Source: Gammaproteobacteria bacterium (GTDB lineage: Bacteria; Pseudomonadota; Gammaproteobacteria; UBA6429; Thiohalophilaceae). From it: a stretch of 64,000 nt of DNA. The DNA is taken from the NCBI GenBank assembly GCA_016194635.1, contig JACQBC010000011.1:1-64000 (forward strand), given 5' to 3'. Below, in pieces: positions 1-64,000 of this stretch. The notes below the pieces were generated by a model, which saw nothing but the letters and a program-made list of their open reading frames with translations, was not told the origin of the DNA and did not search any database. Each line of letters begins with the position of its first letter. Position 1 is the first letter of the stretch. A program made the translations under genes and the position numbers.

Positions 1-381
1 CCAATCGTGGCATATACCGGCAGTAATGTTGGCTCATCCGGGCCATCATGAATAAGAAAATTCGCATATACCTGCCACGCGCCAATTTCAGCCGTTGCCG
101 CGCTGTGTACTTTATACGTGGGCTGCCAGGACTGAATAGTGTGCGTTTGTAGCTCCGCCAATCCAACCACGTGGGGTTGGGTCTTAGACGCCTCTTTTGT
201 CACGCCAAAGCGCAACACGTCAAAGACACGTTGATCTGGCGTGCTGTTATCCAGAAGGCCCGACACGGTTAAATGATAAAGGGGGATACGAAAATGAACA
301 CGAGAGTCGCCGTTCGGGTACGCCCAGGTTCTAGCAACCCCTACCGGTTTATTCCCGACCAGTAATCCAATTTTCCGTATC
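1..381 (-). CDS. Partial protein of unknown function, running off the left edge
   Basis: An open frame starts with ATG at 381 on the minus strand and stays open to the window edge, giving 127 residues. It begins MIRKIGLLVGNKPVGVAR and is rich in beta-type segments. It contains no obvious signal peptide, membrane segment or catalytic motif. Near the edge it reads IHDGPDEPTLLPVYATIG. The composition and unbroken frame support a real gene, but I cannot assign a family. The segment faintly recalls uncharacterised proteins seen near peptidoglycan-targeting effectors; that is memory, not evidence. No gene lies between its start and the LysR pseudogene end at 463. Confidence 0.6.
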
Positions 382-462
382 ATGCGGCGTACCCTCGGTG
401 GTAATAGCCTTTATTATTAGGATTGTATGGCGCACAAAATCATACCCCGATTGTATCTTAAG

Positions 463-1244
463 TCAAGATTCAGGAAGTTTCGGCGCGAAGATCTCCTGAC
501 AAAATTCCATGAAGGCGCGCACGCGCACCAGGTTGCGCAGGTCCGGGTGGGTCAGGATCCACAGATGCTGTTAAATCGATAACGCGGTACAACCTTGGGA
601 TAATGTTGCCGTCGCCAACGGATCGTCGGGTGTTCACCAAACGAATCATCGGGCGCTAACCATAGATGCTCATCCAGGGGTAGGTGTTGATGGTGCTTCC
701 AGTAATCGGGCGCGGCATGGATCGCGTAGGGCAATTTTCCCAAGCAGCGGCCGATCCAATGTTGAGGGGGTGTGGTGGTGGCGCGTATCACCATGTCCAC
801 CTCGCGCCGACTTAAATTCACCAGTTGATTTGAGGCGACCAACTCCAAATGGATCTGCGGGTAACGCGCGGTGAATTGTGGCAGCGCGGGTAATAGATGG
901 TAATACAACACCGTGTCGGTGGTGCTGACGCGCAAGTTGCCAGTGGGTGCGGCGGCGCAACCGCTGAGCTGAGTTTCGAGTTCCAACATTTCACGTTCGA
1001 TGCGCTCCGCCGTTTGCGCCAGCCGTTCACCCAGGGCTGTGGGGGTGTAGCCCTTGCGCGAGCGCTCGAACAAGGGGTTTTGTAGGCGTTGTTCTATGGC
1101 GCGTACCCCCCGAAACACGGTCGAGGTATCGACATGGAGTTGCTCCGCTGCCCCGGCCAGGGTTTGGCCGCGGATCAGGGCCAAAATAAGGCGAAGATCA
1201 TCCCAGGCGATATTCATGGGCGTTTTTGCAATAGGTGTTTGCAT
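463..1244 (-). pseudogene. LysR-family regulator with an internal deletion
   Basis: The frame from 1244 encodes a LysR N-terminal winged helix (NIAWDDLRLILALIRG then AAEQLHVDTSTVFRGVRAIE) and most of the effector-binding domain. It then runs into a stop at 552 after only 230 residues, against about 300 for the family. Just downstream, in another frame (about 573 to 463), lies an intact-looking LysR tail reading LWILTHPDLRNLVRVRAF and ending at a stop at 463-465. About 40-50 residues between the two pieces are missing, so a deletion of non-triplet size is inferred. An in-frame ATG at 1217 is the alternative start. It is divergent from the DoxX-GST pair, the usual place for their regulator. DNA binding may survive; effector sensing should not. 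Confidence 0.8.
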
Positions 1245-1268
1245 ATATGCCTATTTTCATTGCGGAAT

Positions 1269-1285
1269 TGCCAACTATATTGGCA
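1269..1285. promoter_or_regulatory. Putative LysR operator between LysR and DoxX
   Basis: A perfect inverted repeat TGCCAA-N5-TTGGCA sits in the 71 bp divergent region and fits the T-N11-A type of LysR box. It lies about 30 bp upstream of the DoxX start codon. Its position between a LysR gene and a divergent target operon is the basis for calling it an operator; no binding data exist. Confidence 0.55.
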
Positions 1286-1315
1286 TTACTTCCCACACAC
1301 CACAAGGAGAGCCCA

Positions 1316-1750
1316 ATGATCGACGCACGATTCGCCCCCTACGCCGCCCTGGTATTACGCCTAGGAGTGGGTAGCATGTGGATCAGCCATGCTTTATTAA
1401 AATACCTGGTTTTTACCCTGCCGGGGTTCGCCGGTTTTTTAGCGTCCCACGGCATGCCCAGTTTTCTGGCGTGGCCGGTGTTTGTGTTGGAAATCGGCGG
1501 CGGGGTGTTTATCCTGTTAGGTGTTTACAGCCGCTGGGCAGCGTTGTTATTAATTCCGATACTGATCGGCGCCGCTTCGGTACATGTCGCGAACGGTTGG
1601 GTATTCAGCAATCCCGGCGGGGGTTGGGAATATCCGGTATTTTTAATCGTGGCCTCGATAGCCCAGGGCTTACTCGGCGATGGCGCGCTGGCGATTAAGC
1701 GCAATCCAAGTATGATGAGCTTAACATTGCAACCAAGGACGCAACAATGA
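1316..1750 (+). CDS. DoxX-family membrane protein
   Basis: The start at 1316 is chosen because AAGGAGA lies 6-7 bases upstream and the protein then begins MIDARFAPYAALVLRLGVG, typical of the family. It is a 144-residue protein with about four hydrophobic segments and the DoxX-like pattern of a first helix ending in a SMWISHALLKY loop. DoxX-type proteins are small quinone- or redox-associated membrane proteins of uncertain activity. The stop overlaps the next start (ATGA), so it is translationally coupled to the glutathione S-transferase gene. The pair probably answers to the divergent LysR protein and handles oxidative or electrophile stress; that role is inferred. Confidence 0.85.
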   Translation: MIDARFAPYAALVLRLGVGSMWISHALLKYLVFTLPGFAGFLASHGMPSFLAWPVFVLEIGGGVFILLGVYSRWAALLLIPILIGAASVHVANGWVFSNPGGGWEYPVFLIVASIAQGLLGDGALAIKRNPSMMSLTLQPRTQQ

Positions 1751-2355
1751 AATTATTTTACTCTCCCGGCGTATGCTCCCTCGCCTCGCACATCGTGCTG
1801 CGTCGTTCACAGCTTCCGTTTGAACTGGTCAAGGCGAATATACGCACCGGAAAAATGGAGGATGGATCCGACTACAACAAGATCAATCCCAAGGGCTATG
1901 TGCCCGCCCTGTTACTCGATGACGGGGAATTGCTCACCGAGGGCGCGGTCATTTTACAATACCTCAGCGACTTGGCGCCGCAACACCAGTTGTTTCCTCC
2001 CGCCGGCACGCGCGAACGGTACCGTGCGCAGGCAATGTTAAATTTTATTGCCACTGAAATTCATAAAGGTTACAGCCCGTTGTTTAATCCCGCCATGCCC
2101 GAAGCGGCCAAGACGATCATCCGCACGAATTTAGGCAAGCGGTTTGATTTATTATCCGAAACCCTAGCCAGGCAGAATTTTTTACTCGGCGAACAATTTA
2201 CCGCGCCGGACGCGTATTTGTTTACCACCCTGCGTTGGAGTGAGGGCTGTGCGGTCCCGTTGCAGAATTGGCCAACGTTAATCGCCTACCGCGAACGGGT
2301 GGCGGCGCTACCTTTTGTGCAAGGCGCGTTACAGGTAGAGGGATTAGCCAAATAA
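1747..2355 (+). CDS. Glutathione S-transferase
   Basis: 202 residues, the usual bacterial GST length. The N-terminal thioredoxin-like half starts MKLFYSPGVCSLASHIVLRR. Ser and Cys near position 9-11 are in the place used by beta-class enzymes. It continues with NPKGYVPALLLDDGELLTE, the cis-proline and glutathione-gamma-glutamyl contact region. The C-terminal half is helical with FTAPDAYLFTTLRW, the N-capping/hydrophobic staple region. It acts in the cytoplasm, conjugating glutathione to electrophiles. Its ATG overlaps the DoxX stop. The substrate cannot be read from the sequence. Confidence 0.92.
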   Translation: MKLFYSPGVCSLASHIVLRRSQLPFELVKANIRTGKMEDGSDYNKINPKGYVPALLLDDGELLTEGAVILQYLSDLAPQHQLFPPAGTRERYRAQAMLNFIATEIHKGYSPLFNPAMPEAAKTIIRTNLGKRFDLLSETLARQNFLLGEQFTAPDAYLFTTLRWSEGCAVPLQNWPTLIAYRERVAALPFVQGALQVEGLAK

Positions 2356-2792
2356 AAATTGCAGGCAGCTAAATTCAAACATCACTAGCATCGTATAGTA
2401 GTGATCTGGTCACGCTGCGCGCCATGGTTTTTACCACGGTTTCCATTACGGTTTGCGGCTGACGGCCGCCGCGTGTTGTATTGGCCGGTTTGCCGAATAA
2501 ATCCGGAAGTGGATTCCAAGGGGTGGGGGGATTGTCGTAAACGAGGGGGTTCGCAAAGTCATTTTTGGAGCGGCAAGTCTGGCATCAATGCGATTTCAAA
2601 TTCAATAGCCGGGCGCGGGGCGAAAGCCTCCTGAGGGATGCCACCATACTCTGCGGCGGTTTGTCGCGACAAGACGAGGTTGTTATAGCCAGTCACACCG
2701 GGCTATCTCAAAAAAGGAAGGGATGGACGGGCCGCGATTGCCATATAATATAGTGTCACGTCGAGAGCGACCTCAGAGAAGACCGATAACCC
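2356..2792 (-). other. Intergenic region with a possible short gene remnant
   Basis: This 437 bp gap has no convincing full gene. On the minus strand a 45-codon frame (GTG at 2696 to a stop at 2559) reads like protein (AAEYGGIPQEAFAPRPAI) and may be the tail of a lost gene; I cannot name it. The plus-strand frames have improbable composition. The end of the gap should hold the promoter for the PP-loop gene at 2793, but no clear -10/-35 pair stands out. Confidence 0.3.
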
Positions 2793-3851
2793 ATGAATAC
2801 GACCCCCTCCCCCGCGCAACGCAAGGCCGTGGCCCTCATCTCGGGCGGCTTGGATTCGTTGCTGGCCGCCAAGCTGGTGCTGGATCAGGGCATCCACGTC
2901 GAGGGGTTGAATTTTTTCACCGGTTTTTGCGTCGAGGGCCATACCCATGCGATCCGTCAGCGTGATAACCCCAAGCCCAAACGCAACAATGCCCTGTGGG
3001 TGGCCGAACAACTGGGAATTAAACTTCACATCATCGACGTGATCGAGCCCTATAAACAGGTGTTGCTAAATCCGAAACACGGCTACGGCGCCAACCTGAA
3101 TCCCTGTCTGGATTGTAAATCCTTCATGGTGGGCAAGGCGCTGGAATGGGCACAGGCCAATGACTTTGATTTTATTATTACCGGCGAAGTGATCGGTCAA
3201 CGGCCGATGTCACAACGCGCCGATACCATGCCGGTGGTGCAACGCGAATCCGGCGCAGGAGATCGCCTGCTGCGGCCCCTGTGCGCCAAACATTTAGCCC
3301 CTACCCTGCCCGAACGCGAGGGCTGGATCGATCGCGACACGTTGCTGGATTTCAACGGCCGTTCGCGTAAACCGCAAATGGCCTTGGCGGCACGCTATGG
3401 TTTTAAAGACTACGCCACCCCGGCGGGGGGTTGCTGTTTTCTCACCGATGCCAGTTACTCACGCAAGCTGGTGGACTTATGGCAGGCGCGCGGTGCGCGC
3501 GAGTATGAACTGGATGACATTATGTTATTGAAGGTGGGTCGGCATATCCGTCCCCGGCCGCATTTTAAAATGATTGTCGGCCGAGAGGAAGGCGAGAATA
3601 ATTTTCTTGAGGGGTATCGTAAACAATTTATCCAGTTGCGCAGTATTAGTCACCGTGGGCCGCTGGTGTTGATCGATGGCGAGGTCAGTGACGAGGACCT
3701 ACGATTGGCCGCGCAAATCGCCGCGCGTTTTGGTCAGGGCCGTGAGGCCGAACAGGTCGCACTGCAAGTGGTGCGTCACAATGGCGAGTCGCAACAACTG
3801 CAGGTAAAACCCCTGGGTGGCGAGCAGATTCCACCGGAGTGGTATATTTGA
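2793..3851 (+). CDS. PP-loop thiouridylase-like ATPase with C-terminal NFACT-R-type domain
   Basis: 352 residues. The N-terminal third is a PP-loop ATP pyrophosphatase with the motif SGGLDS at about residues 17-22, as in ThiI/MnmA-type enzymes that adenylate a tRNA uridine or a sulfur acceptor. A Cys pair, NPCLDCK near residue 108, and a GGCCF segment near 212 could be redox or metal ligands. The C-terminal part (about 240-352) contains KVGRHIRPRPHFKMIVGREE and resembles the RNA-binding NFACT-R/DUF814 fold. The following gene encodes a TusA-like sulfur carrier and overlaps it, which supports a sulfur-relay RNA modification. The modified base and RNA are unknown. It is not canonical MnmA or ThiI: no THUMP or rhodanese domain is present. 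Confidence 0.8.
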   Translation: MNTTPSPAQRKAVALISGGLDSLLAAKLVLDQGIHVEGLNFFTGFCVEGHTHAIRQRDNPKPKRNNALWVAEQLGIKLHIIDVIEPYKQVLLNPKHGYGANLNPCLDCKSFMVGKALEWAQANDFDFIITGEVIGQRPMSQRADTMPVVQRESGAGDRLLRPLCAKHLAPTLPEREGWIDRDTLLDFNGRSRKPQMALAARYGFKDYATPAGGCCFLTDASYSRKLVDLWQARGAREYELDDIMLLKVGRHIRPRPHFKMIVGREEGENNFLEGYRKQFIQLRSISHRGPLVLIDGEVSDEDLRLAAQIAARFGQGREAEQVALQVVRHNGESQQLQVKPLGGEQIPPEWYI

Positions 3852-4072
3852 GCTCGCAGCAGTTGGACGCGCGGCGGTTGTTGTGTCCGTTACCGGTGAT
3901 CCGCACCCAAGATAAAGTCAAACACATGCAGCCGGGGGATCAGCTCGAAGTGATTTGTACCGATCCGGGGGCATTAAGCGATATCCCAGCCTGGTGCCGT
4001 ATTAATGGACATAAAGTGTTGCGCACCGAGCAAGACGCAGGCGAGGTAAGAATTGTGATCGAGGTGCAATAG
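3848..4072 (+). CDS. TusA/SirA-family sulfur carrier protein
   Basis: A small protein with the hallmark CPxP motif (RRLLCPLPVIRTQ) near its N-terminus; the Cys carries a persulfide in TusA. I prefer the TTG at 3848 (74 residues), which gives the usual short lead before CPxP and follows GGAG at 3835-3838. An in-frame GTG at 3839 is possible. The start overlaps the stop of the PP-loop gene, so the two are translationally coupled. TusA proteins pass sulfur to tRNA-thiolating, molybdenum-cofactor or sulfur-oxidation enzymes; here the neighbour suggests delivery to the PP-loop enzyme. It could instead be a housekeeping TusA, since no other sulfur-relay gene is visible. Confidence 0.88.
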   Translation: MSSQQLDARRLLCPLPVIRTQDKVKHMQPGDQLEVICTDPGALSDIPAWCRINGHKVLRTEQDAGEVRIVIEVQ

Positions 4073-4251
4073 TCAACTCAATGGAGATTGCCTGAAATCT
4101 AAATAACTTTCGCAGATAGCACTTTGTTCCTGAGACAACAATATGCTAGTCCACTGCGCTGCAGACCGTGAACAGCGGGGGCAACGGTCGAAGTTCGAAT
4201 GGGGTTACTACGTATGCAATACAGGTTATACATGGTCGGACAATACGGTGC

Positions 4252-4359
4252 AGCCGAGGTTGGTGCCGGGAAGTTGCGACCGTCGGCCGCAGGGATGCGG
4301 CCGCCGAGCTACAGGGACGTATTTACGCGTGTCGTAACTTCCCGGTACCAACCTCGGCT
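4252..4359. repeat. Long-stem hairpin repeat, copy 1
   Basis: Two 29 nt arms (4252-4280 and 4331-4359) are complementary at 27 of 29 positions and enclose a 50 nt core. The core holds the family signature GCCGCAGGGATGCGGC (itself a small stem-loop) followed by TACAGGGACGTATTTACG. The arm sequence is unlike those of the other copies. It lies between the TusA gene and the CDF transporter. Short open frames across it are by-products of the repeat. Confidence 0.85.
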
Positions 4360-4420
4360 AAAATCCACAGCCCACTCCCCCACTGGATTAATTCAAGCTA
4401 ACGAGAAGTAAATTAGCCTA

Positions 4421-5602
4421 ATGAGCAACCAAATCGAGCGTAGCATTTTAGATCGCAGCAATCCCGAGCGCCTACGGGCCAGCAAACGCGTCACCGTGGT
4501 GAGCATGGTGTGGAATTTAGTTCTAACCGGGGCGCAAACGGTGATCGGTACCCTGGGGCATTCACAGGCACTGGTGGCGGACGGGTTGCATACGCTGTCG
4601 GATTTGATCACCGATATATTAGTGTTGTTCGCGGTCATCCACGGCCATAAGGCGGCAGATGCCGACCATCCCTACGGGCATGCGCGGGTGGAAACGGCGG
4701 TGAGTTTGATCTTAGGTATTGCGCTGTTCGGCGTGGGGGTGGGCATTGCGATCCGCGGTGGGATGCGGTTGAGCTCGCACGATGTTTTTATCATACCCAG
4801 CGCGGCCACCTTAGTGACAGCCGTGCTGACCTTGGTGGTGAAAGAGGTGTTGTACCACTACACCATGCGCACGGCGCGACGTTACGATTCCAACATGTTG
4901 CGCGGCAATGCGTGGCACCACCGTTCGGACGCGATTTCATCCTTGATCGTGGCCGCCGGGATTGGCGGCAGCATGCTGGGGTTTGGCCATTTTGACGCCT
5001 TCGCCGCCATTCTTGTCGCGATCATGGTGATGAAGGTCGGTGTCAGCCTGGGCTGGGCGGCGTTGCGGGAACTGGTGGACACCGGGTTGAGCGTGCAACA
5101 AACCTACGCCATCGAACACGCCATCACCGCCGTGCCGGAAGTCAAAGCTCTGCACGTGTTACGGACCCGCTCGATGGGCGGCAAGGCGCTGGTGGATGTG
5201 CACATCCAAGTCAGCAGTACCATCAGTGTTTCAGAAGGCCATCATATCAGTGAGGTCGTACGGCAACAGGTGATCAACCAGGTTGACGAGGTGGATGATG
5301 TGATGGTCCATGTCGATCCCGAGGACGATGAACGCACCGCCCCCAGTATCCACCTGCCCTTACGCCATGTGTTGGTTCCTCAGTTATGCCAGGCTTGGGC
5401 CAGTATCCCGGCGGGCGCGGCCTTGGGTGATGAGGATATCACCCTGCATTATGCCAACGGAAAATTGCAGGTGGATCTGGTATTACCGCGGCAACTGTTA
5501 GAGAATCAGCCACGGGTTAATGCCGAACAGCTGGCGGAGCAATTTGCCGAGGCGGCGCGCTCAGTGGTCACCCTGGCGCGGGTGGTGGTGTATTTTCACT
5601 GA
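4421..5602 (+). CDS. Cation diffusion facilitator (CDF) metal efflux transporter
   Basis: 393 residues. The CDF transmembrane domain (about 25-220) shows the metal-site motifs DGLHTLSD in helix 2 and HHRSDA in helix 5, plus DHPYGHAR in the loop between helices 2 and 3. The cytoplasmic dimerisation domain follows (about 225-305, VHIQVS...MVHVDPED). About 85 extra C-terminal residues form a further unassigned soluble domain. CDF proteins exchange Zn, Fe, Mn or Co for protons at the inner membrane. The motifs do not settle the metal. It stands alone, downstream of hairpin copy 1. Confidence 0.9.
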   Translation: MSNQIERSILDRSNPERLRASKRVTVVSMVWNLVLTGAQTVIGTLGHSQALVADGLHTLSDLITDILVLFAVIHGHKAADADHPYGHARVETAVSLILGIALFGVGVGIAIRGGMRLSSHDVFIIPSAATLVTAVLTLVVKEVLYHYTMRTARRYDSNMLRGNAWHHRSDAISSLIVAAGIGGSMLGFGHFDAFAAILVAIMVMKVGVSLGWAALRELVDTGLSVQQTYAIEHAITAVPEVKALHVLRTRSMGGKALVDVHIQVSSTISVSEGHHISEVVRQQVINQVDEVDDVMVHVDPEDDERTAPSIHLPLRHVLVPQLCQAWASIPAGAALGDEDITLHYANGKLQVDLVLPRQLLENQPRVNAEQLAEQFAEAARSVVTLARVVVYFH

Positions 5603-5633
5603 TGCTCCGCGCCGGTGCCGTCCCTTGTTGCAC

Positions 5634-5650
5634 GGCACTATTATAGTGCA
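5634..5650. promoter_or_regulatory. NtrC binding site upstream of glnA
   Basis: GCACTATTATAGTGC is a perfect palindrome and nearly matches the NtrC consensus TGCAC-N7-GTGCA; only the first base of the left half differs. It lies about 53 bp upstream of the predicted sigma54 promoter, a normal enhancer position. Confidence 0.7.
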
Positions 5651-5701
5651 TACTGTGGGACACCCAAGCTGATTTTGTATAACTATCAACGTCTTGTGGT
5701 A

Positions 5702-5717
5702 TGGCATGGTTTCTGCT
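5702..5717 (+). promoter_or_regulatory. Sigma54 promoter of glnA
   Basis: TGGCATGGTTTCTGCT matches the sigma54 pattern TGGCAYR-N4-TTGCW apart from one base of the -12 element. The invariant GG and GC are exactly 10 bp apart. It lies about 75 bp before the glnA start and just downstream of the NtrC site, so nitrogen control is expected. Confidence 0.7.
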
Positions 5718-5792
5718 GACTGAACAAGCACGGCTATTTTCATGCCGCCCCTTGGGGCGTGCGACTCAAAAAAGACACTCCTGGAGGAATAC

Positions 5793-7199
5793 ATGTCAGA
5801 TAAAGTTTTAAAAATGATGAAAGACAAAGGCGTGAAATTCGTGGACTTCCGCTTTACGGATACCCGCGGCAAGGAGCAACACGTGTCCGTCCCGGCGGAC
5901 CAATGCGATGCCGAGGTCTTCAAGGATGGCAAGATGTTCGACGGCTCGTCGATTGCCGGTTGGAAAGGCATCGAAGCCTCCGACATGATCCTCATGCCCG
6001 ATCCTGATACCGCCGTCATGGATCCCTTCATGGACGAGCCCACCCTGATTTTAACCTGCGACGTATTGGAGCCCTCCACCGGCCAGGGTTATGAACGCGA
6101 TCCCCGTTCGCTGGCCAAGCGTGCCCAAGCCTATTTACAGTCCACCGGCATTGCCGATACCGCCTACTTCGGCCCCGAACCCGAATTCTTTATCTTCGAC
6201 GACGTGCGCTGGGGCTCCTCCATCAGCGGCTCGTTTTGCGAAATCGACTCCGAAGAAGCAGGCTGGAACACCGAAAAAATATTCGAAAACGGCAACATGG
6301 GTCACCGTCCCGGCATCAAGGGCGGATACTTCCCTGTGCCTCCGGTAGATCAACTGCAAGACATCCGCTCCGCCATGTGTCTGGCGCTGGAAGAAATGGG
6401 CGTGAAGGTCGAGGTGCACCACCACGAAGTGGCCACCGCCGGACAGTGCGAAATCGGTACCCGTTTCAACACCTTGGTGACCCGTGCCGACTGGAACCAA
6501 CGCCAGAAATATGTGATCCACAACGTGGCCCACGCCTATGGCAAAACCGCCACCTTCATGCCCAAACCCATCGTAGGCGACAATGGTTCGGGTATGCACG
6601 TGCATCAATCCCTAGCCAAGGGCGGCACCAACCTATTCGCCGGGGATAAATACGCCGGGTTGTCCGACATCGCGCTGTTCTACATCGGCGGCATTATCAA
6701 ACACGCGCGCGCCTTGAATGCGATTTGTAATCCGGGCACCAACAGTTACAAGCGTCTAGTGCCGGGTTTTGAAGCCCCGGTGCTGCTGGCCTATTCGGCG
6801 CGTAACCGTTCGGCGTCGATCCGTATTCCCTGGGTCGCCAATCCCAAGGGCCGTCGTATCGAAGTACGCTTCCCCGATCCGACCGCCAATCCCTATTTCG
6901 CATTTTCCGCGATGATGATGGCCGGCTTGGATGGTATCAAGAACAAGACCCACCCCGGTGAAGCCATGGACAAGAACCTGTACGATTTACCACCCGAAGA
7001 ACTCGTCAAGGTGCCCACCGTGTGCCACTCGCTCGACATGGCGCTCGAGGCCCTCGACAAAGATCGCGGCTTCTTAAAACAAGGCGGTGTCTTTACCGAC
7101 GATTTGATCGATGCCTATATCGGGTTAAAGATGGAAGAAGTCACCCGTATCCGCATGACCACCCACCCGGTGGAATTCGATATGTACTATAGCCTGTAA
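5793..7199 (+). CDS. glnA: Glutamine synthetase type I
   Basis: 468 residues, the normal GSI-beta length. ATG 5793 is chosen because GGAGGA lies 6 bases upstream and [20 protein letters not shown] matches the family start. The beta-grasp domain has [13 protein letters not shown], and the catalytic domain has [12 protein letters not shown] (metal ligands), [10 protein letters not shown] and the ATP-binding region [10 protein letters not shown]. The regulatory adenylylation tyrosine is present in [10 protein letters not shown]. It condenses ammonia and glutamate to glutamine using ATP, in the cytoplasm, as a dodecamer. Expression is probably sigma54/NtrC dependent (sites at 5634-5717). A strong terminator follows, so it is likely monocistronic; glnL/glnG are not adjacent. 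Confidence 0.98.
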
Positions 7200-7244
7200 G
7201 CCGGCGAACGAAGGCGACGGAATTAATTCTGTCGCCGGCCATTC

Positions 7245-7275
7245 AAGGGACAGCCCGCAAGGACTGTCCCTTTTT
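7245..7275 (+). terminator. Rho-independent terminator of glnA
   Basis: AAGGGACAG and CTGTCCCTT form a 9 bp stem around a short loop and are followed directly by a T run. It lies about 45 bp after the glnA stop. Confidence 0.85.
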
Positions 7276-7352
7276 CATGCAAGAGGGTTAACCACAATAC
7301 GAAAACCCGGTTTATATACAACAATAGATACGTTACGCAGCAGGGGATTGCC

Positions 7353-7784
7353 ATGGACCAAGCGTGTAAGAGTGTTGCCACGTTTTTAGAGTGTCTGCAA
7401 GAGTGCATGACACAGCTACACGCGATCCATGATCATTTTGTGCAGGCCGGAATCAGGGGCGCGCGGCCCTTCCTCAACCTAAGTGGCCGCCCTTTTACAA
7501 TCCTCAACGGCAGCACGGCGACCGTGTTTAGCGGGAGTCTCTGCATGGGCTTCCTCGTCGAGACGACCAAGGCGCGCGAGTACGACCTCCATGTGAACCT
7601 GCTCTGGGACAACGAACAATGGCTGGTGGAGACCCAGGCGTGGGTCGACAATGATGCCGGTGGACAGGATATGCTGCGCGCACTACCCGTGCGTTCGGCA
7701 ACGCAACTGGTAAGTTGTATAGAACAAATCAAATTGGCGGTTGCCGACCTGGCCACACTGCGAGAAGTGGTGAAATCCGTGTAA
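7353..7784 (+). CDS. Hypothetical protein, 143 residues
   Basis: Soluble, no signal peptide or membrane segment. The N-terminal part is helical with three Cys within 21 residues. The middle (ARPFLNLSGRPFTILNGSTATVF, read in pieces) looks beta-rich, and the C-terminus is a helix (IKLAVADLATLREVVKSV). I do not recognise a family. It stands alone between the glnA terminator and a phosphatase-like gene. Translation would start after a weak AGGGG. Codon use resembles its neighbours, so it is probably real. Confidence 0.6.
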   Translation: MDQACKSVATFLECLQECMTQLHAIHDHFVQAGIRGARPFLNLSGRPFTILNGSTATVFSGSLCMGFLVETTKAREYDLHVNLLWDNEQWLVETQAWVDNDAGGQDMLRALPVRSATQLVSCIEQIKLAVADLATLREVVKSV

Positions 7785-7963
7785 GCGGCGCGGCAGTTTG
7801 GTTTTTTGGCGACCCGTGGCAATGTTGCGGCTAGAGAATCCTCTGTACTAAAATGAATGAAGATCAGTTTTTCCTACCGTCTCGTTAAACGCAATGCCCT
7901 TGAACTAAAAGCATATCACTTGAAAGGAACAACACCATGAGAAAGCTAAAGCCACAAATGTAA

Positions 7964-8449
7964 ATGGACGCTGCCAACACCCATCAAGTCTTCGACTGGC
8001 TGTGGACCTCCGCTCAACTGAGCGAGGAAGATATTACGCGGCTGCCCGCGCTTGGCATCGCGGTGGTGATTAATTTAGCCCTCCCTACTTCATCAAACGC
8101 CCTACCCGCGGAAGCTGAGTTGGTCACGCGTCAAGGGCTTACCTACATCCATATTCCCGTGGAGTGGGAGCAACCCGAGCTTGATCAGTTGGCGCAATTC
8201 TTCGGTGCGCTCAAGGCGTTTGATGGCAGAAAAATCTGGGTACATTGCGCAATGAACAAACGTGTATCGGTTTTTATCTATCTCTACCGGAGGTTGTGTC
8301 TGGAGCAGAGCGAGGAGGCCTCGGTCCATCCAATGCGAGAGGTTTGGGCGCCAAACGATATTTGGCAAGCCTTTATTCGTAATGCCTTGAGTGCGTATTC
8401 AAACCCTGCTTCAGGCGCGACGCCGCTTAACTTTGGATTGAATAGATAA
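7964..8449 (+). CDS. Protein tyrosine / dual-specificity phosphatase-like protein
   Basis: 161 residues with the P-loop phosphatase signature HCAMNKR (HCx4-5R type; Cys at about residue 91) after a typical GRKIWVHC strand. The preceding segment (WTSAQLSEEDITRLPALGIAVVINL) matches the N-terminal part of bacterial DSP-like proteins. Spacing between the Cys and Arg is one residue shorter than the strict HCx5R pattern (HC-AMNK-R), so activity is uncertain. It may remove phosphate from proteins or small molecules. It lies 10 bp upstream of the shortened monooxygenase-like gene. Confidence 0.75.
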   Translation: MDAANTHQVFDWLWTSAQLSEEDITRLPALGIAVVINLALPTSSNALPAEAELVTRQGLTYIHIPVEWEQPELDQLAQFFGALKAFDGRKIWVHCAMNKRVSVFIYLYRRLCLEQSEEASVHPMREVWAPNDIWQAFIRNALSAYSNPASGATPLNFGLNR

Positions 8450-8459
8450 AGGCATGTGA

Positions 8460-8735
8460 ATGGCAGATCTCGCGACAACACCCCCGTCAGCGTACTACGC
8501 CGTCATCTTTAGCTCGGTCCGAACCGGTGGCGATGACGGCTACAGTGAGGCAGCGAAACACATGTTAGCGCTCGCCTCGAAACAGCCGGGGTTGCTTGGT
8601 TTTGAAACTGCGCGACACGAAATAGACCCTTGGAAGGAAAATACAACCCACCGCCAAACCCAGAAGCGGGCCAAAGATTGGTATAAATCGTTTCGGGTTC
8701 GTGTTTGTCGCGTCGAGCGCGAATATGGTTTTTAG
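8460..8735 (+). CDS. Antibiotic biosynthesis monooxygenase-like protein, internally shortened
   Basis: 91 residues with the ABM-fold start (SAYYAVIFSSVRTGGDDGY...MLALASKQPGLLGFETARHE) and end (WKENTTHRQTQKRAKDWYKS...RVCRVEREYGF). Family members of this type carry a central strand-loop of about 20 residues (usually a G-ITVSYW-like segment before the AI-WK stretch). Here the sequence jumps straight from FETARHE to DPWKE. The frame is kept, so an in-frame deletion through the ferredoxin-like core is inferred, and the product is probably non-functional. I call it a CDS because no stop or frameshift is present. Confidence 0.65.
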   Translation: MADLATTPPSAYYAVIFSSVRTGGDDGYSEAAKHMLALASKQPGLLGFETARHEIDPWKENTTHRQTQKRAKDWYKSFRVRVCRVEREYGF

Positions 8736-8820
8736 TTTACGTACCAACCGCCCCCTCCCGCCAACCTCTATTCCGCCGCCTTGAGGGAGCACTACAAGAA
8801 TGTGTCTACTAAGGAGGCGT

Positions 8821-8926
8821 ATGAAAAGGATACCCCCCCACCAAGACACGCCGTCAATACCTCCCTGTAGACTCGACAGCCGCATCCCTGCGGCGAACGG
8901 TCTTGGTGGGGAGGTATCCTTTTCAT
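8821..8926. repeat. Long-stem hairpin repeat, copy 2
   Basis: Arms 8821-8847 and 8900-8926 pair at 26 of 27 positions around a 52 nt core, which is in reverse orientation relative to copies 1, 4 and 5. The arms (AAAAGGATACC...CCACCAAGAC) are close to those of copies 4 and 5. The right flank GTGACTCAGTAAT is also shared with copy 5. It fills most of the 354 bp gap between the shortened monooxygenase gene and the AraC pseudogene. Confidence 0.88.
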
Positions 8927-9089
8927 GTGACTCAGTAATATATCGCAACACGCGAAGGACTCCCGTGAACAAATACGCCGCGCATTGAACCGTGCAACCT
9001 AACTATGCCCCCAACCGAGCACCGAGTTATGACAGGCGACTCGTTTTAGGTTCGTGGTCCGCGCGGGATGCGGCAGGGTTAGGTGTCCA

Positions 9090-9700
9090 ATGACATCCCC
9101 TGATAGTCGTGCCGAGTATGCAACCCGGATGCACAACGTGATCGAACACATCGACAACCATCTTGATGGGCCACTGAACCTGGAGGCGCTGGCGGCCGTC
9201 GCACATTTTTCTCCCTTTCATTTCCATCGCATGAAAGTGAAACTAATAGACCGGCCGCCCGTGACCATTGCCTATCTTCGCCACCTCGGCCCGTACGGCG
9301 AGCCTATTATGCGGTTCTGGCAGGACATCTATTATCCATGGGCGGCGACACACAATCTGTTTGATCAGCCGCGCTATGGCATTAGCCATGATGACCCCAG
9401 CATTACAGCGCCGGAGCAATGTCGCTACGATGCCTGCGCCGAAGTTGCAGCGGATTTCGCCGGTGCCGGCCATGCCTTCAAGACAACGATCGCGGGCGGG
9501 CGGTACGCCGTGTTGCGCTTCAAGGGCAGCGTGGCAGAGGTCGGCGCTGCCTGGGCTAAAATGCTGAGGGAGTGGCTACCTCCAGCGGCCTGCAACTCGA
9601 TGCCCGTCCCGCCTTCGAGCACTACCCCAAAGGCGCTGGCCATGATCCACAGACAGGCATGTTTGAGTGCGAGATCTGTATTCCCGTCGCGCCGCTGTGA
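9090..9700 (+). pseudogene. AraC-GyrI-like regulator, deleted and frameshifted
   Basis: The frame starts MTSPDSRAEYATRMHNVIEH with the first AraC helix-turn-helix (LNLEALAAVAHFSPFHFHR). It then jumps directly to the GyrI-like effector domain (VTIAYLRHLGPYGEPI), so the second HTH and linker, roughly 60-80 residues, are missing. Near 9580 the frame also slips. The expected ending (SGLQLDARPAFEHYPKG ... FECEICIPVAPL) is read in another frame and stops at 9698-9700, while the original frame continues meaninglessly to 9758. Two independent lesions make this a pseudogene of a Rob/SoxS-like multidrug-sensing regulator. Confidence 0.8.
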
Positions 9701-9780
9701 GGATGACGGTGCACGTGTAGACCTGCGCGGCGAATCCACCCAACGAAATTGTTCGTAAACAAAGCAGAGTACCCCGTCGT

Positions 9781-10044
9781 GTGTTGATCTTGTATTTCAA
9801 GATCGACCACACCGGCCTAAATGCAAGCGCCTTGTTCACTTGGTTACTCTCTTCATGTGGTGTTACCAGCATCAATGAAGGAAAGTATGGCGTTGCGGAG
9901 TTTGGTGAGTCACCGACAGCTGAGGTCTGGGTAATTAAAGGTGCTGCGAATATTCCACCGGTTCATGGTGTATTCCGCATTAAAATACGGACACAGGTGG
10001 ATGCAGAACAGAAATGCACCGCGTTAACTTTGTGGTATGAATAA
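9781..10044 (+). pseudogene. Probable remnant of a VOC (glyoxalase-like) protein
   Basis: An 87-codon frame with VOC-like features: DHTGLNASALFTWLLSSCG (first strand-helix), YGVAEFG, AEVWVIKGA, IPPVHG and RTQVDA. These follow the order of lactoylglutathione-lyase-type proteins of about 125 residues. It ends after RTQVDAEQKC where the family continues for another 40-50 residues with a metal-binding His/Glu. I infer a truncated copy. A start codon is uncertain (TTG 9784 or GTG 9781). Resemblance is modest; an unrelated small protein is possible. The remaining bases up to 10227 contain no gene that I recognise. Confidence 0.4.
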
Positions 10045-10227
10045 AAACAAATCGTATGGATCAGAACAGGAATATCACCCTATATATTTTAGTGTTTATG
10101 AAAAACATAAGCATAACCGCGCTTAAGAATAACCAGAACACCCATGACCGACGACAAGGTGGTATGCTTTGTCGTTCGTATGTTACACTTTTGTTTCATA
10201 CTAACCTAAGACAAGGAGTCTTAAACA

Positions 10228-10617
10228 ATGAAAAAAACACTCGCTTTAATGTTGTGTACCGGGGCGCTCGCACTTACCTCCCTGACCAGCCTTGCTGCCA
10301 GCAAGGCTGACGCTGTGACCGCGTTGAAAACCGCACGCGAAAAACTGGTGGTGTTGATCGATACAAAAGGAAAAGAGGCACAAGATGCCCTGATCGGTGA
10401 AATTCATAACGCCAGTGATGAAGTAGATTCGCAGCTGGCTGCGCTGTCGGATGATCCTAAAGCGAAACAAGCCGCCAGCGTGTGGGTGGAATTCAAAAAC
10501 ACCCGTGAAACCGAAATCATTCCTGCCGTGCAAAAAGGCGATGTCGTTAAGGCAAAAGAAATTGCCGGCGGGATCCAGAAGGGACGCTTTATGAAAATGA
10601 TCGAATTACTGCAGTAG
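10228..10617 (+). CDS. Exported helical protein of unknown function
   Basis: 129 residues preceded by AAGGAG. A clear signal peptide (MKKTLALMLCTGALALTSL ... LAAS, cleavage likely after residue 23 or 24) is followed by an all-helical, charged mature domain of about 105 residues. That domain resembles a four-helix-bundle sensor or cytochrome-b562-like fold in pattern only; no CxxCH haem motif or other ligand set is visible. It is likely periplasmic. No partner is evident; the next gene starts 58 bp downstream and may be co-transcribed. Confidence 0.75.
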   Translation: MKKTLALMLCTGALALTSLTSLAASKADAVTALKTAREKLVVLIDTKGKEAQDALIGEIHNASDEVDSQLAALSDDPKAKQAASVWVEFKNTRETEIIPAVQKGDVVKAKEIAGGIQKGRFMKMIELLQ

Positions 10618-10675
10618 TGATTGGGTTGGCCGGGCGGTGTGGCGCGGGGGATTACAATAAAGTAAGGAGTTCATT

Positions 10676-11257
10676 ATGGGTGTAAAGAAAATCTTGATGC
10701 TCGTGGGCGACTATGTGGAAGACTACGAGGTGATGGTGCCCTTCCAGGCGCTCTTAATGGTGGGGCATACGGTCCATGCGGTTTGTCCCGACAAGAAAGC
10801 AGGTGAGAAGATACGTACCGCGGTACACGATTTTGAGGGGGACCAGACCTACAGCGAAAAACCCGGCCATAACTTTACATTGAATGCGAGTTTTGCAGAG
10901 GTTAAGGCCGAGGACTACGACGCGCTGGTCATCCCCGGTGGGCGCGCCCCGGAATACATTCGCTTGAATGCGGCCGTGTTAAAGATGGTGCGGCACTTTT
11001 CGCAAGCCAACAAACCCATTGCTTCTATCTGCCACGGTGCTCAGGTGTTGGCCGCCGCCGGGGTCATTGAAGGCAAAGCCTGCTCCGCTTATCCGGCGGT
11101 GGGACCGGATGTCACACGTGCGGGCGGCAAGTATGTCGATATCGCCGTGGATAAGGCCCACGTGGACGGCAAGTTGGTCACCGCGCCGGCCTGGCCCGCC
11201 CATCCTGATTGGCTGGCTAAATTCCTGCAAGTGCTGGGAACCAAGATTGAGCCCTAG
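10676..11257 (+). CDS. DJ-1/PfpI-family protein
   Basis: 193 residues. The family nucleophile elbow is present as [14 protein letters not shown] (Cys near residue 118), with the acidic partner in [13 protein letters not shown] and the conserved GGRAPEYIR loop. ATG 10676 follows AAGGAG. DJ-1/PfpI proteins include proteases, deglycases and stress-response hydrolases; the sequence does not distinguish them. The sequence [14 protein letters not shown] is closest to the YhbO/PfpI type associated with glyoxal or oxidative stress. It acts in the cytoplasm. Confidence 0.93.
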
Positions 11258-11481
11258 GCTAATTGACTTTAAAAAAGTAAAAGAATTAAGATGAATCGGC
11301 GTGGGATCGGTGTTGCGATAGTTATAGGAGTGCGCGCCATTTGAAGAGCTGTGTTAGCGTCGTTGTTTTGTCTAGCCGCGAATGTGATCTACAGTTTTTA
11401 TATGCACAAAGATGTTTCTGGGCTTAACACACGTATTCAAAACCAAGTTATATTCTAAATATTCTAACCCAGGAGCCTCGC

Positions 11482-11913
11482 ATGGAACATTGGTTGTCTC
11501 TGGCGTACCTGGTGGCCGGGATCATTTTGGCGGTTATGGAAATGGTCACGCTCACTTTTTATCTGGCGGGATTATCGTTCGCGGCCTTGTGCACCGCGCT
11601 TTACACCTGGGTGTATACGTCCACATGGTGGCAGGCGGCGATTGTCTTCGCGGTAGCGGCGGTTATTGCACTGCCGCTGGTGCACCTGCTGCGTCTGCGC
11701 ATGCAGGCCGGCCGCAGCAACAGCGGCCTGGATGACATGGACAGGGGTGCGCTGGTGACGGTGGCCGAGGACAATAACGGTGATCTCAAGGTGAGGTACC
11801 GCGACTCGCTGTGGGAAGCGGTATGGGAAGGTGGGGGCAAGCCACAGGTCGGGATGCGTGCCGAAATAGTGGCGCGTAACGGTTCACGGCTGCGCATCAA
11901 GGCCATTGGCTGA
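11482..11913 (+). CDS. NfeD-family membrane protein
   Basis: 143 residues: two or three hydrophobic helices (about 5-25, 27-50 and 52-75) and a C-terminal OB-fold domain (ALVTVAEDNNGDLKVRYRDS ... LRIKAIG) that is the NfeD signature. A good GGAG precedes ATG 11482. NfeD proteins work with stomatin/flotillin-type SPFH proteins, and exactly such a gene follows 37 bp downstream, so the two form a membrane-microdomain or quality-control operon. Confidence 0.93.
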   Translation: MEHWLSLAYLVAGIILAVMEMVTLTFYLAGLSFAALCTALYTWVYTSTWWQAAIVFAVAAVIALPLVHLLRLRMQAGRSNSGLDDMDRGALVTVAEDNNGDLKVRYRDSLWEAVWEGGGKPQVGMRAEIVARNGSRLRIKAIG

Positions 11914-11950
11914 AAAAATATTTACCCTGTTAGCATTAAGGAGCATTTTT

Positions 11951-12886
11951 ATGGACATTACGATTTCCTCAATTGTGGGTTTACTTATCATCCTGTGGGC
12001 GGCGGTTATGATCATCCGCGCGGTGCGTATTGTGCCGCAGCAGCAGGCTTGGGTGATCGAACGCTTGGGTAAATTCCGCGATGTACTGACCTCGGGCATG
12101 CAGATCATCGTGCCGTTCTTCGACCGCGTGGCCTATAAATTCGACATGCGCGAGATCCCCATGGACGTGCCCGAGCAGGTGTGCATCACCAAGGACAACA
12201 CCCGGCTTTCGGTAGACGGCGTGCTTTACTACCAAATCACCGATGCCCGCAACGCCGCATACGGCACCAGCAATGTGATTACCGCGGTGGTGCAGCTGGT
12301 GCAAACCACGATGCGTGCCGAAGTCGGCAAGCTGGCGCTGGATGAGTGCCTGTCGCAACGCGATACCCTCAACAAAGGGGTGGTGGATGTGCTCACCCAA
12401 GCCGCCACCAGTTGGGGCGTAAAAGTACTGCGTTACGAGATCCGCAATCTCACACCGCCGGATGAGATCCAGCGCGCCATGGAACTACAACTCACCGCCG
12501 AGCGCCAAAAGCGCGCCGCGATTGCCAAGTCCGAGGGCGATCGTCAGCAAGCCATCAACCAATCGGAAGGCCAGAAGCAAAGCCAGATCAACAATGCCGA
12601 AGGCGAACGCCAGTCCGCCATCTTGCGCGCTGACGGCCAGGGTCAGGCGATCGCCACGGTAGCCGCGGCAACGGCTAAAGCGATATCTGACATCGGCAAG
12701 GCGGTGGCCGGGGAAGGCGGTGCCGATGCACTGTATTACCAACTCGGACAGCAATGGGTACAGCAGTGGGGGCTCATCGCCAAGAGCACCACCGTCACGG
12801 TGGTGCCGGCGAACATGGGCGATCTCTCGGCGATGGTGGGTTCGTTATTATCCCAGGCTGGAAATGCCAAAACCGGCGTGAAATAG
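11951..12886 (+). CDS. SPFH/stomatin-like membrane protein (QmcA type)
   Basis: 311 residues. ATG 11951 (after AAGGAG) gives an N-terminal anchor helix ISSIVGLLIILWAAVMII, then the SPFH domain (VPQQQAWVIERLGKFRDVL, VYYQITDA-like segment, RDTLNKGV). A long Ala/Glu/Gln-rich coiled coil follows (about 190-260), then a C-terminal tail. It oligomerises at the inner membrane, where QmcA-type proteins associate with FtsH-like proteases or lipid domains. It is paired with the NfeD gene upstream, as in many bacteria. Confidence 0.95.
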   Translation: MDITISSIVGLLIILWAAVMIIRAVRIVPQQQAWVIERLGKFRDVLTSGMQIIVPFFDRVAYKFDMREIPMDVPEQVCITKDNTRLSVDGVLYYQITDARNAAYGTSNVITAVVQLVQTTMRAEVGKLALDECLSQRDTLNKGVVDVLTQAATSWGVKVLRYEIRNLTPPDEIQRAMELQLTAERQKRAAIAKSEGDRQQAINQSEGQKQSQINNAEGERQSAILRADGQGQAIATVAAATAKAISDIGKAVAGEGGADALYYQLGQQWVQQWGLIAKSTTVTVVPANMGDLSAMVGSLLSQAGNAKTGVK

Positions 12887-12993
12887 TCAGTAGTGTGTGG
12901 CTGACGTAACATATAGCCACTAGGCGCGGATTTTATAATTGATTGCAGATAAACTGCTTGAGCTTTGAATGGGATAGGGTCAACCTTGAGCGT

Positions 12994-14700
12994 ATGAAAA
13001 ACATAACAAACGAGAAAAAACCCGGTTTCATAGCGATGCGCGGAGCTTGGTTTGGAGTATGGTTTTTTGCATGTCTTGCCATCCAAGGCTGCGCCACACT
13101 GGATATCAATTTAGCAAAACGAACCGTCGCTAGTGGCAATGCGGACGGAGCGATAGCAATTTTGCGTCCAATCGCCGCCCAAGGCAACAGGGTCGCGCAA
13201 TACGAACTTGCGGATATCTACCTGCGAGTTCAAAGTGGAAAAATGAATCTGGAAGAAGGCATGCCGTGGATGCTCAAGGCGGCTGAGCAGGGTTATCTAG
13301 AGGCGCAGTTGGACCTTGGTTACCATTACGAAGTTGATTACAAGAACTACACTGATGCGCTCAAATGGTTTACGAAGGCGGCGGAACACCTTGACAAACC
13401 GACGGGACGTACCGCGGCGGAGAATATCGGTATTATGTACCTGGGCGGACGGGGTGTGGAGCCAGACAGTGCGGAAGCGGCACGCTGGTATCGAAAGTCT
13501 GCAGCACATGGGGGTGCCAGAGGCCAGTTTGCCCTAGGCCAGTTGTATTTTGACGGGCAAGGAGTCCCTAAGGATTTTAACCAAGCGGTCACGCTGATGG
13601 GTCAGGCAGCGAAGCAACAACACGCCGTGGCTCGGTACACTTTGATATTCATTTATGCGGAAGGTATCCAAACAGAACCCAATGCTATCGAAGCCGCTTA
13701 CTGGTATTCGGGTATGCGTGTTCCGGACGAGGGGCAGGCCGATTATCTGGTCGCAAAGTTTTACACCGAGGGATTCATTGCGCGGGACGAAGAAATGCAG
13801 ACCCTTTCGTGGCTGATGCGACGCCGAGGGGTAGCGGAGGAACCGGCTAACAAATACTTAAAGCAAATTTACCGGCAGAGGTGGGCTGACATGGAACGCG
13901 CGATTCATTGGTATCAGGCTGGCGCCGAGGCGGGTTTTGTTGGCGCGCAGGTAAATCTCGCGCGGATTTACTGGGACGATAAGGGTTCGTATTGGAATTG
14001 CGGCGAGGCAATCAAGTGGCTAAAGCTTGCCGCGGAAAAGGCTGACCCCTCCGCACTGGTTAACATGGGGTTTTTATACACCCAAGGCCCGGATCGCACG
14101 ATAACCGGGATCGGCATCAGGTTGCATGAGACTGGAAATGGTCTCCAAATTAACAAGGTGAAGAATGATAGCCCCGCAGAACATGCGGGGTTGCTGGTGG
14201 GCGATATCCTTGTCGGTATCAATACTGATGATGCCTTAAAGTTAGGTGTGCAGGGCGTTATTGATCAGATACGCGCGAGCAAGGACAAACAAGTCATGCT
14301 GAGCATTCGTCGCGAGGGCGATGAAAAAATCAAAACCATCAACATCACGCCCCAGGAAATTATTATTAAATGTCCAGGGGCCGAAGACGTAGGCTTGGTA
14401 AGCGATAACGCCGAGGCGGTCAAATGGTTTCAAAAGGCGGCGGATCGAGGCAGCTCCGTCGGCCTGTTCTTTCTCGCCAAGGCATATCAAGAAGGAAAGG
14501 GGGTTGCGCAGAACTATCAGAAAGCGATGGATCTGTACAACCAAGGTGCACGTCGGGGTGATTGGGAGGCGGTGCAGGAGATTTCACACATGTATAACAC
14601 CGGCCAAGGTGTCGATAAAAGTAAAACGCTTGGGGACAACTGGATGCGTAAGGCAATCGACCTGAAGCACCAGGCCGTTACTCACGACCAGCATTTTTAA
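12994..14700 (+). CDS. Sel1-repeat lipoprotein with an inserted PDZ domain
   Basis: About 568 residues from ATG 12994; ATG 13033 is an alternative. A lipobox (FACLAIQGC) predicts an acylated Cys and an envelope location. Sel1-like repeats fill residues about 30-370 (AQYELADIYL, AQLDLGYHYE, FALGQLYFDGQGVPKD and so on) and resume at the end (GLFFLAKAYQEGKGVAQN, EISHMYNTGQGVDKS). Between them is a PDZ domain (about 375-450: TGIGIRLHETGNGLQI, DSPAEHAGLLVGDILVGIN). Sel1 repeats bind proteins and PDZ domains bind C-terminal tails, so a scaffold or protease adaptor is likely. No catalytic residues are seen. It stands alone. Confidence 0.88.
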   Translation: MKNITNEKKPGFIAMRGAWFGVWFFACLAIQGCATLDINLAKRTVASGNADGAIAILRPIAAQGNRVAQYELADIYLRVQSGKMNLEEGMPWMLKAAEQGYLEAQLDLGYHYEVDYKNYTDALKWFTKAAEHLDKPTGRTAAENIGIMYLGGRGVEPDSAEAARWYRKSAAHGGARGQFALGQLYFDGQGVPKDFNQAVTLMGQAAKQQHAVARYTLIFIYAEGIQTEPNAIEAAYWYSGMRVPDEGQADYLVAKFYTEGFIARDEEMQTLSWLMRRRGVAEEPANKYLKQIYRQRWADMERAIHWYQAGAEAGFVGAQVNLARIYWDDKGSYWNCGEAIKWLKLAAEKADPSALVNMGFLYTQGPDRTITGIGIRLHETGNGLQINKVKNDSPAEHAGLLVGDILVGINTDDALKLGVQGVIDQIRASKDKQVMLSIRREGDEKIKTINITPQEIIIKCPGAEDVGLVSDNAEAVKWFQKAADRGSSVGLFFLAKAYQEGKGVAQNYQKAMDLYNQGARRGDWEAVQEISHMYNTGQGVDKSKTLGDNWMRKAIDLKHQAVTHDQHF

Positions 14701-14744
14701 ACTCTGGTTATCTAGCAACCCTAAATCAATTTAGAGGTAACAGT

Positions 14745-15300
14745 ATGACGCTAACGCCCTCCTTACCGTCCACCCAACCGCGAATATTAGTGCTCGCCGC
14801 CATCGCAATGCTCTCAGGTTGTTTGGCGGCGGGAAACATCTCAGACACCGCCGCCGTGGATCAAAAACATGGAGTGCTTGTCACGGCTGTGCACTCTAAT
14901 TACGAAGGGTATAAAAATATTCTTACACCCGATCTCAGGTTTCGATTCCGGCCGGAGGGAGGTAGCAATTTTAGCCGCATTGAGTTAGTGCTGAGCGAGG
15001 CCGACGAGCTGAAAGTCATTTCACTACCCATCGGAAAATACCAATGGGAAAGCCTGATGATCGGAAATAGTTATTTACTACTCGACAAAACCAAGGGGTT
15101 CGAGATTCAACCAAACAAAGTCACGTATATTTGGTGATATTGATTGTGAGATCAAGTCTATGGCCTCCGGCACCCGCGCTACGTTGAATGTAAAGGATGA
15201 TGCCGCGGCAACCAAGCCGCGATTTGAAAATAAATATCCAGGCCTTGCAAAGAATCATGAATTTACAAAGCAGCTCACCGTACTCAAACCCGTAAGATAA
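14745..15300 (+). pseudogene. Lipoprotein gene broken by a one-base frameshift
   Basis: The first frame (14745-15137) gives a lipoprotein with lipobox IAMLSGC and a beta-rich domain. It stops at 15135-15137 right after FEIQPNKVTYIW. Dropping one T of the TTT run at 15129-15135 lets the frame continue as VTYIGDIDCEIKSMASG and on to a stop at 15298-15300, adding about 55 residues with good composition. The pattern of a strand ending in YIGDI is typical of such beta-sandwich lipoproteins. So the gene is about 185 codons with a single-base insertion, either a real mutation or a sequencing error. The function is unknown. Confidence 0.75.
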
Positions 15301-15533
15301 ACCCGAGTTCGGCCATGGCATGCTCAGCGGTGGGCAAGAGTATTTCACTTGTCCACGTGAGCTGCCGCCTTATGAAATCCCCCACCGGCTACGCTAAAAG
15401 CAGTCTCGGGTAACTTCGTCTTAGAAAACCCCCTGCGCAGGGCCTTGCGGTTATTAACTTATTGTTAAGCAAGCGCAGATGGCGGAGTGCTGCTTTAGGC
15501 AGAGAGCTGTTTTAAACTGCGTATACGCCAGCA

Positions 15534-15555
15534 ATGTCATACCAATGTCATACTC
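15534..15555 (+). promoter_or_regulatory. Pho box upstream of pstS
   Basis: Two perfect TGTCATA repeats at 15535-15541 and 15546-15552 are separated by 4 bp, the spacing of the PhoB recognition sequence. A -10-like TAGTTT starts 10 bp after the second repeat. It lies about 55 bp upstream of the pstS start, so PhoB-dependent induction under phosphate limitation is expected. Confidence 0.88.
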
Positions 15556-15606
15556 GGTTGATAGTTTACTCCCATACCAACAATGTATTGTCATGAGGAG
15601 AATCCT

Positions 15607-16680
15607 ATGTCGCAGTTATTCAACCGTGGTGTACTGGCGGGTACCGTATTGGTTCTTGCCGGTGCTTTGTCAACGGTTGTCGCCGAACCGGTCACGCAAA
15701 TAAACGGTGCCGGGGCCACTTTTCCCTACCCGATCTACGCCAAGTGGGCCGAGCGTTATGCCCAGGACAAAGGGGTTAAGCTCAATTACCAATCGATCGG
15801 TTCAGGGGGCGGAATTCAACAAATTAAAGCCAAGACGGTGGATTTCGGTGCTTCCGATGCGCCCTTAAAACCCGAAGAACTCGACGCCAGTGGTTTAATG
15901 CAATTTCCCATGGTGATGGGCGGTGTGGTCCCGGTCATTAATGTGCCCGGTATCAAGACCGGCGAATTAAAATTACCCGCGGAATTACTCGCCGACATCT
16001 ATTTGGGCAAGATCAAAAAATGGAATGACGCGGCCATCACCAAGGCCAACCCTGGGGTCAAGTTACCAGCGTTAGATATTACGGTAGTACACCGCTCTGA
16101 CGGCTCGGGGACCACCTGGATCTATACCAATTACCTGACCAAGGTGAGCAAGCAATGGGCCGAAAAGGTTGGCAATAATAATGCTGTGGCCTGGCCGACC
16201 GGTGTGGGTGGCAAGGGCAATGAGGGTGTGGCCTCGTATGTCAGCCGCATTAAAGGCGCCATCGGCTACGTCGAATACGCCTATGCGCTGCAGAACAAGA
16301 TCAGTTATGCATTGTTGCAAAATCACGCCGGTCATTTTGTCAAACCCGACAGCGCCAGTTTCCAAGCCGCTGCCGCCAACGCCGACTGGGCACACGCCCC
16401 AGGCTTTTTTATGGTGCTGACCGATCAACCCGGCAAAGACAGCTGGCCTATCACCGGCGCGACCTTCATCTTGGTTTATAAAAACCAAGCCAAACCCGAT
16501 GCCGGCCGTGAAGTGTTGAAGTTCTTTGATTGGTCCTATCACCACGGGGGTGAAATGGCGGAAAAACTCGACTACATACCGATGCCCGCGAACGTCATCA
16601 AGCTGGTGGAGTCGACGTGGCAACAAGACATCAAAGACAGCGCCGGAAAAAATGTTTGGGAAAGCGCCATGGTTCAATAA
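15607..16680 (+). CDS. pstS: Phosphate ABC transporter substrate-binding protein
   Basis: 357 residues from ATG 15607 (GAGGAG upstream). The signal peptide ends near LSTVVAEP, and the mature protein begins with the family motif INGAGATFPYPIYAKWAERY. Phosphate-contacting motifs GASDAPL and HRSDGSGTTWIYTNYL are present. It captures phosphate in the periplasm for PstCA. It is the first gene of pstSCAB, directly behind a Pho box. phoU and phoBR are not in the window. Confidence 0.97.
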   Translation: MSQLFNRGVLAGTVLVLAGALSTVVAEPVTQINGAGATFPYPIYAKWAERYAQDKGVKLNYQSIGSGGGIQQIKAKTVDFGASDAPLKPEELDASGLMQFPMVMGGVVPVINVPGIKTGELKLPAELLADIYLGKIKKWNDAAITKANPGVKLPALDITVVHRSDGSGTTWIYTNYLTKVSKQWAEKVGNNNAVAWPTGVGGKGNEGVASYVSRIKGAIGYVEYAYALQNKISYALLQNHAGHFVKPDSASFQAAAANADWAHAPGFFMVLTDQPGKDSWPITGATFILVYKNQAKPDAGREVLKFFDWSYHHGGEMAEKLDYIPMPANVIKLVESTWQQDIKDSAGKNVWESAMVQ

Positions 16681-16779
16681 AGTTCCGATGATCGCCACAG
16701 GCAAGCGATGAGGCTGCGGTAGTACTCGGCATTCCAGGTCGTTCGCCGTGTGGCGTTTTTAATAACATAGCAGAGTATA

Positions 16780-17775
16780 GTGTTGAGCCTATCCATACCT
16801 GTATCCGCAGCAAGACATCCACATTACGCACGCGTGACACGCTACGCGATGGTGGATGGGATCTTTCGTTTTCTCACGCGTGCCGCCGCCGGGTTAACCT
16901 TTCTGATCGTTATGGGAGTCTTGCTGGCCTTGGCGCTAGGCGCGTACCCGGCGCTGCATAAATTTGGGATCGGGTTTATCAGCAGCAGTCAATGGAATCC
17001 GGTGACGCAGGAATTCGGCGCCGCCCCGGCGATTGTTGGAACACTCATCACGTCCTTCCTGGCCTTATTATTAGCGGTGCCGTTGAGTTTTGGTATTACC
17101 GTGTTCATTAACGAACTGACGCCGCCATGGTTAAAGCGGCCCGCCGCTATCGCCATCGAGTTGCTCGCAGCGATTCCCAGCATTATTTACGGCATGTGGG
17201 GACTGTTTGTCTTCGCGCCGTGGTTTGCGGAGCACGCCCAACCCTGGTTAACCGAACACAGCGCCGGCTGGCCGCTGCTCGGAATGCTGTTCGATGGGCC
17301 GCCAATGGGTATCGGCATGTTTAGCGCCGGGTTAATCCTGGCCATCATGATCACGCCGTTTATTACCGCCATCTGGCGCGAAGTGTTTGCCCTGGTGCCC
17401 GCGGTGCTCAAGGAAAGCGCTTACGGGTTGGGCGCGACCACCTGGGAAGTTATCTGGAAGGTAGTACTGCCCTATACCCGCGCGGGGGTGATCGGCGGCA
17501 TCATGTTGGGCTTGGGCCGCGCTCTGGGCGAGACCATGGCCGTGACGTTTGTCATCGGCAACGCGCACGACATCAGCCCGTCGTTATTCATGCCGGGGGC
17601 GACGATTTCATCCACCCTGGCCAACGAATTCACCGAAGCGGTGGGTGATATGTACCTCTCGTCGTTATTCGCGATCGGCTTGATCTTATTTATTATCACC
17701 TTCATTGTGCTGGGGGCGGCACGCCTGTTGCTCTCGCGGCTACGGGCCAAATCATTGCAGTCGGCCGCCGCATGA
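16780..17775 (+). CDS. pstC: Phosphate ABC transporter permease
   Basis: 331 residues from GTG 16780; ATG 16849 ([15 protein letters not shown]) is a plausible shorter start. About six membrane helices, with the ABC-permease coupling motif around [22 protein letters not shown] and [18 protein letters not shown]. It forms the inner-membrane channel with PstA. It overlaps pstA by 4 bases. Confidence 0.95.
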
Positions 17776-18626
17776 ACATGTCACGCCTTTTGTATATCCA
17801 ACGCCGCGCCACCAACCTCGTGACGATGGCGTTTGCCGTGCTGGCGATGGGGGTCGGTTTATTCTGGTTGAGCTGGTTGTTATGGACCTTGTTTAGCTCG
17901 GGGATGCCGGCGATCCAAGTCAGTGTGTTTACCCAAATCACCCCACCCCCGGGCAGTAACGGTGGCTTACTCAACGCAATTGTCGGCAGTGTGATCTTGA
18001 CCCTGGGAGGGGTGCTGCTCGGTGCGCCGATCGGTGTATTGGCGGGCACCTATTTGGCGGAATTTGGGCGCGACTCGCGCCTGGCCGCCACGGTACGGTT
18101 TATCAGTGATGTGCTGTTGAGCGCGCCGTCGATCATTATTGGTGTGTTTGTCTATGAAATCGTGGTGCGGCGCAGCGGGCATTTCTCCGCCTGGGCGGGG
18201 ATTGGCGCGCTGGCGATTATTGTGCTGCCGGTGGTGGTACGCACCAGCGAAGACATGTTGCGCCTGGTTCCCAACACCATGCGCGAGGCCGCCGCCGCGC
18301 TGGGCGCGCCGCAATGGAAGGTTACCTTGATGATCGTCTATCGCGCGGCGCGCGCCGGGATCCTGACCGGAATTTTATTATCGGTGGCGCGCATCAGCGG
18401 GGAAACCGCGCCGTTGTTATTCACCGCGCTGAATAATCAATTCTGGAGTACCTCCTTGGATCAGCCGATCGCGAATTTACCGGCCGTCATTTTCCAATTT
18501 GCCATGAGCCCGTACGAGGATTGGCATCGATTGGCCTGGGCGGGGGCGCTGATCATAACCCTCGGGGTATTGTTGCTAAATATTCTGGCGCGCAGTGTAT
18601 TGCGTCCACCGCGATTTTCAGCATAA
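17772..18626 (+). CDS. pstA: Phosphate ABC transporter permease
   Basis: 284 residues with six membrane helices and the EAA-type coupling loop [19 protein letters not shown], followed by [20 protein letters not shown], a PstA signature. ATG 17772 overlaps the pstC stop, so translation is coupled. It partners PstC in the phosphate channel. Confidence 0.96.
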
Positions 18627-18644
18627 CTTTTTCAAGCTACACCT

Positions 18645-19451
18645 ATGAACAACCTAAGCACTATGATAACCATGACCGATGTCGAGCCGGCGGTGTTTCC
18701 AAAAAAACTCGAGGTGAGCGACCTGGGGTTTTGTTATGGAGATACCCAGGTCTTGCATAAGATCAATCTTAGCGTTCCAGAAAAACAGGTGGTGGCGTTC
18801 ATCGGCCCATCGGGTTGCGGTAAGTCAACCCTGTTGCGGGTATTCAATCGCATTTATGAGATGTATCCCAAGCAACGTTCCAGCGGCGAGGTGCGGCTCG
18901 ACGGTGAGAATATTCTAGACCCACGTTATGATCTTAATCGTTTGCGGGCGCGGATTGGCATGGTGTTCCAAAAACCCACGCCCTTTCCCATGAGTATCTA
19001 TGAAAATATTGCCTTCGGGGTTCGTTTGTATGAACGCCTGCCGCGCCATACGATGAGTGAACGGGTGGAGTGGGCCCTACGCAAGGCCGCCTTGTGGAAC
19101 GAGGTCAAGGATCTGCTGCATCGCGACGGTACGCAATTGTCGGGCGGACAACAACAACGGCTGTGCATCGCCCGCGCCATCGCCGTTAAACCCGAGGTGT
19201 TATTGCTGGATGAACCGGCCTCGGCGCTGGACCCGATTTCAACGCTCAAGATCGAGGAGCTGATCGCCGAACTCAAAAGCGATTATACGATCATGATCGT
19301 GACGCATAATATGCAACAGGCGGCGCGGGTCTCGGATTACACCGCTTTTCTGTATTTAGGCAGGCTGGTGGAATACGATAAGACCGAAGTTTTATTCACC
19401 AACCCCGCCTGTAAAGAAACCGAGGACTATATTACCGGCCGTTACGGCTGA
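18645..19451 (+). CDS. pstB: Phosphate ABC transporter ATPase
   Basis: 268 residues. Walker [11 protein letters not shown]-loop [12 protein letters not shown] signature LSGGQQQRL, Walker [13 protein letters not shown] and the switch His in [10 protein letters not shown] are all present. [20 protein letters not shown]-type sequence is diagnostic of PstB. An in-frame ATG at 18660 or 18672 could also start the protein. It is the last gene of the cluster; no phoU follows. Confidence 0.97.
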
Positions 19452-19850
19452 GTACATCTGCTGCGGGCAGCGTCCCCAATGCAAATATTTTAATTCATTG
19501 CCAGGGCAAGCCACCTTGTGCCCGGGCGCGGAGTTCACAATCGTTTCACTTTTTGACGCGGGGTCTTTCCTGCCAAACCCGGGTGGATACTGCTTTGTGC
19601 ATGACTTTGGTGCGGATGTTCGCTAACCGCACCAGCGTAGGCAGGTGGTGCCGGGTTTTTCAGTTTCGGTTCGACGCCGGTTCTCGGCAAATCCGTCAGT
19701 GGCCTGGGGATTTTTAGGATCGGGTCCGCGGAATCTCAGCTCGCGCAGCGGGTCTATGTTTTGCTTCATAGTGTTCAATCAGCAGAGGGCCTACCAGCCG
19801 CCCCGTGTTCCGGGGCCGTCATATACGGCAGCCTTTTGAAGGAGAACCGC
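19452..19850. other. Intergenic region between pstB and cynS
   Basis: 399 bp with no recognised gene. On the minus strand a 48-codon frame (19769 to 19623) starts with ATG and reads MKQNIDPLRELRFRGPDP, but it has no ribosome site or family resemblance. No clear terminator for pstB or promoter for cynS stands out. Confidence 0.3.
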
Positions 19851-20291
19851 ATGAAAAAGACCGCGATGACTGACGTTATCCTTAAGGCCAAGGCCGATAA
19901 ACAATTGCGTTGGGAACAGATTGCCGAGCACGCCGGGTTGGCGCCGGAGTTCACCACCTCGGCGTGTCTTGGTATGAATAGCATGCCGAAGGAAAACGCC
20001 GACAAGTTGTGCGCGGCGCTTGCTTTACCGGCCGAGGTATCGGCCGCGCTACAGGAGTTCCCGCACAAGAGCTGGGATAAGTGGGTGCCGACCGATCCGG
20101 TGATCTACCGTTTATATGAAATCGTCGCTGTTTATGGCGAGACCATCAAGCAGATCATCCACGAGAAATTCGGTGACGGCATCATGAGCGCCATTGATTT
20201 CTCGATGCACATCGAAAAAGTTCCCGACCCCAAGGGTGATCGTGTCAAGCTCACGATGAATGGTAAGTTTCTACCGTACAAGACGTGGTAG
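19851..20291 (+). CDS. cynS: Cyanate hydratase (cyanase)
   Basis: 146 residues from ATG 19851, which follows GAAGGAGA. The N-terminal helical domain (LRWEQIAEHAGLAPEFTTSA) resembles an HTH without DNA-binding function. The C-terminal catalytic domain carries the active-site Arg, Glu and Ser in PVIYRLYEIV ... HEKFGDGIMSAIDFSM. It decomposes cyanate with bicarbonate to ammonia and CO2 as a decamer. No cynT carbonic anhydrase is adjacent, although a gamma-class enzyme lies at 53.7 kb. It may provide nitrogen or detoxify cyanate. Confidence 0.97.
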   Translation: MKKTAMTDVILKAKADKQLRWEQIAEHAGLAPEFTTSACLGMNSMPKENADKLCAALALPAEVSAALQEFPHKSWDKWVPTDPVIYRLYEIVAVYGETIKQIIHEKFGDGIMSAIDFSMHIEKVPDPKGDRVKLTMNGKFLPYKTW

Positions 20292-20538
20292 GTACTACGC
20301 ACGTTAATATTTAATGCCGTAAGCGTGTGTTTATTGAGATACCGTTAATGTTTTCCCCGGCGTCCTCGTAGCGCTATGGGAGTGAAGTTACTGACATGAC
20401 TTAACCGTCAGTTAAGAAACGTCATAATAAAAGTTCCCGCTTGATCAACAACAAAACATTGGACAACCTGTTGCCGCAAGCCTTGTTGAGGGGGAAAATA
20501 CTTAAGGTCATCTCCCTCTAGATTTAAGGATGTGATTT

Positions 20539-20955
20539 ATGAGCATACAAGCATGTTGCAGGTTTAAAATCACCGGCTGGGAAGAAAAGCGCTATCAGGA
20601 GTTTGTGGGTGGAGCCAGACTTACGCGAGCGAAGGTATTGCAAGTGTATCAAGGCGACATCAGTGGCGAGGGCACAATTGAATTTCTGATGGCGTATTCC
20701 ACCGCCGACAAGGCAAGTTTTGTCGGCTTGGAACTGGTGAAAGGAAAAGTGGCTGACAAGCCCGGTAGTTTTGTGATTCAACATATCGGTAGTTATGACA
20801 GTGATGGCGCGCATAGCACCTGGTCGATTGTCGACGGATCCGGCACCGGCGAGTTGCTGGGTATTACCGGCAAGGGCAGTTACCTGGCGGTCGGCGAATC
20901 AGTGTTAGTGACGTTCAGTTACGATCTTCCCGGGAAGCCCCTGCCTAAGGTGTGA
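20539..20955 (+). CDS. DUF3224-family protein
   Basis: 138 residues that match the DUF3224 beta-barrel pattern: ACCRFKITGWEEKRYQEF at the start, then ARLTRAKVLQVYQGDISGEG, FVIQHIGSYDSDGAHSTW and GTGELLGITGKGSY. The fold is related to allene-oxide-cyclase-like barrels. No function is established. It is cytoplasmic, alone, and convergent with fpr. The 247 bp upstream contain no gene. Confidence 0.88.
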   Translation: MSIQACCRFKITGWEEKRYQEFVGGARLTRAKVLQVYQGDISGEGTIEFLMAYSTADKASFVGLELVKGKVADKPGSFVIQHIGSYDSDGAHSTWSIVDGSGTGELLGITGKGSYLAVGESVLVTFSYDLPGKPLPKV

Positions 20956-20962
20956 TTTGTTT

Positions 20963-21006
20963 GATCTCGTTTAGAGATCAGCGGCAACCCGCGCTTACGC
21001 GGGTTG
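20963..21006. terminator. Two small hairpins between convergent genes
   Basis: GATCTC-N5-GAGATC (20963-20979) and CAACCCGC-N6-GCGGGTTG (20985-21006) are perfect stems between the stops of the DUF3224 gene and fpr. There is no T run, so termination is inferred from position only. Confidence 0.35.
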
Positions 21007-21063
21007 TACGCAAGGCGGGGCGTCGGGTGTGCGCAGTGACAGATTTTTTGGAAAACATAGTCG

Positions 21064-21810
21064 CTAGTCATTGTGCAACACGAAGGCCTTTTCCACCGTA
21101 AAGTTACCCACGCCGCTGTGATTGGTCATGACCCAGCCGTGTTGTTTCAGGTAGTCGGTCATTTGGCGGTTCATGTTGGGGTTGCCGCAGAGCATGACGC
21201 GATCGTCGGCGGGGTCGGCGGTGGGCAGTCCCAGCATGTTAAACAATTCACCGCTGCAAAATAGATCCGAGCCACGGGCAGAAGTTGGAAAGTTGTCGCG
21301 GGTCACGGTCGGCACGTAAAACAAGCGCTCGGAGGTTAACGCTTCTATTTCGGTTTTGTAGGCCAATTCGTGCGCGGTACGCACGGTATGGACCAACACC
21401 ACACGCTCATAGGTTTTATACACGTCGGGATCGCGGATCAAACACACGAAGGGTGCAAGACCGGTGCCGGTCGATAACAGATAAAGATTGCGACCGGGTT
21501 GTAGATATTTCAGCGTCAGCGAACCGGTGGCCTTGCTGTTGACCCACACCCCGTCGCCTTGCTGGATCTGGGCTAAACGCTGTGTCAGCGGGCCATCGGG
21601 GACATGGATGCTGAGAAATTCCAAATGATCGGTATCGTTGGTGGAGACAATCGAATAGGCGCGGGCGATAAGCTTACCTTCCGGTCGCAGGCCAATCGTG
21701 ACAAATTCGCCGTTCTCGAATTCAAAATTGTGTGGGCGGGTGGTGGTAAAACTAAACGTTTTGTCCGACCATTTACGCACCGACAAGACGCGTTGTTCTG
21801 TATAGGGCAC
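21064..21810 (-). CDS. fpr: Ferredoxin/flavodoxin-NADP+ reductase
   Basis: 248 residues, the length of bacterial FPR. FAD-binding motif RAYSIVST, NADP-binding LLSTGTGLAPFVCLIRDP, and the C-terminal region MLCGNPNMNRQMTDYL are present. The ending EKAFVLHND is close to the bacterial subclass ending. It moves electrons between NADPH and ferredoxin or flavodoxin and is often part of oxidative-stress defence. Single gene. Confidence 0.95.
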   Translation of the reverse strand: MPYTEQRVLSVRKWSDKTFSFTTTRPHNFEFENGEFVTIGLRPEGKLIARAYSIVSTNDTDHLEFLSIHVPDGPLTQRLAQIQQGDGVWVNSKATGSLTLKYLQPGRNLYLLSTGTGLAPFVCLIRDPDVYKTYERVVLVHTVRTAHELAYKTEIEALTSERLFYVPTVTRDNFPTSARGSDLFCSGELFNMLGLPTADPADDRVMLCGNPNMNRQMTDYLKQHGWVMTNHSGVGNFTVEKAFVLHND

Positions 21811-22126
21811 CGCTAAACTCCTTGCTGATCATGCCGGTAAACAGGCCAGGTTCGTTGCTGCGCGAAGCCCGGCCAGGGTTACGGCGAATGTGGGCGCATT
21901 ATAATTCAAGATAAATAGGTGGCAAAGAGCGGGGTTATTGCCGAAAGAGATAGTAGTGATTACTAACTTTGCATAGGCCAGGCATGAATTTTATGCTCTA
22001 ATCGCAACCCGTACCGTCTTGCCCTGGCAAGGGGCAGGCTTCGGCGGCGGCTGGAAAGTGTGAAGCGGTTAGCGGCAAAACGCGGGCGCTTCGCGCGCAA
22101 TTAAATGATGAATGAGGAGGATCGGG

Positions 22127-22435
22127 GTGAGCTTCAAGAACGTTGAGATCAAGAAACACGCCAATGTGTATCATGAGGGCAGGGTGACCAGCCGCACCGT
22201 GATGACCGAACAAGGTGAAATGAAAACCCTGGGGGTGATGTTACCCGGCACCTATCGCTTTAATACCCAGGCCCCCGAACGGGTGGATCTCACGCAAGGG
22301 CAGTGCCGGGTGAAGCTCGCCCATCAAACCGGGTGGGTGGATTTTCACGCCGGCCAAAGTTTTGATGTGCCGGGCAATTCCTCGTTTGAGATTGAGGTGA
22401 CCAGTCTGCTCGATTATGTGTGTCATTTTGGATAA
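22127..22435 (+). CDS. ppnP: Pyrimidine/purine nucleoside phosphorylase
   Basis: 102 residues from GTG 22127. GAGGAGG lies 6 bases upstream, which favours it over ATG 22112, which overlaps that site. The protein starts MSFKNVEIKKHANVYHEG and shows the cupin-like pattern of the PpnP/YaiE family (SRTVMTEQGEMKTLGVMLPG, YRFNTQAPE, FDVPGNSSFEIEV). It splits nucleosides with phosphate in salvage. Convergent with cyaA. Confidence 0.93.
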   Translation: MSFKNVEIKKHANVYHEGRVTSRTVMTEQGEMKTLGVMLPGTYRFNTQAPERVDLTQGQCRVKLAHQTGWVDFHAGQSFDVPGNSSFEIEVTSLLDYVCHFG

Positions 22436-22463
22436 GGGCGGGTGGTTAACCGCCGTGGTTATT

Positions 22464-25307
22464 TTAGGATTGATGGATGGCCTGGTATAACGCGTCTTCG
22501 ATCTCGCGCTTATAACGTAGATAATGGATGGATTGGACATCCAGCAATTCCTCGCCCAACAGACTGCGCGGGAGGTCAATATCGGTGATGTAGATCGGAT
22601 ATTTATCCCCCGCCTGGCGCAGCGACAACATATGCTGCGCCACCTGCGGATACAGCTGGGTACCGTACTCGAGGCTGGAGAATTCGCGATCTTCGCAATA
22701 AATCCGCAGCGACAGTGATTCGCCACTGTAGTCAACGATAACCAATAAACTAATGAAATTGGCGGGCTTAAAAATATTGCTGTGACGGTGTTCGATCACC
22801 TGCCAACGGCCTAAGACGTCTTTATTCAAGAAATAAAATTCGACCAATGGGGGTTTGCTGCGCGAAGCGGATAGATTATTGAAAAATTGCATGCGTCGAT
22901 GGATGTTGGCGAAAAAGCCTTGATAGTGATTTATCAGGGTGGACGCGTCATAAAAATCCGTTTCTTGGGTAAAATACGAACCCCGTTCATCAATGATGTA
23001 GGCCATGGCGCGGTTAGCCTGGATATGAATAAAACATTGCACCATCCCCGGACCGTTGTAGCGGTATAAAAACGCCGCCATGTCATCGTGCTGGGTGCTG
23101 GGATCAAATACCAAGTGACGGAACACGGTCGAGGGTTTGGCGAGGTAGAGACGTAACTTGTCGATAGTGCCTAGCTTGGACCATACCAGGGTGTCGTCGT
23201 GCAGGCCGAGAATATAATAATCCCACTCAATCGCGATGATGTAACGGCTATTGGGAAAATAGTTGACGTTATAAAAGCAATCGTAAACACTGCTGAACAA
23301 TTCTTCCAAGCGCCGCGCAATCGCGTCGCCGCGATAACTGGAATAGCTGCAGGCATTTAATTCCGCCGGGCGTTGCGCGGAGGACGGCGGTGACCAGGCC
23401 ATACACGCCTGCAGGCACTGAAATAAGCCTTCAATCCCCACGAAATGACTGGTCAGTACCTCTTGCCACGAGGTGACGATGATCTGATCGATGCGCAAGG
23501 TCAGATTTTCCAAGCGCCCGCCAAACCGCAGCGAATCGGTGCGGTTGGAGGTAAGGTGTTCGCCGCGGCGCGTGTGGGCGCTAAACGGATCGACACCGAC
23601 ATTGACAAGGGTCAGCGCTTGGCAGATATACGCCGGTTTGCGTAAATCCGCGAGATTATCCCGCGACAACAAAATAGCGTCGAAGGATTTAGCCAGATTA
23701 GCGACAATCGCAGCGACTTCTTTGTCGCTTAGCACCGAATGGAGGGTATGAATATTGATCACGGTGGTGCTGGACAGGATCGTATTAAAATAACACCAGG
23801 CGATCAGCTCAACAATGTTATGCGCGCGCTTAAGCGGCGTGGCGGTTGCCACTTCGGCGGGATTCACAACACCGCTGAAGACCACCCAAAACTCGCGTTG
23901 CTCTGGGTCAATGAGTTGGTGCAGGGACAGATGGCTCGCATAGAGGTTATGGGTAATGCCGCGGTAAATAATCTCGATTTTGCCAGCCTTGCGCTCGAAG
24001 GCGGCGTATAACTTGCGGCCCAGGGTGGTTAGGTCGGCGGGTTTGATCTTGGCCAAGCCGGATTTGTTCCGTGCGAAATCAGACAAAAATCGATAGCTGC
24101 TGGTCATTTCATGGATCAACGCATTGCGTTCACGCATCACCCGCGGAATATTCCAATTATCTTTGCTATCTAAAATAAATAATTGGCTCGTACTCCAGCC
24201 CCACGCCTGGACGAGTTCGGTGAGTAAATTGCACCGCCAGGATTCTTCATCGGGCTGCTGCAGGCTGAGTTTTTCATTTATTTTAAAGTAAAAACAGCGC
24301 CGGATCAGCTCCAACCGTTCAAGGTCGGGCTTGTTTTGCAAATACTGCTCGACTTTGTGCAGCATCATCAAGTAGGGGTCGAGTTTGTTGATCTCGTTTT
24401 CACCCTGATAAATAGCCTTTTTAAACCGCGTGCCCAACAGGTCCATGGCGGGGTATTCGCTGGCATAGGCTTCCATTAATAAAGTTTTGATAATGGATTT
24501 ATACGGCGAGTTAATTCCCTTAAACAGCAGCCATAGGGTCGCGCCGTAAAATTCCTCGGCCGGGATATGTTGTAAGCCGCCAAAATCAATATGGTCGCGG
24601 CTGTGAATATAACGCTTGTGTTTGATGTCCGCGACATACGCCGCATAGTTAGCGTCCTGCTCGGGCGGCACCAGCCACCACAGCGGGTAACGTCCCGCCA
24701 ACAACAATCCGGTGCGGTAGAATTCCTCCAATAATAAAAAGTGCAAGGCACTACCGCTGCTTTCGCTGCTGAGCTGCCCGTGTTGTCCCTGGGCAAACCG
24801 TTCGGGGTCGACTAAAAACAAACTCGCATCGACTTCCAGGGATGCGGCGAATTTTTCAATGGCGGCGGTTTTTTTTTGCAGCGCGGCTATTTCACTTTCA
24901 GATAAGTTGCTGTCGTAGCACACCCAAATATCAAAATCGCTTTCACTGGAGTAAGCGATGGTCCCGGTGCTGCCCATTAAATACAGCGCGTGGATCGGGT
25001 AGCGGCGATAGACGCGTTGTTTAAAACTAAAACTTTTAGCGATACGCTTGGCAAGTTGCAGGCTTTTGGCGCTGGGTGTGTATTCCGGGATACCGGCCGC
25101 GGTGGTTTTGTTGACATAGCCCGGCAACAGGGGGTGGTTGGTGTGAAAGAGTAAGGGTAATAATTCGATAAAATCCAATTGCCGCAGGCGCATGTCCGCC
25201 TTGGCGCGCTGCAGCCGGGCTTGATTGATGGAGACAAAGCGCTGCTTGATTTCCTTGAAATCCAACAGCAGGGCGGGGTCATCGGACGGGTGGCGCGACA
25301 TTCCCAA
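22464..25307 (-). CDS. cyaA: Class I adenylate cyclase
   Basis: 947 residues, somewhat longer than the 848 of E. coli CyaA. The N-terminal catalytic half has the nucleotidyl-transferase motif LMGSTGTIAYSSESDFDIW with the metal Asp residues, and later LLEEFYRTGLLLAGRYPLWWL, diagnostic of class I cyclases. The C-terminal regulatory half is present. It makes cAMP from ATP in the cytoplasm; a CRP gene is not in the window. ATG 25307 is used. In several gammaproteobacteria cyaA lies near argH or hemC, as here. Confidence 0.97.
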   Translation of the reverse strand: MGMSRHPSDDPALLLDFKEIKQRFVSINQARLQRAKADMRLRQLDFIELLPLLFHTNHPLLPGYVNKTTAAGIPEYTPSAKSLQLAKRIAKSFSFKQRVYRRYPIHALYLMGSTGTIAYSSESDFDIWVCYDSNLSESEIAALQKKTAAIEKFAASLEVDASLFLVDPERFAQGQHGQLSSESSGSALHFLLLEEFYRTGLLLAGRYPLWWLVPPEQDANYAAYVADIKHKRYIHSRDHIDFGGLQHIPAEEFYGATLWLLFKGINSPYKSIIKTLLMEAYASEYPAMDLLGTRFKKAIYQGENEINKLDPYLMMLHKVEQYLQNKPDLERLELIRRCFYFKINEKLSLQQPDEESWRCNLLTELVQAWGWSTSQLFILDSKDNWNIPRVMRERNALIHEMTSSYRFLSDFARNKSGLAKIKPADLTTLGRKLYAAFERKAGKIEIIYRGITHNLYASHLSLHQLIDPEQREFWVVFSGVVNPAEVATATPLKRAHNIVELIAWCYFNTILSSTTVINIHTLHSVLSDKEVAAIVANLAKSFDAILLSRDNLADLRKPAYICQALTLVNVGVDPFSAHTRRGEHLTSNRTDSLRFGGRLENLTLRIDQIIVTSWQEVLTSHFVGIEGLFQCLQACMAWSPPSSAQRPAELNACSYSSYRGDAIARRLEELFSSVYDCFYNVNYFPNSRYIIAIEWDYYILGLHDDTLVWSKLGTIDKLRLYLAKPSTVFRHLVFDPSTQHDDMAAFLYRYNGPGMVQCFIHIQANRAMAYIIDERGSYFTQETDFYDASTLINHYQGFFANIHRRMQFFNNLSASRSKPPLVEFYFLNKDVLGRWQVIEHRHSNIFKPANFISLLVIVDYSGESLSLRIYCEDREFSSLEYGTQLYPQVAQHMLSLRQAGDKYPIYITDIDLPRSLLGEELLDVQSIHYLRYKREIEDALYQAIHQS

Positions 25308-25500
25308 GATATCGGCGGGAGATCACAGAATCTTCATGCCGGACTTGACCTTGGCGGGGATTTATCCTTAAGCTGTCAATAACACGTCAGCCCGGTTTAC
25401 CCCGGTGGGGTAAGTGAAAATTTTGACGCGGGTTGCTTTAGTTCTGGTAAGGAGTGCCGATACCACTCCCAGGCACACTGCCTAGTTTAGGAAGGGGTCC

Positions 25501-26328
25501 ATGCTACAGCATCTTGATACCTCGCTCGTGCAACGCTTCTTGGATAACTTACCCAATCCCCTCGCCCTGCTGGACAATACCGGCCAGTTGGTTTGGTGCA
25601 ATAGCGGCTTTGCGCAACTCTGTGGGGCAACCCCAGCGCAGCTGGTGGGTAAACAACACGAGCAGTTGCCTGCGGATGTGCAACGTTTATTGCGCGAGGA
25701 ATTGGTTGTCACCCCAACCGCTGCCGACAATCCTGTGGCCCACGTGAGTTGCATCGCCGCCGGGTTGGGTGCCAATACCATATATTACTGTAACGATGTA
25801 ACCTCATTGCACTTATTAGCAGTGGAGCGTGACACGTTGTTGCACCGACTCACCGAAATGCAGCCTACTGACGTCATCACCGGGTTATTCAACCGGCGCA
25901 GCTTGCTTGCGCATTTAGAACAGGAAACCGCCCGCAGCCGGCGTTATGGTAATCCCATGTCGATTATGTTGTTGCGTCTGGCGAATATCGATGAGTACCG
26001 CAGCCATTGCGGTGTGGCGGCGACGGATGGCTTAATGCTCGCCATCGGCCAAAGTTTAAAAGATCAAATGCGCTGGGCCGATGTCATTGGCCGGTATGCC
26101 GAAAATGAATTTATGTTGATTATGCCGGAGACCACCGAACAAGCCGCGGTGGATCTGTGCGGCAAGATTTTAGAACAGATCGGCAAGATCCCCCGGCCAA
26201 ACGCCAAACAAGCCCTGCAGATCGATTTTGGCATGGCGCAGTGGCGGCGCGGGGAGGATGTGGGATTATTGATGCAACGCGCCCGTCAACACCTGGATGC
26301 TAATCCAGCGCAAAAAATCGCGGTGTAA
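25501..26328 (+). CDS. PAS-GGDEF protein with degenerate active site
   Basis: 275 residues. A PAS domain (about 12-100: FLDNLPNPLALLDNTGQLVWCN) leads to a GGDEF domain (about 118-270: DVITGLFNRRSLL). The signature reads AENEF (200-204) instead of GGDEF/GGEEF, and the metal-binding NID segment replaces the usual DID. Diguanylate cyclase activity is therefore unlikely. The RxxD inhibitory site is kept (RWAD, 191-194, five residues before the signature), so the domain could still bind c-di-GMP. Convergent with argH across hairpin copy 3. Confidence 0.88.
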   Translation: MLQHLDTSLVQRFLDNLPNPLALLDNTGQLVWCNSGFAQLCGATPAQLVGKQHEQLPADVQRLLREELVVTPTAADNPVAHVSCIAAGLGANTIYYCNDVTSLHLLAVERDTLLHRLTEMQPTDVITGLFNRRSLLAHLEQETARSRRYGNPMSIMLLRLANIDEYRSHCGVAATDGLMLAIGQSLKDQMRWADVIGRYAENEFMLIMPETTEQAAVDLCGKILEQIGKIPRPNAKQALQIDFGMAQWRRGEDVGLLMQRARQHLDANPAQKIAV

Positions 26329-26392
26329 AACAGCGAAATAGATTTCCAAATCCGCTGGGCGCTCTACTTAAAAAATCACGATCCGGGGACGG

Positions 26393-26510
26393 TTGGTGGT
26401 TACCGAGAGCCCAGCCGCGGGCGACTCGCTGTAAATACCTCCCTGTACGCTCGACAGCCGCATCCCTGCGGCCGACGGTCGCCCGCGGCCGGGCTCTCGG
26501 CAACCACCAA
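26393..26510. repeat. Long-stem hairpin repeat, copy 3
   Basis: Arms 26393-26425 and 26478-26510 pair at 31 of 33 positions around a 52 nt core in reverse orientation. The core contains the signature GCCGCATCCCTGCGGC. The arm sequence (CCGAGAGCCC...GGGCGAC) is not shared with any other copy. It sits between two convergent genes and could stop transcription from both sides. Confidence 0.88.
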
Positions 26511-26599
26511 GGTTCAACGTTGATTGTCGCTAGTACACGGCCCATAGGATTTTAAATCAGAAGACAGTGCTATAAGGGTTCGCCCGTTCGCAGCGGTGT

Positions 26600-27988
26600 T
26601 TAACTCACCATCCGCTGGCGCGCGCGTTTAATCGCCGCTTGTACTTGCGCGGGCGCGGTAGCGCCAAGATGATTGCGCGCCGCGACCGATCCTTCTACGC
26701 TCAATACCGCAACGACATCGGCTTGCAACTGCGAGGAGAACCGTTGCAATTCAGCCAAACTCAGCTGCGCTAGGTCCTTGCCGGTCTCGATTGCATAGCG
26801 CACCGTCCGGCCCACGATTTCATGCGCATCGCGAAACGCCACGCCTTTGCGCACCAGATAATCCGCCAGATCCGTCGCCGTGGAAAATCCCCCTTGTGCC
26901 GCCGCCAGCATCGCCGTTGGGTTGATCTGGACATGGGGTAGCATATCGGCGAATACCCGCAGGCAACCTTTTACATTATCGATGCTATCAAACAGCGGTT
27001 CTTTATCTTCTTGGTTGTCCTTATTATACGCCAGCGGTTGGCCTTTCATGAGGGTTAATAAGGCCATTAGGTTACCAAACAGGCGGCCGGATTTACCGCG
27101 CACCAACTCGGGCACGTCGGGATTTTTTTTCTGCGGCATGATTGACGAGCCGGTGCAGAAGCGATCCGGTAAATCAATAAAGCGAAATTGCGCCGAACTC
27201 CACAAGATTAACTCTTCGGCGAAACGCGATAGGTGCATGCCGAGCACGGCGGCAAAGGCGGCGAACTCGATAGCAAAGTCGCGATCGCTGACCGCGTCCA
27301 GGGAATTCTCGGCGATGGCCTCAAATCCCAATAGGCGCGCGGTTTCCTGGCGATCGATAGGATACGTGGTACCGGCCAACGCCGCCGCGCCCAAGGGCAT
27401 GACGTTGACGCGTTTGCGGCAGTCACGCAACCGTTGTTGATCGCGCTGCAGCATTTCAAACCAGGCCAGCAGGTGATGCCCGAAGGTGATCGGCTGGGCG
27501 GTTTGTAAATGGGTAAAGCCGGGCATGATCGTAGCGCAGTGCGGCTCGGCCAGATCCAGTAGCGCGGTTTGTAGGCGCCGCACTTCAGTGGCAATAGCAT
27601 CGATCTCATCGCGCAGGTATAAACGTACATCGGTGGCAACCTGATCGTTGCGTGAACGGCCGGTGTGGAGTTTTTTACCCACCGCGCCGATCCGTTCGGT
27701 CAGACGGGTCTCGATATTCATATGCACATCTTCCAAGGCCACCGACCAGGCGAACTGACCGCTATTTATATCGGCTAAAATCCCCTCCAGGCCAACGATG
27801 ATCGTGTCGCGCTCCGCGGCGGTAAGCACGCCGACCTTGGCGAGCATCCGCGCGTGGGCGATGGAGCCGGCGATGTCGTGCGGGTAGAGGCGTTTATCAA
27901 AACCAATCGAGGCGGTAAAGGCCTCGACAAAGGCATCGGTGGGTTCGTTAAACCGCCCGGCCCAGGGTTTGGTGGTGTCGTCGTTCAC
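26600..27988 (-). CDS. argH: Argininosuccinate lyase
   Basis: 462 residues from GTG 27988, giving [18 protein letters not shown] at the normal family start. An upstream ATG at 28051 would add 21 untypical residues. The fumarase/ASL signature [12 protein letters not shown] is intact, as are [10 protein letters not shown] and [14 protein letters not shown]. It performs the last step of arginine synthesis, giving arginine and fumarate. It is divergent from algZ, the arrangement known from Pseudomonas. Confidence 0.97.
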
Positions 27989-28132
27989 GGTAAGCGCTAC
28001 AATTCCAGAAAAGTAAGCCGCAGTATAACGATTTTCCACCACGGCGCACACCCTCTGCTCGTCAAGCGGGTATTGTTCGGCTATGGTAATGAAACCTGAT
28101 ATGAGTTGGAAAATCCCCGACCCGGAGTGGCG

Positions 28133-29194
28133 ATGCCCGCACCTGCCCGTGTAATCGACGAGTGTTTCCTGCCGGACTTCTGTTCGCTACGCATGGTGTT
28201 TGCGGTGGTGATCGTGGCGCAGCTGTTCGCCTTTATCCTGGCCCTGATCAGTATCGAATCCGGTAGCAGTGAGTTGTGGAAACAAACAGCGATGATCTCG
28301 CTGTTTGTACAATGGTGTGTGTTGAGCAGCAGCGGGCTGTTATGCCGGATGCGCCGTTACCTGTGCCGGGTTTCGCCGTTATGGGCCTCGTTACTGAGTT
28401 ATGTAATCGTGCTGCTGGTGGTGACCCTGCTGAGCGAAATCGGATTTCAATTGTTGTATTTTGATTTGAGCCTGGGCGCCAACCATTGGTATTTTTTAAT
28501 CCGCAATGGCACGGTGGCGGCGTTGGTCACCGGGCCTATCATGCGTTATTTTTATATTCAGCAAGCTTGGCAACGTAATGTCAAGGCCGAGGCCCAGTCC
28601 CGGCTGCAGGCATTGCAGGCGCGTATCCGGCCGCATTTTTTATTTAACAGCTTGAATACCATCGCCAGTTTAATCCCCACCAATCCCGCCCAGGCCGAGA
28701 ACGCCATCGAAGACCTGTCGGATTTATTTCGCGTCAGCCTGCGCGAGGCCCGGCCGTTTCATAGCCTCGGGGAGGAAATCGATCTGTGCGAGCGCTATAT
28801 TGATATCGAGAAACTGCGCTTGGGCGAACGGTTGACAGTGAACTGGGACATCCAAGACGTCCCCAAGGACGCGCTAATTCCTCCCATTGTGCTACAGCCG
28901 TTGATTGAAAATGCGATCTACCACGGGATTGAAACCTTAAGCGCGGGTGGAGCCATACACATCCGCGCGGGGTTGCAAAACAATAACCTGCGGCTGCAGA
29001 TTGAAAATCCCTGCGAGCAACAACGCGCCGTGGCCAACGGTGGTAATCATATGGCACAGGAGAATATTCGTGAGCGGCTCACGGCGGTTTACGGCAAAAC
29101 CGCGGGGCTTAAGGTTGAGCCCTATGCCGACCGTTATGTCGTGGAATTACACCTACCCTACCGGAACAAACTCGATGAAGATCTTGATCACTGA
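28133..29194 (+). CDS. algZ: LytS/AlgZ-type sensor histidine kinase
   Basis: 353 residues from ATG 28133 (GGAG upstream). About four membrane helices (residues 20-150) precede the His_kinase region with the phospho-acceptor motif [15 protein letters not shown] and an HATPase domain ([18 protein letters not shown]). The kinase is unorthodox in lacking the usual DHp motif, as in AlgZ/FimS. It overlaps algR by 20 bases. In Pseudomonas this pair governs twitching motility, alginate and virulence; here targets are unknown. Confidence 0.92.
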
Positions 29195-29927
29195 TGACGA
29201 ACAACCGGCGCGGGTACGACTGCGCCGTCTGATTGAAGAACTGCAGGGGGCGAATAAGCTCTACGAGGCGGGAAATGCCAATGAGGCGCTGCGGGTGTGC
29301 GAGCGCGAAACCCCCGACGTGGCGCTGCTCGACATTCGCATGCCCGGCATGAGCGGGTTAGAGTTAGCGCAACATTTGATCAAGCTCGCCGTGCCTCCCG
29401 CGATTATCTTTACCACCGCCTACGATGAGTATGCCTTGGCGGCGTTTGAAACCCACGCCGTGGATTATTTACTCAAACCGATCCGCCAGGAACGTTTGGC
29501 GAAGGCCCTCGACGCCGCCAAGCGGCTTAATCGCGTACAGTTACAACAGGTCACCCAGGATATCACCCAGGCAAGCAAATTCCCCACCGCGACACAACGC
29601 AGCCACATCAGCGCGCGTGTCGGTAGTGAATTACGGTTGGTCGCTATCGATGAAATTCGGTATTTTCTAGCCGAAGACAAATACGTCAGCGTGCGCCATG
29701 CGGAGGGCCAGTTGTTGGTGGAGGATTCGCTCAAAATGCTCGCCAAGGAATTTGCCGATCGTTTTATCCGGATCCATCGCAATGCCTTGGTCGCGCTGCA
29801 CTATGTGGCGGCGCTGGAGAGTGATGGCCAAAGTCATTGCCGGGTGCGGATTAAAGACAGCAATGAAACCCTCGATGTCAGCCGGCGCCACCTACCGTTT
29901 GTGCGCAAGGCGCTGAAGCAGTTATAA
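29175..29927 (+). CDS. algR: LytTR-family response regulator
   Basis: 250 residues from ATG 29175. The receiver domain has the acidic pair ITDDEQPAR, the phospho-acceptor in VALLDIRMPGMSG and the Lys in DYLLKPIR. A LytTR DNA-binding domain fills residues about 145-250 (VAIDEIRYFLAEDKYVSV, RFIRIHRNALVAL). It is co-translated with algZ. In Pseudomonas hemC follows directly; here about 7.6 kb intervenes. Confidence 0.95.
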   Translation: MKILITDDEQPARVRLRRLIEELQGANKLYEAGNANEALRVCERETPDVALLDIRMPGMSGLELAQHLIKLAVPPAIIFTTAYDEYALAAFETHAVDYLLKPIRQERLAKALDAAKRLNRVQLQQVTQDITQASKFPTATQRSHISARVGSELRLVAIDEIRYFLAEDKYVSVRHAEGQLLVEDSLKMLAKEFADRFIRIHRNALVALHYVAALESDGQSHCRVRIKDSNETLDVSRRHLPFVRKALKQL

Positions 29928-30027
29928 GCGGAAAATGCGCCAGCAAAACCACAGTAGTACATTTGATCCGGCTAGAGAGATTTAGTACTCTGCACGTCCA
30001 TAAATTTATACACGGACGAAAATAATC

Positions 30028-31794
30028 ATGACACAGGTAGTGACACCACCCCCGGAACCGTCCGTCAAGGAATTAATCGTCCGGCTTAGCGTCACCTGCA
30101 GTAACGTAGATGCCGGGGAGATAATCAGCAAAGTCGCCGACCCCAGGTTGCTGCTGCAGGATTTTAGGCCCGCGGGCCTTTCACTGGAATGGGACATCGG
30201 CGCACTGCATTGGCGGAGGATGGGGTTGCGGCCGTTTGTCCGCAATGAGGTGCCTTTTCTCATCAACAATGATGGGCTACTCTCGGCGCTGGCGGCGGCC
30301 GTCATGTTTACCCATTGCCGGGAAAACGCCTCGCTCGCCGGACCGATCAACATCGTGGAATACGGCGCGGGGAGCGGTTTGTTCGCGCGTTATTTTCTCG
30401 ACGCGTTGCGTGAATTGTGTCGACAACAAGCCACCGATGACTACCAGCGAATAACCTATTATGTCACCGATGCCTCGCCGCAAACCGTCCGCGACTGGGT
30501 AGAGCGCGGTCTGTTCGCCGATCACGACGGCCGGGTGATTGCAGCCATCTGCCATGCCGAGCAGATCCCGTCGCTCACCACGGTCGAGGGACAGACCTTG
30601 AGTTTACCTCGGTTACGCGCCGCGTTTTGTAACTATCTGCTCGATGTATTGCCTTGCGCCGTGGTGCGGCGGGGTGACGGGAACCTCGAAGAATTAAACG
30701 TTAGAACCTATCTGACCGCCGATAGCGGTTTGCTCGCCGAACATACGCGGTTGTCGGGCAACGAGATCCTCGCGCTGGTACACAGCGATACCCCGGCCGA
30801 CCGCGCCAAACTGGAAGATTTAATGGTGTTGTTTGATTACGAAACGCGGTTCTTGCCCGTTACACGCACCATCCCCTATAGCGAGGAGGCCATGGCCTGG
30901 GGCGGCGATGCGCAGAACGTCGTGCTCAATTACGGCGCATTCGCCTTGCTGGAACACACCGCTACCCTGCTGGACGAGGCGGGTTTTATGCTGGTTAATG
31001 ATTACGGGGCCACGGAAAAAACCGAACAGGCCCATCACGGTGTCAGCCAACGTTTTGGGGTGACCAGTGCGATCGGCATCAATTTTCCGTTGCTGGAACA
31101 CTTTGCTTTAAGTCGTCAGCTGCAGGTCCACGTGCCGCCGGGTGACGCGCAGCGGTCCATCCATACCCGGCTCCTCACGCGCCGATCGCTGCCCGCAACC
31201 GAACAACTGTTTCATGCCCGCTTCGCCGCCGAATCCATCAATGCGTTCGATGCCCCGGCCCAGCAGGCCCGCGCCGTGATTTCCAGCGGCCACTATGGCG
31301 AGGCGCTCGATCATTACCGCGCGGCCATCGAACAACAACCCCGTAATTGGCGGCTGTTGGGGGAGATTGCCGAATTTATACTTTTTAGCATCCAGGATGC
31401 GCCCGCCGCGCTCGAACTAGCGCAACGCGCCGTCGCATTAAACCCAAACTTGAGCGCGTGGTTATGGAATATCCTCGGCGATGCGTTATGGGTGATGGAA
31501 AGACCCGCGGACGCCCACACCGCTTATCAGGAGGCCCAGCGGATTGATCCCGACGATCCCCGCACGCAATTGAATCTTGCCTATACACTGCTCCAGCAGG
31601 CCAATCCCTCCGCCGCGCTCAACGCGATAGCCAAAGGCTTGGCCTACGACAAAACCGGCGTTTACCGCGAACGCTTGTTAACCAAGCAACAGCATATTCT
31701 TGCCAGCCTTACAGCAACGGCCGGACGCGAACAGCAACAAGCCCTGCGGCGGTTATCGCGTTTACAAACCAGCACCACAAAGAACGATAGCTAA
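30028..31794 (+). CDS. SAM-dependent methyltransferase-like protein with C-terminal TPRs
   Basis: 588 residues. Residues about 80-350 form a class I methyltransferase of the NDUFAF7/MidA-like type: INIVEYGAGSGLFARYFLDA is motif I, YYVTDASPQ the acidic loop, and AAFCNYLLDVLPCAVV a later motif. Residues about 415-560 are three or more TPR units (GHYGEALDHYRAAIEQQPRN, PNLSAWLWNILGDALW, DPRTQLNLAYTLLQQANPS). The TPRs probably bind a protein substrate. The target is unknown. It is the first gene after algR and convergent with the effector-like gene, 8 bp apart. Confidence 0.82.
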   Translation: MTQVVTPPPEPSVKELIVRLSVTCSNVDAGEIISKVADPRLLLQDFRPAGLSLEWDIGALHWRRMGLRPFVRNEVPFLINNDGLLSALAAAVMFTHCRENASLAGPINIVEYGAGSGLFARYFLDALRELCRQQATDDYQRITYYVTDASPQTVRDWVERGLFADHDGRVIAAICHAEQIPSLTTVEGQTLSLPRLRAAFCNYLLDVLPCAVVRRGDGNLEELNVRTYLTADSGLLAEHTRLSGNEILALVHSDTPADRAKLEDLMVLFDYETRFLPVTRTIPYSEEAMAWGGDAQNVVLNYGAFALLEHTATLLDEAGFMLVNDYGATEKTEQAHHGVSQRFGVTSAIGINFPLLEHFALSRQLQVHVPPGDAQRSIHTRLLTRRSLPATEQLFHARFAAESINAFDAPAQQARAVISSGHYGEALDHYRAAIEQQPRNWRLLGEIAEFILFSIQDAPAALELAQRAVALNPNLSAWLWNILGDALWVMERPADAHTAYQEAQRIDPDDPRTQLNLAYTLLQQANPSAALNAIAKGLAYDKTGVYRERLLTKQQHILASLTATAGREQQQALRRLSRLQTSTTKNDS

Positions 31795-31802
31795 TCCGCC
31801 GG

Positions 31803-33029
31803 CTACTTGGTGGGCACCCATGCATCCCAATTTTGATCGGCGGTTTGCATTTCAGTCTTGATGAGTTTTTGCAAGAATTTGATGTAGTCTTCTTTAACGT
31901 CGGCTTCTTTGAGCGGCGCGGCTTTTTGCGCAGGCGTTGTTTTGGTATCCGTTTTCTTATCCGCAGGAGAAACAGCCGGGGGTGGTGTTACACCAAAAAA
32001 TTTCTCAACGGAAAAATTGGGATCGGCCGTAAGCTTGGCATTTAACGCTTTGACCAACTCGGCTTTGTTAATGGGCGCCGCACCGTTCCACATTTGGGTG
32101 GATGTGCCCACGCTCAGCGCGGTACCCAGTCCTGGGTCTATCTTATAAACATTTTTATCCGCCACTCTGCCCGCATGCGACCATTTTGCCTTGGCGGGAC
32201 TGACGGTTTCGAGTAATTTGGCGAGTGATTTACCCCAACCTACTTTTTCATCGGCAAAGCCTTGTACGTGGATATAGTCGAAGGGTTTATTGGTCTTAAA
32301 CAGCCCCAATTGTTTATAAGCAATAGCATTACGTGCTGCCCACAGTTCCATCCGCCTTGCTTCTGGCATGCCTCGGGTATCCAGCCCAAAAGAGTCGGTA
32401 TTGATGGCGCCATCACCGGCAACCCATTTGAAATCTTTAAAGCCAATATCTACCGCTCTTCCGAATTGATGTGGGCTTTCGCCCGGACCAGCATTAGTCT
32501 TTTTAGAAACCTCTGCCTGGGCGGCAAAATCTCGCCGCCAACCGGTTTGTGGTACCACGTTGAGCGCGATTTTATGGTTTTTGTACATGGTGTTGACAAG
32601 CTGAGCCACCTTCTCACGAAAATCCGCATTCAGATTGGAGTTACTTCGAATCAGGGCTGCCGATCTTTCTGCTTGACTTTGGTTTCCTTCCAGATAAATG
32701 GTCTTCGTACCGGGAGCGATACGGATATTCTTGAGTTCGGCGGGGAGTTGACTAACGAGGGCTGTTAATGTTTTACTGTCTGGCCCGATTAGTCCTGGTT
32801 TTTCCGCCAAACCCGCCGCCGCCGATGTTTTCGCTGCCACCAATTTTTGATCTTGCTGAAACGCCAGGATAGCCGTTTTCAGGGCTTGACTATAAGTGCC
32901 ATTATAATCTTCACTAAAATAGGGTTGGCCTTTCGCGTTTTTAACCACCCGCAGCATTAATTGGACCAATGCCACGTCCTCGCTAGTATTGCTTCCCAGA
33001 TCACCAACGGTATTAGTCATATCCACCAT
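31803..33029 (-). CDS. Putative secreted peptidoglycan hydrolase effector (PG-binding-like + M15-type peptidase)
   Basis: 408 residues without a signal peptide. Residues 5-95 look like a peptidoglycan-binding domain (NTVGDLGSNTSEDVALVQLM ... TYSQALKTAILAFQQDQ). Residues about 130-270 are a VanY/M15-like metallopeptidase with zinc ligands in SPHQFGRAVD (His187, Asp194) and DYIHVQ (His254), and the segment GWRRDFAAQAEV. The tail (about 275-408) is Pro/Lys/Thr-rich with a helical end. An enzyme that cuts cell-wall peptides but lacks a Sec signal suits a contractile-injection (T6SS-like) cargo. Two periplasmic-type lipoproteins lie upstream in the same operon (gap 5 bp to the nearer one), as immunity genes would. 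A lysis enzyme or housekeeping carboxypeptidase is the alternative. Confidence 0.78.
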   Translation of the reverse strand: MVDMTNTVGDLGSNTSEDVALVQLMLRVVKNAKGQPYFSEDYNGTYSQALKTAILAFQQDQKLVAAKTSAAAGLAEKPGLIGPDSKTLTALVSQLPAELKNIRIAPGTKTIYLEGNQSQAERSAALIRSNSNLNADFREKVAQLVNTMYKNHKIALNVVPQTGWRRDFAAQAEVSKKTNAGPGESPHQFGRAVDIGFKDFKWVAGDGAINTDSFGLDTRGMPEARRMELWAARNAIAYKQLGLFKTNKPFDYIHVQGFADEKVGWGKSLAKLLETVSPAKAKWSHAGRVADKNVYKIDPGLGTALSVGTSTQMWNGAAPINKAELVKALNAKLTADPNFSVEKFFGVTPPPAVSPADKKTDTKTTPAQKAAPLKEADVKEDYIKFLQKLIKTEMQTADQNWDAWVPTK

Positions 33030-33034
33030 CTTGA

Positions 33035-34024
33035 TTATTCCTTGTCTTGGTATAGCGTGGGTGAAGAAAAGATATCGACGATCGACATCGTTAATCTAAC
33101 ACCGCATTGAATAAGACGCTGCCTTTCTGCTACCGCTTCTTCGCGGCGCACGAATACTTGTACCAACGCGCTATGGTTTTTGGGGATGTTCGTAATTGAA
33201 TCGGATGAGTAAACATCATATGATCTGAAACAATGATTCACATCTTTTTCTCGGCTGTTGTACGCGGCAGCAGAGGATATAAAATCGCCTGCGACGAGCG
33301 CCATTGCTACCACCCCCACTGGAGCAGGTACCAGTGCATTTTTATCCTTGTTCAAAATGAACCGCATTATCCTGATAGAATCCGGCTCGGATGATTTGTA
33401 ATGATACTGCCGGTACAAAAGTGTGATCCCTGACGGAGGCAAGACGACGGCGGAGCTGGAAACGTAATCACGACCATCGGTAAATTCCCATAAAAATACC
33501 AGTTTACCGTCACGTAGGACCACCAGCCGGTGTAATTGGTTGATATATTCATAACCAAAACGTTGAGTGACCAGCAAGCCGACTGTGTCCGTATCCAAGC
33601 TAACAAGTCGTGCAACGGTTGACACAGAACTATCGTCCATCCAAGCAGCCCGAGAACCCCAAGCGTATAAACCCGTATCGGCCCCGCTAGCCAAATCAGT
33701 CGCTTGTTTCTTGGTTGCCTGATCCGCGGCGAGGATCGGTAAGGCTATGACCGCAACCGGTTTGTTCTTTTCCAGCCAGCGCACCTCGAACGCACAGCCT
33801 TCAGCGGTGCAAGGTGCAATTCCCAATTCAAACGCGCCTTGCTTTGTATTAAAACGCTCCAAGGCGAGGTAGGTTTTACCGTCGGGTGTTGCGATAGGTG
33901 TATTGGGATTGGTGGAAGGCACGGTGTCAGCGTGGCTGCAACCCGAGACAAGCAGGGTCAATAACAGGCTAAGACACCCTGTTAGAAAAAGTGTACGTTG
34001 CGGTGTTCGGGTAAAATGCTCCAT
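33035..34024 (-). CDS. Putative immunity lipoprotein A
   Basis: About 329 residues from ATG 34024 (an upstream in-frame start at 34081 adds 19 untypical residues). Signal peptide with lipobox LLVSGC; the residue after Cys is Ser, fitting an outer-membrane-facing periplasmic lipoprotein. The mature part is beta-rich with paired Cys (APCTAEGCAFEVRWLE) and no catalytic motif. It is a paralogue of the protein encoded at 34276-35256. The first hundred residues are almost identical; the remainder diverges strongly. The stop lies 5 bp before the effector gene. Periplasmic protection against the hydrolase is the inferred role. Confidence 0.75.
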   Translation of the reverse strand: MEHFTRTPQRTLFLTGCLSLLLTLLVSGCSHADTVPSTNPNTPIATPDGKTYLALERFNTKQGAFELGIAPCTAEGCAFEVRWLEKNKPVAVIALPILAADQATKKQATDLASGADTGLYAWGSRAAWMDDSSVSTVARLVSLDTDTVGLLVTQRFGYEYINQLHRLVVLRDGKLVFLWEFTDGRDYVSSSAVVLPPSGITLLYRQYHYKSSEPDSIRIMRFILNKDKNALVPAPVGVVAMALVAGDFISSAAAYNSREKDVNHCFRSYDVYSSDSITNIPKNHSALVQVFVRREEAVAERQRLIQCGVRLTMSIVDIFSSPTLYQDKE

Positions 34025-34243
34025 GCGGTGCCTCAGGTACCATCCGGCGCCTACGCTACCAGAAAAAAGATGACCTGACATCGGGCACTGTTTAACATTT
34101 GCAATAATTTATACAGGCTTTGACTCAAACCCACAGGGATACTAAGTGTTAAGCCATTCAAAGGTCTCTATTCAAAGGTCTATACATCGTAAAGTGTAAC
34201 TATGTCGCGAGCTTGATGCTTTGTTGTAGGGACCTGAGAATGC

Positions 34244-34267
34244 ACCCACGGTAGTAGTCATATCCAC
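34244..34267 (-). pseudogene. Remnant of a second effector start
   Basis: Directly after the stop of lipoprotein B, the minus strand reads GTGGATATGACTACTACCGT, encoding VDMTTTVG. The intact effector starts MVDMTNTVG at the same distance from lipoprotein A. The effector's ATG is ACG here, and similarity ends after about 24 bases. This shows that a lipoprotein-effector unit was duplicated and one effector copy then lost. Confidence 0.75.
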
Positions 34268-34275
34268 CGTCGTGA

Positions 34276-35256
34276 TTACTCCTTGTCTTGGTACAACATG
34301 GGCGAAGAGAAGATATCCACGACCGACATCGTTAATGTAACACCGCATTGAATAAGCCGTTGCTGTTCCGCTTGCGCTTCTTCGCGGCGCATGAATACAC
34401 GTGCTAATGCGCTATGGCCACTAGGAAGGGTCGCGATTGAATCGGACGCAAGTACATAGTATCGAAAGAAACAACGGCCCGAATCCGCTTGTCGATGTTT
34501 GTAGGCACGGTTGGTTGAATCAAAATCGCCCACGAGTAGCGCGGCCGCCACACGTCCTGGTGATGCCGGAACAAGTTCACTCTTATCTTTATTCAGTACG
34601 AGATGTGTAACTGAAAGTCGATCCGCGTTTGATTCTTCGTAGTGATAGGTAAAATAAAAAAGTGTGATCCCAAACGGGGGCGCAACAACCGCGGCACTGG
34701 TGCTGTAACCGGGGCTTTCGGTGAATTCCCATAAATACACCAACTTGCCATTACGCGGAACGATCAATCGGTGTAATCGTTTTAAATGGTCAAATCCGTA
34801 CAGCTGGGTGACCAGTAATCCCACCGTTTCACTGTCGAGGTTGACAAGCCGACCCACGGTGGACACATAACTGTTTTCCATCCCGGTACCCCAGGCATAC
34901 AGGCCAGGGTCCGCGCCCCAATCAAAACCCGTTTGCTCTTTTTCCGTGATTTGGTCCGCCGCGAGGATCGGGAGCGCGATGGTTGCAACCGGTTTGTTCT
35001 TTTCCAGCCAGCGCACCTCAAATGCGCAGCCTTCAGCGGTGCAAGGTGCGATCCCCAATTCAAACGCGCCTTGTTTAGTATCAAAACGCTCCAAGGCGAG
35101 GTAGGTTTTACCGTCAGGTGTTGCGATAGGTGTATTGGGATTGGTGGAAGGCACGGTGTCAGCGTGGCTGCAACCCGAGACAGGCAGGGTCAATAACAGG
35201 CTAAGACACCCTGTTAGAAAAAATTTACCTTGTGGTGCCCTTGTATAACGCTGCAT
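34276..35256 (-). CDS. Putative immunity lipoprotein B (orphan paralogue)
   Basis: About 326 residues from ATG 35256 (a longer frame to 35337 is possible). Lipobox LPVSGC, then the same N-terminal domain as lipoprotein A (VPSTNPNTPIATPDGKTY, APCTAEGCAFEVRW). The C-terminal two thirds share only scattered blocks (TVGLLVTQ, LHRLIV, FVRREEA versus FMRREEA, DIFSSP). Downstream it keeps only a remnant of its own effector. It is likely co-transcribed with lipoprotein A and the effector. Retention of an orphan immunity gene would protect against a related effector carried by competitors; that is inference. Confidence 0.75.
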   Translation of the reverse strand: MQRYTRAPQGKFFLTGCLSLLLTLPVSGCSHADTVPSTNPNTPIATPDGKTYLALERFDTKQGAFELGIAPCTAEGCAFEVRWLEKNKPVATIALPILAADQITEKEQTGFDWGADPGLYAWGTGMENSYVSTVGRLVNLDSETVGLLVTQLYGFDHLKRLHRLIVPRNGKLVYLWEFTESPGYSTSAAVVAPPFGITLFYFTYHYEESNADRLSVTHLVLNKDKSELVPASPGRVAAALLVGDFDSTNRAYKHRQADSGRCFFRYYVLASDSIATLPSGHSALARVFMRREEAQAEQQRLIQCGVTLTMSVVDIFSSPMLYQDKE

Positions 35257-35393
35257 GCCATGTCTCGAGTAAATGATATTGAATGTATACGCTACCAGAA
35301 AAAGGGTTAACTGAGGCTTGTGCTGCTTAATATTCACAATAATTGTCGCCGGTATTTTTTACTTAGTTTCATAAATGATTTTTGCTCGATGTA

Positions 35394-35532
35394 ACATACT
35401 AATGAGTCACATGGAAAGGATACCCTCCCATCAAGACCGTCCGCCGCAGGGATGCTGCTGTCGAGTCTATAGGAGGTATTGACGGCGTGTCTTGGTGGGA
35501 GGGTATCCTTTCCATGCGACTCATTAATATGT
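35394..35532. repeat. Long-stem hairpin repeat, copy 4
   Basis: The longest copy: arms 35394-35437 and 35489-35532 pair at 41 of 44 positions around a 51 nt core (CCGCAGGGATGCTGC, then GTCGAGTCTATAGGAGG). The arms resemble those of copies 2 and 5. It fills much of the 495 bp gap between lipoprotein B and the diguanylate cyclase gene; I see no other feature in that gap. Confidence 0.9.
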
Positions 35533-35832
35533 AGGTATCACCGGAACCATTAAAAAATCCGCGCGCGATCGTTACCGAATTAAAAAACAGGCTTTGCGGA
35601 GGGCCTGTGATTTCAGACGTCTAGCCTTCGGCGGTCACTGTTTACAACAGCAATGAAAGTCTCGACATCCGTCATGTAACTTACCGATTGCGCGTAAGAC
35701 ATTGAAACAATTGTGACAAGTTAACCTGTTTGCTAAAGATTGGTGTTTACATTGCCGCTACCATCACAATTACCACTAGGCAAATAATACCTCATACAAA
35801 GATTGTGGATTCTGCACGGGGCTAAGCACACG

Positions 35833-36984
35833 ATGGCACGTTTATTGGTGGATCAAACACTCGCGGAACAGCTGCATATCACGGAGTTAGAAATTCAGCA
35901 ACGCAAGGCCCTGGTCGGGTTCGAGGCCAGCGATGCGGAAATCTTGCGTCACCACCGCGTGTTTATCGCCGAACACGTTGAAGAGATTGTGCAGCGGTTT
36001 TATGACAAACAAACCGCGATCCGTGAAATCGCCTTATTGATCGGTGACACCGATACCCTGGGGAGATTGCACGGCGCGATGCGCCGCTACGTGTTGGAGT
36101 TGTTCGACGGTTATTACGATTCGGAATACATCAACCGCCGCTTGCGTATCGGCAAGGTGCACAAACAGATCGGCGTGCCACCCAAGCTGTATGTCTCGGC
36201 GGTGTGGTCGTTACAAAATACCATTTGTGATTGCATCGACGACTACACGGGCAAGATCAACGCTAGCGAGTTGGGCAAGGTGCTCAAGGCGGCGTTGGGA
36301 AAATTGTTTATCCTGGATATTGGGTTTGTGTTCGATACTTACATCGCCAGCTTGATATCTGAAATTCGCCTGGCCAAACAAGAGACGGAAGATTACGCCA
36401 AGAGCCTAAAAGAACAGGTCGTGGCGCGCACCCAGGAATTAGAAAAATTATCCCGCCGCGACGGGCTTACCGGTTTATGGAATCACAACGCGTTTCAGGA
36501 ATATCTTTACCACGAACTGGCGCACGCCGAACGTTACAAGGAAACCTTGGCGCTGGCCTATGTGGATATCGATAATTTCAAACGCCTGAACGATTCCAAG
36601 GGCCATATCGTGGGGGATAAGGTCTTATGTACGCTCGCCAATATTATTCGCGAAAAGCTCCGCCAAACGGATATTGCCTGCCGAGTGGGCGGCGACGAAT
36701 TTACGATTATTTTCCCGCATACGTCGATGTTAGAGGCGAGTCTGGTGTGCGAACGTATCATTGATGCGCTGCGCGGTTGTGATATCGAGGGCTGCACGGT
36801 CAGTTTCGGTCTGGCGAGTGTCGGCCCTGAACGTTACGACAATGCGCTGGAACTGATTCAAGACGCGGATATGATGATGTATAAATCCAAGGCGCGGGCG
36901 CACAAGCAAAGCGGTTTTTATATCACGCAACAAGAAACCAACGCCGAGAATACAGCGGCGACTATTTCACGTATTGGGGGTTAG
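35833..36984 (+). CDS. Globin-coupled diguanylate cyclase
   Basis: 383 residues from ATG 35833 (TTG 35803 is possible). Residues about 10-175 form a globin sensor domain, with the proximal haem His in RIGKVHKQIGVPP (His110). A short helical linker leads to a GGDEF domain (about 205-365) with intact GGDEF at 286-290, the metal-binding VDIDNFKRLND and an RxxD inhibitory site (RQTD, 277-280). It should make c-di-GMP in response to oxygen or another haem ligand, as DosC/BpeGReg-type proteins do. It is convergent with, and overlaps by 4 bases, the thioredoxin-like gene. Confidence 0.92.
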   Translation: MARLLVDQTLAEQLHITELEIQQRKALVGFEASDAEILRHHRVFIAEHVEEIVQRFYDKQTAIREIALLIGDTDTLGRLHGAMRRYVLELFDGYYDSEYINRRLRIGKVHKQIGVPPKLYVSAVWSLQNTICDCIDDYTGKINASELGKVLKAALGKLFILDIGFVFDTYIASLISEIRLAKQETEDYAKSLKEQVVARTQELEKLSRRDGLTGLWNHNAFQEYLYHELAHAERYKETLALAYVDIDNFKRLNDSKGHIVGDKVLCTLANIIREKLRQTDIACRVGGDEFTIIFPHTSMLEASLVCERIIDALRGCDIEGCTVSFGLASVGPERYDNALELIQDADMMMYKSKARAHKQSGFYITQQETNAENTAATISRIGG

Positions 36985-37496
36985 GGAGCCTGTGACAATG
37001 CCGTCGTTGAGCGCAATTTTTTTAACGCGGTATTGATGCTCTCGTCGAGATCTCCGCCGTAAAAATCCAGCGAGCTTACGCCGACAATACGCGGCGCGAT
37101 TTCATCGCCATCGGCGTTTACGAAAATTAATGTGGGCGTCATCGGGGCGTGATAGTGCGCGGCGAGTTGATCCGCGCTCATACGGTTACCATTGAAATAC
37201 ACAATCTGATCATAGCCGGTGGTATTCACCCGCCGCACCAATACCCGCGAATCATAACTGCGGTTGCGCAACATGGGCTTGATCTGTTCTTCTTCGACAA
37301 TGTGGCAATACCCGCAGTAATCGCTGGCGAAGTACAGCAAGATAGGCAGGTGGCGTTGCTGCACGATGCTGGCGTCATGGTGTAGATCGCTGGCGGCGAC
37401 GATGGTGACCGGTGGTAGATCGCCCTCCTCGGCGTAACCTGGGTGTACGTTAAGGACGGCGCCTAGGACGAGTAAATAACTTAACCGCATGGACAT
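36981..37496 (-). CDS. Exported thioredoxin-like protein
   Basis: 171 residues with a signal peptide (LSYLLVLGAVLNVHPGYAEE). The thioredoxin fold carries CGYC in YFASDYCGYCHIVEEE and the cis-Pro in APMTPTLIFVNADGDE. It resembles SoxW/DsbD-gamma-like periplasmic thiol proteins. It probably reduces or oxidises periplasmic disulfides; the partner is unknown. An ATG two codons downstream (37490) is an alternative start. It is divergent from hemC. Confidence 0.88.
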   Translation of the reverse strand: MSMRLSYLLVLGAVLNVHPGYAEEGDLPPVTIVAASDLHHDASIVQQRHLPILLYFASDYCGYCHIVEEEQIKPMLRNRSYDSRVLVRRVNTTGYDQIVYFNGNRMSADQLAAHYHAPMTPTLIFVNADGDEIAPRIVGVSSLDFYGGDLDESINTALKKLRSTTALSQAP

Positions 37497-37595
37497 TGAA
37501 CCCCCCTTTTCGGTAAATGAACTCGTGTATTATATGGCTTGGTTGACACAATTCTGCAACAAGTTCACTTATTATAATTTATATCCACATAAATA

Positions 37596-38525
37596 ATGCC
37601 TGAAACCCTCCGTATCGCCACCCGAAAAAGCCAACTGGCCCTGTGGCAGGCCAATGACGTGGCGGACCGTTTACGTGCCCGCCACCCCGGCCTGCAGATT
37701 GAATTAATCAAACTGACCACCCAGGGCGACAAGATTTTGGATGCCCCGCTTGCAAAAATCGGCGGTAAGGGCTTGTTTGTTAAGGAATTAGAACAGGGAT
37801 TGCTGAGCGGTGACGCGGATATCGCAGTGCATTCCATGAAGGATGTTCCGGTCGAATTACCCTCGGGATTGCACCTGCCGGTGATCTGTACCCGCGAAGA
37901 CCCGCGCGATGCCTTTGTGTCAAACCGTTACACCGGGTTCGCGCAGTTGCCGGCCGGGGCCAAGGTCGGCACCTCCAGTTTACGCCGGCAGTGCCAATTA
38001 CGTGCCCAGCGTTCGGATCTGCATTTTGTTGATTTGCGCGGCAATGTGAACACCCGTCTTCAAAAACTCGACCAGGGTGAGTTCGATGCGATCATCCTGG
38101 CCGCCGCGGGTTTAATCCGCCTGGGGTTTGCGGCGCGGATCCGCGAGTCCTTGGCGCCCGAGATCAGCCTGCCCGCCATCGGTCAGGGGGCGGTGGGGAT
38201 CGAATGCCGCGTCGCTGATGATCGGGTTAATGCCCTGATCCGTCCCCTGCACGACCCTAAAACCGCCCTACGGGTCGGGGCCGAGCGCGCCATGAACCGG
38301 CGTTTACAAGGCGGTTGTCAGGTGCCTATTGCAGGGTATGCGGAGATTGAACATGGGGTGATGTTATTGCGTGGCTTGGTGGGAACCCTCGATGGCCGCA
38401 CCGTGCTGCGCGCTGAAATTGCCGGGCCGCCCGAGCACGGCGACGAACTGGGGGAGGTATTGGCCGACGATCTGATTGCGCGTGGAGCCTTCGCCATCCT
38501 GGAGTCGCTGCGTGCCGAGCCTTGA
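37596..38525 (+). CDS. hemC: Porphobilinogen deaminase
   Basis: 309 residues. Typical start [15 protein letters not shown], the catalytic Asp region, and the dipyrromethane-cofactor Cys in [13 protein letters not shown]. It joins four porphobilinogens into hydroxymethylbilane. First gene of hemCDXY; its end overlaps hemD. Confidence 0.98.
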
Positions 38526-39285
38526 GCTGGCGGGGATTCGCGTCCTGGTAACGCGTCCTGTGGGGCAGGCGCACGGACTTTGCCAAGGAATTGAGTCACA
38601 GGGCGGGCAGTGCCGATGCTTGCCGTTGCTCACTATCGTGGCTCCTTCGGATCCACGTCCCGCGGTGGAAACACTGGCGCATTTAGCGCGCTATCAATGG
38701 CTTATTTTTATCAGTGCTAATGCGGTATACCAGGGCTGGCCGTTTATCCAGGCGGCGGGGGGGCTGCCGCCCGGCATTGTAGTAGCTGCAGTGGGTCAAG
38801 CCACCGCGGCGGCCATTGTTGCGCACCGGGGCCGTGTTGATCACGTGCCTGAACAGGATTTCTCCAGTGAAGGTTTGTTGGCCTTGCCGGCGTTATACGC
38901 GGTCGCCGGGCAGGCGGTGTTGATTGTGCGTGGCGAAGGTGGCAAAGAAACCTTGGCGACGGAATTACGTCGGCGCGGCGCGCGCGTTGACTATGCCCAG
39001 GTGTATCGCCGTGAAGCCGTCGCCGCGCACTTGGGCGCATTGTGCGACGCCGCCGGCCAAGCGGAGGTTGATATTATTGCGATCAGCAGCGCCGAGGCAT
39101 TACGTCACCTGGCGGCATTAGCCCAAGCGCAGCACCAAGCCTGGGTGATGGCGCGTCCCTTGGTGGTGGTGCACCCGCGCCAGGTGGGTTTGGCGCAGTC
39201 GCTGGGGTTTACACTTACCCCACAGGTCGCTGACAATGCCAGTGATGAAGCCGTAGTGCAGGCTATCATTCGGATCTGTAATTAA
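38512..39285 (+). CDS. hemD: Uroporphyrinogen-III synthase
   Basis: 257 residues from GTG 38512, overlapping hemC by 14 bases; ATG 38476 would overlap it by 50. The sequence shows the weakly conserved HemD pattern ([36 protein letters not shown]-like [24 protein letters not shown]). It closes hydroxymethylbilane to uroporphyrinogen III. Confidence 0.93.
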
Positions 39286-39316
39286 CTTCTACCTCCGCTA
39301 ACTTTAAGGAGTAGCC

Positions 39317-40375
39317 GTGACGGATAAATCCTTACCCAGCCTGGCCCCGGACGAAATCAGTGCAGCGAGCCGCCCCGAACGCGGCAACAAAGCCCTCTAT
39401 TTAGGGGGGCTGCTGGTGGCTGTCGCCGCGCTGGGTTACGGCGGCTGGGAGGCGTATCTGCGGCTGCGCGCCGATCACCGTTTGTTGCTGCAATTGCAAG
39501 AAAAACAAATCACCTGGGAAAAGCACAACGCTGAACAACAGCAAACCCTTCAACAACGTTTCCAAGAACTGCAACAGGCGGATACGGATGCCGCGCAACA
39601 GTTAGCGCTGTTATTCGAACATGAACAGTCCGCGGGAGATGACTGGTTAGTATTAGAAGCCGACCACTTGATTGAAATCGCCAGTCAGCAACTGACGTTT
39701 AACCACGATGTGGTCACCGCCAGCAAGGCCCTGCAAAGCGCCGATGAACGTCTACGTGCCTCTCAACGCCCCGCCGTCATCAACGTACGCAAGGCGATTG
39801 CGGAAGATCTGCAGGCGCTACGCAACGCCGCCGGCGTCGACACGGTGGGGATAGCATTGAATTTATCCAGTCTAACCCATGACGTGGGCCGACTACCGTT
39901 ATTGACCCCCGATCCCGCGGCGCGCTCGCAAACGCCAACCACCACCGCGCCGGCTTCGCACAAGATCGAAACCTGGTCACAGGTACCGGCGGCGATCTGG
40001 CAAGATCTCAAATCGCTGGTGGTGATCCGAAATCACGACGAACCGGTTAGAGCGCTATTGGCGCCGGAACAACGGTTTTTTCTCACCGAAAACTTACGTC
40101 TACAATTGGAGCAGGCGCGCCTGGCATTGCTCAGCGGTGAGGCGCCGGTCTATAAGGAGCGTATCGATACTGCGATCCAATGGGTCCAGCGTTATTTTGA
40201 TAAAAACGCTAAACCCACCCAGGCGGCGCTGGACAATTTAAAACGCTTAGCGCAGATCGATATCGCGCCGAGTTTGCCGGATCTTAGCCGCAGTTATCAA
40301 GCGATCGCCCATTACCAGCAGCAACAGGCAAAAGCTTCCCCGCCCATACCCAACCGCCGGAACCCCGCACGATGA
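39317..40375 (+). CDS. hemX: HemX-like membrane protein
   Basis: 352 residues: a short cytoplasmic N-terminus, one membrane helix (about 26-46, ALYLGGLLVAVAALGYGG), a coiled coil rich in Gln/Glu, and a periplasmic helical domain (LVLEADHLIEIASQQLTFNHD is typical). Although named with haem genes, it has no proven haem-synthesis activity. It overlaps hemY by 4 bases. Confidence 0.92.
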   Translation: MTDKSLPSLAPDEISAASRPERGNKALYLGGLLVAVAALGYGGWEAYLRLRADHRLLLQLQEKQITWEKHNAEQQQTLQQRFQELQQADTDAAQQLALLFEHEQSAGDDWLVLEADHLIEIASQQLTFNHDVVTASKALQSADERLRASQRPAVINVRKAIAEDLQALRNAAGVDTVGIALNLSSLTHDVGRLPLLTPDPAARSQTPTTTAPASHKIETWSQVPAAIWQDLKSLVVIRNHDEPVRALLAPEQRFFLTENLRLQLEQARLALLSGEAPVYKERIDTAIQWVQRYFDKNAKPTQAALDNLKRLAQIDIAPSLPDLSRSYQAIAHYQQQQAKASPPIPNRRNPAR

Positions 40376-41610
40376 GGTGGTTGTTCAGTATTCTATCGGT
40401 GTTAACCTTGGCGGCGGCATTGGCCCTGTACCTGCAACAGGACCCCGGTTATGTGCTGCTTGGGCACGGCCATTACAGTGTCGAAATGAGCCTGACGTTG
40501 TTTATATTAGCGTTGTTGCTGGGGTTCGCGGTGCTATGGCTCGTGATATATGTCGTGACCGGGTTGTGGGGCATGCCGGGGTCGCTCAAACGTTGGCGTA
40601 AACGTCAACGGCTGGAGCGCGCGCGCCGCGACACCTTGCGCGGATTGATCCAGCTCGCCGAGGGCAACTGGGAAAAGGCCGAGCGGTTTTTGATCCGCCA
40701 TGCCTACGACAGCGACTTGCCCTTATTAAATTACCTGGCGGCGGCGCGTGCCGCCCACAAACAAAACCGTGCCGACAAACGCGACGAATACTACCGCCTG
40801 GCGCAACACACCACCGCCGAGTCATCGTTTGCGGTGGATTTGGCGAAATCCGAAATGCAATTGCTCTCCGGCCAATTACAAGAAGCGCTGGCCAACTTAC
40901 AACCCTTACACAAGCAGTCACCGCTGCATCCGCAGGTGTTATTTTTATTGGCGCGCGCCTACGAGGCGATGCGCAACTGGGATGAGTTGCGCGCCCTGCT
41001 GCCGAGTTTGCATCGTCGCGAAGTGTTTGGCGAGCAGCAGTTAAATTTATTAGAGCAAAAAGTCTATCGCGAATTATTAACCCTGGCGACCCAGCACAAT
41101 AATGTCAAACAACTTACCGATCTATGGCAGGCCATGACCCGCCGCATGCAGCAAAACGTGGACATGGCGCGGCATTACGCGCGCTGTTTGATGGCCTTAG
41201 AGCAACAGGGCATGGCCGAAGGGGTCGTGCGCGAAACCCTCAAACGTGGTTACGACCGCGACTTGATTTATCTATACGGTCTTATCGTTACCAAGGAAAG
41301 CGATAAACAACTGGCGACGGCGGAAAAGTGGTTAAACGGCAATGAGCGTGACCCGGTGTTGTTATTAACCCTGGGACGCTTGTGTTATCGCCACCAACTC
41401 TGGGGCAAGGCGCGTGCTTATTTAGATACCAGTTTGGGACTGGAGCCGCGCTCGGACACCCTGCGTGAATTGGGTCAGTTGATGGACCGGCTGAACCAAC
41501 CCAAGGAAGCCGCGGAGTATTACCGCAGAGGACTGATCCTCGCCCAAGAAGAAAAACTCGACGACCTGATCACCGTGACACCACAGGTGCAGTCGGTGTT
41601 GTCGATTTGA
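40372..41610 (+). CDS. hemY: HemY-like TPR membrane protein
   Basis: 412 residues. Two N-terminal membrane helices (about 5-20 and 40-63) and a large TPR-like cytoplasmic domain (NYLAAARAAHKQNRADKR, VLFLLARAYEAMRNWDEL). The gene order hemCDXY is standard in gammaproteobacteria. It is not the protoporphyrinogen oxidase that shares this name in Bacillus. Confidence 0.92.
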   Translation: MRWLFSILSVLTLAAALALYLQQDPGYVLLGHGHYSVEMSLTLFILALLLGFAVLWLVIYVVTGLWGMPGSLKRWRKRQRLERARRDTLRGLIQLAEGNWEKAERFLIRHAYDSDLPLLNYLAAARAAHKQNRADKRDEYYRLAQHTTAESSFAVDLAKSEMQLLSGQLQEALANLQPLHKQSPLHPQVLFLLARAYEAMRNWDELRALLPSLHRREVFGEQQLNLLEQKVYRELLTLATQHNNVKQLTDLWQAMTRRMQQNVDMARHYARCLMALEQQGMAEGVVRETLKRGYDRDLIYLYGLIVTKESDKQLATAEKWLNGNERDPVLLLTLGRLCYRHQLWGKARAYLDTSLGLEPRSDTLRELGQLMDRLNQPKEAAEYYRRGLILAQEEKLDDLITVTPQVQSVLSI

Positions 41611-41841
41611 GTAGTCGGGTGATTCCGCTTGAAAAGGCGCTGTCACCGCGTAAGGTGATAATCGGCTCACGTACTACTCTACCGGCTCCGGCGCATCATG
41701 TATTTTGATGAAGATCCTTGACGAGATGCGGGCGTTTCGTATACACATTGTCAGCCGGGATAGCCAACGACAACGGACGTTTTGGGCGATTCCGAGCCTT
41801 TAGCAACATCGGTTTAACCGCCCTGGTAGGGAGAGGGAGTC

Positions 41842-42140
41842 ATGGAAAAAATCAAGCACTCGGTCGGTCGAGGCGGGGTAAATACTCCCCGTGACATCGT
41901 GATCGTTCAACGGCTATTGAACCGGCATCAAACCTCCTCCGGCCCACTGCTGGCGGTGAACAGAATAATGGATGGACCACACTTGTCCAGGCCATTAAGG
42001 AGTTTCAACAGCGGGTCGTGAAAATGCCCCGTCCCGATGGCCGGGTTGATCCGGGCAAGACGACCGCTGAACTGTGGTACACCTCGCCGTACCTCGTGGT
42101 CATTCAGCCTATCAGTGTATGGTATGGCGAATATCATTAG
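41842..42140 (+). pseudogene. Frameshifted small peptidoglycan-binding-like protein
   Basis: A strong ribosome site (GGGAGAGGGAG) precedes ATG 41842. The first frame reads MEKIKHSVGRGGVNTPRDIV then VQRLLNRHQ, matching the start of the effector at 33029 (NTVGDLGSNTSEDVALVQ). Near 41958-41968 the frame slips and the domain continues in another frame as WTTLVQAIKEFQQRVVKM and PDGRVDPGKTT, ending at 42138-42140. The whole would be about 98 codons. One indel breaks it. It is probably a relic of a second effector or of a stand-alone binding domain. Confidence 0.72.
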
Positions 42141-42223
42141 TTACTGCCGAGGATAATCGCAAACGGATTCCAGACCTGCTTCCCATGTTAAGTAGACAGG
42201 GTCCCTTTTTACGTGAACCAACG

Positions 42224-43084
42224 TTACAACAACGCCGCCCGCAAATTGTCGGCGTGTTGCCGGACGGCCTTGGCGGTGGGGGCGATAATCTCCGGGCCGA
42301 GCTGGCACAGTGGCCAGGCGGCGGGGTCGATGTCGGGTGCGGTATCGCTTTCCACAAGCGGGCTGTTCAATTCCGTACTCACCGCCACGCTATTGGCGAT
42401 ATGCACAATCGCCGCTTGGCGCGGAAAGGTTGTGGCGAGGGTGGGTTGGTGGTGATAACGGATCGTTTCGATCAGCACTTCGGGCAGTTGCCAATGACGC
42501 GCCAATTCTGCGCCAACCATGCTGTGATCAAAACCCAGTAACTCCCGCTCGATCAGGAACAAATTAGCGTTGGCGGATTTATCCAGACACCGTTGCAGGG
42601 CCTGTTGGGATTGTTGTGGGATACGCTTAAACATGATGAGGTGTCCGATATCATGTAACAGCCCGGCGATAAACAGCGTGTCGCTGTGGGGTAGCTTGGC
42701 TTGTTCGGCGAGGAATTTTGCCGCCAAACCGCAGCGAATACTGTGCATCCAAAAATCCTCTAAGGCCAGCAGGCTGTTGGGGATCTTCTCGAACGCCGTG
42801 ACCGCCGCGCTCGCCAAGGCCAGATCGCGCAGGCGCTGGATACCGATAACCGCGATGGCCTTGCTGATGGTATCGATGCGGGCGCGCATGCCGAACATGG
42901 CGCTGTTGGCCAGGCGCAGCAAGCGCACGGTTAACCCTGGGTCTTGACCGATGACCTCGGCCAGTTGGGTTACGGTGCTGTGCGGGGTATTGATCAATTG
43001 ATTCAGTCGTACAAACACCGCCGGCAGTGAAACCAGTTCGTCGATGTTGTTGACAACATCTTTTAGTTGAACCGCTGTCGCCAT
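42224..43084 (-). CDS. HDOD-domain signalling protein
   Basis: 286 residues that are almost entirely an HDOD domain: LPAVFVRLNQLINTPHST, VIGQDPGLTVRLLRLANSAMFG, AVIGIQRLRDLALASAA, and a partial HD-like FIAGLLHDIGHLIM with HH in RYHHQPT. HDOD proteins are output or adaptor domains in chemotaxis, c-di-GMP and stress signalling; no catalytic activity is established. Monocistronic. Confidence 0.92.
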   Translation of the reverse strand: MATAVQLKDVVNNIDELVSLPAVFVRLNQLINTPHSTVTQLAEVIGQDPGLTVRLLRLANSAMFGMRARIDTISKAIAVIGIQRLRDLALASAAVTAFEKIPNSLLALEDFWMHSIRCGLAAKFLAEQAKLPHSDTLFIAGLLHDIGHLIMFKRIPQQSQQALQRCLDKSANANLFLIERELLGFDHSMVGAELARHWQLPEVLIETIRYHHQPTLATTFPRQAAIVHIANSVAVSTELNSPLVESDTAPDIDPAAWPLCQLGPEIIAPTAKAVRQHADNLRAALL

Positions 43085-43300
43085 GACCTGCTATTCCTAT
43101 GAGAGCATGCTGGAGTTATTGTTGCACCTAAATACCGGCTCTCAAGCGGCGAGCCCCTGCCGGATCGGTGCTCCCCGCCCCGGTTAGGATAACAACTAGC
43201 GCGCCGTGGAGGAGGTGACTCCGTGATTCAGTATAGGAGAGATAATTGCTACTGTTAGAGCCGGGTTTAAATAGCTGAGCAAGAGGTCATGGACCAGGGA

Positions 43301-44311
43301 TTAATCGTTGGCGTATTCAAACGCGTCAGAGAAGTACTGGTGCCGGGGTAAATGGTTGTGCATAAAGGCGTCGCGACCGGCGTAGACCATCGCGGGGGGG
43401 CCTGAGCCGTAGACTTCGTATCCACTTAAATCCGGGAAGTCGGCGGCGACGGCCGTGTGTACTAAACCGGTGCGTCCCTGCCAGTGATCCTCGGGATCGG
43501 GTTCGGATAGCACCGGAATGTAGCGAATCTGGGGATGACGTGTTGCCCAGTCACTGGCCAGTGCGTGCTGGTATAAGTCGCGCAGTCCACGCGCGCCCCA
43601 ATACAAGTACAACAAGCGCGGGATGCCGCGCGCGAGGCTGTCCTCAATGATGCTTTTGAGCGGCGCAAACCCGGTTCCCCCGGCCATCAGGATCACCGGG
43701 CGGGCGGAGGTATCGCGCAGATAAAACGATCCCAGCGGCCCCTCGATACGAAACAGATCATCGACTTTAATATGATCAAATATTTCGCCGGTAAACCGCC
43801 CGCCGTCGATATGGCGAATATGCAATTCAATATGCGTACTGTCTTGTGGCGCGGAGGCAATCGAAAAACTGCGCCGCCGCCCGTCTTTCAAGATAAAGTC
43901 AATGTACTGCCCGGCGTGAAACGCGAAGCGGATGCTGTCGGGCAGTTTTAATTTAACTTGTAAAACGTCGTGATTGAGCCGTTGGATAGTTTCAACCCGC
44001 ACCGGGGTGCGGCGTTTTTGAAAGGGGCTGGCCGGGCTGACTGGAGCGATGCTCAGAGTTAAATCCGAGCGCGGTTGCGCGGAGCAGCATAAAATATAGT
44101 GTTCCGCGCGTTCTGTTTCGGTTAATCCCGCGGCCTCTTGCCGGTAGTGGATCTGTCCGGAGAGCAGGCGGGCTTTGCACATGCCGCACAAACCGTTACG
44201 GCAGCCATACGGTAAATCGATCCCCACCCGCTGCGCGGCGTGTAACACCGTATCTTCGGGGTGGGCGCTAAATTGCTGCTGTCCCGGCTGTAAGGTAATC
44301 TGATAGTTCAT
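43301..44311 (-). CDS. 2Fe-2S ferredoxin / flavin reductase (CDP-6-deoxy-glucoseen reductase-like)
   Basis: 336 residues. The N-terminal plant-type ferredoxin domain has the cluster motif CRNGLCGMC with the fourth Cys near YILCCSAQP. It is followed by FAD (RRRSFSIASAP) and NAD (VILMAGGTGFAPLKSI) domains. It should pass electrons from NAD(P)H to an oxygenase or dehydratase. This protein is often found next to ubiD in gammaproteobacteria, as here, where the role is not settled. Confidence 0.9.
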   Translation of the reverse strand: MNYQITLQPGQQQFSAHPEDTVLHAAQRVGIDLPYGCRNGLCGMCKARLLSGQIHYRQEAAGLTETERAEHYILCCSAQPRSDLTLSIAPVSPASPFQKRRTPVRVETIQRLNHDVLQVKLKLPDSIRFAFHAGQYIDFILKDGRRRSFSIASAPQDSTHIELHIRHIDGGRFTGEIFDHIKVDDLFRIEGPLGSFYLRDTSARPVILMAGGTGFAPLKSIIEDSLARGIPRLLYLYWGARGLRDLYQHALASDWATRHPQIRYIPVLSEPDPEDHWQGRTGLVHTAVAADFPDLSGYEVYGSGPPAMVYAGRDAFMHNHLPRHQYFSDAFEYAND

Positions 44312-44435
44312 AACGTCGTGGTGGCGAAGAGCCGGGCATTATCGCTTAGCCGGGGCTGGATGAACACCGTTAAAGATTAGAAAACCACCCCTTAATAAGT
44401 ACGTCGCCCTGCGTGGGAGGCCAACCCGCACCCCT

Positions 44436-45899
44436 TTAAAGTCCGAACTGGCTCCAGAGGGCATCGATTTTAAGTTTTACCGCCGCGTCCATGGCAATCG
44501 GCTTACCCCACTCGCGTTGGGTTTCGGGGGGTATTTTATGGGTGGCGTCGATGCCGACCTTGCTGCCCAGTCCGGCGACCGGTGAGGCGAAATCGAGATA
44601 ATCGATGGGGGTGTTTTCCACCAGCACAAAATCTCGCGCGGGATCAACCCGGGTACTGAGGGCCCAGATCACATCTTGCCAATCGCGCACATTGATATCG
44701 TCATCGGTAACGATAATAAATTTGGTGTACATGAATTGCCGCAGGAACGACCAGATGCCGAACATCACCCGCTTGGCGTGACCGGGGAATTGTTTTTTCA
44801 TGCTGACCACCGCCAGCCGGTACGAGCAGGCTTCGGGCGGCAAATAAAAATCCACGATCTCGGGGAATTGCTTTTTCAGTAGCGGTATAAACACTTCGTT
44901 GAGGGCCCGTCCTAATACCGAGGGCTCATCCGGTGGGCGTCCGGTATAGGTGCTGTGGTAAATAGGATTATCGCGATGGGTGATACGCTCAATGGTAAAC
45001 ACCGGAAAAGGTTCAACTTCGTTGTAATACCCGGTGTGATCGCCGAACGGCCCCTCGGCCGCCATCTCGCCCGGATGGATCACACCTTCCAGGACAATCT
45101 CAGCGTAGGCCGGTACCTGCAGGTCGTTACCGATACATTTGACCAGTTCGGTTTTGTCCCCGCGCAATAACCCGGCGAAGGCGTATTCAGAAAGAGTATC
45201 GGGCACCGGGGTCACCGCGCCTAAAATCGTTGCCGGATCCGCGCCCAGCGCCACCGCGACAGGAAAGGCTTGACCCGGATAGGCCGCGCAAAAGTCCTTA
45301 AAGTCGAGTGCGCCGCCGCGTTGGGGCAGCCAGCGCATGATCAGCTTGTTTTTGCCAAGCACCTGCTGGCGGTAAATGCCGAGGTTTTGCCGTTCTTTAT
45401 GCGGTCCCTTGGTCACCACCAAGGCCCAGGTGATCAACGGACCGGCATCGCCCGGCCAGCAGGTTTGGATCGGCCAGTGGGATAAATCCACCGCGGCACC
45501 CTCTAAAACGTGTTGCTGGCAGGGGGCCGATTTCACTAACTTGGGTGACATGTGCAAGAGTTGTTTGAAGATCGGCAATTTTTCCCAAGCGTCTTTGAGT
45601 CCTTTCGGAGGGTCCGGCTCTTTGAGAAACGCCAATAACTGGCCCACCTCGCGCAGAGCGTCCACCGATGCCGCGCCCATGCCCAGGGCGACCCGTTCGG
45701 GGGTGCCGAATAAATTGCCCAATACCGGGATGTTAAAACCGCTGGGACACTCAAACAAGATCGCAGGCCCGGCGGCGCGCAGTACCCGGTCGCAGACTTC
45801 GGTCATTTCCAATTTTGGATCCACCGGCTGACTGATGCGTTTGAGTAAACCGCGTTGCTCTAATTGGGCAAGGAAATCGCGCAGATCACGATAGTGCAT
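44436..45899 (-). CDS. ubiD: 4-hydroxy-3-polyprenylbenzoate decarboxylase
   Basis: 487 residues, the length of E. coli UbiD (497). Family motifs include [16 protein letters not shown] at the start, and [20 protein letters not shown] and EVVDPARDF-like [20 protein letters not shown] later. The prFMN-dependent enzyme removes the carboxyl group in ubiquinone synthesis. UbiX, which makes prFMN, is not in the window. Confidence 0.97.
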
Positions 45900-46104
45900 G
45901 GGGGGCCTGTAAGCAAAAATCCGCGCCTAAGTATACTCAAAGCTGAATTAACTTACCTGGCGTTTATGTTTTTGGGTGTGCTCGGCGGTGGCACGACCCG
46001 ATTTTAGATGAATTCGTTTTCAACTTCAGGTCAGTACGATGGGATTTTCCAGCGCTGTATTGAACACATCGTCATATGCTATAAAGCCGGCGTCACTAAG
46101 CCAC

Positions 46105-46236
46105 TTACTAGTGAGCGTATGGAAGGATACCCTCCAACCAAGACCGTCCGCAGCAGGAATGCTGCTGTCGAGTCTACAGGGAGGTATTGACGGCGTGTCT
46201 TGGTTGGGGAGCATCCTTTCCATGTGACTCAGTAAT
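46105..46236. repeat. Long-stem hairpin repeat, copy 5
   Basis: The left arm ends at 46144 and the right arm starts at 46197, enclosing a 52 nt core (CCGCAGCAGGAATGCTGC then GTCGAGTCTACAGG). The arms (GGAAGGATACCCTCCAACCAAGAC on the left, in two pieces) resemble copies 2 and 4 but carry more mismatches toward the ends. It lies in the 442 bp gap between ubiD and the exonuclease III gene; nothing else is seen in that gap. Confidence 0.87.
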
Positions 46237-46341
46237 AATTGCACAATTTTGTCGGCGGGCCTGCCGGGCGTAACGCGAGTTGCTCAGCGTGTATTAATAT
46301 AGATGGGCAGCTTCCTTTAGCTTAAACAGGGCTAGGTTGGG

Positions 46342-47115
46342 TTAGACAAATTCGGCTAGCACCGGGGTGTGGTCGGAGGGACGTTCCCAACCGCGGGGCG
46401 CGGTATCGATCCGCACCGCGTGACAGTGGGGAACAAGGGCGGCGGAGACCAGCAGGTGGTCAATGCGTAAACCGTGGTTGCGGACAAACCCGGCGGCGCG
46501 GTAGTCCCACCAGCTAAAACCTCCCGCGGGTTGGTCAAACAGCCGGTAACTGTCCTGTAACCCCAGCGCTAATAAACCCGTAAACGCCTCTCGTTCGGCA
46601 GGGCTGACCAGCACCGATCCTTCCCACGCCTTGGGGTCGTGGACATCACGATCCTCGGGAGCAATATTAAAATCCCCCATTACCACCAGCTTGGGATAGC
46701 GTTGCAATTGTTGTTGCAGGTAAGCGTGTAACGCGGCCAACCAGCGCAACTTGTAGTGGTATTTATCGGAATCCACCTCCGCACCATTGGGCACGTAGAC
46801 GTTTATCACGCGCAGATCACCGTAACTGGCGGTGATCAGGCGCCGCTGTGGATCCTCGGTAAGCGCCGGTAATTGGGTTTCAATATCGCTAAGCGGTGGC
46901 ACTGCGCGCGCGACTATGGCGACACCGTTATAGGTTTTTTGTCCCGCGAAAATGACCTGGTAACCGGCTTGGGTGAATTCGGCGTGAGGGAATTGATCGT
47001 CGTTGAGTTTGGTTTCTTGCAGGCCGATCAGATCCGGTTGTGCCTGCGCCAACCATTGCAATAAGTGAGGTAGTCGTACTCGTAGTGAGTTAACATTCCA
47101 TGTGGCGATCTTCAT
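46342..47115 (-). CDS. xth: Exodeoxyribonuclease III
   Basis: 257 residues. Endonuclease/exonuclease/phosphatase motifs are complete: WNVNSLRVR, GLQETKLND (metal Glu), VYVPNGAEVDSDKY, VMGDFNIAPEDRDVHD, FSWWDYRAAGF and the final SDHTPVLAEF. It acts on abasic sites and 3' ends in base excision repair. Its start overlaps the stop of the SH3 gene by a base, so they may be co-transcribed. Confidence 0.95.
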   Translation of the reverse strand: MKIATWNVNSLRVRLPHLLQWLAQAQPDLIGLQETKLNDDQFPHAEFTQAGYQVIFAGQKTYNGVAIVARAVPPLSDIETQLPALTEDPQRRLITASYGDLRVINVYVPNGAEVDSDKYHYKLRWLAALHAYLQQQLQRYPKLVVMGDFNIAPEDRDVHDPKAWEGSVLVSPAEREAFTGLLALGLQDSYRLFDQPAGGFSWWDYRAAGFVRNHGLRIDHLLVSAALVPHCHAVRIDTAPRGWERPSDHTPVLAEFV

Positions 47116-47936
47116 TACAGCCGGAATCCGCCGTGGCGCTTGCGGGAAAAATAATCATAACCATAGATACCGGCCGTCGCGCCGAGGGTCAATACTACCA
47201 GCATAATCAACCAATACCAAAACGGGAACTTGGGGCGAATAGCCGCGAGTTCGGCGTTGGTAGGAACTTTTTCCCCTTTGAGATTGGCCACGGCGGCCTC
47301 AATCCGTACCCGCAGGGCTTGGTTGTCACCGTCCAGTTGTTGCAATTGCCTGCTGAGATCCAGCGGCTGGGCGGTGGTAGGTGCTGGAGTGTTTTTTTCA
47401 ACCTCCAGTTTAGCGAGCTTATCCTGCAGGCGGGCGATCTCGGCCTTGGCCTTGGTGATTTCCTCGGTATTGGGCGGGATCGGCTCCGCGTTGCTGCTTT
47501 TCTTGAGGGCGTCGTTTAATTCCTTGATTGTGGTCTTGGCGTTGGAGGCCTCATCGCGATGCACTTGTAGTTCACGCTCGACGCGATCCAACTCGGAGTT
47601 GAGTTTGTTGTTGGCGGCTTGTTCCTCGGCCAACTGCGCCTGCACCGACTCTAATTCAGCGCTGACGGGTTTTTCCTTTTTTAAAAATTTGCTGCTGACC
47701 CAACCCTCTTGCCCATCGGGGGTGCGTACCCGCAGAAAGTTGTCATTGCGCAATAACACGTTCACCGGCGTGCCACTGACGATACTGATGATCACCGGAC
47801 TTTGCTCGTTAGGCATTTGATGCACCCCCAGCAAAATGCGGTCGGTAACGTAAAGTGTTTCAGCGTTGGCGGCGCTGTTCATTAGCATGAATAAACACAC
47901 GGCCGCGAAGCAGTGCCGAAGAGTTATGTGCGTCAT
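47115..47936 (-). CDS. SH3-domain membrane-anchored protein (TIGR04211 type)
   Basis: 273 residues from ATG 47936. A signal peptide (CFAAVCLFMLMNSAANAE) is followed by a bacterial SH3 domain (about 24-90, YVTDRILLGVHQMPNEQSP ... GQEGWVSSKFL), a coiled coil (about 95-190) and a C-terminal membrane helix (FWYWLIMLVVLTLGATAGI). These proteins are widespread in gammaproteobacteria; a cell-envelope role is presumed. A longer upstream frame to 48191 runs through prlC and is not used. Confidence 0.92.
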   Translation of the reverse strand: MTHITLRHCFAAVCLFMLMNSAANAETLYVTDRILLGVHQMPNEQSPVIISIVSGTPVNVLLRNDNFLRVRTPDGQEGWVSSKFLKKEKPVSAELESVQAQLAEEQAANNKLNSELDRVERELQVHRDEASNAKTTIKELNDALKKSSNAEPIPPNTEEITKAKAEIARLQDKLAKLEVEKNTPAPTTAQPLDLSRQLQQLDGDNQALRVRIEAAVANLKGEKVPTNAELAAIRPKFPFWYWLIMLVVLTLGATAGIYGYDYFSRKRHGGFRL

Positions 47937-47961
47937 TGAATTAGGATCCGTCTTGCATGGG

Positions 47962-50025
47962 TTATTGGGCGATTCCGGAGTGGCGTAATAGCGCATCGAT
48001 GCGGGGTTCGCGTCCCCGGAACCGCATGAACAATTCCATGGGCTCATGGCTACCACCCTGTTCCAACACAGTGTGCAGGAAATCCCGGCCGGTTTGTGTG
48101 TCAAAAATACCATTTTCTTCAAACTTGGCAAAGGCGTCTGCCGACAAAACCTCGGCCCATTTATAACTATAATACCCGGCGGCGTAGCCACCGGCGAAAA
48201 TATGCGAAAAGCCGTGTTGGAAACGATTAAACGCCGGCGGGCGTACTACCGCGGTTTGCGCCCGGACCTCATCGAGGATCGCTTGAATGTGCCCGCCGCG
48301 CGCCGGGTCATATTCCGCGTGCAGGCGTAAATCAAAGAGTGAAAACTCCAATTGCCGCAGCATTTGCAGCGCGGATTGGAAATTTTTCGCTGCTAACATT
48401 TTATTCAATAATGCCGTGGGCAGAGGTGCGCCGGTGTGGTAGTGGCCGGTGATCAGTGGCAGGGCCTCGGCCTCCCAACACCAGTTTTCCATGAACTGAC
48501 TGGGTAGTTCCACCGCGTCCCAGGCCACTCCGTTAATTCCAGACACCGCCAAGGGGTCCACTTGGGTCAGCATATGATGCAAGCCATGCCCGAATTCATG
48601 AAACAAGGTAGTGACTTCATCGTGGGTGAATAATGCCGGTTGTTCGCCGATCGGCGGGCTGAGGTTACAGGTTAAATAGGCCACCGGGGTTTGCAGCATG
48701 CCGCTCAGTAGGCGATGCCGCCCGCGGCAGTCGTCCATCCAAGCGCCGCCGCGTTTCTTTTCACGGGCGTACAGGTCTAGATAAAATTGCCCACGCAACT
48801 GATTGTCGGCATCGCGGATTTCATAAAAACGTACCGCTGGATGCCAGCGGTCAATGTTACTTAGCGGCGTGATGCGGATCCCATACAAACGCCCAACAAT
48901 GGCAAACAGCCCTGGGATGACCCGGGTTTCGGGGAAATAAGGCTTAAGCTCTTCATCGCTGATCGTGTATTGGTGCTGGCGTAATTTTTCGCTGTAGTAA
49001 CTCACGTCCCAAGATTCCAGTGCCGTCAGTGGGTGGTGATCGCGGGCAAAGGTTTCGAGTTCACTAAATTCGCGGCGCGCGGCGGGCAGGGAACGTTGGA
49101 TTAAGTCATGCAGGAAATCCAACACCTGTTCAACCGAGGCGGCCATTTTGGTAGCCAGCGAGCGTTGCGCGTAATTGGCATAACCCAGCAGCTGCGCCAA
49201 TTCATGGCGGCGCGCCAGGATCTCTTCCATCAGCCGCGAATTATCAAACTGCCCGGCGTTGGGGCCTTGATCGGACGCACGTGTTACGTAGGCGGTATAC
49301 ATCTCTTGACGCAGCGCACGGTTATCGGCATAGGTTATCACCGCGTGATAGGAGGGAAAATCCAACGTGAATAACCAGCCGGTGAGTTGTTTTTGCTGGG
49401 CGGCTTGTTGTGCCTGCGCGCGCGCGGACTCGGGCAAACCTTGCAATAGGGTGGCGTCGGTGATGTGTTTATGCCAGGCGTGGGTGGCATCGAGCAGGTT
49501 TTCTTCGTATTTGGTGCTGAGTTGTGATAACTCCTGTACCAAGGTTTTATAACGCAATTTCTGTTCGCTCGGCAAATCCACGCCGGATAAATGGAAATCA
49601 CGCAGGGCGTTGTCGATTACTTTTTGTTGTGCAAGCGACAGTTGGGCGAATTGCGCGGGGTGGTTTTTAATCGCCTGGTAGGCGTGGAATAGTGCGGTGT
49701 TTTGCCCTATTTCGGTGTAATACTCGCTGATTTTGGGTAGGCAGGAATTATATACGACGCGCAGGGCGTCGCTGTTGACGACCGAATTCATGTGACTGAT
49801 CGGCGACCAGGTTCGGCTCAAGCGATCATTGGCTTCTTCTAAGGGTTGGATCAGGTTATCCCAGGTCGGTGCAGTATTGGCCGCGCTGAGCTGGGTGATC
49901 AAGCGACGATTAGCCGCCAGCAGCGTATCGATTGCGGGCTCTACCTGATCGGGCTGTAATTGTGAAAAGGGCGGCAGATCAGTAAAGGTTAACAAAGGGT
50001 TTAGATCAGAGGATTTTTGATTCAT
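47962..50025 (-). CDS. prlC: Oligopeptidase A
   Basis: 687 residues, matching the M3 family. Zinc motif HEFGH in TTLFHEFGHGLHHML with the downstream Glu in the MENWCWEAEALP region, and the ending SHIFAGGYAAGYYSYKWAEVL. It degrades peptides, including cleaved signal peptides, in the cytoplasm. It is upstream of the SH3 gene on the same strand, 26 bp apart. Confidence 0.97.
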   Translation of the reverse strand: MNQKSSDLNPLLTFTDLPPFSQLQPDQVEPAIDTLLAANRRLITQLSAANTAPTWDNLIQPLEEANDRLSRTWSPISHMNSVVNSDALRVVYNSCLPKISEYYTEIGQNTALFHAYQAIKNHPAQFAQLSLAQQKVIDNALRDFHLSGVDLPSEQKLRYKTLVQELSQLSTKYEENLLDATHAWHKHITDATLLQGLPESARAQAQQAAQQKQLTGWLFTLDFPSYHAVITYADNRALRQEMYTAYVTRASDQGPNAGQFDNSRLMEEILARRHELAQLLGYANYAQRSLATKMAASVEQVLDFLHDLIQRSLPAARREFSELETFARDHHPLTALESWDVSYYSEKLRQHQYTISDEELKPYFPETRVIPGLFAIVGRLYGIRITPLSNIDRWHPAVRFYEIRDADNQLRGQFYLDLYAREKKRGGAWMDDCRGRHRLLSGMLQTPVAYLTCNLSPPIGEQPALFTHDEVTTLFHEFGHGLHHMLTQVDPLAVSGINGVAWDAVELPSQFMENWCWEAEALPLITGHYHTGAPLPTALLNKMLAAKNFQSALQMLRQLEFSLFDLRLHAEYDPARGGHIQAILDEVRAQTAVVRPPAFNRFQHGFSHIFAGGYAAGYYSYKWAEVLSADAFAKFEENGIFDTQTGRDFLHTVLEQGGSHEPMELFMRFRGREPRIDALLRHSGIAQ

Positions 50026-50516
50026 AGGATGCTTATATTTACCTTCAAAATGCGGTTTCTTACTGCAGTCTTAAATTTTAGATTGTTAGAGGGCTGGTGC
50101 GCGTAGCCACGTGACATCTTAACAACGATAGTAGTATTGCTACAACCTTAGGAGACGAGTCGCACGCCCAACGGTATTACCAGCGCCATGCCGTACCCGA
50201 TGCCAAACTACTTTAATATGGATGCGACATGCCCAATTCATTATACCAATTTAAAATACATAAACATAAATAAGTCCGCTGGGCGCTGTAAAACCCCGTC
50301 CATTTCTATATACCCAAGTCCGTGCCCACACGATTAATGATGTGAGGGGCCCGATCGTTGCAATGACCTTGTGCGCCTGCATACTACCCCACCGAAGAGA
50401 AATCTCCGTCTGGCAGGTGACAGCCGATATCGAGCGGTGGGATCCCCTGCGGCGGGCGGAGACACCTGGAATAATGGCCATACACAGCACCGTTAGATCG
50501 GCTACCATGGACGGCG
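50026..50516. other. Intergenic region between prlC and srkA
   Basis: 491 bp between divergent genes, AT-rich near 50220-50280. I see no gene, RNA or repeat copy of the hairpin family. A 13-base word TCCGCTGGGCGCT at 50275-50287 also occurs at 26351-26363, next to hairpin copy 3; too short to interpret. Confidence 0.3.
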
Positions 50517-51515
50517 ATGAATGACGACCACGCTGCACCCAATGCAACCCCCTACGCGGGACTTACCCCCGATGTGATCCTCGACGCACTGTCCGCCATG
50601 GGCTTGCAACCCACCGGACGTTTTATCGCGCTCAATAGTTATGAAAACCGTGTCTATCAAGTGGAGCTCGAAGCCGCGGGCTACAGCGTCGTAAAATTTT
50701 ACCGCGCGGGGCGCTGGTCGGATGCGACTATTTTAGAAGAACATGGTTTTGCGCTGGAACTCGCGGCGCAGGGCATTGCGTTGATTCCGCCGCAGGTGAT
50801 CGGCACGCAGACCTTGCACGTACACGCGGGCTTTCGCTACGCGCTTTACCCACGCCGCGGCGGCCGCCCACCTGAATTGGAGCATGCCCAGGTACAAGAA
50901 CAACTTGGGCGTATGTTGGGCCGTTTGCACGCGGTGGGACGGTTACAACGTTTTGAACATCGTCCCGTGTTAACCGTAAACAATTATGCGCGTGCCGCGT
51001 TAGAGGTTATCCAGGCCAGCGGGTTTGTCCCCGGGCATGTGCAGCATAATTACTTTCAAGTTGCTGAAGCCCTGCTAAGGTCGATTGCGGATCGGTTCGA
51101 GGCCATCGGGGCTGGCACCCTGCGATTGCACGGCGATTGCCATCCGGGCAATATCTTATGGACCGACGCCGGACCGCACATGGTCGACCTGGATGATTGT
51201 TGTACCGGTCCGGCAATGCAAGACCTGTGGATGTTGCTATCAGGAACGCGTGACGAGATGACCAAACAGTTACGTACTATCTTAGACGGTTATGAAACCT
51301 TTACCGACTTTGATTACAGCGAATTGCGATTAATTGAGGCGATGCGCGGTTTACGGTTGCTGCATTACAGCGGCTGGCTCACGCGCCGCTGGCAAGACCC
51401 GGCGTTTCCACTGCATTTCCCTTGGTTTAATACCGCGCGTTATTGGGAAGAGCAGGTGATGATCTTACGTGAGCAGGTGGAAACACTAGAGAACGATTTG
51501 GTGTTGCGGGTGTAA
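50517..51515 (+). CDS. srkA: Stress response serine/threonine kinase
   Basis: 332 residues. SrkA/YihE (RdoA) pattern: LNSYENRVYQVELEA (nucleotide loop), VVKFYRAGRWSD, and the catalytic and metal motifs LRLHGDCHPGNILWTD and MVDLDDCCTGPAMQDLWM of the choline-kinase-like fold. It counters stress-induced cell death in E. coli. Its stop codon lies inside hairpin copy 6. dsbA, its usual neighbour in enterics, is absent. Confidence 0.94.
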   Translation: MNDDHAAPNATPYAGLTPDVILDALSAMGLQPTGRFIALNSYENRVYQVELEAAGYSVVKFYRAGRWSDATILEEHGFALELAAQGIALIPPQVIGTQTLHVHAGFRYALYPRRGGRPPELEHAQVQEQLGRMLGRLHAVGRLQRFEHRPVLTVNNYARAALEVIQASGFVPGHVQHNYFQVAEALLRSIADRFEAIGAGTLRLHGDCHPGNILWTDAGPHMVDLDDCCTGPAMQDLWMLLSGTRDEMTKQLRTILDGYETFTDFDYSELRLIEAMRGLRLLHYSGWLTRRWQDPAFPLHFPWFNTARYWEEQVMILREQVETLENDLVLRV

Positions 51516-51620
51516 GACTTTTTCCTAGGGTGTCGTTACCTGTTGGGGTGACCGTGGGCGACAGGGATGTATTTACGGCGAGTCACCCCAACAGGTAACG
51601 ACACCCTAGGATAAAGTCTT
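51514..51620. repeat. Long-stem hairpin repeat, copy 6 (short core)
   Basis: Arms 51514-51552 and 51582-51620 pair at 38 of 39 positions, the best pairing of the family. The core is only 29 nt and keeps ACAGGGATGTATTTACGGCG but lacks the GCCGC-stem half. It begins at the srkA stop and ends before the convergent hypothetical gene, so it could terminate both. The arm sequence (CCTAGGGTGTCGTTACC...) is unique in the window. Confidence 0.88.
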
Positions 51621-51648
51621 AGGCTCGCGTTGACACGGTGACGCAGGG

Positions 51649-52008
51649 TTATTCCGGTTGCCAAATTCCAACCGCGGGATCGGCGGTGGGGGTGCTTTTG
51701 CCTTTGGCGGGTGTGGGCGCGGTGTTTGGAGTGGTACTGGGGACTTGTATAGTAGTCGTCACGGCAACTTCCGGTTTGCGTTTGGCGATACGATCGTCGC
51801 AAATATGTTTCATTAACTCCGCCAAGTGGGCCAGCAACTCTTCGCGTTCTTCTTTGGGCCCGGGATAATCCGCGCAAAAATACCCGGCGATAGCCGCCAG
51901 GTATTGCAGGTTGACCAACATGTCTTCGCGACCGCGTTCGTCGTGCTGGGTGATCGTGTTGAACACCTGGTTGAATAATTCACTATTGAGATTTAATCCA
52001 TCGGACAT
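51649..52008 (-). CDS. Hypothetical protein, 119 residues
   Basis: The N-terminal 75 residues are helical (NLNSELFNQVFNTITQHDE, LQYLAAIAGYFCADYPGP), followed by a Pro/Thr-rich low-complexity tail. No signal peptide or membrane segment. I do not recognise a family. It is 67 bp downstream of the chemoreceptor gene on the same strand and may be co-expressed with it. Confidence 0.65.
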   Translation of the reverse strand: MSDGLNLNSELFNQVFNTITQHDERGREDMLVNLQYLAAIAGYFCADYPGPKEEREELLAHLAELMKHICDDRIAKRKPEVAVTTTIQVPSTTPNTAPTPAKGKSTPTADPAVGIWQPE

Positions 52009-52075
52009 GGGTTCACCAGTAGGGGCGCGGAAAATAATGCGCGTTAGTGTAACGCATCAGGCCGTGGGGTGAAAG

Positions 52076-53659
52076 TTATTCGTGCTTCCCAAAATGCACC
52101 GCCAGTTCCGCCAGTACATTTGAGATTTGGCTCATACTATTGCTGATCTGATCAACACTGGCGAGGGTTTCGCAGGTGAGTTCGGTGACTTCGTTAATCG
52201 AGTCCACGTTGTGTTTAACCGTGGTAGTGACGGCGGTTTGTTGCTCGGCGGCGCTGGCGATTTGGGTGTTCATGTCCTTGATCTGTACCACGGCGGTGGT
52301 AATGCTGCGTAGTGCATCGCCGGCGACGGTGACTTGCTGCACGGTCTGCTGCGCACTGTCATGGCCTTGCTGCATGGCTTGCTCGGCGGACTTGGCTGCG
52401 TGTTGCAGTCGCATGATCATGGTGCTGATCTCTTGGGTGGATTGCTGTGTGCGGCTGGCGAGGGATCGCACTTCATCGGCGACCACCGCGAAACCTCGGC
52501 CTTGTTCACCAGCGCGCGCGGCCTCAATGGCGGCGTTTAAGGCCAACAGATTGGTTTGTTCGGCGATACCCTTAATAACATCCAAGATGCTGCCGATGTT
52601 GCGGCTGTCTTCGGCCAATTGGTGGATCACCGTCGAAGATTGGCCGACATGGTCGGCGAGCTGGTTGATGGAATGAATGGTGTGTTGCACGACCTCGCGA
52701 CCACGGGTGGCGTGTGTGTCGGCATCGCTGGCAGCGTCGGAGGCTTGCTGGGTGCTGCGTGCGACGTTCTCCGCGGTGGCTAGCATTTCGTTCATGGCCT
52801 GCGCCAACTTACCCGATTCGCGTTGTTGGTGGGCGGTGCTCTGGTTGGTCAGTGCGATGGTACTGATCATGTCATTGGCCGTAGCCGCCAAATTAAGCGC
52901 AATATCGCCGACGCGGGTTGATAAAGCATTGATTTGGGCGTGGAGCATTTTGAATGCGAACTGGATGGCACCGAATTCATCATCCCGGCCGGTGTAGATT
53001 GATTGCACTAGGGGATTGTGTGCCACCGCGCGGGCGTGAAGGTGTAATGTATTGAGGGGTTTTAACCAGCGCGCCTGTGCCAGCAGCAGCAACCCGAGCG
53101 TAGCGCCGTACCATAACGCTGCCCAAATAAAATCTAACGAACCGGTGAGCCAGGGGCCGAGCAGGACAGGTAGTAACACTGTCCCGGTCAGCAACCGCAG
53201 TTTAGGGGTGATTGATCCAAGCCCAGAGGGGCTGGGGGTTTTCGCCGAGCTGGCGCTAGCCCAACGTTGATAGAGGGCCTGGGCGCGGTTAACGTCGGCG
53301 CGGTCGGCACGGGTACGCACCGATTGGTATTCCACAATCGTGCCGTCACGTTTAATCGGAATCACAAAGGCGCTCACCCAGTAGTGGTCGCCATTTTTGC
53401 ACCGATTCTTGAGGATCCCCAGCCACGAACGCCCGGCTTGAATCGTGTTCCACAGATCACGGTAGGCGAGCGCCGGCATGTCGGGGTGGCGGAGTAGATT
53501 ATGCGGTTGTCCCATCAGTTCATCCCTGGAATACCCGCTAATGTTAATAAAAGCTTGATTTACATAGGTAATTTTACCCTGCGGGTCGGCCGTGGACATA
53601 ATCGGCGAGTCCACCGGTACCTCAATTTCCTTATTTGTAACAGGTTGATTAGTGCGCAT
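52076..53659 (-). CDS. Aer-like PAS chemoreceptor
   Basis: 527 residues. The N-terminal PAS domain (about 10-120: [41 protein letters not shown]) is of the Aer type that binds FAD in well-studied members. Two close hydrophobic segments (about 150-195) form a membrane hairpin, then HAMP-like and MCP signalling domains. The hairpin tip [31 protein letters not shown] is intact. It probably steers motility by redox or oxygen. No che genes are in the window. Confidence 0.94.
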
Positions 53660-53740
53660 TGGGGTTGTGCTCAGACTGAAAGTATGGGGAATTCATCGGC
53701 CTGGTCTTTCATGACTTTAGGGTTACGGTATAGTAGCCCA

Positions 53741-54274
53741 ATGACCATTCGAGCCTTTGAAGAACGTCATCCCCAGCTGGGTGCCGGCGCCTATGTCGAT
53801 GACTTGGCCCTGCTGGTGGGCGCGGTGGAGATCGGCGCGGACAGTTCGATCTGGCCTTTTAGTGTGGTGCGTGCGGATGTTAACTGGATCCGCATCGGGG
53901 CGCGCACCAACGTGCAAGATAACTGTGTGTTGCATGTCAGTCACGACAGTGATTACCACCCCGGAGGATACCCCACCCTTTTGGGTAATGACATCACGGT
54001 CGGCCATCAGGTAGTTTTGCACGGTTGCGAGATCGGTGATGGCTGCTTGATCGGCATGGGAACGGTCATTATGGACGGGGCGGTGATTGAACCGCACACC
54101 CTGATCGCCGCGGGCAGTTTAGTCACGGCCGGTAAACGGCTGGAGGGCGGTTATCTCTGGAGGGGGCGTCCGGCGCAACGGATCCGGGTTTTAACCCAAA
54201 CCGAACATGAGCGGTTGTTGTACTCGGCACAGCACTATGTTGCGTTAAAGAATCGACACTTACAATCACGTTAA
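53741..54274 (+). CDS. Gamma-class carbonic anhydrase family protein
   Basis: 177 residues from ATG 53741. Left-handed beta-helix hexapeptide repeats are evident (VGAVEIGADSSIWPFSVVRA, IRIGARTNVQDNCVLHVSHD, ITVGHQVVLHGCEIGDGCLI). Metal-ligand His residues are in LHVSHD and GHQVVLHG. The YrdA/PaaY type is commonly listed as gamma carbonic anhydrase, though activity varies. Just before the HPP gene. Confidence 0.93.
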   Translation: MTIRAFEERHPQLGAGAYVDDLALLVGAVEIGADSSIWPFSVVRADVNWIRIGARTNVQDNCVLHVSHDSDYHPGGYPTLLGNDITVGHQVVLHGCEIGDGCLIGMGTVIMDGAVIEPHTLIAAGSLVTAGKRLEGGYLWRGRPAQRIRVLTQTEHERLLYSAQHYVALKNRHLQSR

Positions 54275-54286
54275 CCGTTGCGCGTA

Positions 54287-55240
54287 ATGCTTAATCAGAA
54301 GACTAAACATTTTTTGGTGGATGTATTAGGGATTGACCTTGATAGCGTTAGCCATCGTGAACGTTGGTTATCGATGCTGGGCGGGTTTATCAGCATCAGT
54401 CTGATCATTTACATCAATTTACGCGTGGTGCATGACTGGGGTGTCGCGTTGATTGTGGCTTCTATGGGTGCCTCGGCGGTGTTGCTGTTCGCCGTGCCGC
54501 ACGGTAAATTATCCCAACCCTGGCCGGTGGCAGGCGGACACCTGCTGTCTGCTTTGATCGGTGTGGCGTGTTATCGGTGGATCCCACACCTGCCCAGTGC
54601 CGCGGGACTGGCTGTGGGTTTATCGATTGGTGCGATGCATTATTTGCGTTGTATTCATCCCCCCGGCGGCGCCACTGCGCTTAGCTTCGTGATTGGTTCC
54701 CCCAGCTTACACGCACTCGGCTACCAATATCTGATGGAGCCGGTGTTGATCAATGTGGTTATCATTCTAGGTGTGGCCGTGGTATTTAACCTACCGTTTG
54801 TGACGCGCCGTTATCCGCAGGGATTGCAGCATTTACTAGCACGCGACCGCCATCATGGCGGCTCGCTGTTGGATGCTAATGAAATTCAACGCGCCGATGT
54901 CGTGCGGGCGATTGAACAAATGGATATCGTGGTGGACATCAACGACGACGACCTGGTGGAACTGTTTCACCTGGCTAAGGCCCATGCCAAACAGCGGCAT
55001 CTCAGTCCAGATCACATCGTACTAGGACACTACTTCACTAATGGCGGGGAACATTGGTCGGTACGACGCATCGTCGACGAATCCGCCGATCACCAGCAGG
55101 TAATATACCGTGTTGTCGCGGGCAATGAAAAGACCAGCACGGGGATCAATTCACGCGACGAATTCGCCCGTTGGGCCCGATTTGAAGTCGAGCGCCAGGG
55201 CAGCGATTGGCGACGGGTGGAAACTACAACGCGTAATTAA
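54287..55240 (+). CDS. HPP-family membrane protein
   Basis: 317 residues from ATG 54287 (TTG 54278 possible). Four membrane helices (about 25-155) include the family motif CIHPPGGATALSFVIG. The C-terminal cytoplasmic part (about 180-317) has no recognised domain; it is mostly charged. HPP proteins are proposed nitrite or anion transporters in some organisms. The gene follows the gamma carbonic anhydrase by 12 bp, so they may share a transcript. Confidence 0.9.
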   Translation: MLNQKTKHFLVDVLGIDLDSVSHRERWLSMLGGFISISLIIYINLRVVHDWGVALIVASMGASAVLLFAVPHGKLSQPWPVAGGHLLSALIGVACYRWIPHLPSAAGLAVGLSIGAMHYLRCIHPPGGATALSFVIGSPSLHALGYQYLMEPVLINVVIILGVAVVFNLPFVTRRYPQGLQHLLARDRHHGGSLLDANEIQRADVVRAIEQMDIVVDINDDDLVELFHLAKAHAKQRHLSPDHIVLGHYFTNGGEHWSVRRIVDESADHQQVIYRVVAGNEKTSTGINSRDEFARWARFEVERQGSDWRRVETTTRN

Positions 55241-55379
55241 GCGACGGTCTGTCAACCGCTCAACGCTCAACTTAAATATAGGGCCATCGGCGTCCTGTTG
55301 TCAGGTCGCCAGCGGTGAGTGCACGGTAATAATGGGCTTGAGGGCATAGCGCGGAAAATAGCTTGCTACGCAAGCGGAT

Positions 55380-56951
55380 CTAGAATCGAAATTCGTATTC
55401 CACTGTAACCTTGAGCGTTCCGTTTGGTGCGGCCGTGGAAATACCCACTAAATAACCCAGTTCGTATTTCCACTTACTATGATTGGATTGGGTGATTTCA
55501 CCGTATAGTACCGGCCCAAGACGATGATCTTGTTGATCGGCGGGTAGCGGATGACCGAATTCGCCGATTTGCCCGTAGATTTCAAACCCCGGCTCCAGGA
55601 TCGGGGTGTATAAATATTTCGTGCGCCAGGCATATTCTACTTGAGTAGCATTACGGGCGTTGCTGCCGATTTCGCGGGCAAAAATTATATTTGCCGTATG
55701 CACGAATTTGCCAAGCGTTTTTTCCAAAAGTAATTTGGTTTCAAGGGCGTCACTGCCGCCGCTCGCTGTAGGGTGTTCATATTCAAGGTATACACCGACA
55801 TCCACCCAAGCTTCACCTTGTTCAGTCAACTGTAGAATATTTTCCCACGCGGTGGCGCTGTGCTCGCGTGCACCGCCGGGTTGTTTTTCGTACTCACTTA
55901 CCACCGAGCTAAACCAGTGATCGGTGAATCCGTAACCGACTTCCAGTTTAGTGGTTTCCTGGGCATCTTTGCTCGTGTCGTTGTCAAAGCTACGGTGGCT
56001 ACGCATTTCAATTTCGATTTCCCCGGCCTCGACTCGCGGTGAATACACCTTGTGGCTTGCCTGCGCCGGTTCGGGATAACTTAAACTACCCGACAGGATC
56101 AGCACCATCATGGCCACGGCTTTTGAGGTGGTGCGCGTCGTAGTTGTAGGTGCGGGCGGGTTTACGAACCGAGTTAATATCAGAATGACAATGATCGTCA
56201 GGCCGTAGGCCAACAGCTGAATTCCCATGGGTTGATCCAAATAGCCTAGGGTAATGTGGAGAAACTGACCGAGGACACTTTGTTGTGACAAGATAAACGA
56301 GCTATCCCAGACTTGATTGCCCAGGGCGGGTGCGATATTGGCTTGAACCAGAAAGCCGGCGGCTTGTGCAGCCAAACCCGCCGCTAATAATATGATCAAC
56401 CAACCGGTGACGCGGAATAATTGCTGTAACGGGACACGCAATAGTCCAAAATACAATACCACGCCGATCAACACACCGCTGCCGGCACCGATTAAGGAAC
56501 CCAGCAGCATCGTGGCGCGGTCTGAACCCGCCGTGGCAATGCCGTACAAGAATAAAACCAGCTCGCTGCCTTCCCGTAAGATCGCCAGCCCCACGATAAC
56601 GGCCAGGGCGGTCGGCGCTTGTTCACCGGCAATAATAGCGGCACCCACACGACGAATATGCTGGCTGATCTGACTGGAATGTTTGCGCATCCACACCAGG
56701 TGCCAGGTGAGCATGATCACCGCCGCGGACAAGATCCCGGCGTTCAGGATTTCTTGACCTCTGCCAGACAGGGCATTGCTGATGTGTTCAGCAAATAAAG
56801 CCAACAGCCCCGCGCCGATAAGACCCGCGGCTAAACCGGCTAGGGTCCAGCGGATCCGGCCTAACATACCGCGGGTGGCGGCGAGCATCAGGCTGATAAT
56901 CAGGGCGGCTTCTAGGACTTCACGAAATACAATAACAAGGGTGCTTAACAT
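55380..56951 (-). CDS. FTR1 iron permease fused to a secreted barrel-like domain
   Basis: 523 residues. Residues 1-265 are an FTR1/EfeU-type permease with about seven helices and both iron motifs, REVLE (10-14) and REGSE (126-130). After a Thr-rich linker (268-275) an internal signal-peptide-like segment (KAVAMMVLILSGSL ... PAQA, about 277-298) has a cleavage-type AQA-S site. Residues 299-523 are beta-rich with alternating patterns and end in YEFRF, a terminal Phe as in outer-membrane barrels. The frame is continuous; I see no ribosome site before the internal Met pair. The first part imports iron; the last part may be released across the inner membrane. It ends the Fur-controlled operon. Confidence 0.82.
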   Translation of the reverse strand: MLSTLVIVFREVLEAALIISLMLAATRGMLGRIRWTLAGLAAGLIGAGLLALFAEHISNALSGRGQEILNAGILSAAVIMLTWHLVWMRKHSSQISQHIRRVGAAIIAGEQAPTALAVIVGLAILREGSELVLFLYGIATAGSDRATMLLGSLIGAGSGVLIGVVLYFGLLRVPLQQLFRVTGWLIILLAAGLAAQAAGFLVQANIAPALGNQVWDSSFILSQQSVLGQFLHITLGYLDQPMGIQLLAYGLTIIVILILTRFVNPPAPTTTTRTTSKAVAMMVLILSGSLSYPEPAQASHKVYSPRVEAGEIEIEMRSHRSFDNDTSKDAQETTKLEVGYGFTDHWFSSVVSEYEKQPGGAREHSATAWENILQLTEQGEAWVDVGVYLEYEHPTASGGSDALETKLLLEKTLGKFVHTANIIFAREIGSNARNATQVEYAWRTKYLYTPILEPGFEIYGQIGEFGHPLPADQQDHRLGPVLYGEITQSNHSKWKYELGYLVGISTAAPNGTLKVTVEYEFRF

Positions 56952-56958
56952 TCCAACC

Positions 56959-57288
56959 TCACTTTACAACCACGTTGCCCTTGGCCGTAGCCTCGTGGAA
57001 TTCACCCACGAACGGATACGTTCCCGGCGCCAACGGGCCGATATAGATCACGGCTTGGCTATTGCCCAGGATGACTTTTTCACGGTGTAAAAGATGGCTT
57101 TCAAACTCTTCAGGAGTGGGATCAAGATTTTTCACCACGAATTTGACCTTGGTATTGGCCGGGATCACTATTTCAGCGGGCGAAAATTGATGGTCCTGAA
57201 GTTGAAGTTCAAAGCTGGGTATTTCAGCGGCATAAGCGCTTGCCGCGCCGAGGTAAGCAAACAGGGTAATCGTGGTTTTGAACGGCAT
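56959..57288 (-). CDS. Exported cupredoxin-like protein
   Basis: 109 residues with a signal peptide (TTITLFAYLGAASAYAAE) and a cupredoxin-type fold (QLQDHQFSPAEIVIPANTK, VKFVVKNLDPTPEEFES, PGTYPFVGEFHE). Key copper ligands are not complete: there is no Cys near the usual site, though two His follow ESHLLHREK. It is similar to the EfeO N-terminal cupredoxin domain that partners FTR1 permeases. It sits 7 bp before the permease gene, in the same operon, behind a Fur box. Confidence 0.9.
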   Translation of the reverse strand: MPFKTTITLFAYLGAASAYAAEIPSFELQLQDHQFSPAEIVIPANTKVKFVVKNLDPTPEEFESHLLHREKVILGNSQAVIYIGPLAPGTYPFVGEFHEATAKGNVVVK

Positions 57289-57323
57289 GGGAAGAGACTC
57301 GACTGGTTACTATGTCAACAGTC

Positions 57324-57350
57324 ATAATGATAATGAGAACAGTTATCATT
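57324..57350 (-). promoter_or_regulatory. Fur box before the iron operon
   Basis: The sequence around ATAATGATAATGAGAACAG is followed by TTATCAT, giving repeated GATAAT-type hexamers in the arrangement of Fur sites. It lies about 36 bp upstream of the cupredoxin start, so iron repression of the cupredoxin-FTR1 operon is expected. Confidence 0.78.
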
Positions 57351-57445
57351 TGCAATTGATTTTTCTGTGAAATACTAATATTTTTAAATATCAATAAATT
57401 ACAAGGCTATATTAATGTAGTAACAGTAATAAAATGCCGATATTC

Positions 57446-58261
57446 TCAGTCACCCGTGCCTGCCCCCGGTTGTATCCAGCGGTAAATGGCATTGGCCTTG
57501 CGGACAAAGGCTTTGTTGTGGATCGTAGGATTATCTTTTTTGGGTGCAGGTAAGGTGGCGATAAGTTCTGCCGCCTGGCGTTCGGACAGGTTGGCGGCCG
57601 AGGTATTGTAATAATGCTGGGCGGCGGCCTCGATACCGAAGATCCCTTCGCCAAATTCAGCAATGTTTAAATATATTTCTAAGATACGTTCTTTACTTAA
57701 ACTGTGTTCCATTCCCAAGGTAAACAACAATTCGTGCCATTTGCGCAGCAGACTTCGATCCGAGGAAAAGTACAGATTCTTAACCGTTTGTTGTGAAATT
57801 GTACTGCCGCCGTATTTCCATTTATGCAAACTTAAATTTTTGTCCAGGGCATCGGCGATCGCCTCGGTATCGATCCCATTATGACTATAAAAACGTGCGT
57901 CTTCACCCACGATGGCCGCACGTTTAACAAACGCGGGGATCGATTGGGCGGGGATCCGCTGCCATTTGAGTCGGGGCATATCGTCGTCAAAACGTGCCTC
58001 CAGTTCATAGGCCTGTATAAAATGCGACTTAGGGATTGGGCCGCGACGCAGCGAATCAAAATCGGGCCAGATTGTCCAGACATAGGCCGCGTCCAATAGC
58101 GCAATCAGTAGCATGATACGCCATAGATAAATGAAAATACGCCATAACCAAGGCGGTGGTTGCGGGGCATGACCGCGGTATATCCATAACCATCGCAGTG
58201 GCCTCACTAAACCACGCCACCAATTATTGGGATTTAACAACATTTGTTTTACAACATACAT
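57446..58261 (-). CDS. mtgA: Monofunctional biosynthetic peptidoglycan transglycosylase
   Basis: 271 residues with an N-terminal membrane anchor (about 42-62) and a glycosyltransferase-51 domain. Motifs are EDARFYSHNGID (catalytic Glu), GGSTISQQTVKNLY, RKWHELLFTLGMEH and ILEIYLNIAEFGEGIFGIEAAAQHYY. It polymerises lipid II glycan chains at the inner membrane. It is read toward the Fur-regulated operon, about 95 bp from its Fur box. An ATG at 58243 is a possible start. Confidence 0.96.
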   Translation of the reverse strand: MYVVKQMLLNPNNWWRGLVRPLRWLWIYRGHAPQPPPWLWRIFIYLWRIMLLIALLDAAYVWTIWPDFDSLRRGPIPKSHFIQAYELEARFDDDMPRLKWQRIPAQSIPAFVKRAAIVGEDARFYSHNGIDTEAIADALDKNLSLHKWKYGGSTISQQTVKNLYFSSDRSLLRKWHELLFTLGMEHSLSKERILEIYLNIAEFGEGIFGIEAAAQHYYNTSAANLSERQAAELIATLPAPKKDNPTIHNKAFVRKANAIYRWIQPGAGTGD

Positions 58262-58452
58262 GGATGAAATTATAACGGGTGAACGACTAGTATAAATATC
58301 GGGGATTATCCGAACCGTAGATCAGTAGACATATCTTGAACCAAGATGGCGAGGACGTGTTGTCCACAACAGCAAGTTGGATAACGATAATATAGTCCTA
58401 AGGAACCACCGATACCGCGGGTGCGGTAAGATCGGATTTTGGCTCGGTGCTG

Positions 58453-59475
58453 TTAGCCAGCCGGTGCGGCGGGGTGCAGTTCTTTAATACTTTTGAGCAC
58501 ACTCTGTTGGCGCTGGCGGCGCTGTAAATCGGCAGGGTCGGTTTTGTCGGCCATGGCTTTTTTGGCCTGTTCGTTTTCCACTTCAAATTGCGCGAGCTGG
58601 GCCTTGCTGAAGGATAATTCTGCACCCGCGGCGATAAGATGCCGCGGGTAACCCAGTTGGTCCATAACTTCACCACAGAGCGATTCAATAATGCCAATGT
58701 GTTCTGGCGACATGTCACGCAAAAATTTCTTGCTGTTATCCTTGATGACGGGGCGAGTTAGGTTTTCCCATAAGGTGCTTTGGGTAGCGGTACGACTGGC
58801 CTCGTTACTACGGTGAAATTCCAACATCGATTGAACAAAACGGATACCTAGAAATTCGCACAGCCGCCTGACCGTTTGTTCGGGAGCGTCGGTTAATTCT
58901 TCATATTTGATACGAATAAATTGATCGCGTGGTAACCAGCTAGCGGCATCCAGGCAAAGTTCTTGTAGTTCCAGCCATTTGCCGGCAATAAAATACGGGT
59001 GTTTATCCCCCACCACGGCTTTAGTGAAAGACAACGCGACATCGCGCGGATCGCGGCACAAATAAATAAATTTCGGTTTTACAAAATAGTTGTTTAACCC
59101 TTTCGCCCAGCGAATATTTTGCATGCTTTTGCACATCCAGGCGCTAGCGCGCTGCTGTTGGGCATAAATACCCATCACCGCGCCAAACACGGCAATCAAG
59201 CTGTTTTCCGTGCAACGCCGGCGTACATCGGCACGATCAAACCGTTCAATCCCCTCCCAGGGGACAGGATTGTTTTCCACGAGCCGACACACGTCATCTA
59301 CCAATCGATCCATGCTGGCAGGTTGGTTCAAATCACCGTATAACGCGATCAACGGCATCATGTTTTGCAATACATGCGGTGGATGAGGCGCGGCGATTTC
59401 GTTGGAACTATTCATGATCAACCGTAATAAATTTGAACCCGAACGTTGTTCGCCCACCATGAATATCGCTTGCAT
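58453..59475 (-). CDS. Sulfotransferase
   Basis: 340 residues from ATG 59475; a frame to 59544 overlaps chrA. The PAPS 5'-phosphosulfate loop is seen as VGEQRSGSNLLRL near the start, and the 3'-phosphate loop as CRDPRDVALSF near residue 140. The C-terminal tail is a charged helix (FEVENEQAKKAMADKT). It transfers sulfate from PAPS to an unknown acceptor. It lies 24 bp downstream of chrA, itself 20 bp downstream of cysC, so substrate supply and use share an operon. Confidence 0.88.
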   Translation of the reverse strand: MQAIFMVGEQRSGSNLLRLIMNSSNEIAAPHPPHVLQNMMPLIALYGDLNQPASMDRLVDDVCRLVENNPVPWEGIERFDRADVRRRCTENSLIAVFGAVMGIYAQQQRASAWMCKSMQNIRWAKGLNNYFVKPKFIYLCRDPRDVALSFTKAVVGDKHPYFIAGKWLELQELCLDAASWLPRDQFIRIKYEELTDAPEQTVRRLCEFLGIRFVQSMLEFHRSNEASRTATQSTLWENLTRPVIKDNSKKFLRDMSPEHIGIIESLCGEVMDQLGYPRHLIAAGAELSFSKAQLAQFEVENEQAKKAMADKTDPADLQRRQRQQSVLKSIKELHPAAPAG

Positions 59476-59498
59476 ATGCCGATTACCTCGTGAGGTGA

Positions 59499-60740
59499 CT
59501 AATACAGTAAATAACCCAGCAGTCCAGCCGGCGGTATGATCCAAATAACATCCAAATTAAAGCGTAATAACGCGATGAGAGACATCGCCAGAATTAATCC
59601 GGTGGGCCAGACGGCGGCCAAGGTTAAGGTATGCGGCAGCGCGGTTTGTAGCAACACTAAAGCCGCCATGGCGATCATACCGATCACCCCGCAGTGAATC
59701 CCGTGCATCGCGGCGCGAATTGTGCTGGAACGTTTGATATAGCTGAGGGCCTGCGAGGCGGTCACCATTAATACGGCGGGAGGGGTATAAATCGCGAAAG
59801 TCGCCAGCAACGCACCCCACCAACCGTGCAATTTGTAGCCGATCACCGCGACGCTGATCAGGATAGGTCCGGGGGTGATCTGACCCATGGCAATGGCATC
59901 GGTAAATTCCTGCTGGGTTACCCAATGGTATTGCAATACCACCACACTGCCGATCACGGGAATAAAAACATAACCTCCTCCAAACAACATCAGACTCATG
60001 CTGGCCACGGTAAGGTTAAAAAACAATAGGCTGTTATGCTCCAGGGGCAGGGGTAAAAACCACAGCAACAATAACGTCGCCAGCGCACTGACGACAATAC
60101 CAAGCCGGAGTTTAGAAAATACCTGCAACGGTTCATTGTTGGCGGGGCCTGCGGCTAATGTTGGCGAGATTTGGTAGCCGATAAAACCAAACAACACAAT
60201 GATTAAAAACGTGGCGTAAATTTTATACTGCAGTGGGGTGAGCAACAGTACTACGAATGCCAAGACAACCAACCCGGCATCTCGGGGGGCACGCACGGTT
60301 TTTTTAGCCATGCGCCACACCACGCTGATCACGATCGCAGCGACCGCGGGAATAAACCCATTGAATATTTTCTGCAAGGCGTGGATCTCACCGTAACGAA
60401 AATACAAATAACTCAGGACCATGATCAAAATGAAGGTGGGTAAGATCACCGCGAAGCTGCACAGGAAGGCTCCGAGCGGACCGCGTAAGCGATAACCCAA
60501 AAACGCCACCACATTCACTGCTTGTGGGCCGGGCAGTAAATTCGCCAGCGCGATGGCATCCAGCATGGTGTTGTGTTCCACCAGCTTATGTTCTTTTGAG
60601 AGTTTGTTTTCAATCACCGAGATCAAGGCCATGAAACCGCCAAAAGCAACACTGCCGATGGCGACAAAGGTTTTGAATAAAAACCACAATGAAGGCTTGA
60701 GGGGCACCGGTGTTTTTTCCGCTGTCGCTACGTTATCCAT
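59499..60740 (-). CDS. chrA: Chromate transporter family protein (two-domain ChrA)
   Basis: 413 residues with two homologous CHR halves: ANLLPGPQAVNVVAFLGYRLRG and MGQITPGPILISVAVIGYKLHG mark equivalent positions. About 12 hydrophobic segments. The family exports chromate, a sulfate analogue. Its place between an APS kinase and a sulfotransferase gene suggests a sulfate-related role, although substrate cannot be read. Stop and start spacing (20 and 24 bp) support one transcript. Confidence 0.9.
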   Translation of the reverse strand: MDNVATAEKTPVPLKPSLWFLFKTFVAIGSVAFGGFMALISVIENKLSKEHKLVEHNTMLDAIALANLLPGPQAVNVVAFLGYRLRGPLGAFLCSFAVILPTFILIMVLSYLYFRYGEIHALQKIFNGFIPAVAAIVISVVWRMAKKTVRAPRDAGLVVLAFVVLLLTPLQYKIYATFLIIVLFGFIGYQISPTLAAGPANNEPLQVFSKLRLGIVVSALATLLLLWFLPLPLEHNSLLFFNLTVASMSLMLFGGGYVFIPVIGSVVVLQYHWVTQQEFTDAIAMGQITPGPILISVAVIGYKLHGWWGALLATFAIYTPPAVLMVTASQALSYIKRSSTIRAAMHGIHCGVIGMIAMAALVLLQTALPHTLTLAAVWPTGLILAMSLIALLRFNLDVIWIIPPAGLLGYLLY

Positions 60741-60759
60741 GTTGCTGTCCAGTAGTACT

Positions 60760-61389
60760 TTAAGTTAAGAGAAAGTTATCTTTAATGAAATTTTTTAATT
60801 GTGCGGTGCAAAGTGGCAACGTATGGGAGGTGGTGTCAATCTTCAGCTCCGCATCTTGGGGCTCCTCATAAGCTTGGCTAATACCTGTGAAATTGGCAAT
60901 ATCACCGGATAAAGCTTTTTGATACAAACCCTTTGGATCACGCTGAATACAATCTTCTAAGCTCGCACGCACATGCACCAGATGAAAATTTTTACGCACA
61001 ATATTACGAACAAAACGCCTTCCTTCATGATGCGGCGAAATAAAAGTGGCAAGAACGATATACCCCATCATAGCAAATAACGACGCCACTTCACCGGCGC
61101 GACGCAGGTTTTCCATACGCGCTTGGCGGGTAAAATCCAAGTCGCAATTTAAACCCGAACGCATGGTATCTCCGTCCAACACCGATACCAGGAAACCTTC
61201 TCGAAACAATTCGAGCTCAACCTGAGTGGCAATCGTGGATTTACCCGCCCCGGATAAGCCAGTCAACCAGATGACACCGCTGCGGTGACCAACCTGCTGA
61301 TTACGCATATCACGTGTTACGTGGCTATGGTGGGGAAAAATATCGGCCTGCGACATTACCGGTGCAGGCTGCTGCTGTACATCAGTCAT
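60760..61389 (-). CDS. cysC: Adenylylsulfate kinase
   Basis: 209 residues from ATG 61389. Walker A GLSGAGKST, the SVLDGDTMRSGLNCDLDF substrate loop and RMENLRRAGEVASLF are APS kinase hallmarks. It phosphorylates APS to PAPS. A typical cysDN pair is not in the window. It is the first gene of a cysC-chrA-sulfotransferase operon, so PAPS is probably made for sulfation rather than assimilation; that is inference. Confidence 0.95.
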   Translation of the reverse strand: MTDVQQQPAPVMSQADIFPHHSHVTRDMRNQQVGHRSGVIWLTGLSGAGKSTIATQVELELFREGFLVSVLDGDTMRSGLNCDLDFTRQARMENLRRAGEVASLFAMMGYIVLATFISPHHEGRRFVRNIVRKNFHLVHVRASLEDCIQRDPKGLYQKALSGDIANFTGISQAYEEPQDAELKIDTTSHTLPLCTAQLKNFIKDNFLLT

Positions 61390-61413
61390 CAATGCTATCC
61401 TTTGTTTATGCAA

Positions 61414-61848
61414 AACAAAGATCCGTCATGACACACGCGTTGCTTTTCCCTGCAATTTAATTAATGGTAGTTACGGCACGCGGTTACAGATATTTTAATG
61501 TTAAATGAATTCTGCGGGTTTGATCACAAAAATGGTACATGATTTTTGCCATGACCACGTTCTTAATCAGGATTTTTTATCGTGTATACTGGCGATATAT
61601 CCAACAAAACATTCCTAAGCTATTGTTTTGTTTGTATGGAAATAACCTATATAAAACTGATCACCCTGTTCCCTCAGCCGCTGTATAAATTATATACATT
61701 AACCCGTGGATAATAGTCTTATGCGTGTTATTGAAGGGCTACCTACGACACCGGCAGCCATCAAAAAAACCGATCGATTTATTTTTTACCCATTTTCAAT
61801 AAAAATAAATCAATCAGAAGTTTGTTTAGCCATCGGAGTGGTGAAGAG
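61414..61848. other. AT-rich divergent region between cysC and an unknown gene
   Basis: 435 bp, richer in A/T than its neighbours, likely holding promoters for both sides. A 46-codon frame (61721-61861) starts MRVIEGLPTTPAAIKKTD and overlaps the next gene's start by 13 bases, a position of leader peptides; it has no ribosome site that I can see and no family. No other feature is visible. Confidence 0.3.
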
Positions 61849-63423
61849 ATGTTATTACTGACGGTGCCGGCGCAACACTCGGCGGACAATCCTGCCGTTG
61901 AACGTGATCCGAAACGGGTCAAGGCATGGCTTGCGCAATTGCCGATCGATAAAGCGGTGGAGACGGTTGAAAAATTAATCGCCGCACTGCGGCCGTTGAA
62001 TGAACTGCGTATCGAACCTGGTACGCGCTTAAAACTCTTGGAAACGTATCATACCGCGTTTGAGAACTTATTATTTACTTACGATGAACTACACCTACGA
62101 TCCTTGCCATTGAGTTTTACCGAGAGACGCAAATTATCCGATGATATTATGTGGGTGTATTTGGAGTTGGCCAATGGCTATAAGTCAATAGTAAAGGGCG
62201 CTTATGACGCGGTTGATCAAAACAGCCACCGATCAGAGATCCACCTCGCCATATACCGCGCCATCGAGTTAATTGCCAACGCGCTATTGCATACCTTTCG
62301 TGAACATCGCCCAGCACCGCCGTTGGCGATTCTCGAAATACATCAATTGTACCATTTGGCGGAGCGGTACCAGATACAAAACCACAGTATCGCATCGGTG
62401 AAAGGAATAGCCCAATCGGCGACCATACAACGCATCTATAAACAGATCATGTTGATCATTGCCGCTGATCCGTATGGCTACGACGGCAAACAATTATACG
62501 AATTATTCATGTTATTAGAGGAATATACCGATTCCTGCCAGTTACTCACCGGCTTGCCGGAGCAGGACAAGTCGCTGTGTTTTTCACTGGATTTCAGCGA
62601 AGACCATGGACCACAGGTGTGTCAACACCAACCACGGCAGGGCGGCCAGGCGACACAACGCGTCCTGAATATCAAACCCGCCATACTGCGTATTATTGAC
62701 CAGGTGAATAAAGGAAAAAATGTAGCGGTTGACTCCGGTCGCGCGCGCGAGTTGCGATTATTACGGCTTTTCATCCACAGTTTACAGCACGGGGGTATAG
62801 AGCGCGTGACGCGCAAACACTGCCAAGAACAAGCACGTGTTGCCTATGGGTTAGAAGCATCGTGTTATTACTTGCAAAATCGAGATCGGTTTATTGACAC
62901 CTCGGTGGAGTCTAGTAATGGTATCGAAGTCCGTGATATTGCAGCTTTTGAGGCCGAACACGAGCTGTCCATGTGGCGTGTAGGCAATACCACACCGACC
63001 GGCCGGTTATTTGTCGCGGCGGAGACCGACCAAGCGAAAATCGCAGTGGGGGAAATTATTTCGGTGGTAGAGCAGTTGTCCGAGCAGCAACAACCGCTGG
63101 TTAACACGGGAATTATCCGCTGGTTGCGTTATGAGGATTCCAAGGCGTACATCGGTGTGCAAGTGTTGAATAACCTACCCATCGCGGTGACTTGTCAATT
63201 AGAAGGTGGACAGGTACACGATCCCACAATCTATAACGCCTTATATTTCCCCAGTGACAAAGACCATAACCAACCGGCAAGTTTATTATTCGAGTTTAAC
63301 GTGTTTCGATTGGCGCAACAATTTCGCGTCCAGGTGGCCGGGCAACACTACCGCGTTGTGGCGGTGAAGATCATCATGGAAACGCCGGTGCATATCCAGT
63401 TTGGATTTAAGGTAATCCAATAA
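61849..63423 (+). CDS. Large conserved-type protein of unknown function
   Basis: 524 residues from ATG 61849 (GAAGAG upstream). Mostly helical, with no signal peptide or membrane segment. The first part (LAQLPIDKAVETVEKLIAAL, TRLKLLETYHTAFENLLFTY) and a middle region are helical; the last about 100 residues (IRWLRYEDSKAYIGVQVLNN, LPIAVTCQLEGG, FRVQVAGQHYRVVAVKII) form a beta-rich module resembling a PilZ-like barrel. The classical RxxxR c-di-GMP motif is not evident. A roadblock-type gene lies convergently downstream. I do not assign a function. Confidence 0.7.
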   Translation: MLLLTVPAQHSADNPAVERDPKRVKAWLAQLPIDKAVETVEKLIAALRPLNELRIEPGTRLKLLETYHTAFENLLFTYDELHLRSLPLSFTERRKLSDDIMWVYLELANGYKSIVKGAYDAVDQNSHRSEIHLAIYRAIELIANALLHTFREHRPAPPLAILEIHQLYHLAERYQIQNHSIASVKGIAQSATIQRIYKQIMLIIAADPYGYDGKQLYELFMLLEEYTDSCQLLTGLPEQDKSLCFSLDFSEDHGPQVCQHQPRQGGQATQRVLNIKPAILRIIDQVNKGKNVAVDSGRARELRLLRLFIHSLQHGGIERVTRKHCQEQARVAYGLEASCYYLQNRDRFIDTSVESSNGIEVRDIAAFEAEHELSMWRVGNTTPTGRLFVAAETDQAKIAVGEIISVVEQLSEQQQPLVNTGIIRWLRYEDSKAYIGVQVLNNLPIAVTCQLEGGQVHDPTIYNALYFPSDKDHNQPASLLFEFNVFRLAQQFRVQVAGQHYRVVAVKIIMETPVHIQFGFKVIQ

Positions 63424-63563
63424 GTATCGAACAGCCCAAATCATCGTTAGTGAAAAATCTCCAGCGGGTTATCCCGCCTTGCTTCCACGGCAAAACACCA
63501 GGATGAGGGGGTGTATATTCGTGTTTGCCAAGTGCAAATATTTCAGTCCATCAGGGTTTGTAG

Positions 63564-63971
63564 TTACGGACTGGCGGCGGCAATTTCTTTGAGGCGGCTG
63601 CGCAAACTGGCCCAGCCCATGCCCAGATTGATTTTTTTACCGGCGATAAGTACCGCCAGCAGATTCGGTTTGGCGGGAACCACCGTCATGAAATGAAACG
63701 TGCTGTGGGTGGTGAATTGAATTTCTTGGATCAGGCGCGACGGTGCCTCGCCGCGTAACTCGGCGATCATCTTTTCGGCGGTTTGCACCGCCTTGCCGCG
63801 AAACATGTCTACCGCGCTGGCGGCCACAACGTCGAGGTAGGTTTGGGTGACATAGGCGACATTATTCGCAACCCCAAGCAATAAACCCGAGTCTTGGTCA
63901 ATGACTGCCGCGGCGTGGGCATAGTCCACTGCTGCCACGATATCGCTGCAGATGTCATTTAAATTTGGCAT
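63564..63971 (-). CDS. Roadblock/LC7-like protein
   Basis: 135 residues from ATG 63971 (63989 is the longer alternative; GGAGG lies just upstream of 63971 in reverse order and is unhelpful). The helix-strand pattern (ICSDIVAAVDYAHAAAVIDQ, GLLLGVANNVAYVTQTYLDV, FMTVVPAKPNLLAVLIAG) fits roadblock/MglB-like dimeric domains, which scaffold small GTPases or signalling. No GTPase lies in the window. The last 29 bases hold no further feature. Confidence 0.7.
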   Translation of the reverse strand: MPNLNDICSDIVAAVDYAHAAAVIDQDSGLLLGVANNVAYVTQTYLDVVAASAVDMFRGKAVQTAEKMIAELRGEAPSRLIQEIQFTTHSTFHFMTVVPAKPNLLAVLIAGKKINLGMGWASLRSRLKEIAAASP

Positions 63972-64000
63972 GGAGGTTCGGCCAGTCACAAAATTGTTCC

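Follow-up and report, generated by a model that had tools for sequence, protein, structure and literature searches.

In the 64,000-nucleotide stretch of DNA analysed here (the window), one uninterrupted frame encodes an FTR1 iron permease, a signal-peptide-like hydrophobic segment and a predicted outer-membrane β-barrel (Table 1). On balance, we favour the view that this is a natural polyprotein from which signal peptidase I cuts both an iron permease for the inner membrane and a dedicated iron channel for the outer one, and that the arrangement has repeatedly arisen or been lost in several phyla. That the one chain would be split by signal peptidase I into a permease of the inner membrane and a barrel of the outer appears quite likely to us; that the barrel conducts iron we rate no better than even. 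The sequence-only reading had suggested such a polyprotein as a source of both permease and outer-membrane partner, and the conserved junctions and the barrel model described below support it, with cleavage into two products remaining an inference. There is no experimental evidence; processing and location rest on conservation and structure prediction.

Table 1. Features of the cupredoxin–FTR1–barrel locus in the window.
Feature	Position	Strand	Basis
Fused ORF: FTR1 permease + putative internal signal peptide + predicted outer-membrane barrel	55380..56951	(-)	523 aa, single frame
FTR1 permease part, residues 1-260, 7 TM, REVLE + REGSE	56172..56951	(-)	Pfam FTR1; motif conservation; full-length-model helices
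Cytoplasmic linker (inferred) + internal signal-peptide-like segment, residues 261-298	56058..56171	(-)	conserved AxA; (-3,-1) fit
Predicted mature 12-stranded outer-membrane β-barrel, residues 299-523	55383..56057	(-)	AlphaFold2; fold matches; amphipathic strands
Periplasmic cupredoxin, operon gene 1, 109 aa, EEFES acidic motif	56959..57288	(-)	Pfam Cupredoxin_1 E 8.4e-29
Fur-box-like site GATAATGAGAACAGTTATC	57329..57347	(+)	41-59 nt 5' of cupredoxin start

The N-terminal part of the frame matches Pfam FTR1 (PF03239) over residues 1-258 (E 1.5e-37; 129.9 bits against a cut-off of 25.3). Its REXXE motifs lie in transmembrane helices, REVLE at 10-14 and REGSE at 126-130, and all 27 fused proteins in the alignment conform to R-[ED]-x-x-E at both, which bears out the earlier identification of a complete inner-membrane FTR1 carrying these two motifs. 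Iron transport by this part is inferred. Lysine plus arginine counts along FTR1 obey the positive-inside rule for a cytoplasmic C-terminus, from which a topology of seven helices with the C-terminus inside is inferred. The linker that follows is basic (mean of 3.1 K+R and 0.4 D+E in the fused proteins), and the fit of the whole charge pattern, linker included, to this topology is one reason for reading the frame as a polyprotein.

A hydrophobic segment with an AQA-S cleavage site had been noted before, and the alignment upholds it. The junction has a basic n-region, an h-region at about 279-291 and AQA at 296-298, followed by S299 (AQA|SHKVYSP). Alanine occupies 296 in 21 of the 27 fused proteins and 298 in 25 (column entropies 1.26 and 0.46), the intervening position 297 is free (3.18) and the columns 263-295 are variable, mostly between 2.1 and 3.4. 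Judged from the alignment, conservation of 296 and 298 around a free 297 is the pattern expected of the signal peptidase I rule and not of a structural helix. The (-3,-1) rule with alanine at -1 is met by all 27 and by 12 further fused junctions scored by eye from printed sequences (39/39), the site being shifted by one to four residues from its commonest position in a few; that it holds in every junction with -2 free and divergent surroundings supports the polyprotein reading. So does a homologue from the window's family (L008), in which FTR1 ends after the eighth hydrophobic segment and the barrel and the AxA site are both gone. An AlphaFold model of the full-length protein (27 rows) has pLDDT < 50 over the linker at 267-299, which is too weak for judging cleavage.

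The C-terminal domain had been described as β-rich, ending in YEFRF and barrel-like. AlphaFold2, given 79 aligned relatives, folds these 225 residues into 12 antiparallel strands with pLDDT 96.7 and pTM 0.90, and the full-length model reproduces the same 12 strands. Outer-membrane barrels rank top among the structural matches in the PDB (FapF, Z 21.0; a COG4313 channel, Z 20.9; autotransporter barrels; KdgM). A non-barrel fold, which would have refuted the sequence-only reading, is thus contradicted by both the model and its structural neighbours. The strands are more hydrophobic on one face, weakly so for strand 4; facing was set by hydrophobicity without use of coordinates, and the face predicted to point inward carries 26 acids and 10 bases among 69 positions. 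Six acids are invariant or nearly so (E17, E19, E74, D88, E222 and E224 in barrel-model numbering). The barrels of most relatives, like that of the window, end in F or Y, which fits a C-terminal aromatic β-signal. The high-confidence model, its outer-membrane neighbours and the hydrophobic-out, acidic-in strands all argue for the polyprotein reading, the fold being predicted with high confidence and the outer-membrane location inferred. No significant Pfam or NCBIfam match was found for the window residues past FTR1, so that the barrel constitutes a new domain family. Separate-gene relatives give below-threshold Pfam matches to outer-membrane barrel families, and a PDB sequence search using the barrel profile gave no matches.

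The closest structural relatives of the barrel, the COG4313 (Phenol_MetA_deg) channel Pput2725 (PDB 4rl8; PMC4493636) and FapF (PDB 5o65; PMC5557850), also have 12 strands and align with Z of about 21 over 208-215 residues, at only 10-12% identity. PF13557 (Phenol_MetA_deg) does not match the window protein, and a distant member of the barrel family (L047) reaches 16.9 bits, below the cut-off of 22; the structural Z to a COG4313 channel is 20.9. The lumen of Pput2725 takes in the first ~14 residues of the chain (PMC4493636), and the window barrel likewise has about 15 conserved residues before its first strand. Unlike COG4313 channels, it has an acidic inward face that is not suited to hydrophobic ligands. 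Other small outer-membrane barrels that it resembles are the 12-stranded porins KdgM and NanC (Z 17-18) and PcoB (PDB 7pge), described as a copper transporter, with a lower Z of 12.2; identity is about 10%.

The fused gene lies 7 nt downstream of the cupredoxin gene. The Fur-box-like site ahead of the latter agrees with the Fur consensus at 15 of 19 positions, a score that none of 100 shuffles reaches, and similar sites (shuffle p<=0.01) stand 5' of the cupredoxin gene in 30 of 75 related loci; the presence of Fur boxes here and in relatives speaks for the favoured reading as an iron-uptake system. The EEFES motif of the cupredoxin is near-invariant in 86 relatives and resembles the acidic site, comprising Glu77, Glu78 and Glu80, at which the EfeO cupredoxin domain is proposed to bind iron (PMC9174327). 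FtrB-type cupredoxins are proposed to be ferrous oxidases supplying FTR1 permeases (PMC11966278). The operon is like the FtrABCD, P19-cFtr1 and EfeUOB systems (permeases FtrC, cFtr1 and EfeU) in its FTR1 with REXXE motifs, its iron-responsive control and its periplasmic cupredoxin partner (FtrB or the EfeO cupredoxin domain; PMC11966278, PMC9174327). It differs from them in what it lacks and in the fused outer-membrane barrel that it adds. A profile search finds a single FTR1 copy in the genome, and P19 (PF10634), M75 (PF09375) and DyP peroxidase (PF04261) have no match anywhere in it, so neither a complete FtrABCD nor a complete EfeUOB system is present: P19-type FtrA is absent, the operon having only a cupredoxin and FTR1, and the M75 domain of EfeO and the DyP peroxidase EfeB are unmatched. 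No dedicated outer-membrane component of FtrABCD- or EfeUOB-type systems appears in the accessible portions of the two sources, and the sources consulted do not describe how iron passes the outer membrane in cupredoxin-FTR1 systems. A literature search for an FTR1-barrel fusion or outer-membrane partner, confined to open-licence papers, returned nothing direct, and this absence is weak evidence.

The fusion is not peculiar to the window. The full frame recurs in the same genus (G001, 69% identity over residues 1-523), and three further genomes of the window's family (G015, G035 and G008) carry it. In a class-wide sample, 43 of 369 genomes have barrel homologues, some in frames of ~520-540 aa with FTR1 and others in frames of ~240-280 aa. 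Together with 12 found by a phylum-wide search, the 27 fusions of the first sets bring the total to 39 distinct homologues with the fusion, all on independent contigs. Their sources are Gamma- and Alphaproteobacteria, Omnitrophota, Dadabacteria and one family of another proteobacterial class (f207); some carriers are short MAG contigs, so that an individual phylum assignment may reflect misbinning. Separate-gene versions, which the sequence-only reading had left to be sought in relatives, do exist. The usual unfused form is a three-gene run cupredoxin-FTR1-barrel, in which neighbouring genes often overlap or are separated by a single stop codon and the barrel has its own signal peptide. The occurrence of the fused frame in 39 homologues alongside such operons is further ground for the polyprotein reading. 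An unrooted barrel tree (80 rows) has at least seven changes between the fused and separate states, and two loci of one family, L034, whose separate genes overlap in different frames, and L035, which has the fusion, are sisters with 100/100 support. For these two reasons the fusion is taken, from sequence comparison, to have been gained or lost repeatedly, and the direction is undecided on the unrooted tree.

Several loci depart from these two layouts. L008:1453-2400 looks like a secondary loss of the barrel, and in another genome of the family (G030, L019:685-804) only the last 40 barrel residues are in an open frame, which may be a vestige of the gene or reflect an error in the MAG. The fused gene of L083:2583-4168 is frameshifted; its contig is titled Klebsiella pneumoniae MAG, its nearest tree relative (L062) Gammaproteobacteria bacterium, so that the L083 record may be misnamed. 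In Aromatoleum toluclasticum, cupredoxin and FTR1 are followed by two diverged barrel genes in tandem (L084:3327-5060). On a Hydrogenophaga sp. PBL-H3 plasmid (L031) the barrel locus occurs twice, about 20 kb apart, and an in-frame TAG interrupts the barrel gene. At L117:2494-4429 and L118:5209-7044, cupredoxin-FTR1-like-barrel operons lie directly 3' of apparent response regulator and histidine kinase genes; their FTR1-like proteins are diverged (RETLE / RDTLP replacing REVLE) and escape the Pfam FTR1 search, which suggests a degenerate or repurposed permease.

The proposed path of the protein can be set out on this basis. The FTR1 part would enter the inner membrane as seven helices with its C-terminus in the cytoplasm, the topology being that inferred from charge. 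The basic linker and the hydrophobic segment would then act as an internal signal peptide, forming an eighth helix that runs in-to-out. Signal peptidase I would, by the (-3,-1) rule, cleave after AQA298, so that a short eighth helix stays on the permease and the barrel is freed; the barrel would then pass to the BAM machinery for insertion in the outer membrane. The conserved N-terminal KVYSPxV would perhaps tuck into the lumen in the manner of COG4313 channels, and if so would presumably require a freed N-terminus. Ferrous or ferric iron may cross the outer membrane through the acid-lined lumen, the cupredoxin would bind and perhaps oxidise it, and FTR1 would move it inward via its REXXE sites, all under Fur control. 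The simplest model, in which cleavage, localisation and iron conduction are all inferred, has one Fur-controlled operon provide three parts: an iron channel in the outer membrane, a cupredoxin in the periplasm and a permease in the inner membrane. The fusion would supply the two membrane parts at a fixed 1:1. A precedent for such processing is the fbcH cytochrome b/c1 polyprotein of Bradyrhizobium, where an inner-membrane protein is followed by an internal signal peptide and a signal peptidase cut gives two proteins. Both of those remain in an inner-membrane complex, whereas the second product of the window gene would reach the outer membrane.

That relatives have separate genes is what one would see if a sequencing, frameshift or binning artefact had joined two of them, but with 39 distinct fusions on independent contigs and the near relative alike over its full length this is scarcely conceivable. 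Chance, frameshift or assembly error, named beforehand as a possible refutation, is excluded by these homologues, the frame being conserved in the same genus and in other families. The use of a separate start was the other refutation named. Reinitiation or coupling at an internal start would produce most of the barrel with an ordinary N-terminal signal peptide, the fused form being a by-product, as the overlapping FTR1 and barrel genes of separate relatives, each with its own start, might suggest. A junction ATG led by a Shine-Dalgarno sequence does occur in four of the 27 fused genes (L006, L022, L054 and L061), far fewer than the 19 of 38 separate barrel genes so equipped. In the window, none of the candidate in-frame starts (codons 283-287 of the stop-to-stop frame) has a Shine-Dalgarno sequence, and the signal peptide that they would give lacks a basic n-region. 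Another four of the 27 (L024, L026, L028 and L063) have no ATG, GTG or TTG at all 16-45 codons before the cleavage site. We therefore hold a separate start to be unlikely. With no usable internal start there, some carriers at least must derive the barrel from the fusion, which favours the polyprotein reading, and going by the sequences the majority probably do. Slightly less likely again is that the hydrophobic segment stays uncut as an eighth transmembrane helix, the β domain remaining tethered to the permease, either in the periplasm or attached to the inner membrane. Fused genes always have linker and segment in one translation product with the permease, and the barrel-less L008 retains the eighth helix; an uncut segment, however, accounts neither for the site rule kept in 39/39 nor for homologous barrels that exist alone with signal peptides. 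A 12-strand barrel with an amphipathic, lipid-facing surface is also unfit for the periplasm, and because only ~20 residues separate the h-region from the first strand in the full-length model, an uncut chain could not span the periplasm to reach the outer membrane.

The role of the barrel is less settled than its release. It may be cut and reach the outer membrane and yet serve another metal, a hydrophobic ligand or a structural partnership, a possibility that we do not favour but give real weight. Its structural neighbours include channels for hydrophobic molecules and an amyloid exporter (FapF), and some genomes that lack an above-threshold FTR1 (G318, G043 and others) have distant barrel homologues or cupredoxin-barrel pairs, so that the link between barrel and FTR1 is not exclusive. 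Also against an exclusive link, the FTR1-like genes of two lineages are diverged. L119:4558-5691 and L120:4871-6006 are two such cupredoxin-barrel pairs. By eye, the neighbours of stand-alone barrels include no consistent partner. Conserved luminal acids are common among outer-membrane barrels and are no proof of metal conduction. Against a role unrelated to iron stand the persistence of the operon with cupredoxin and FTR1, the Fur boxes and the polar, acid-rich inward face.

Our best reading is that the barrel is an outer-membrane partner of cupredoxin-FTR1 iron uptake that had gone unrecognised, iron conduction being inferred. It offers a concrete candidate, with a conserved operon, for outer-membrane iron passage in these systems. 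If the cleavage is confirmed, a single gene would feed both envelope membranes through internal signal-peptide processing, which would bear on the way in which insertion into the inner membrane, signal peptidase and assembly in the outer membrane can act successively on one chain. The locus represents a new variant of FTR1 iron transport, extended by a candidate outer-membrane component and by an inferred polyprotein for two membranes.
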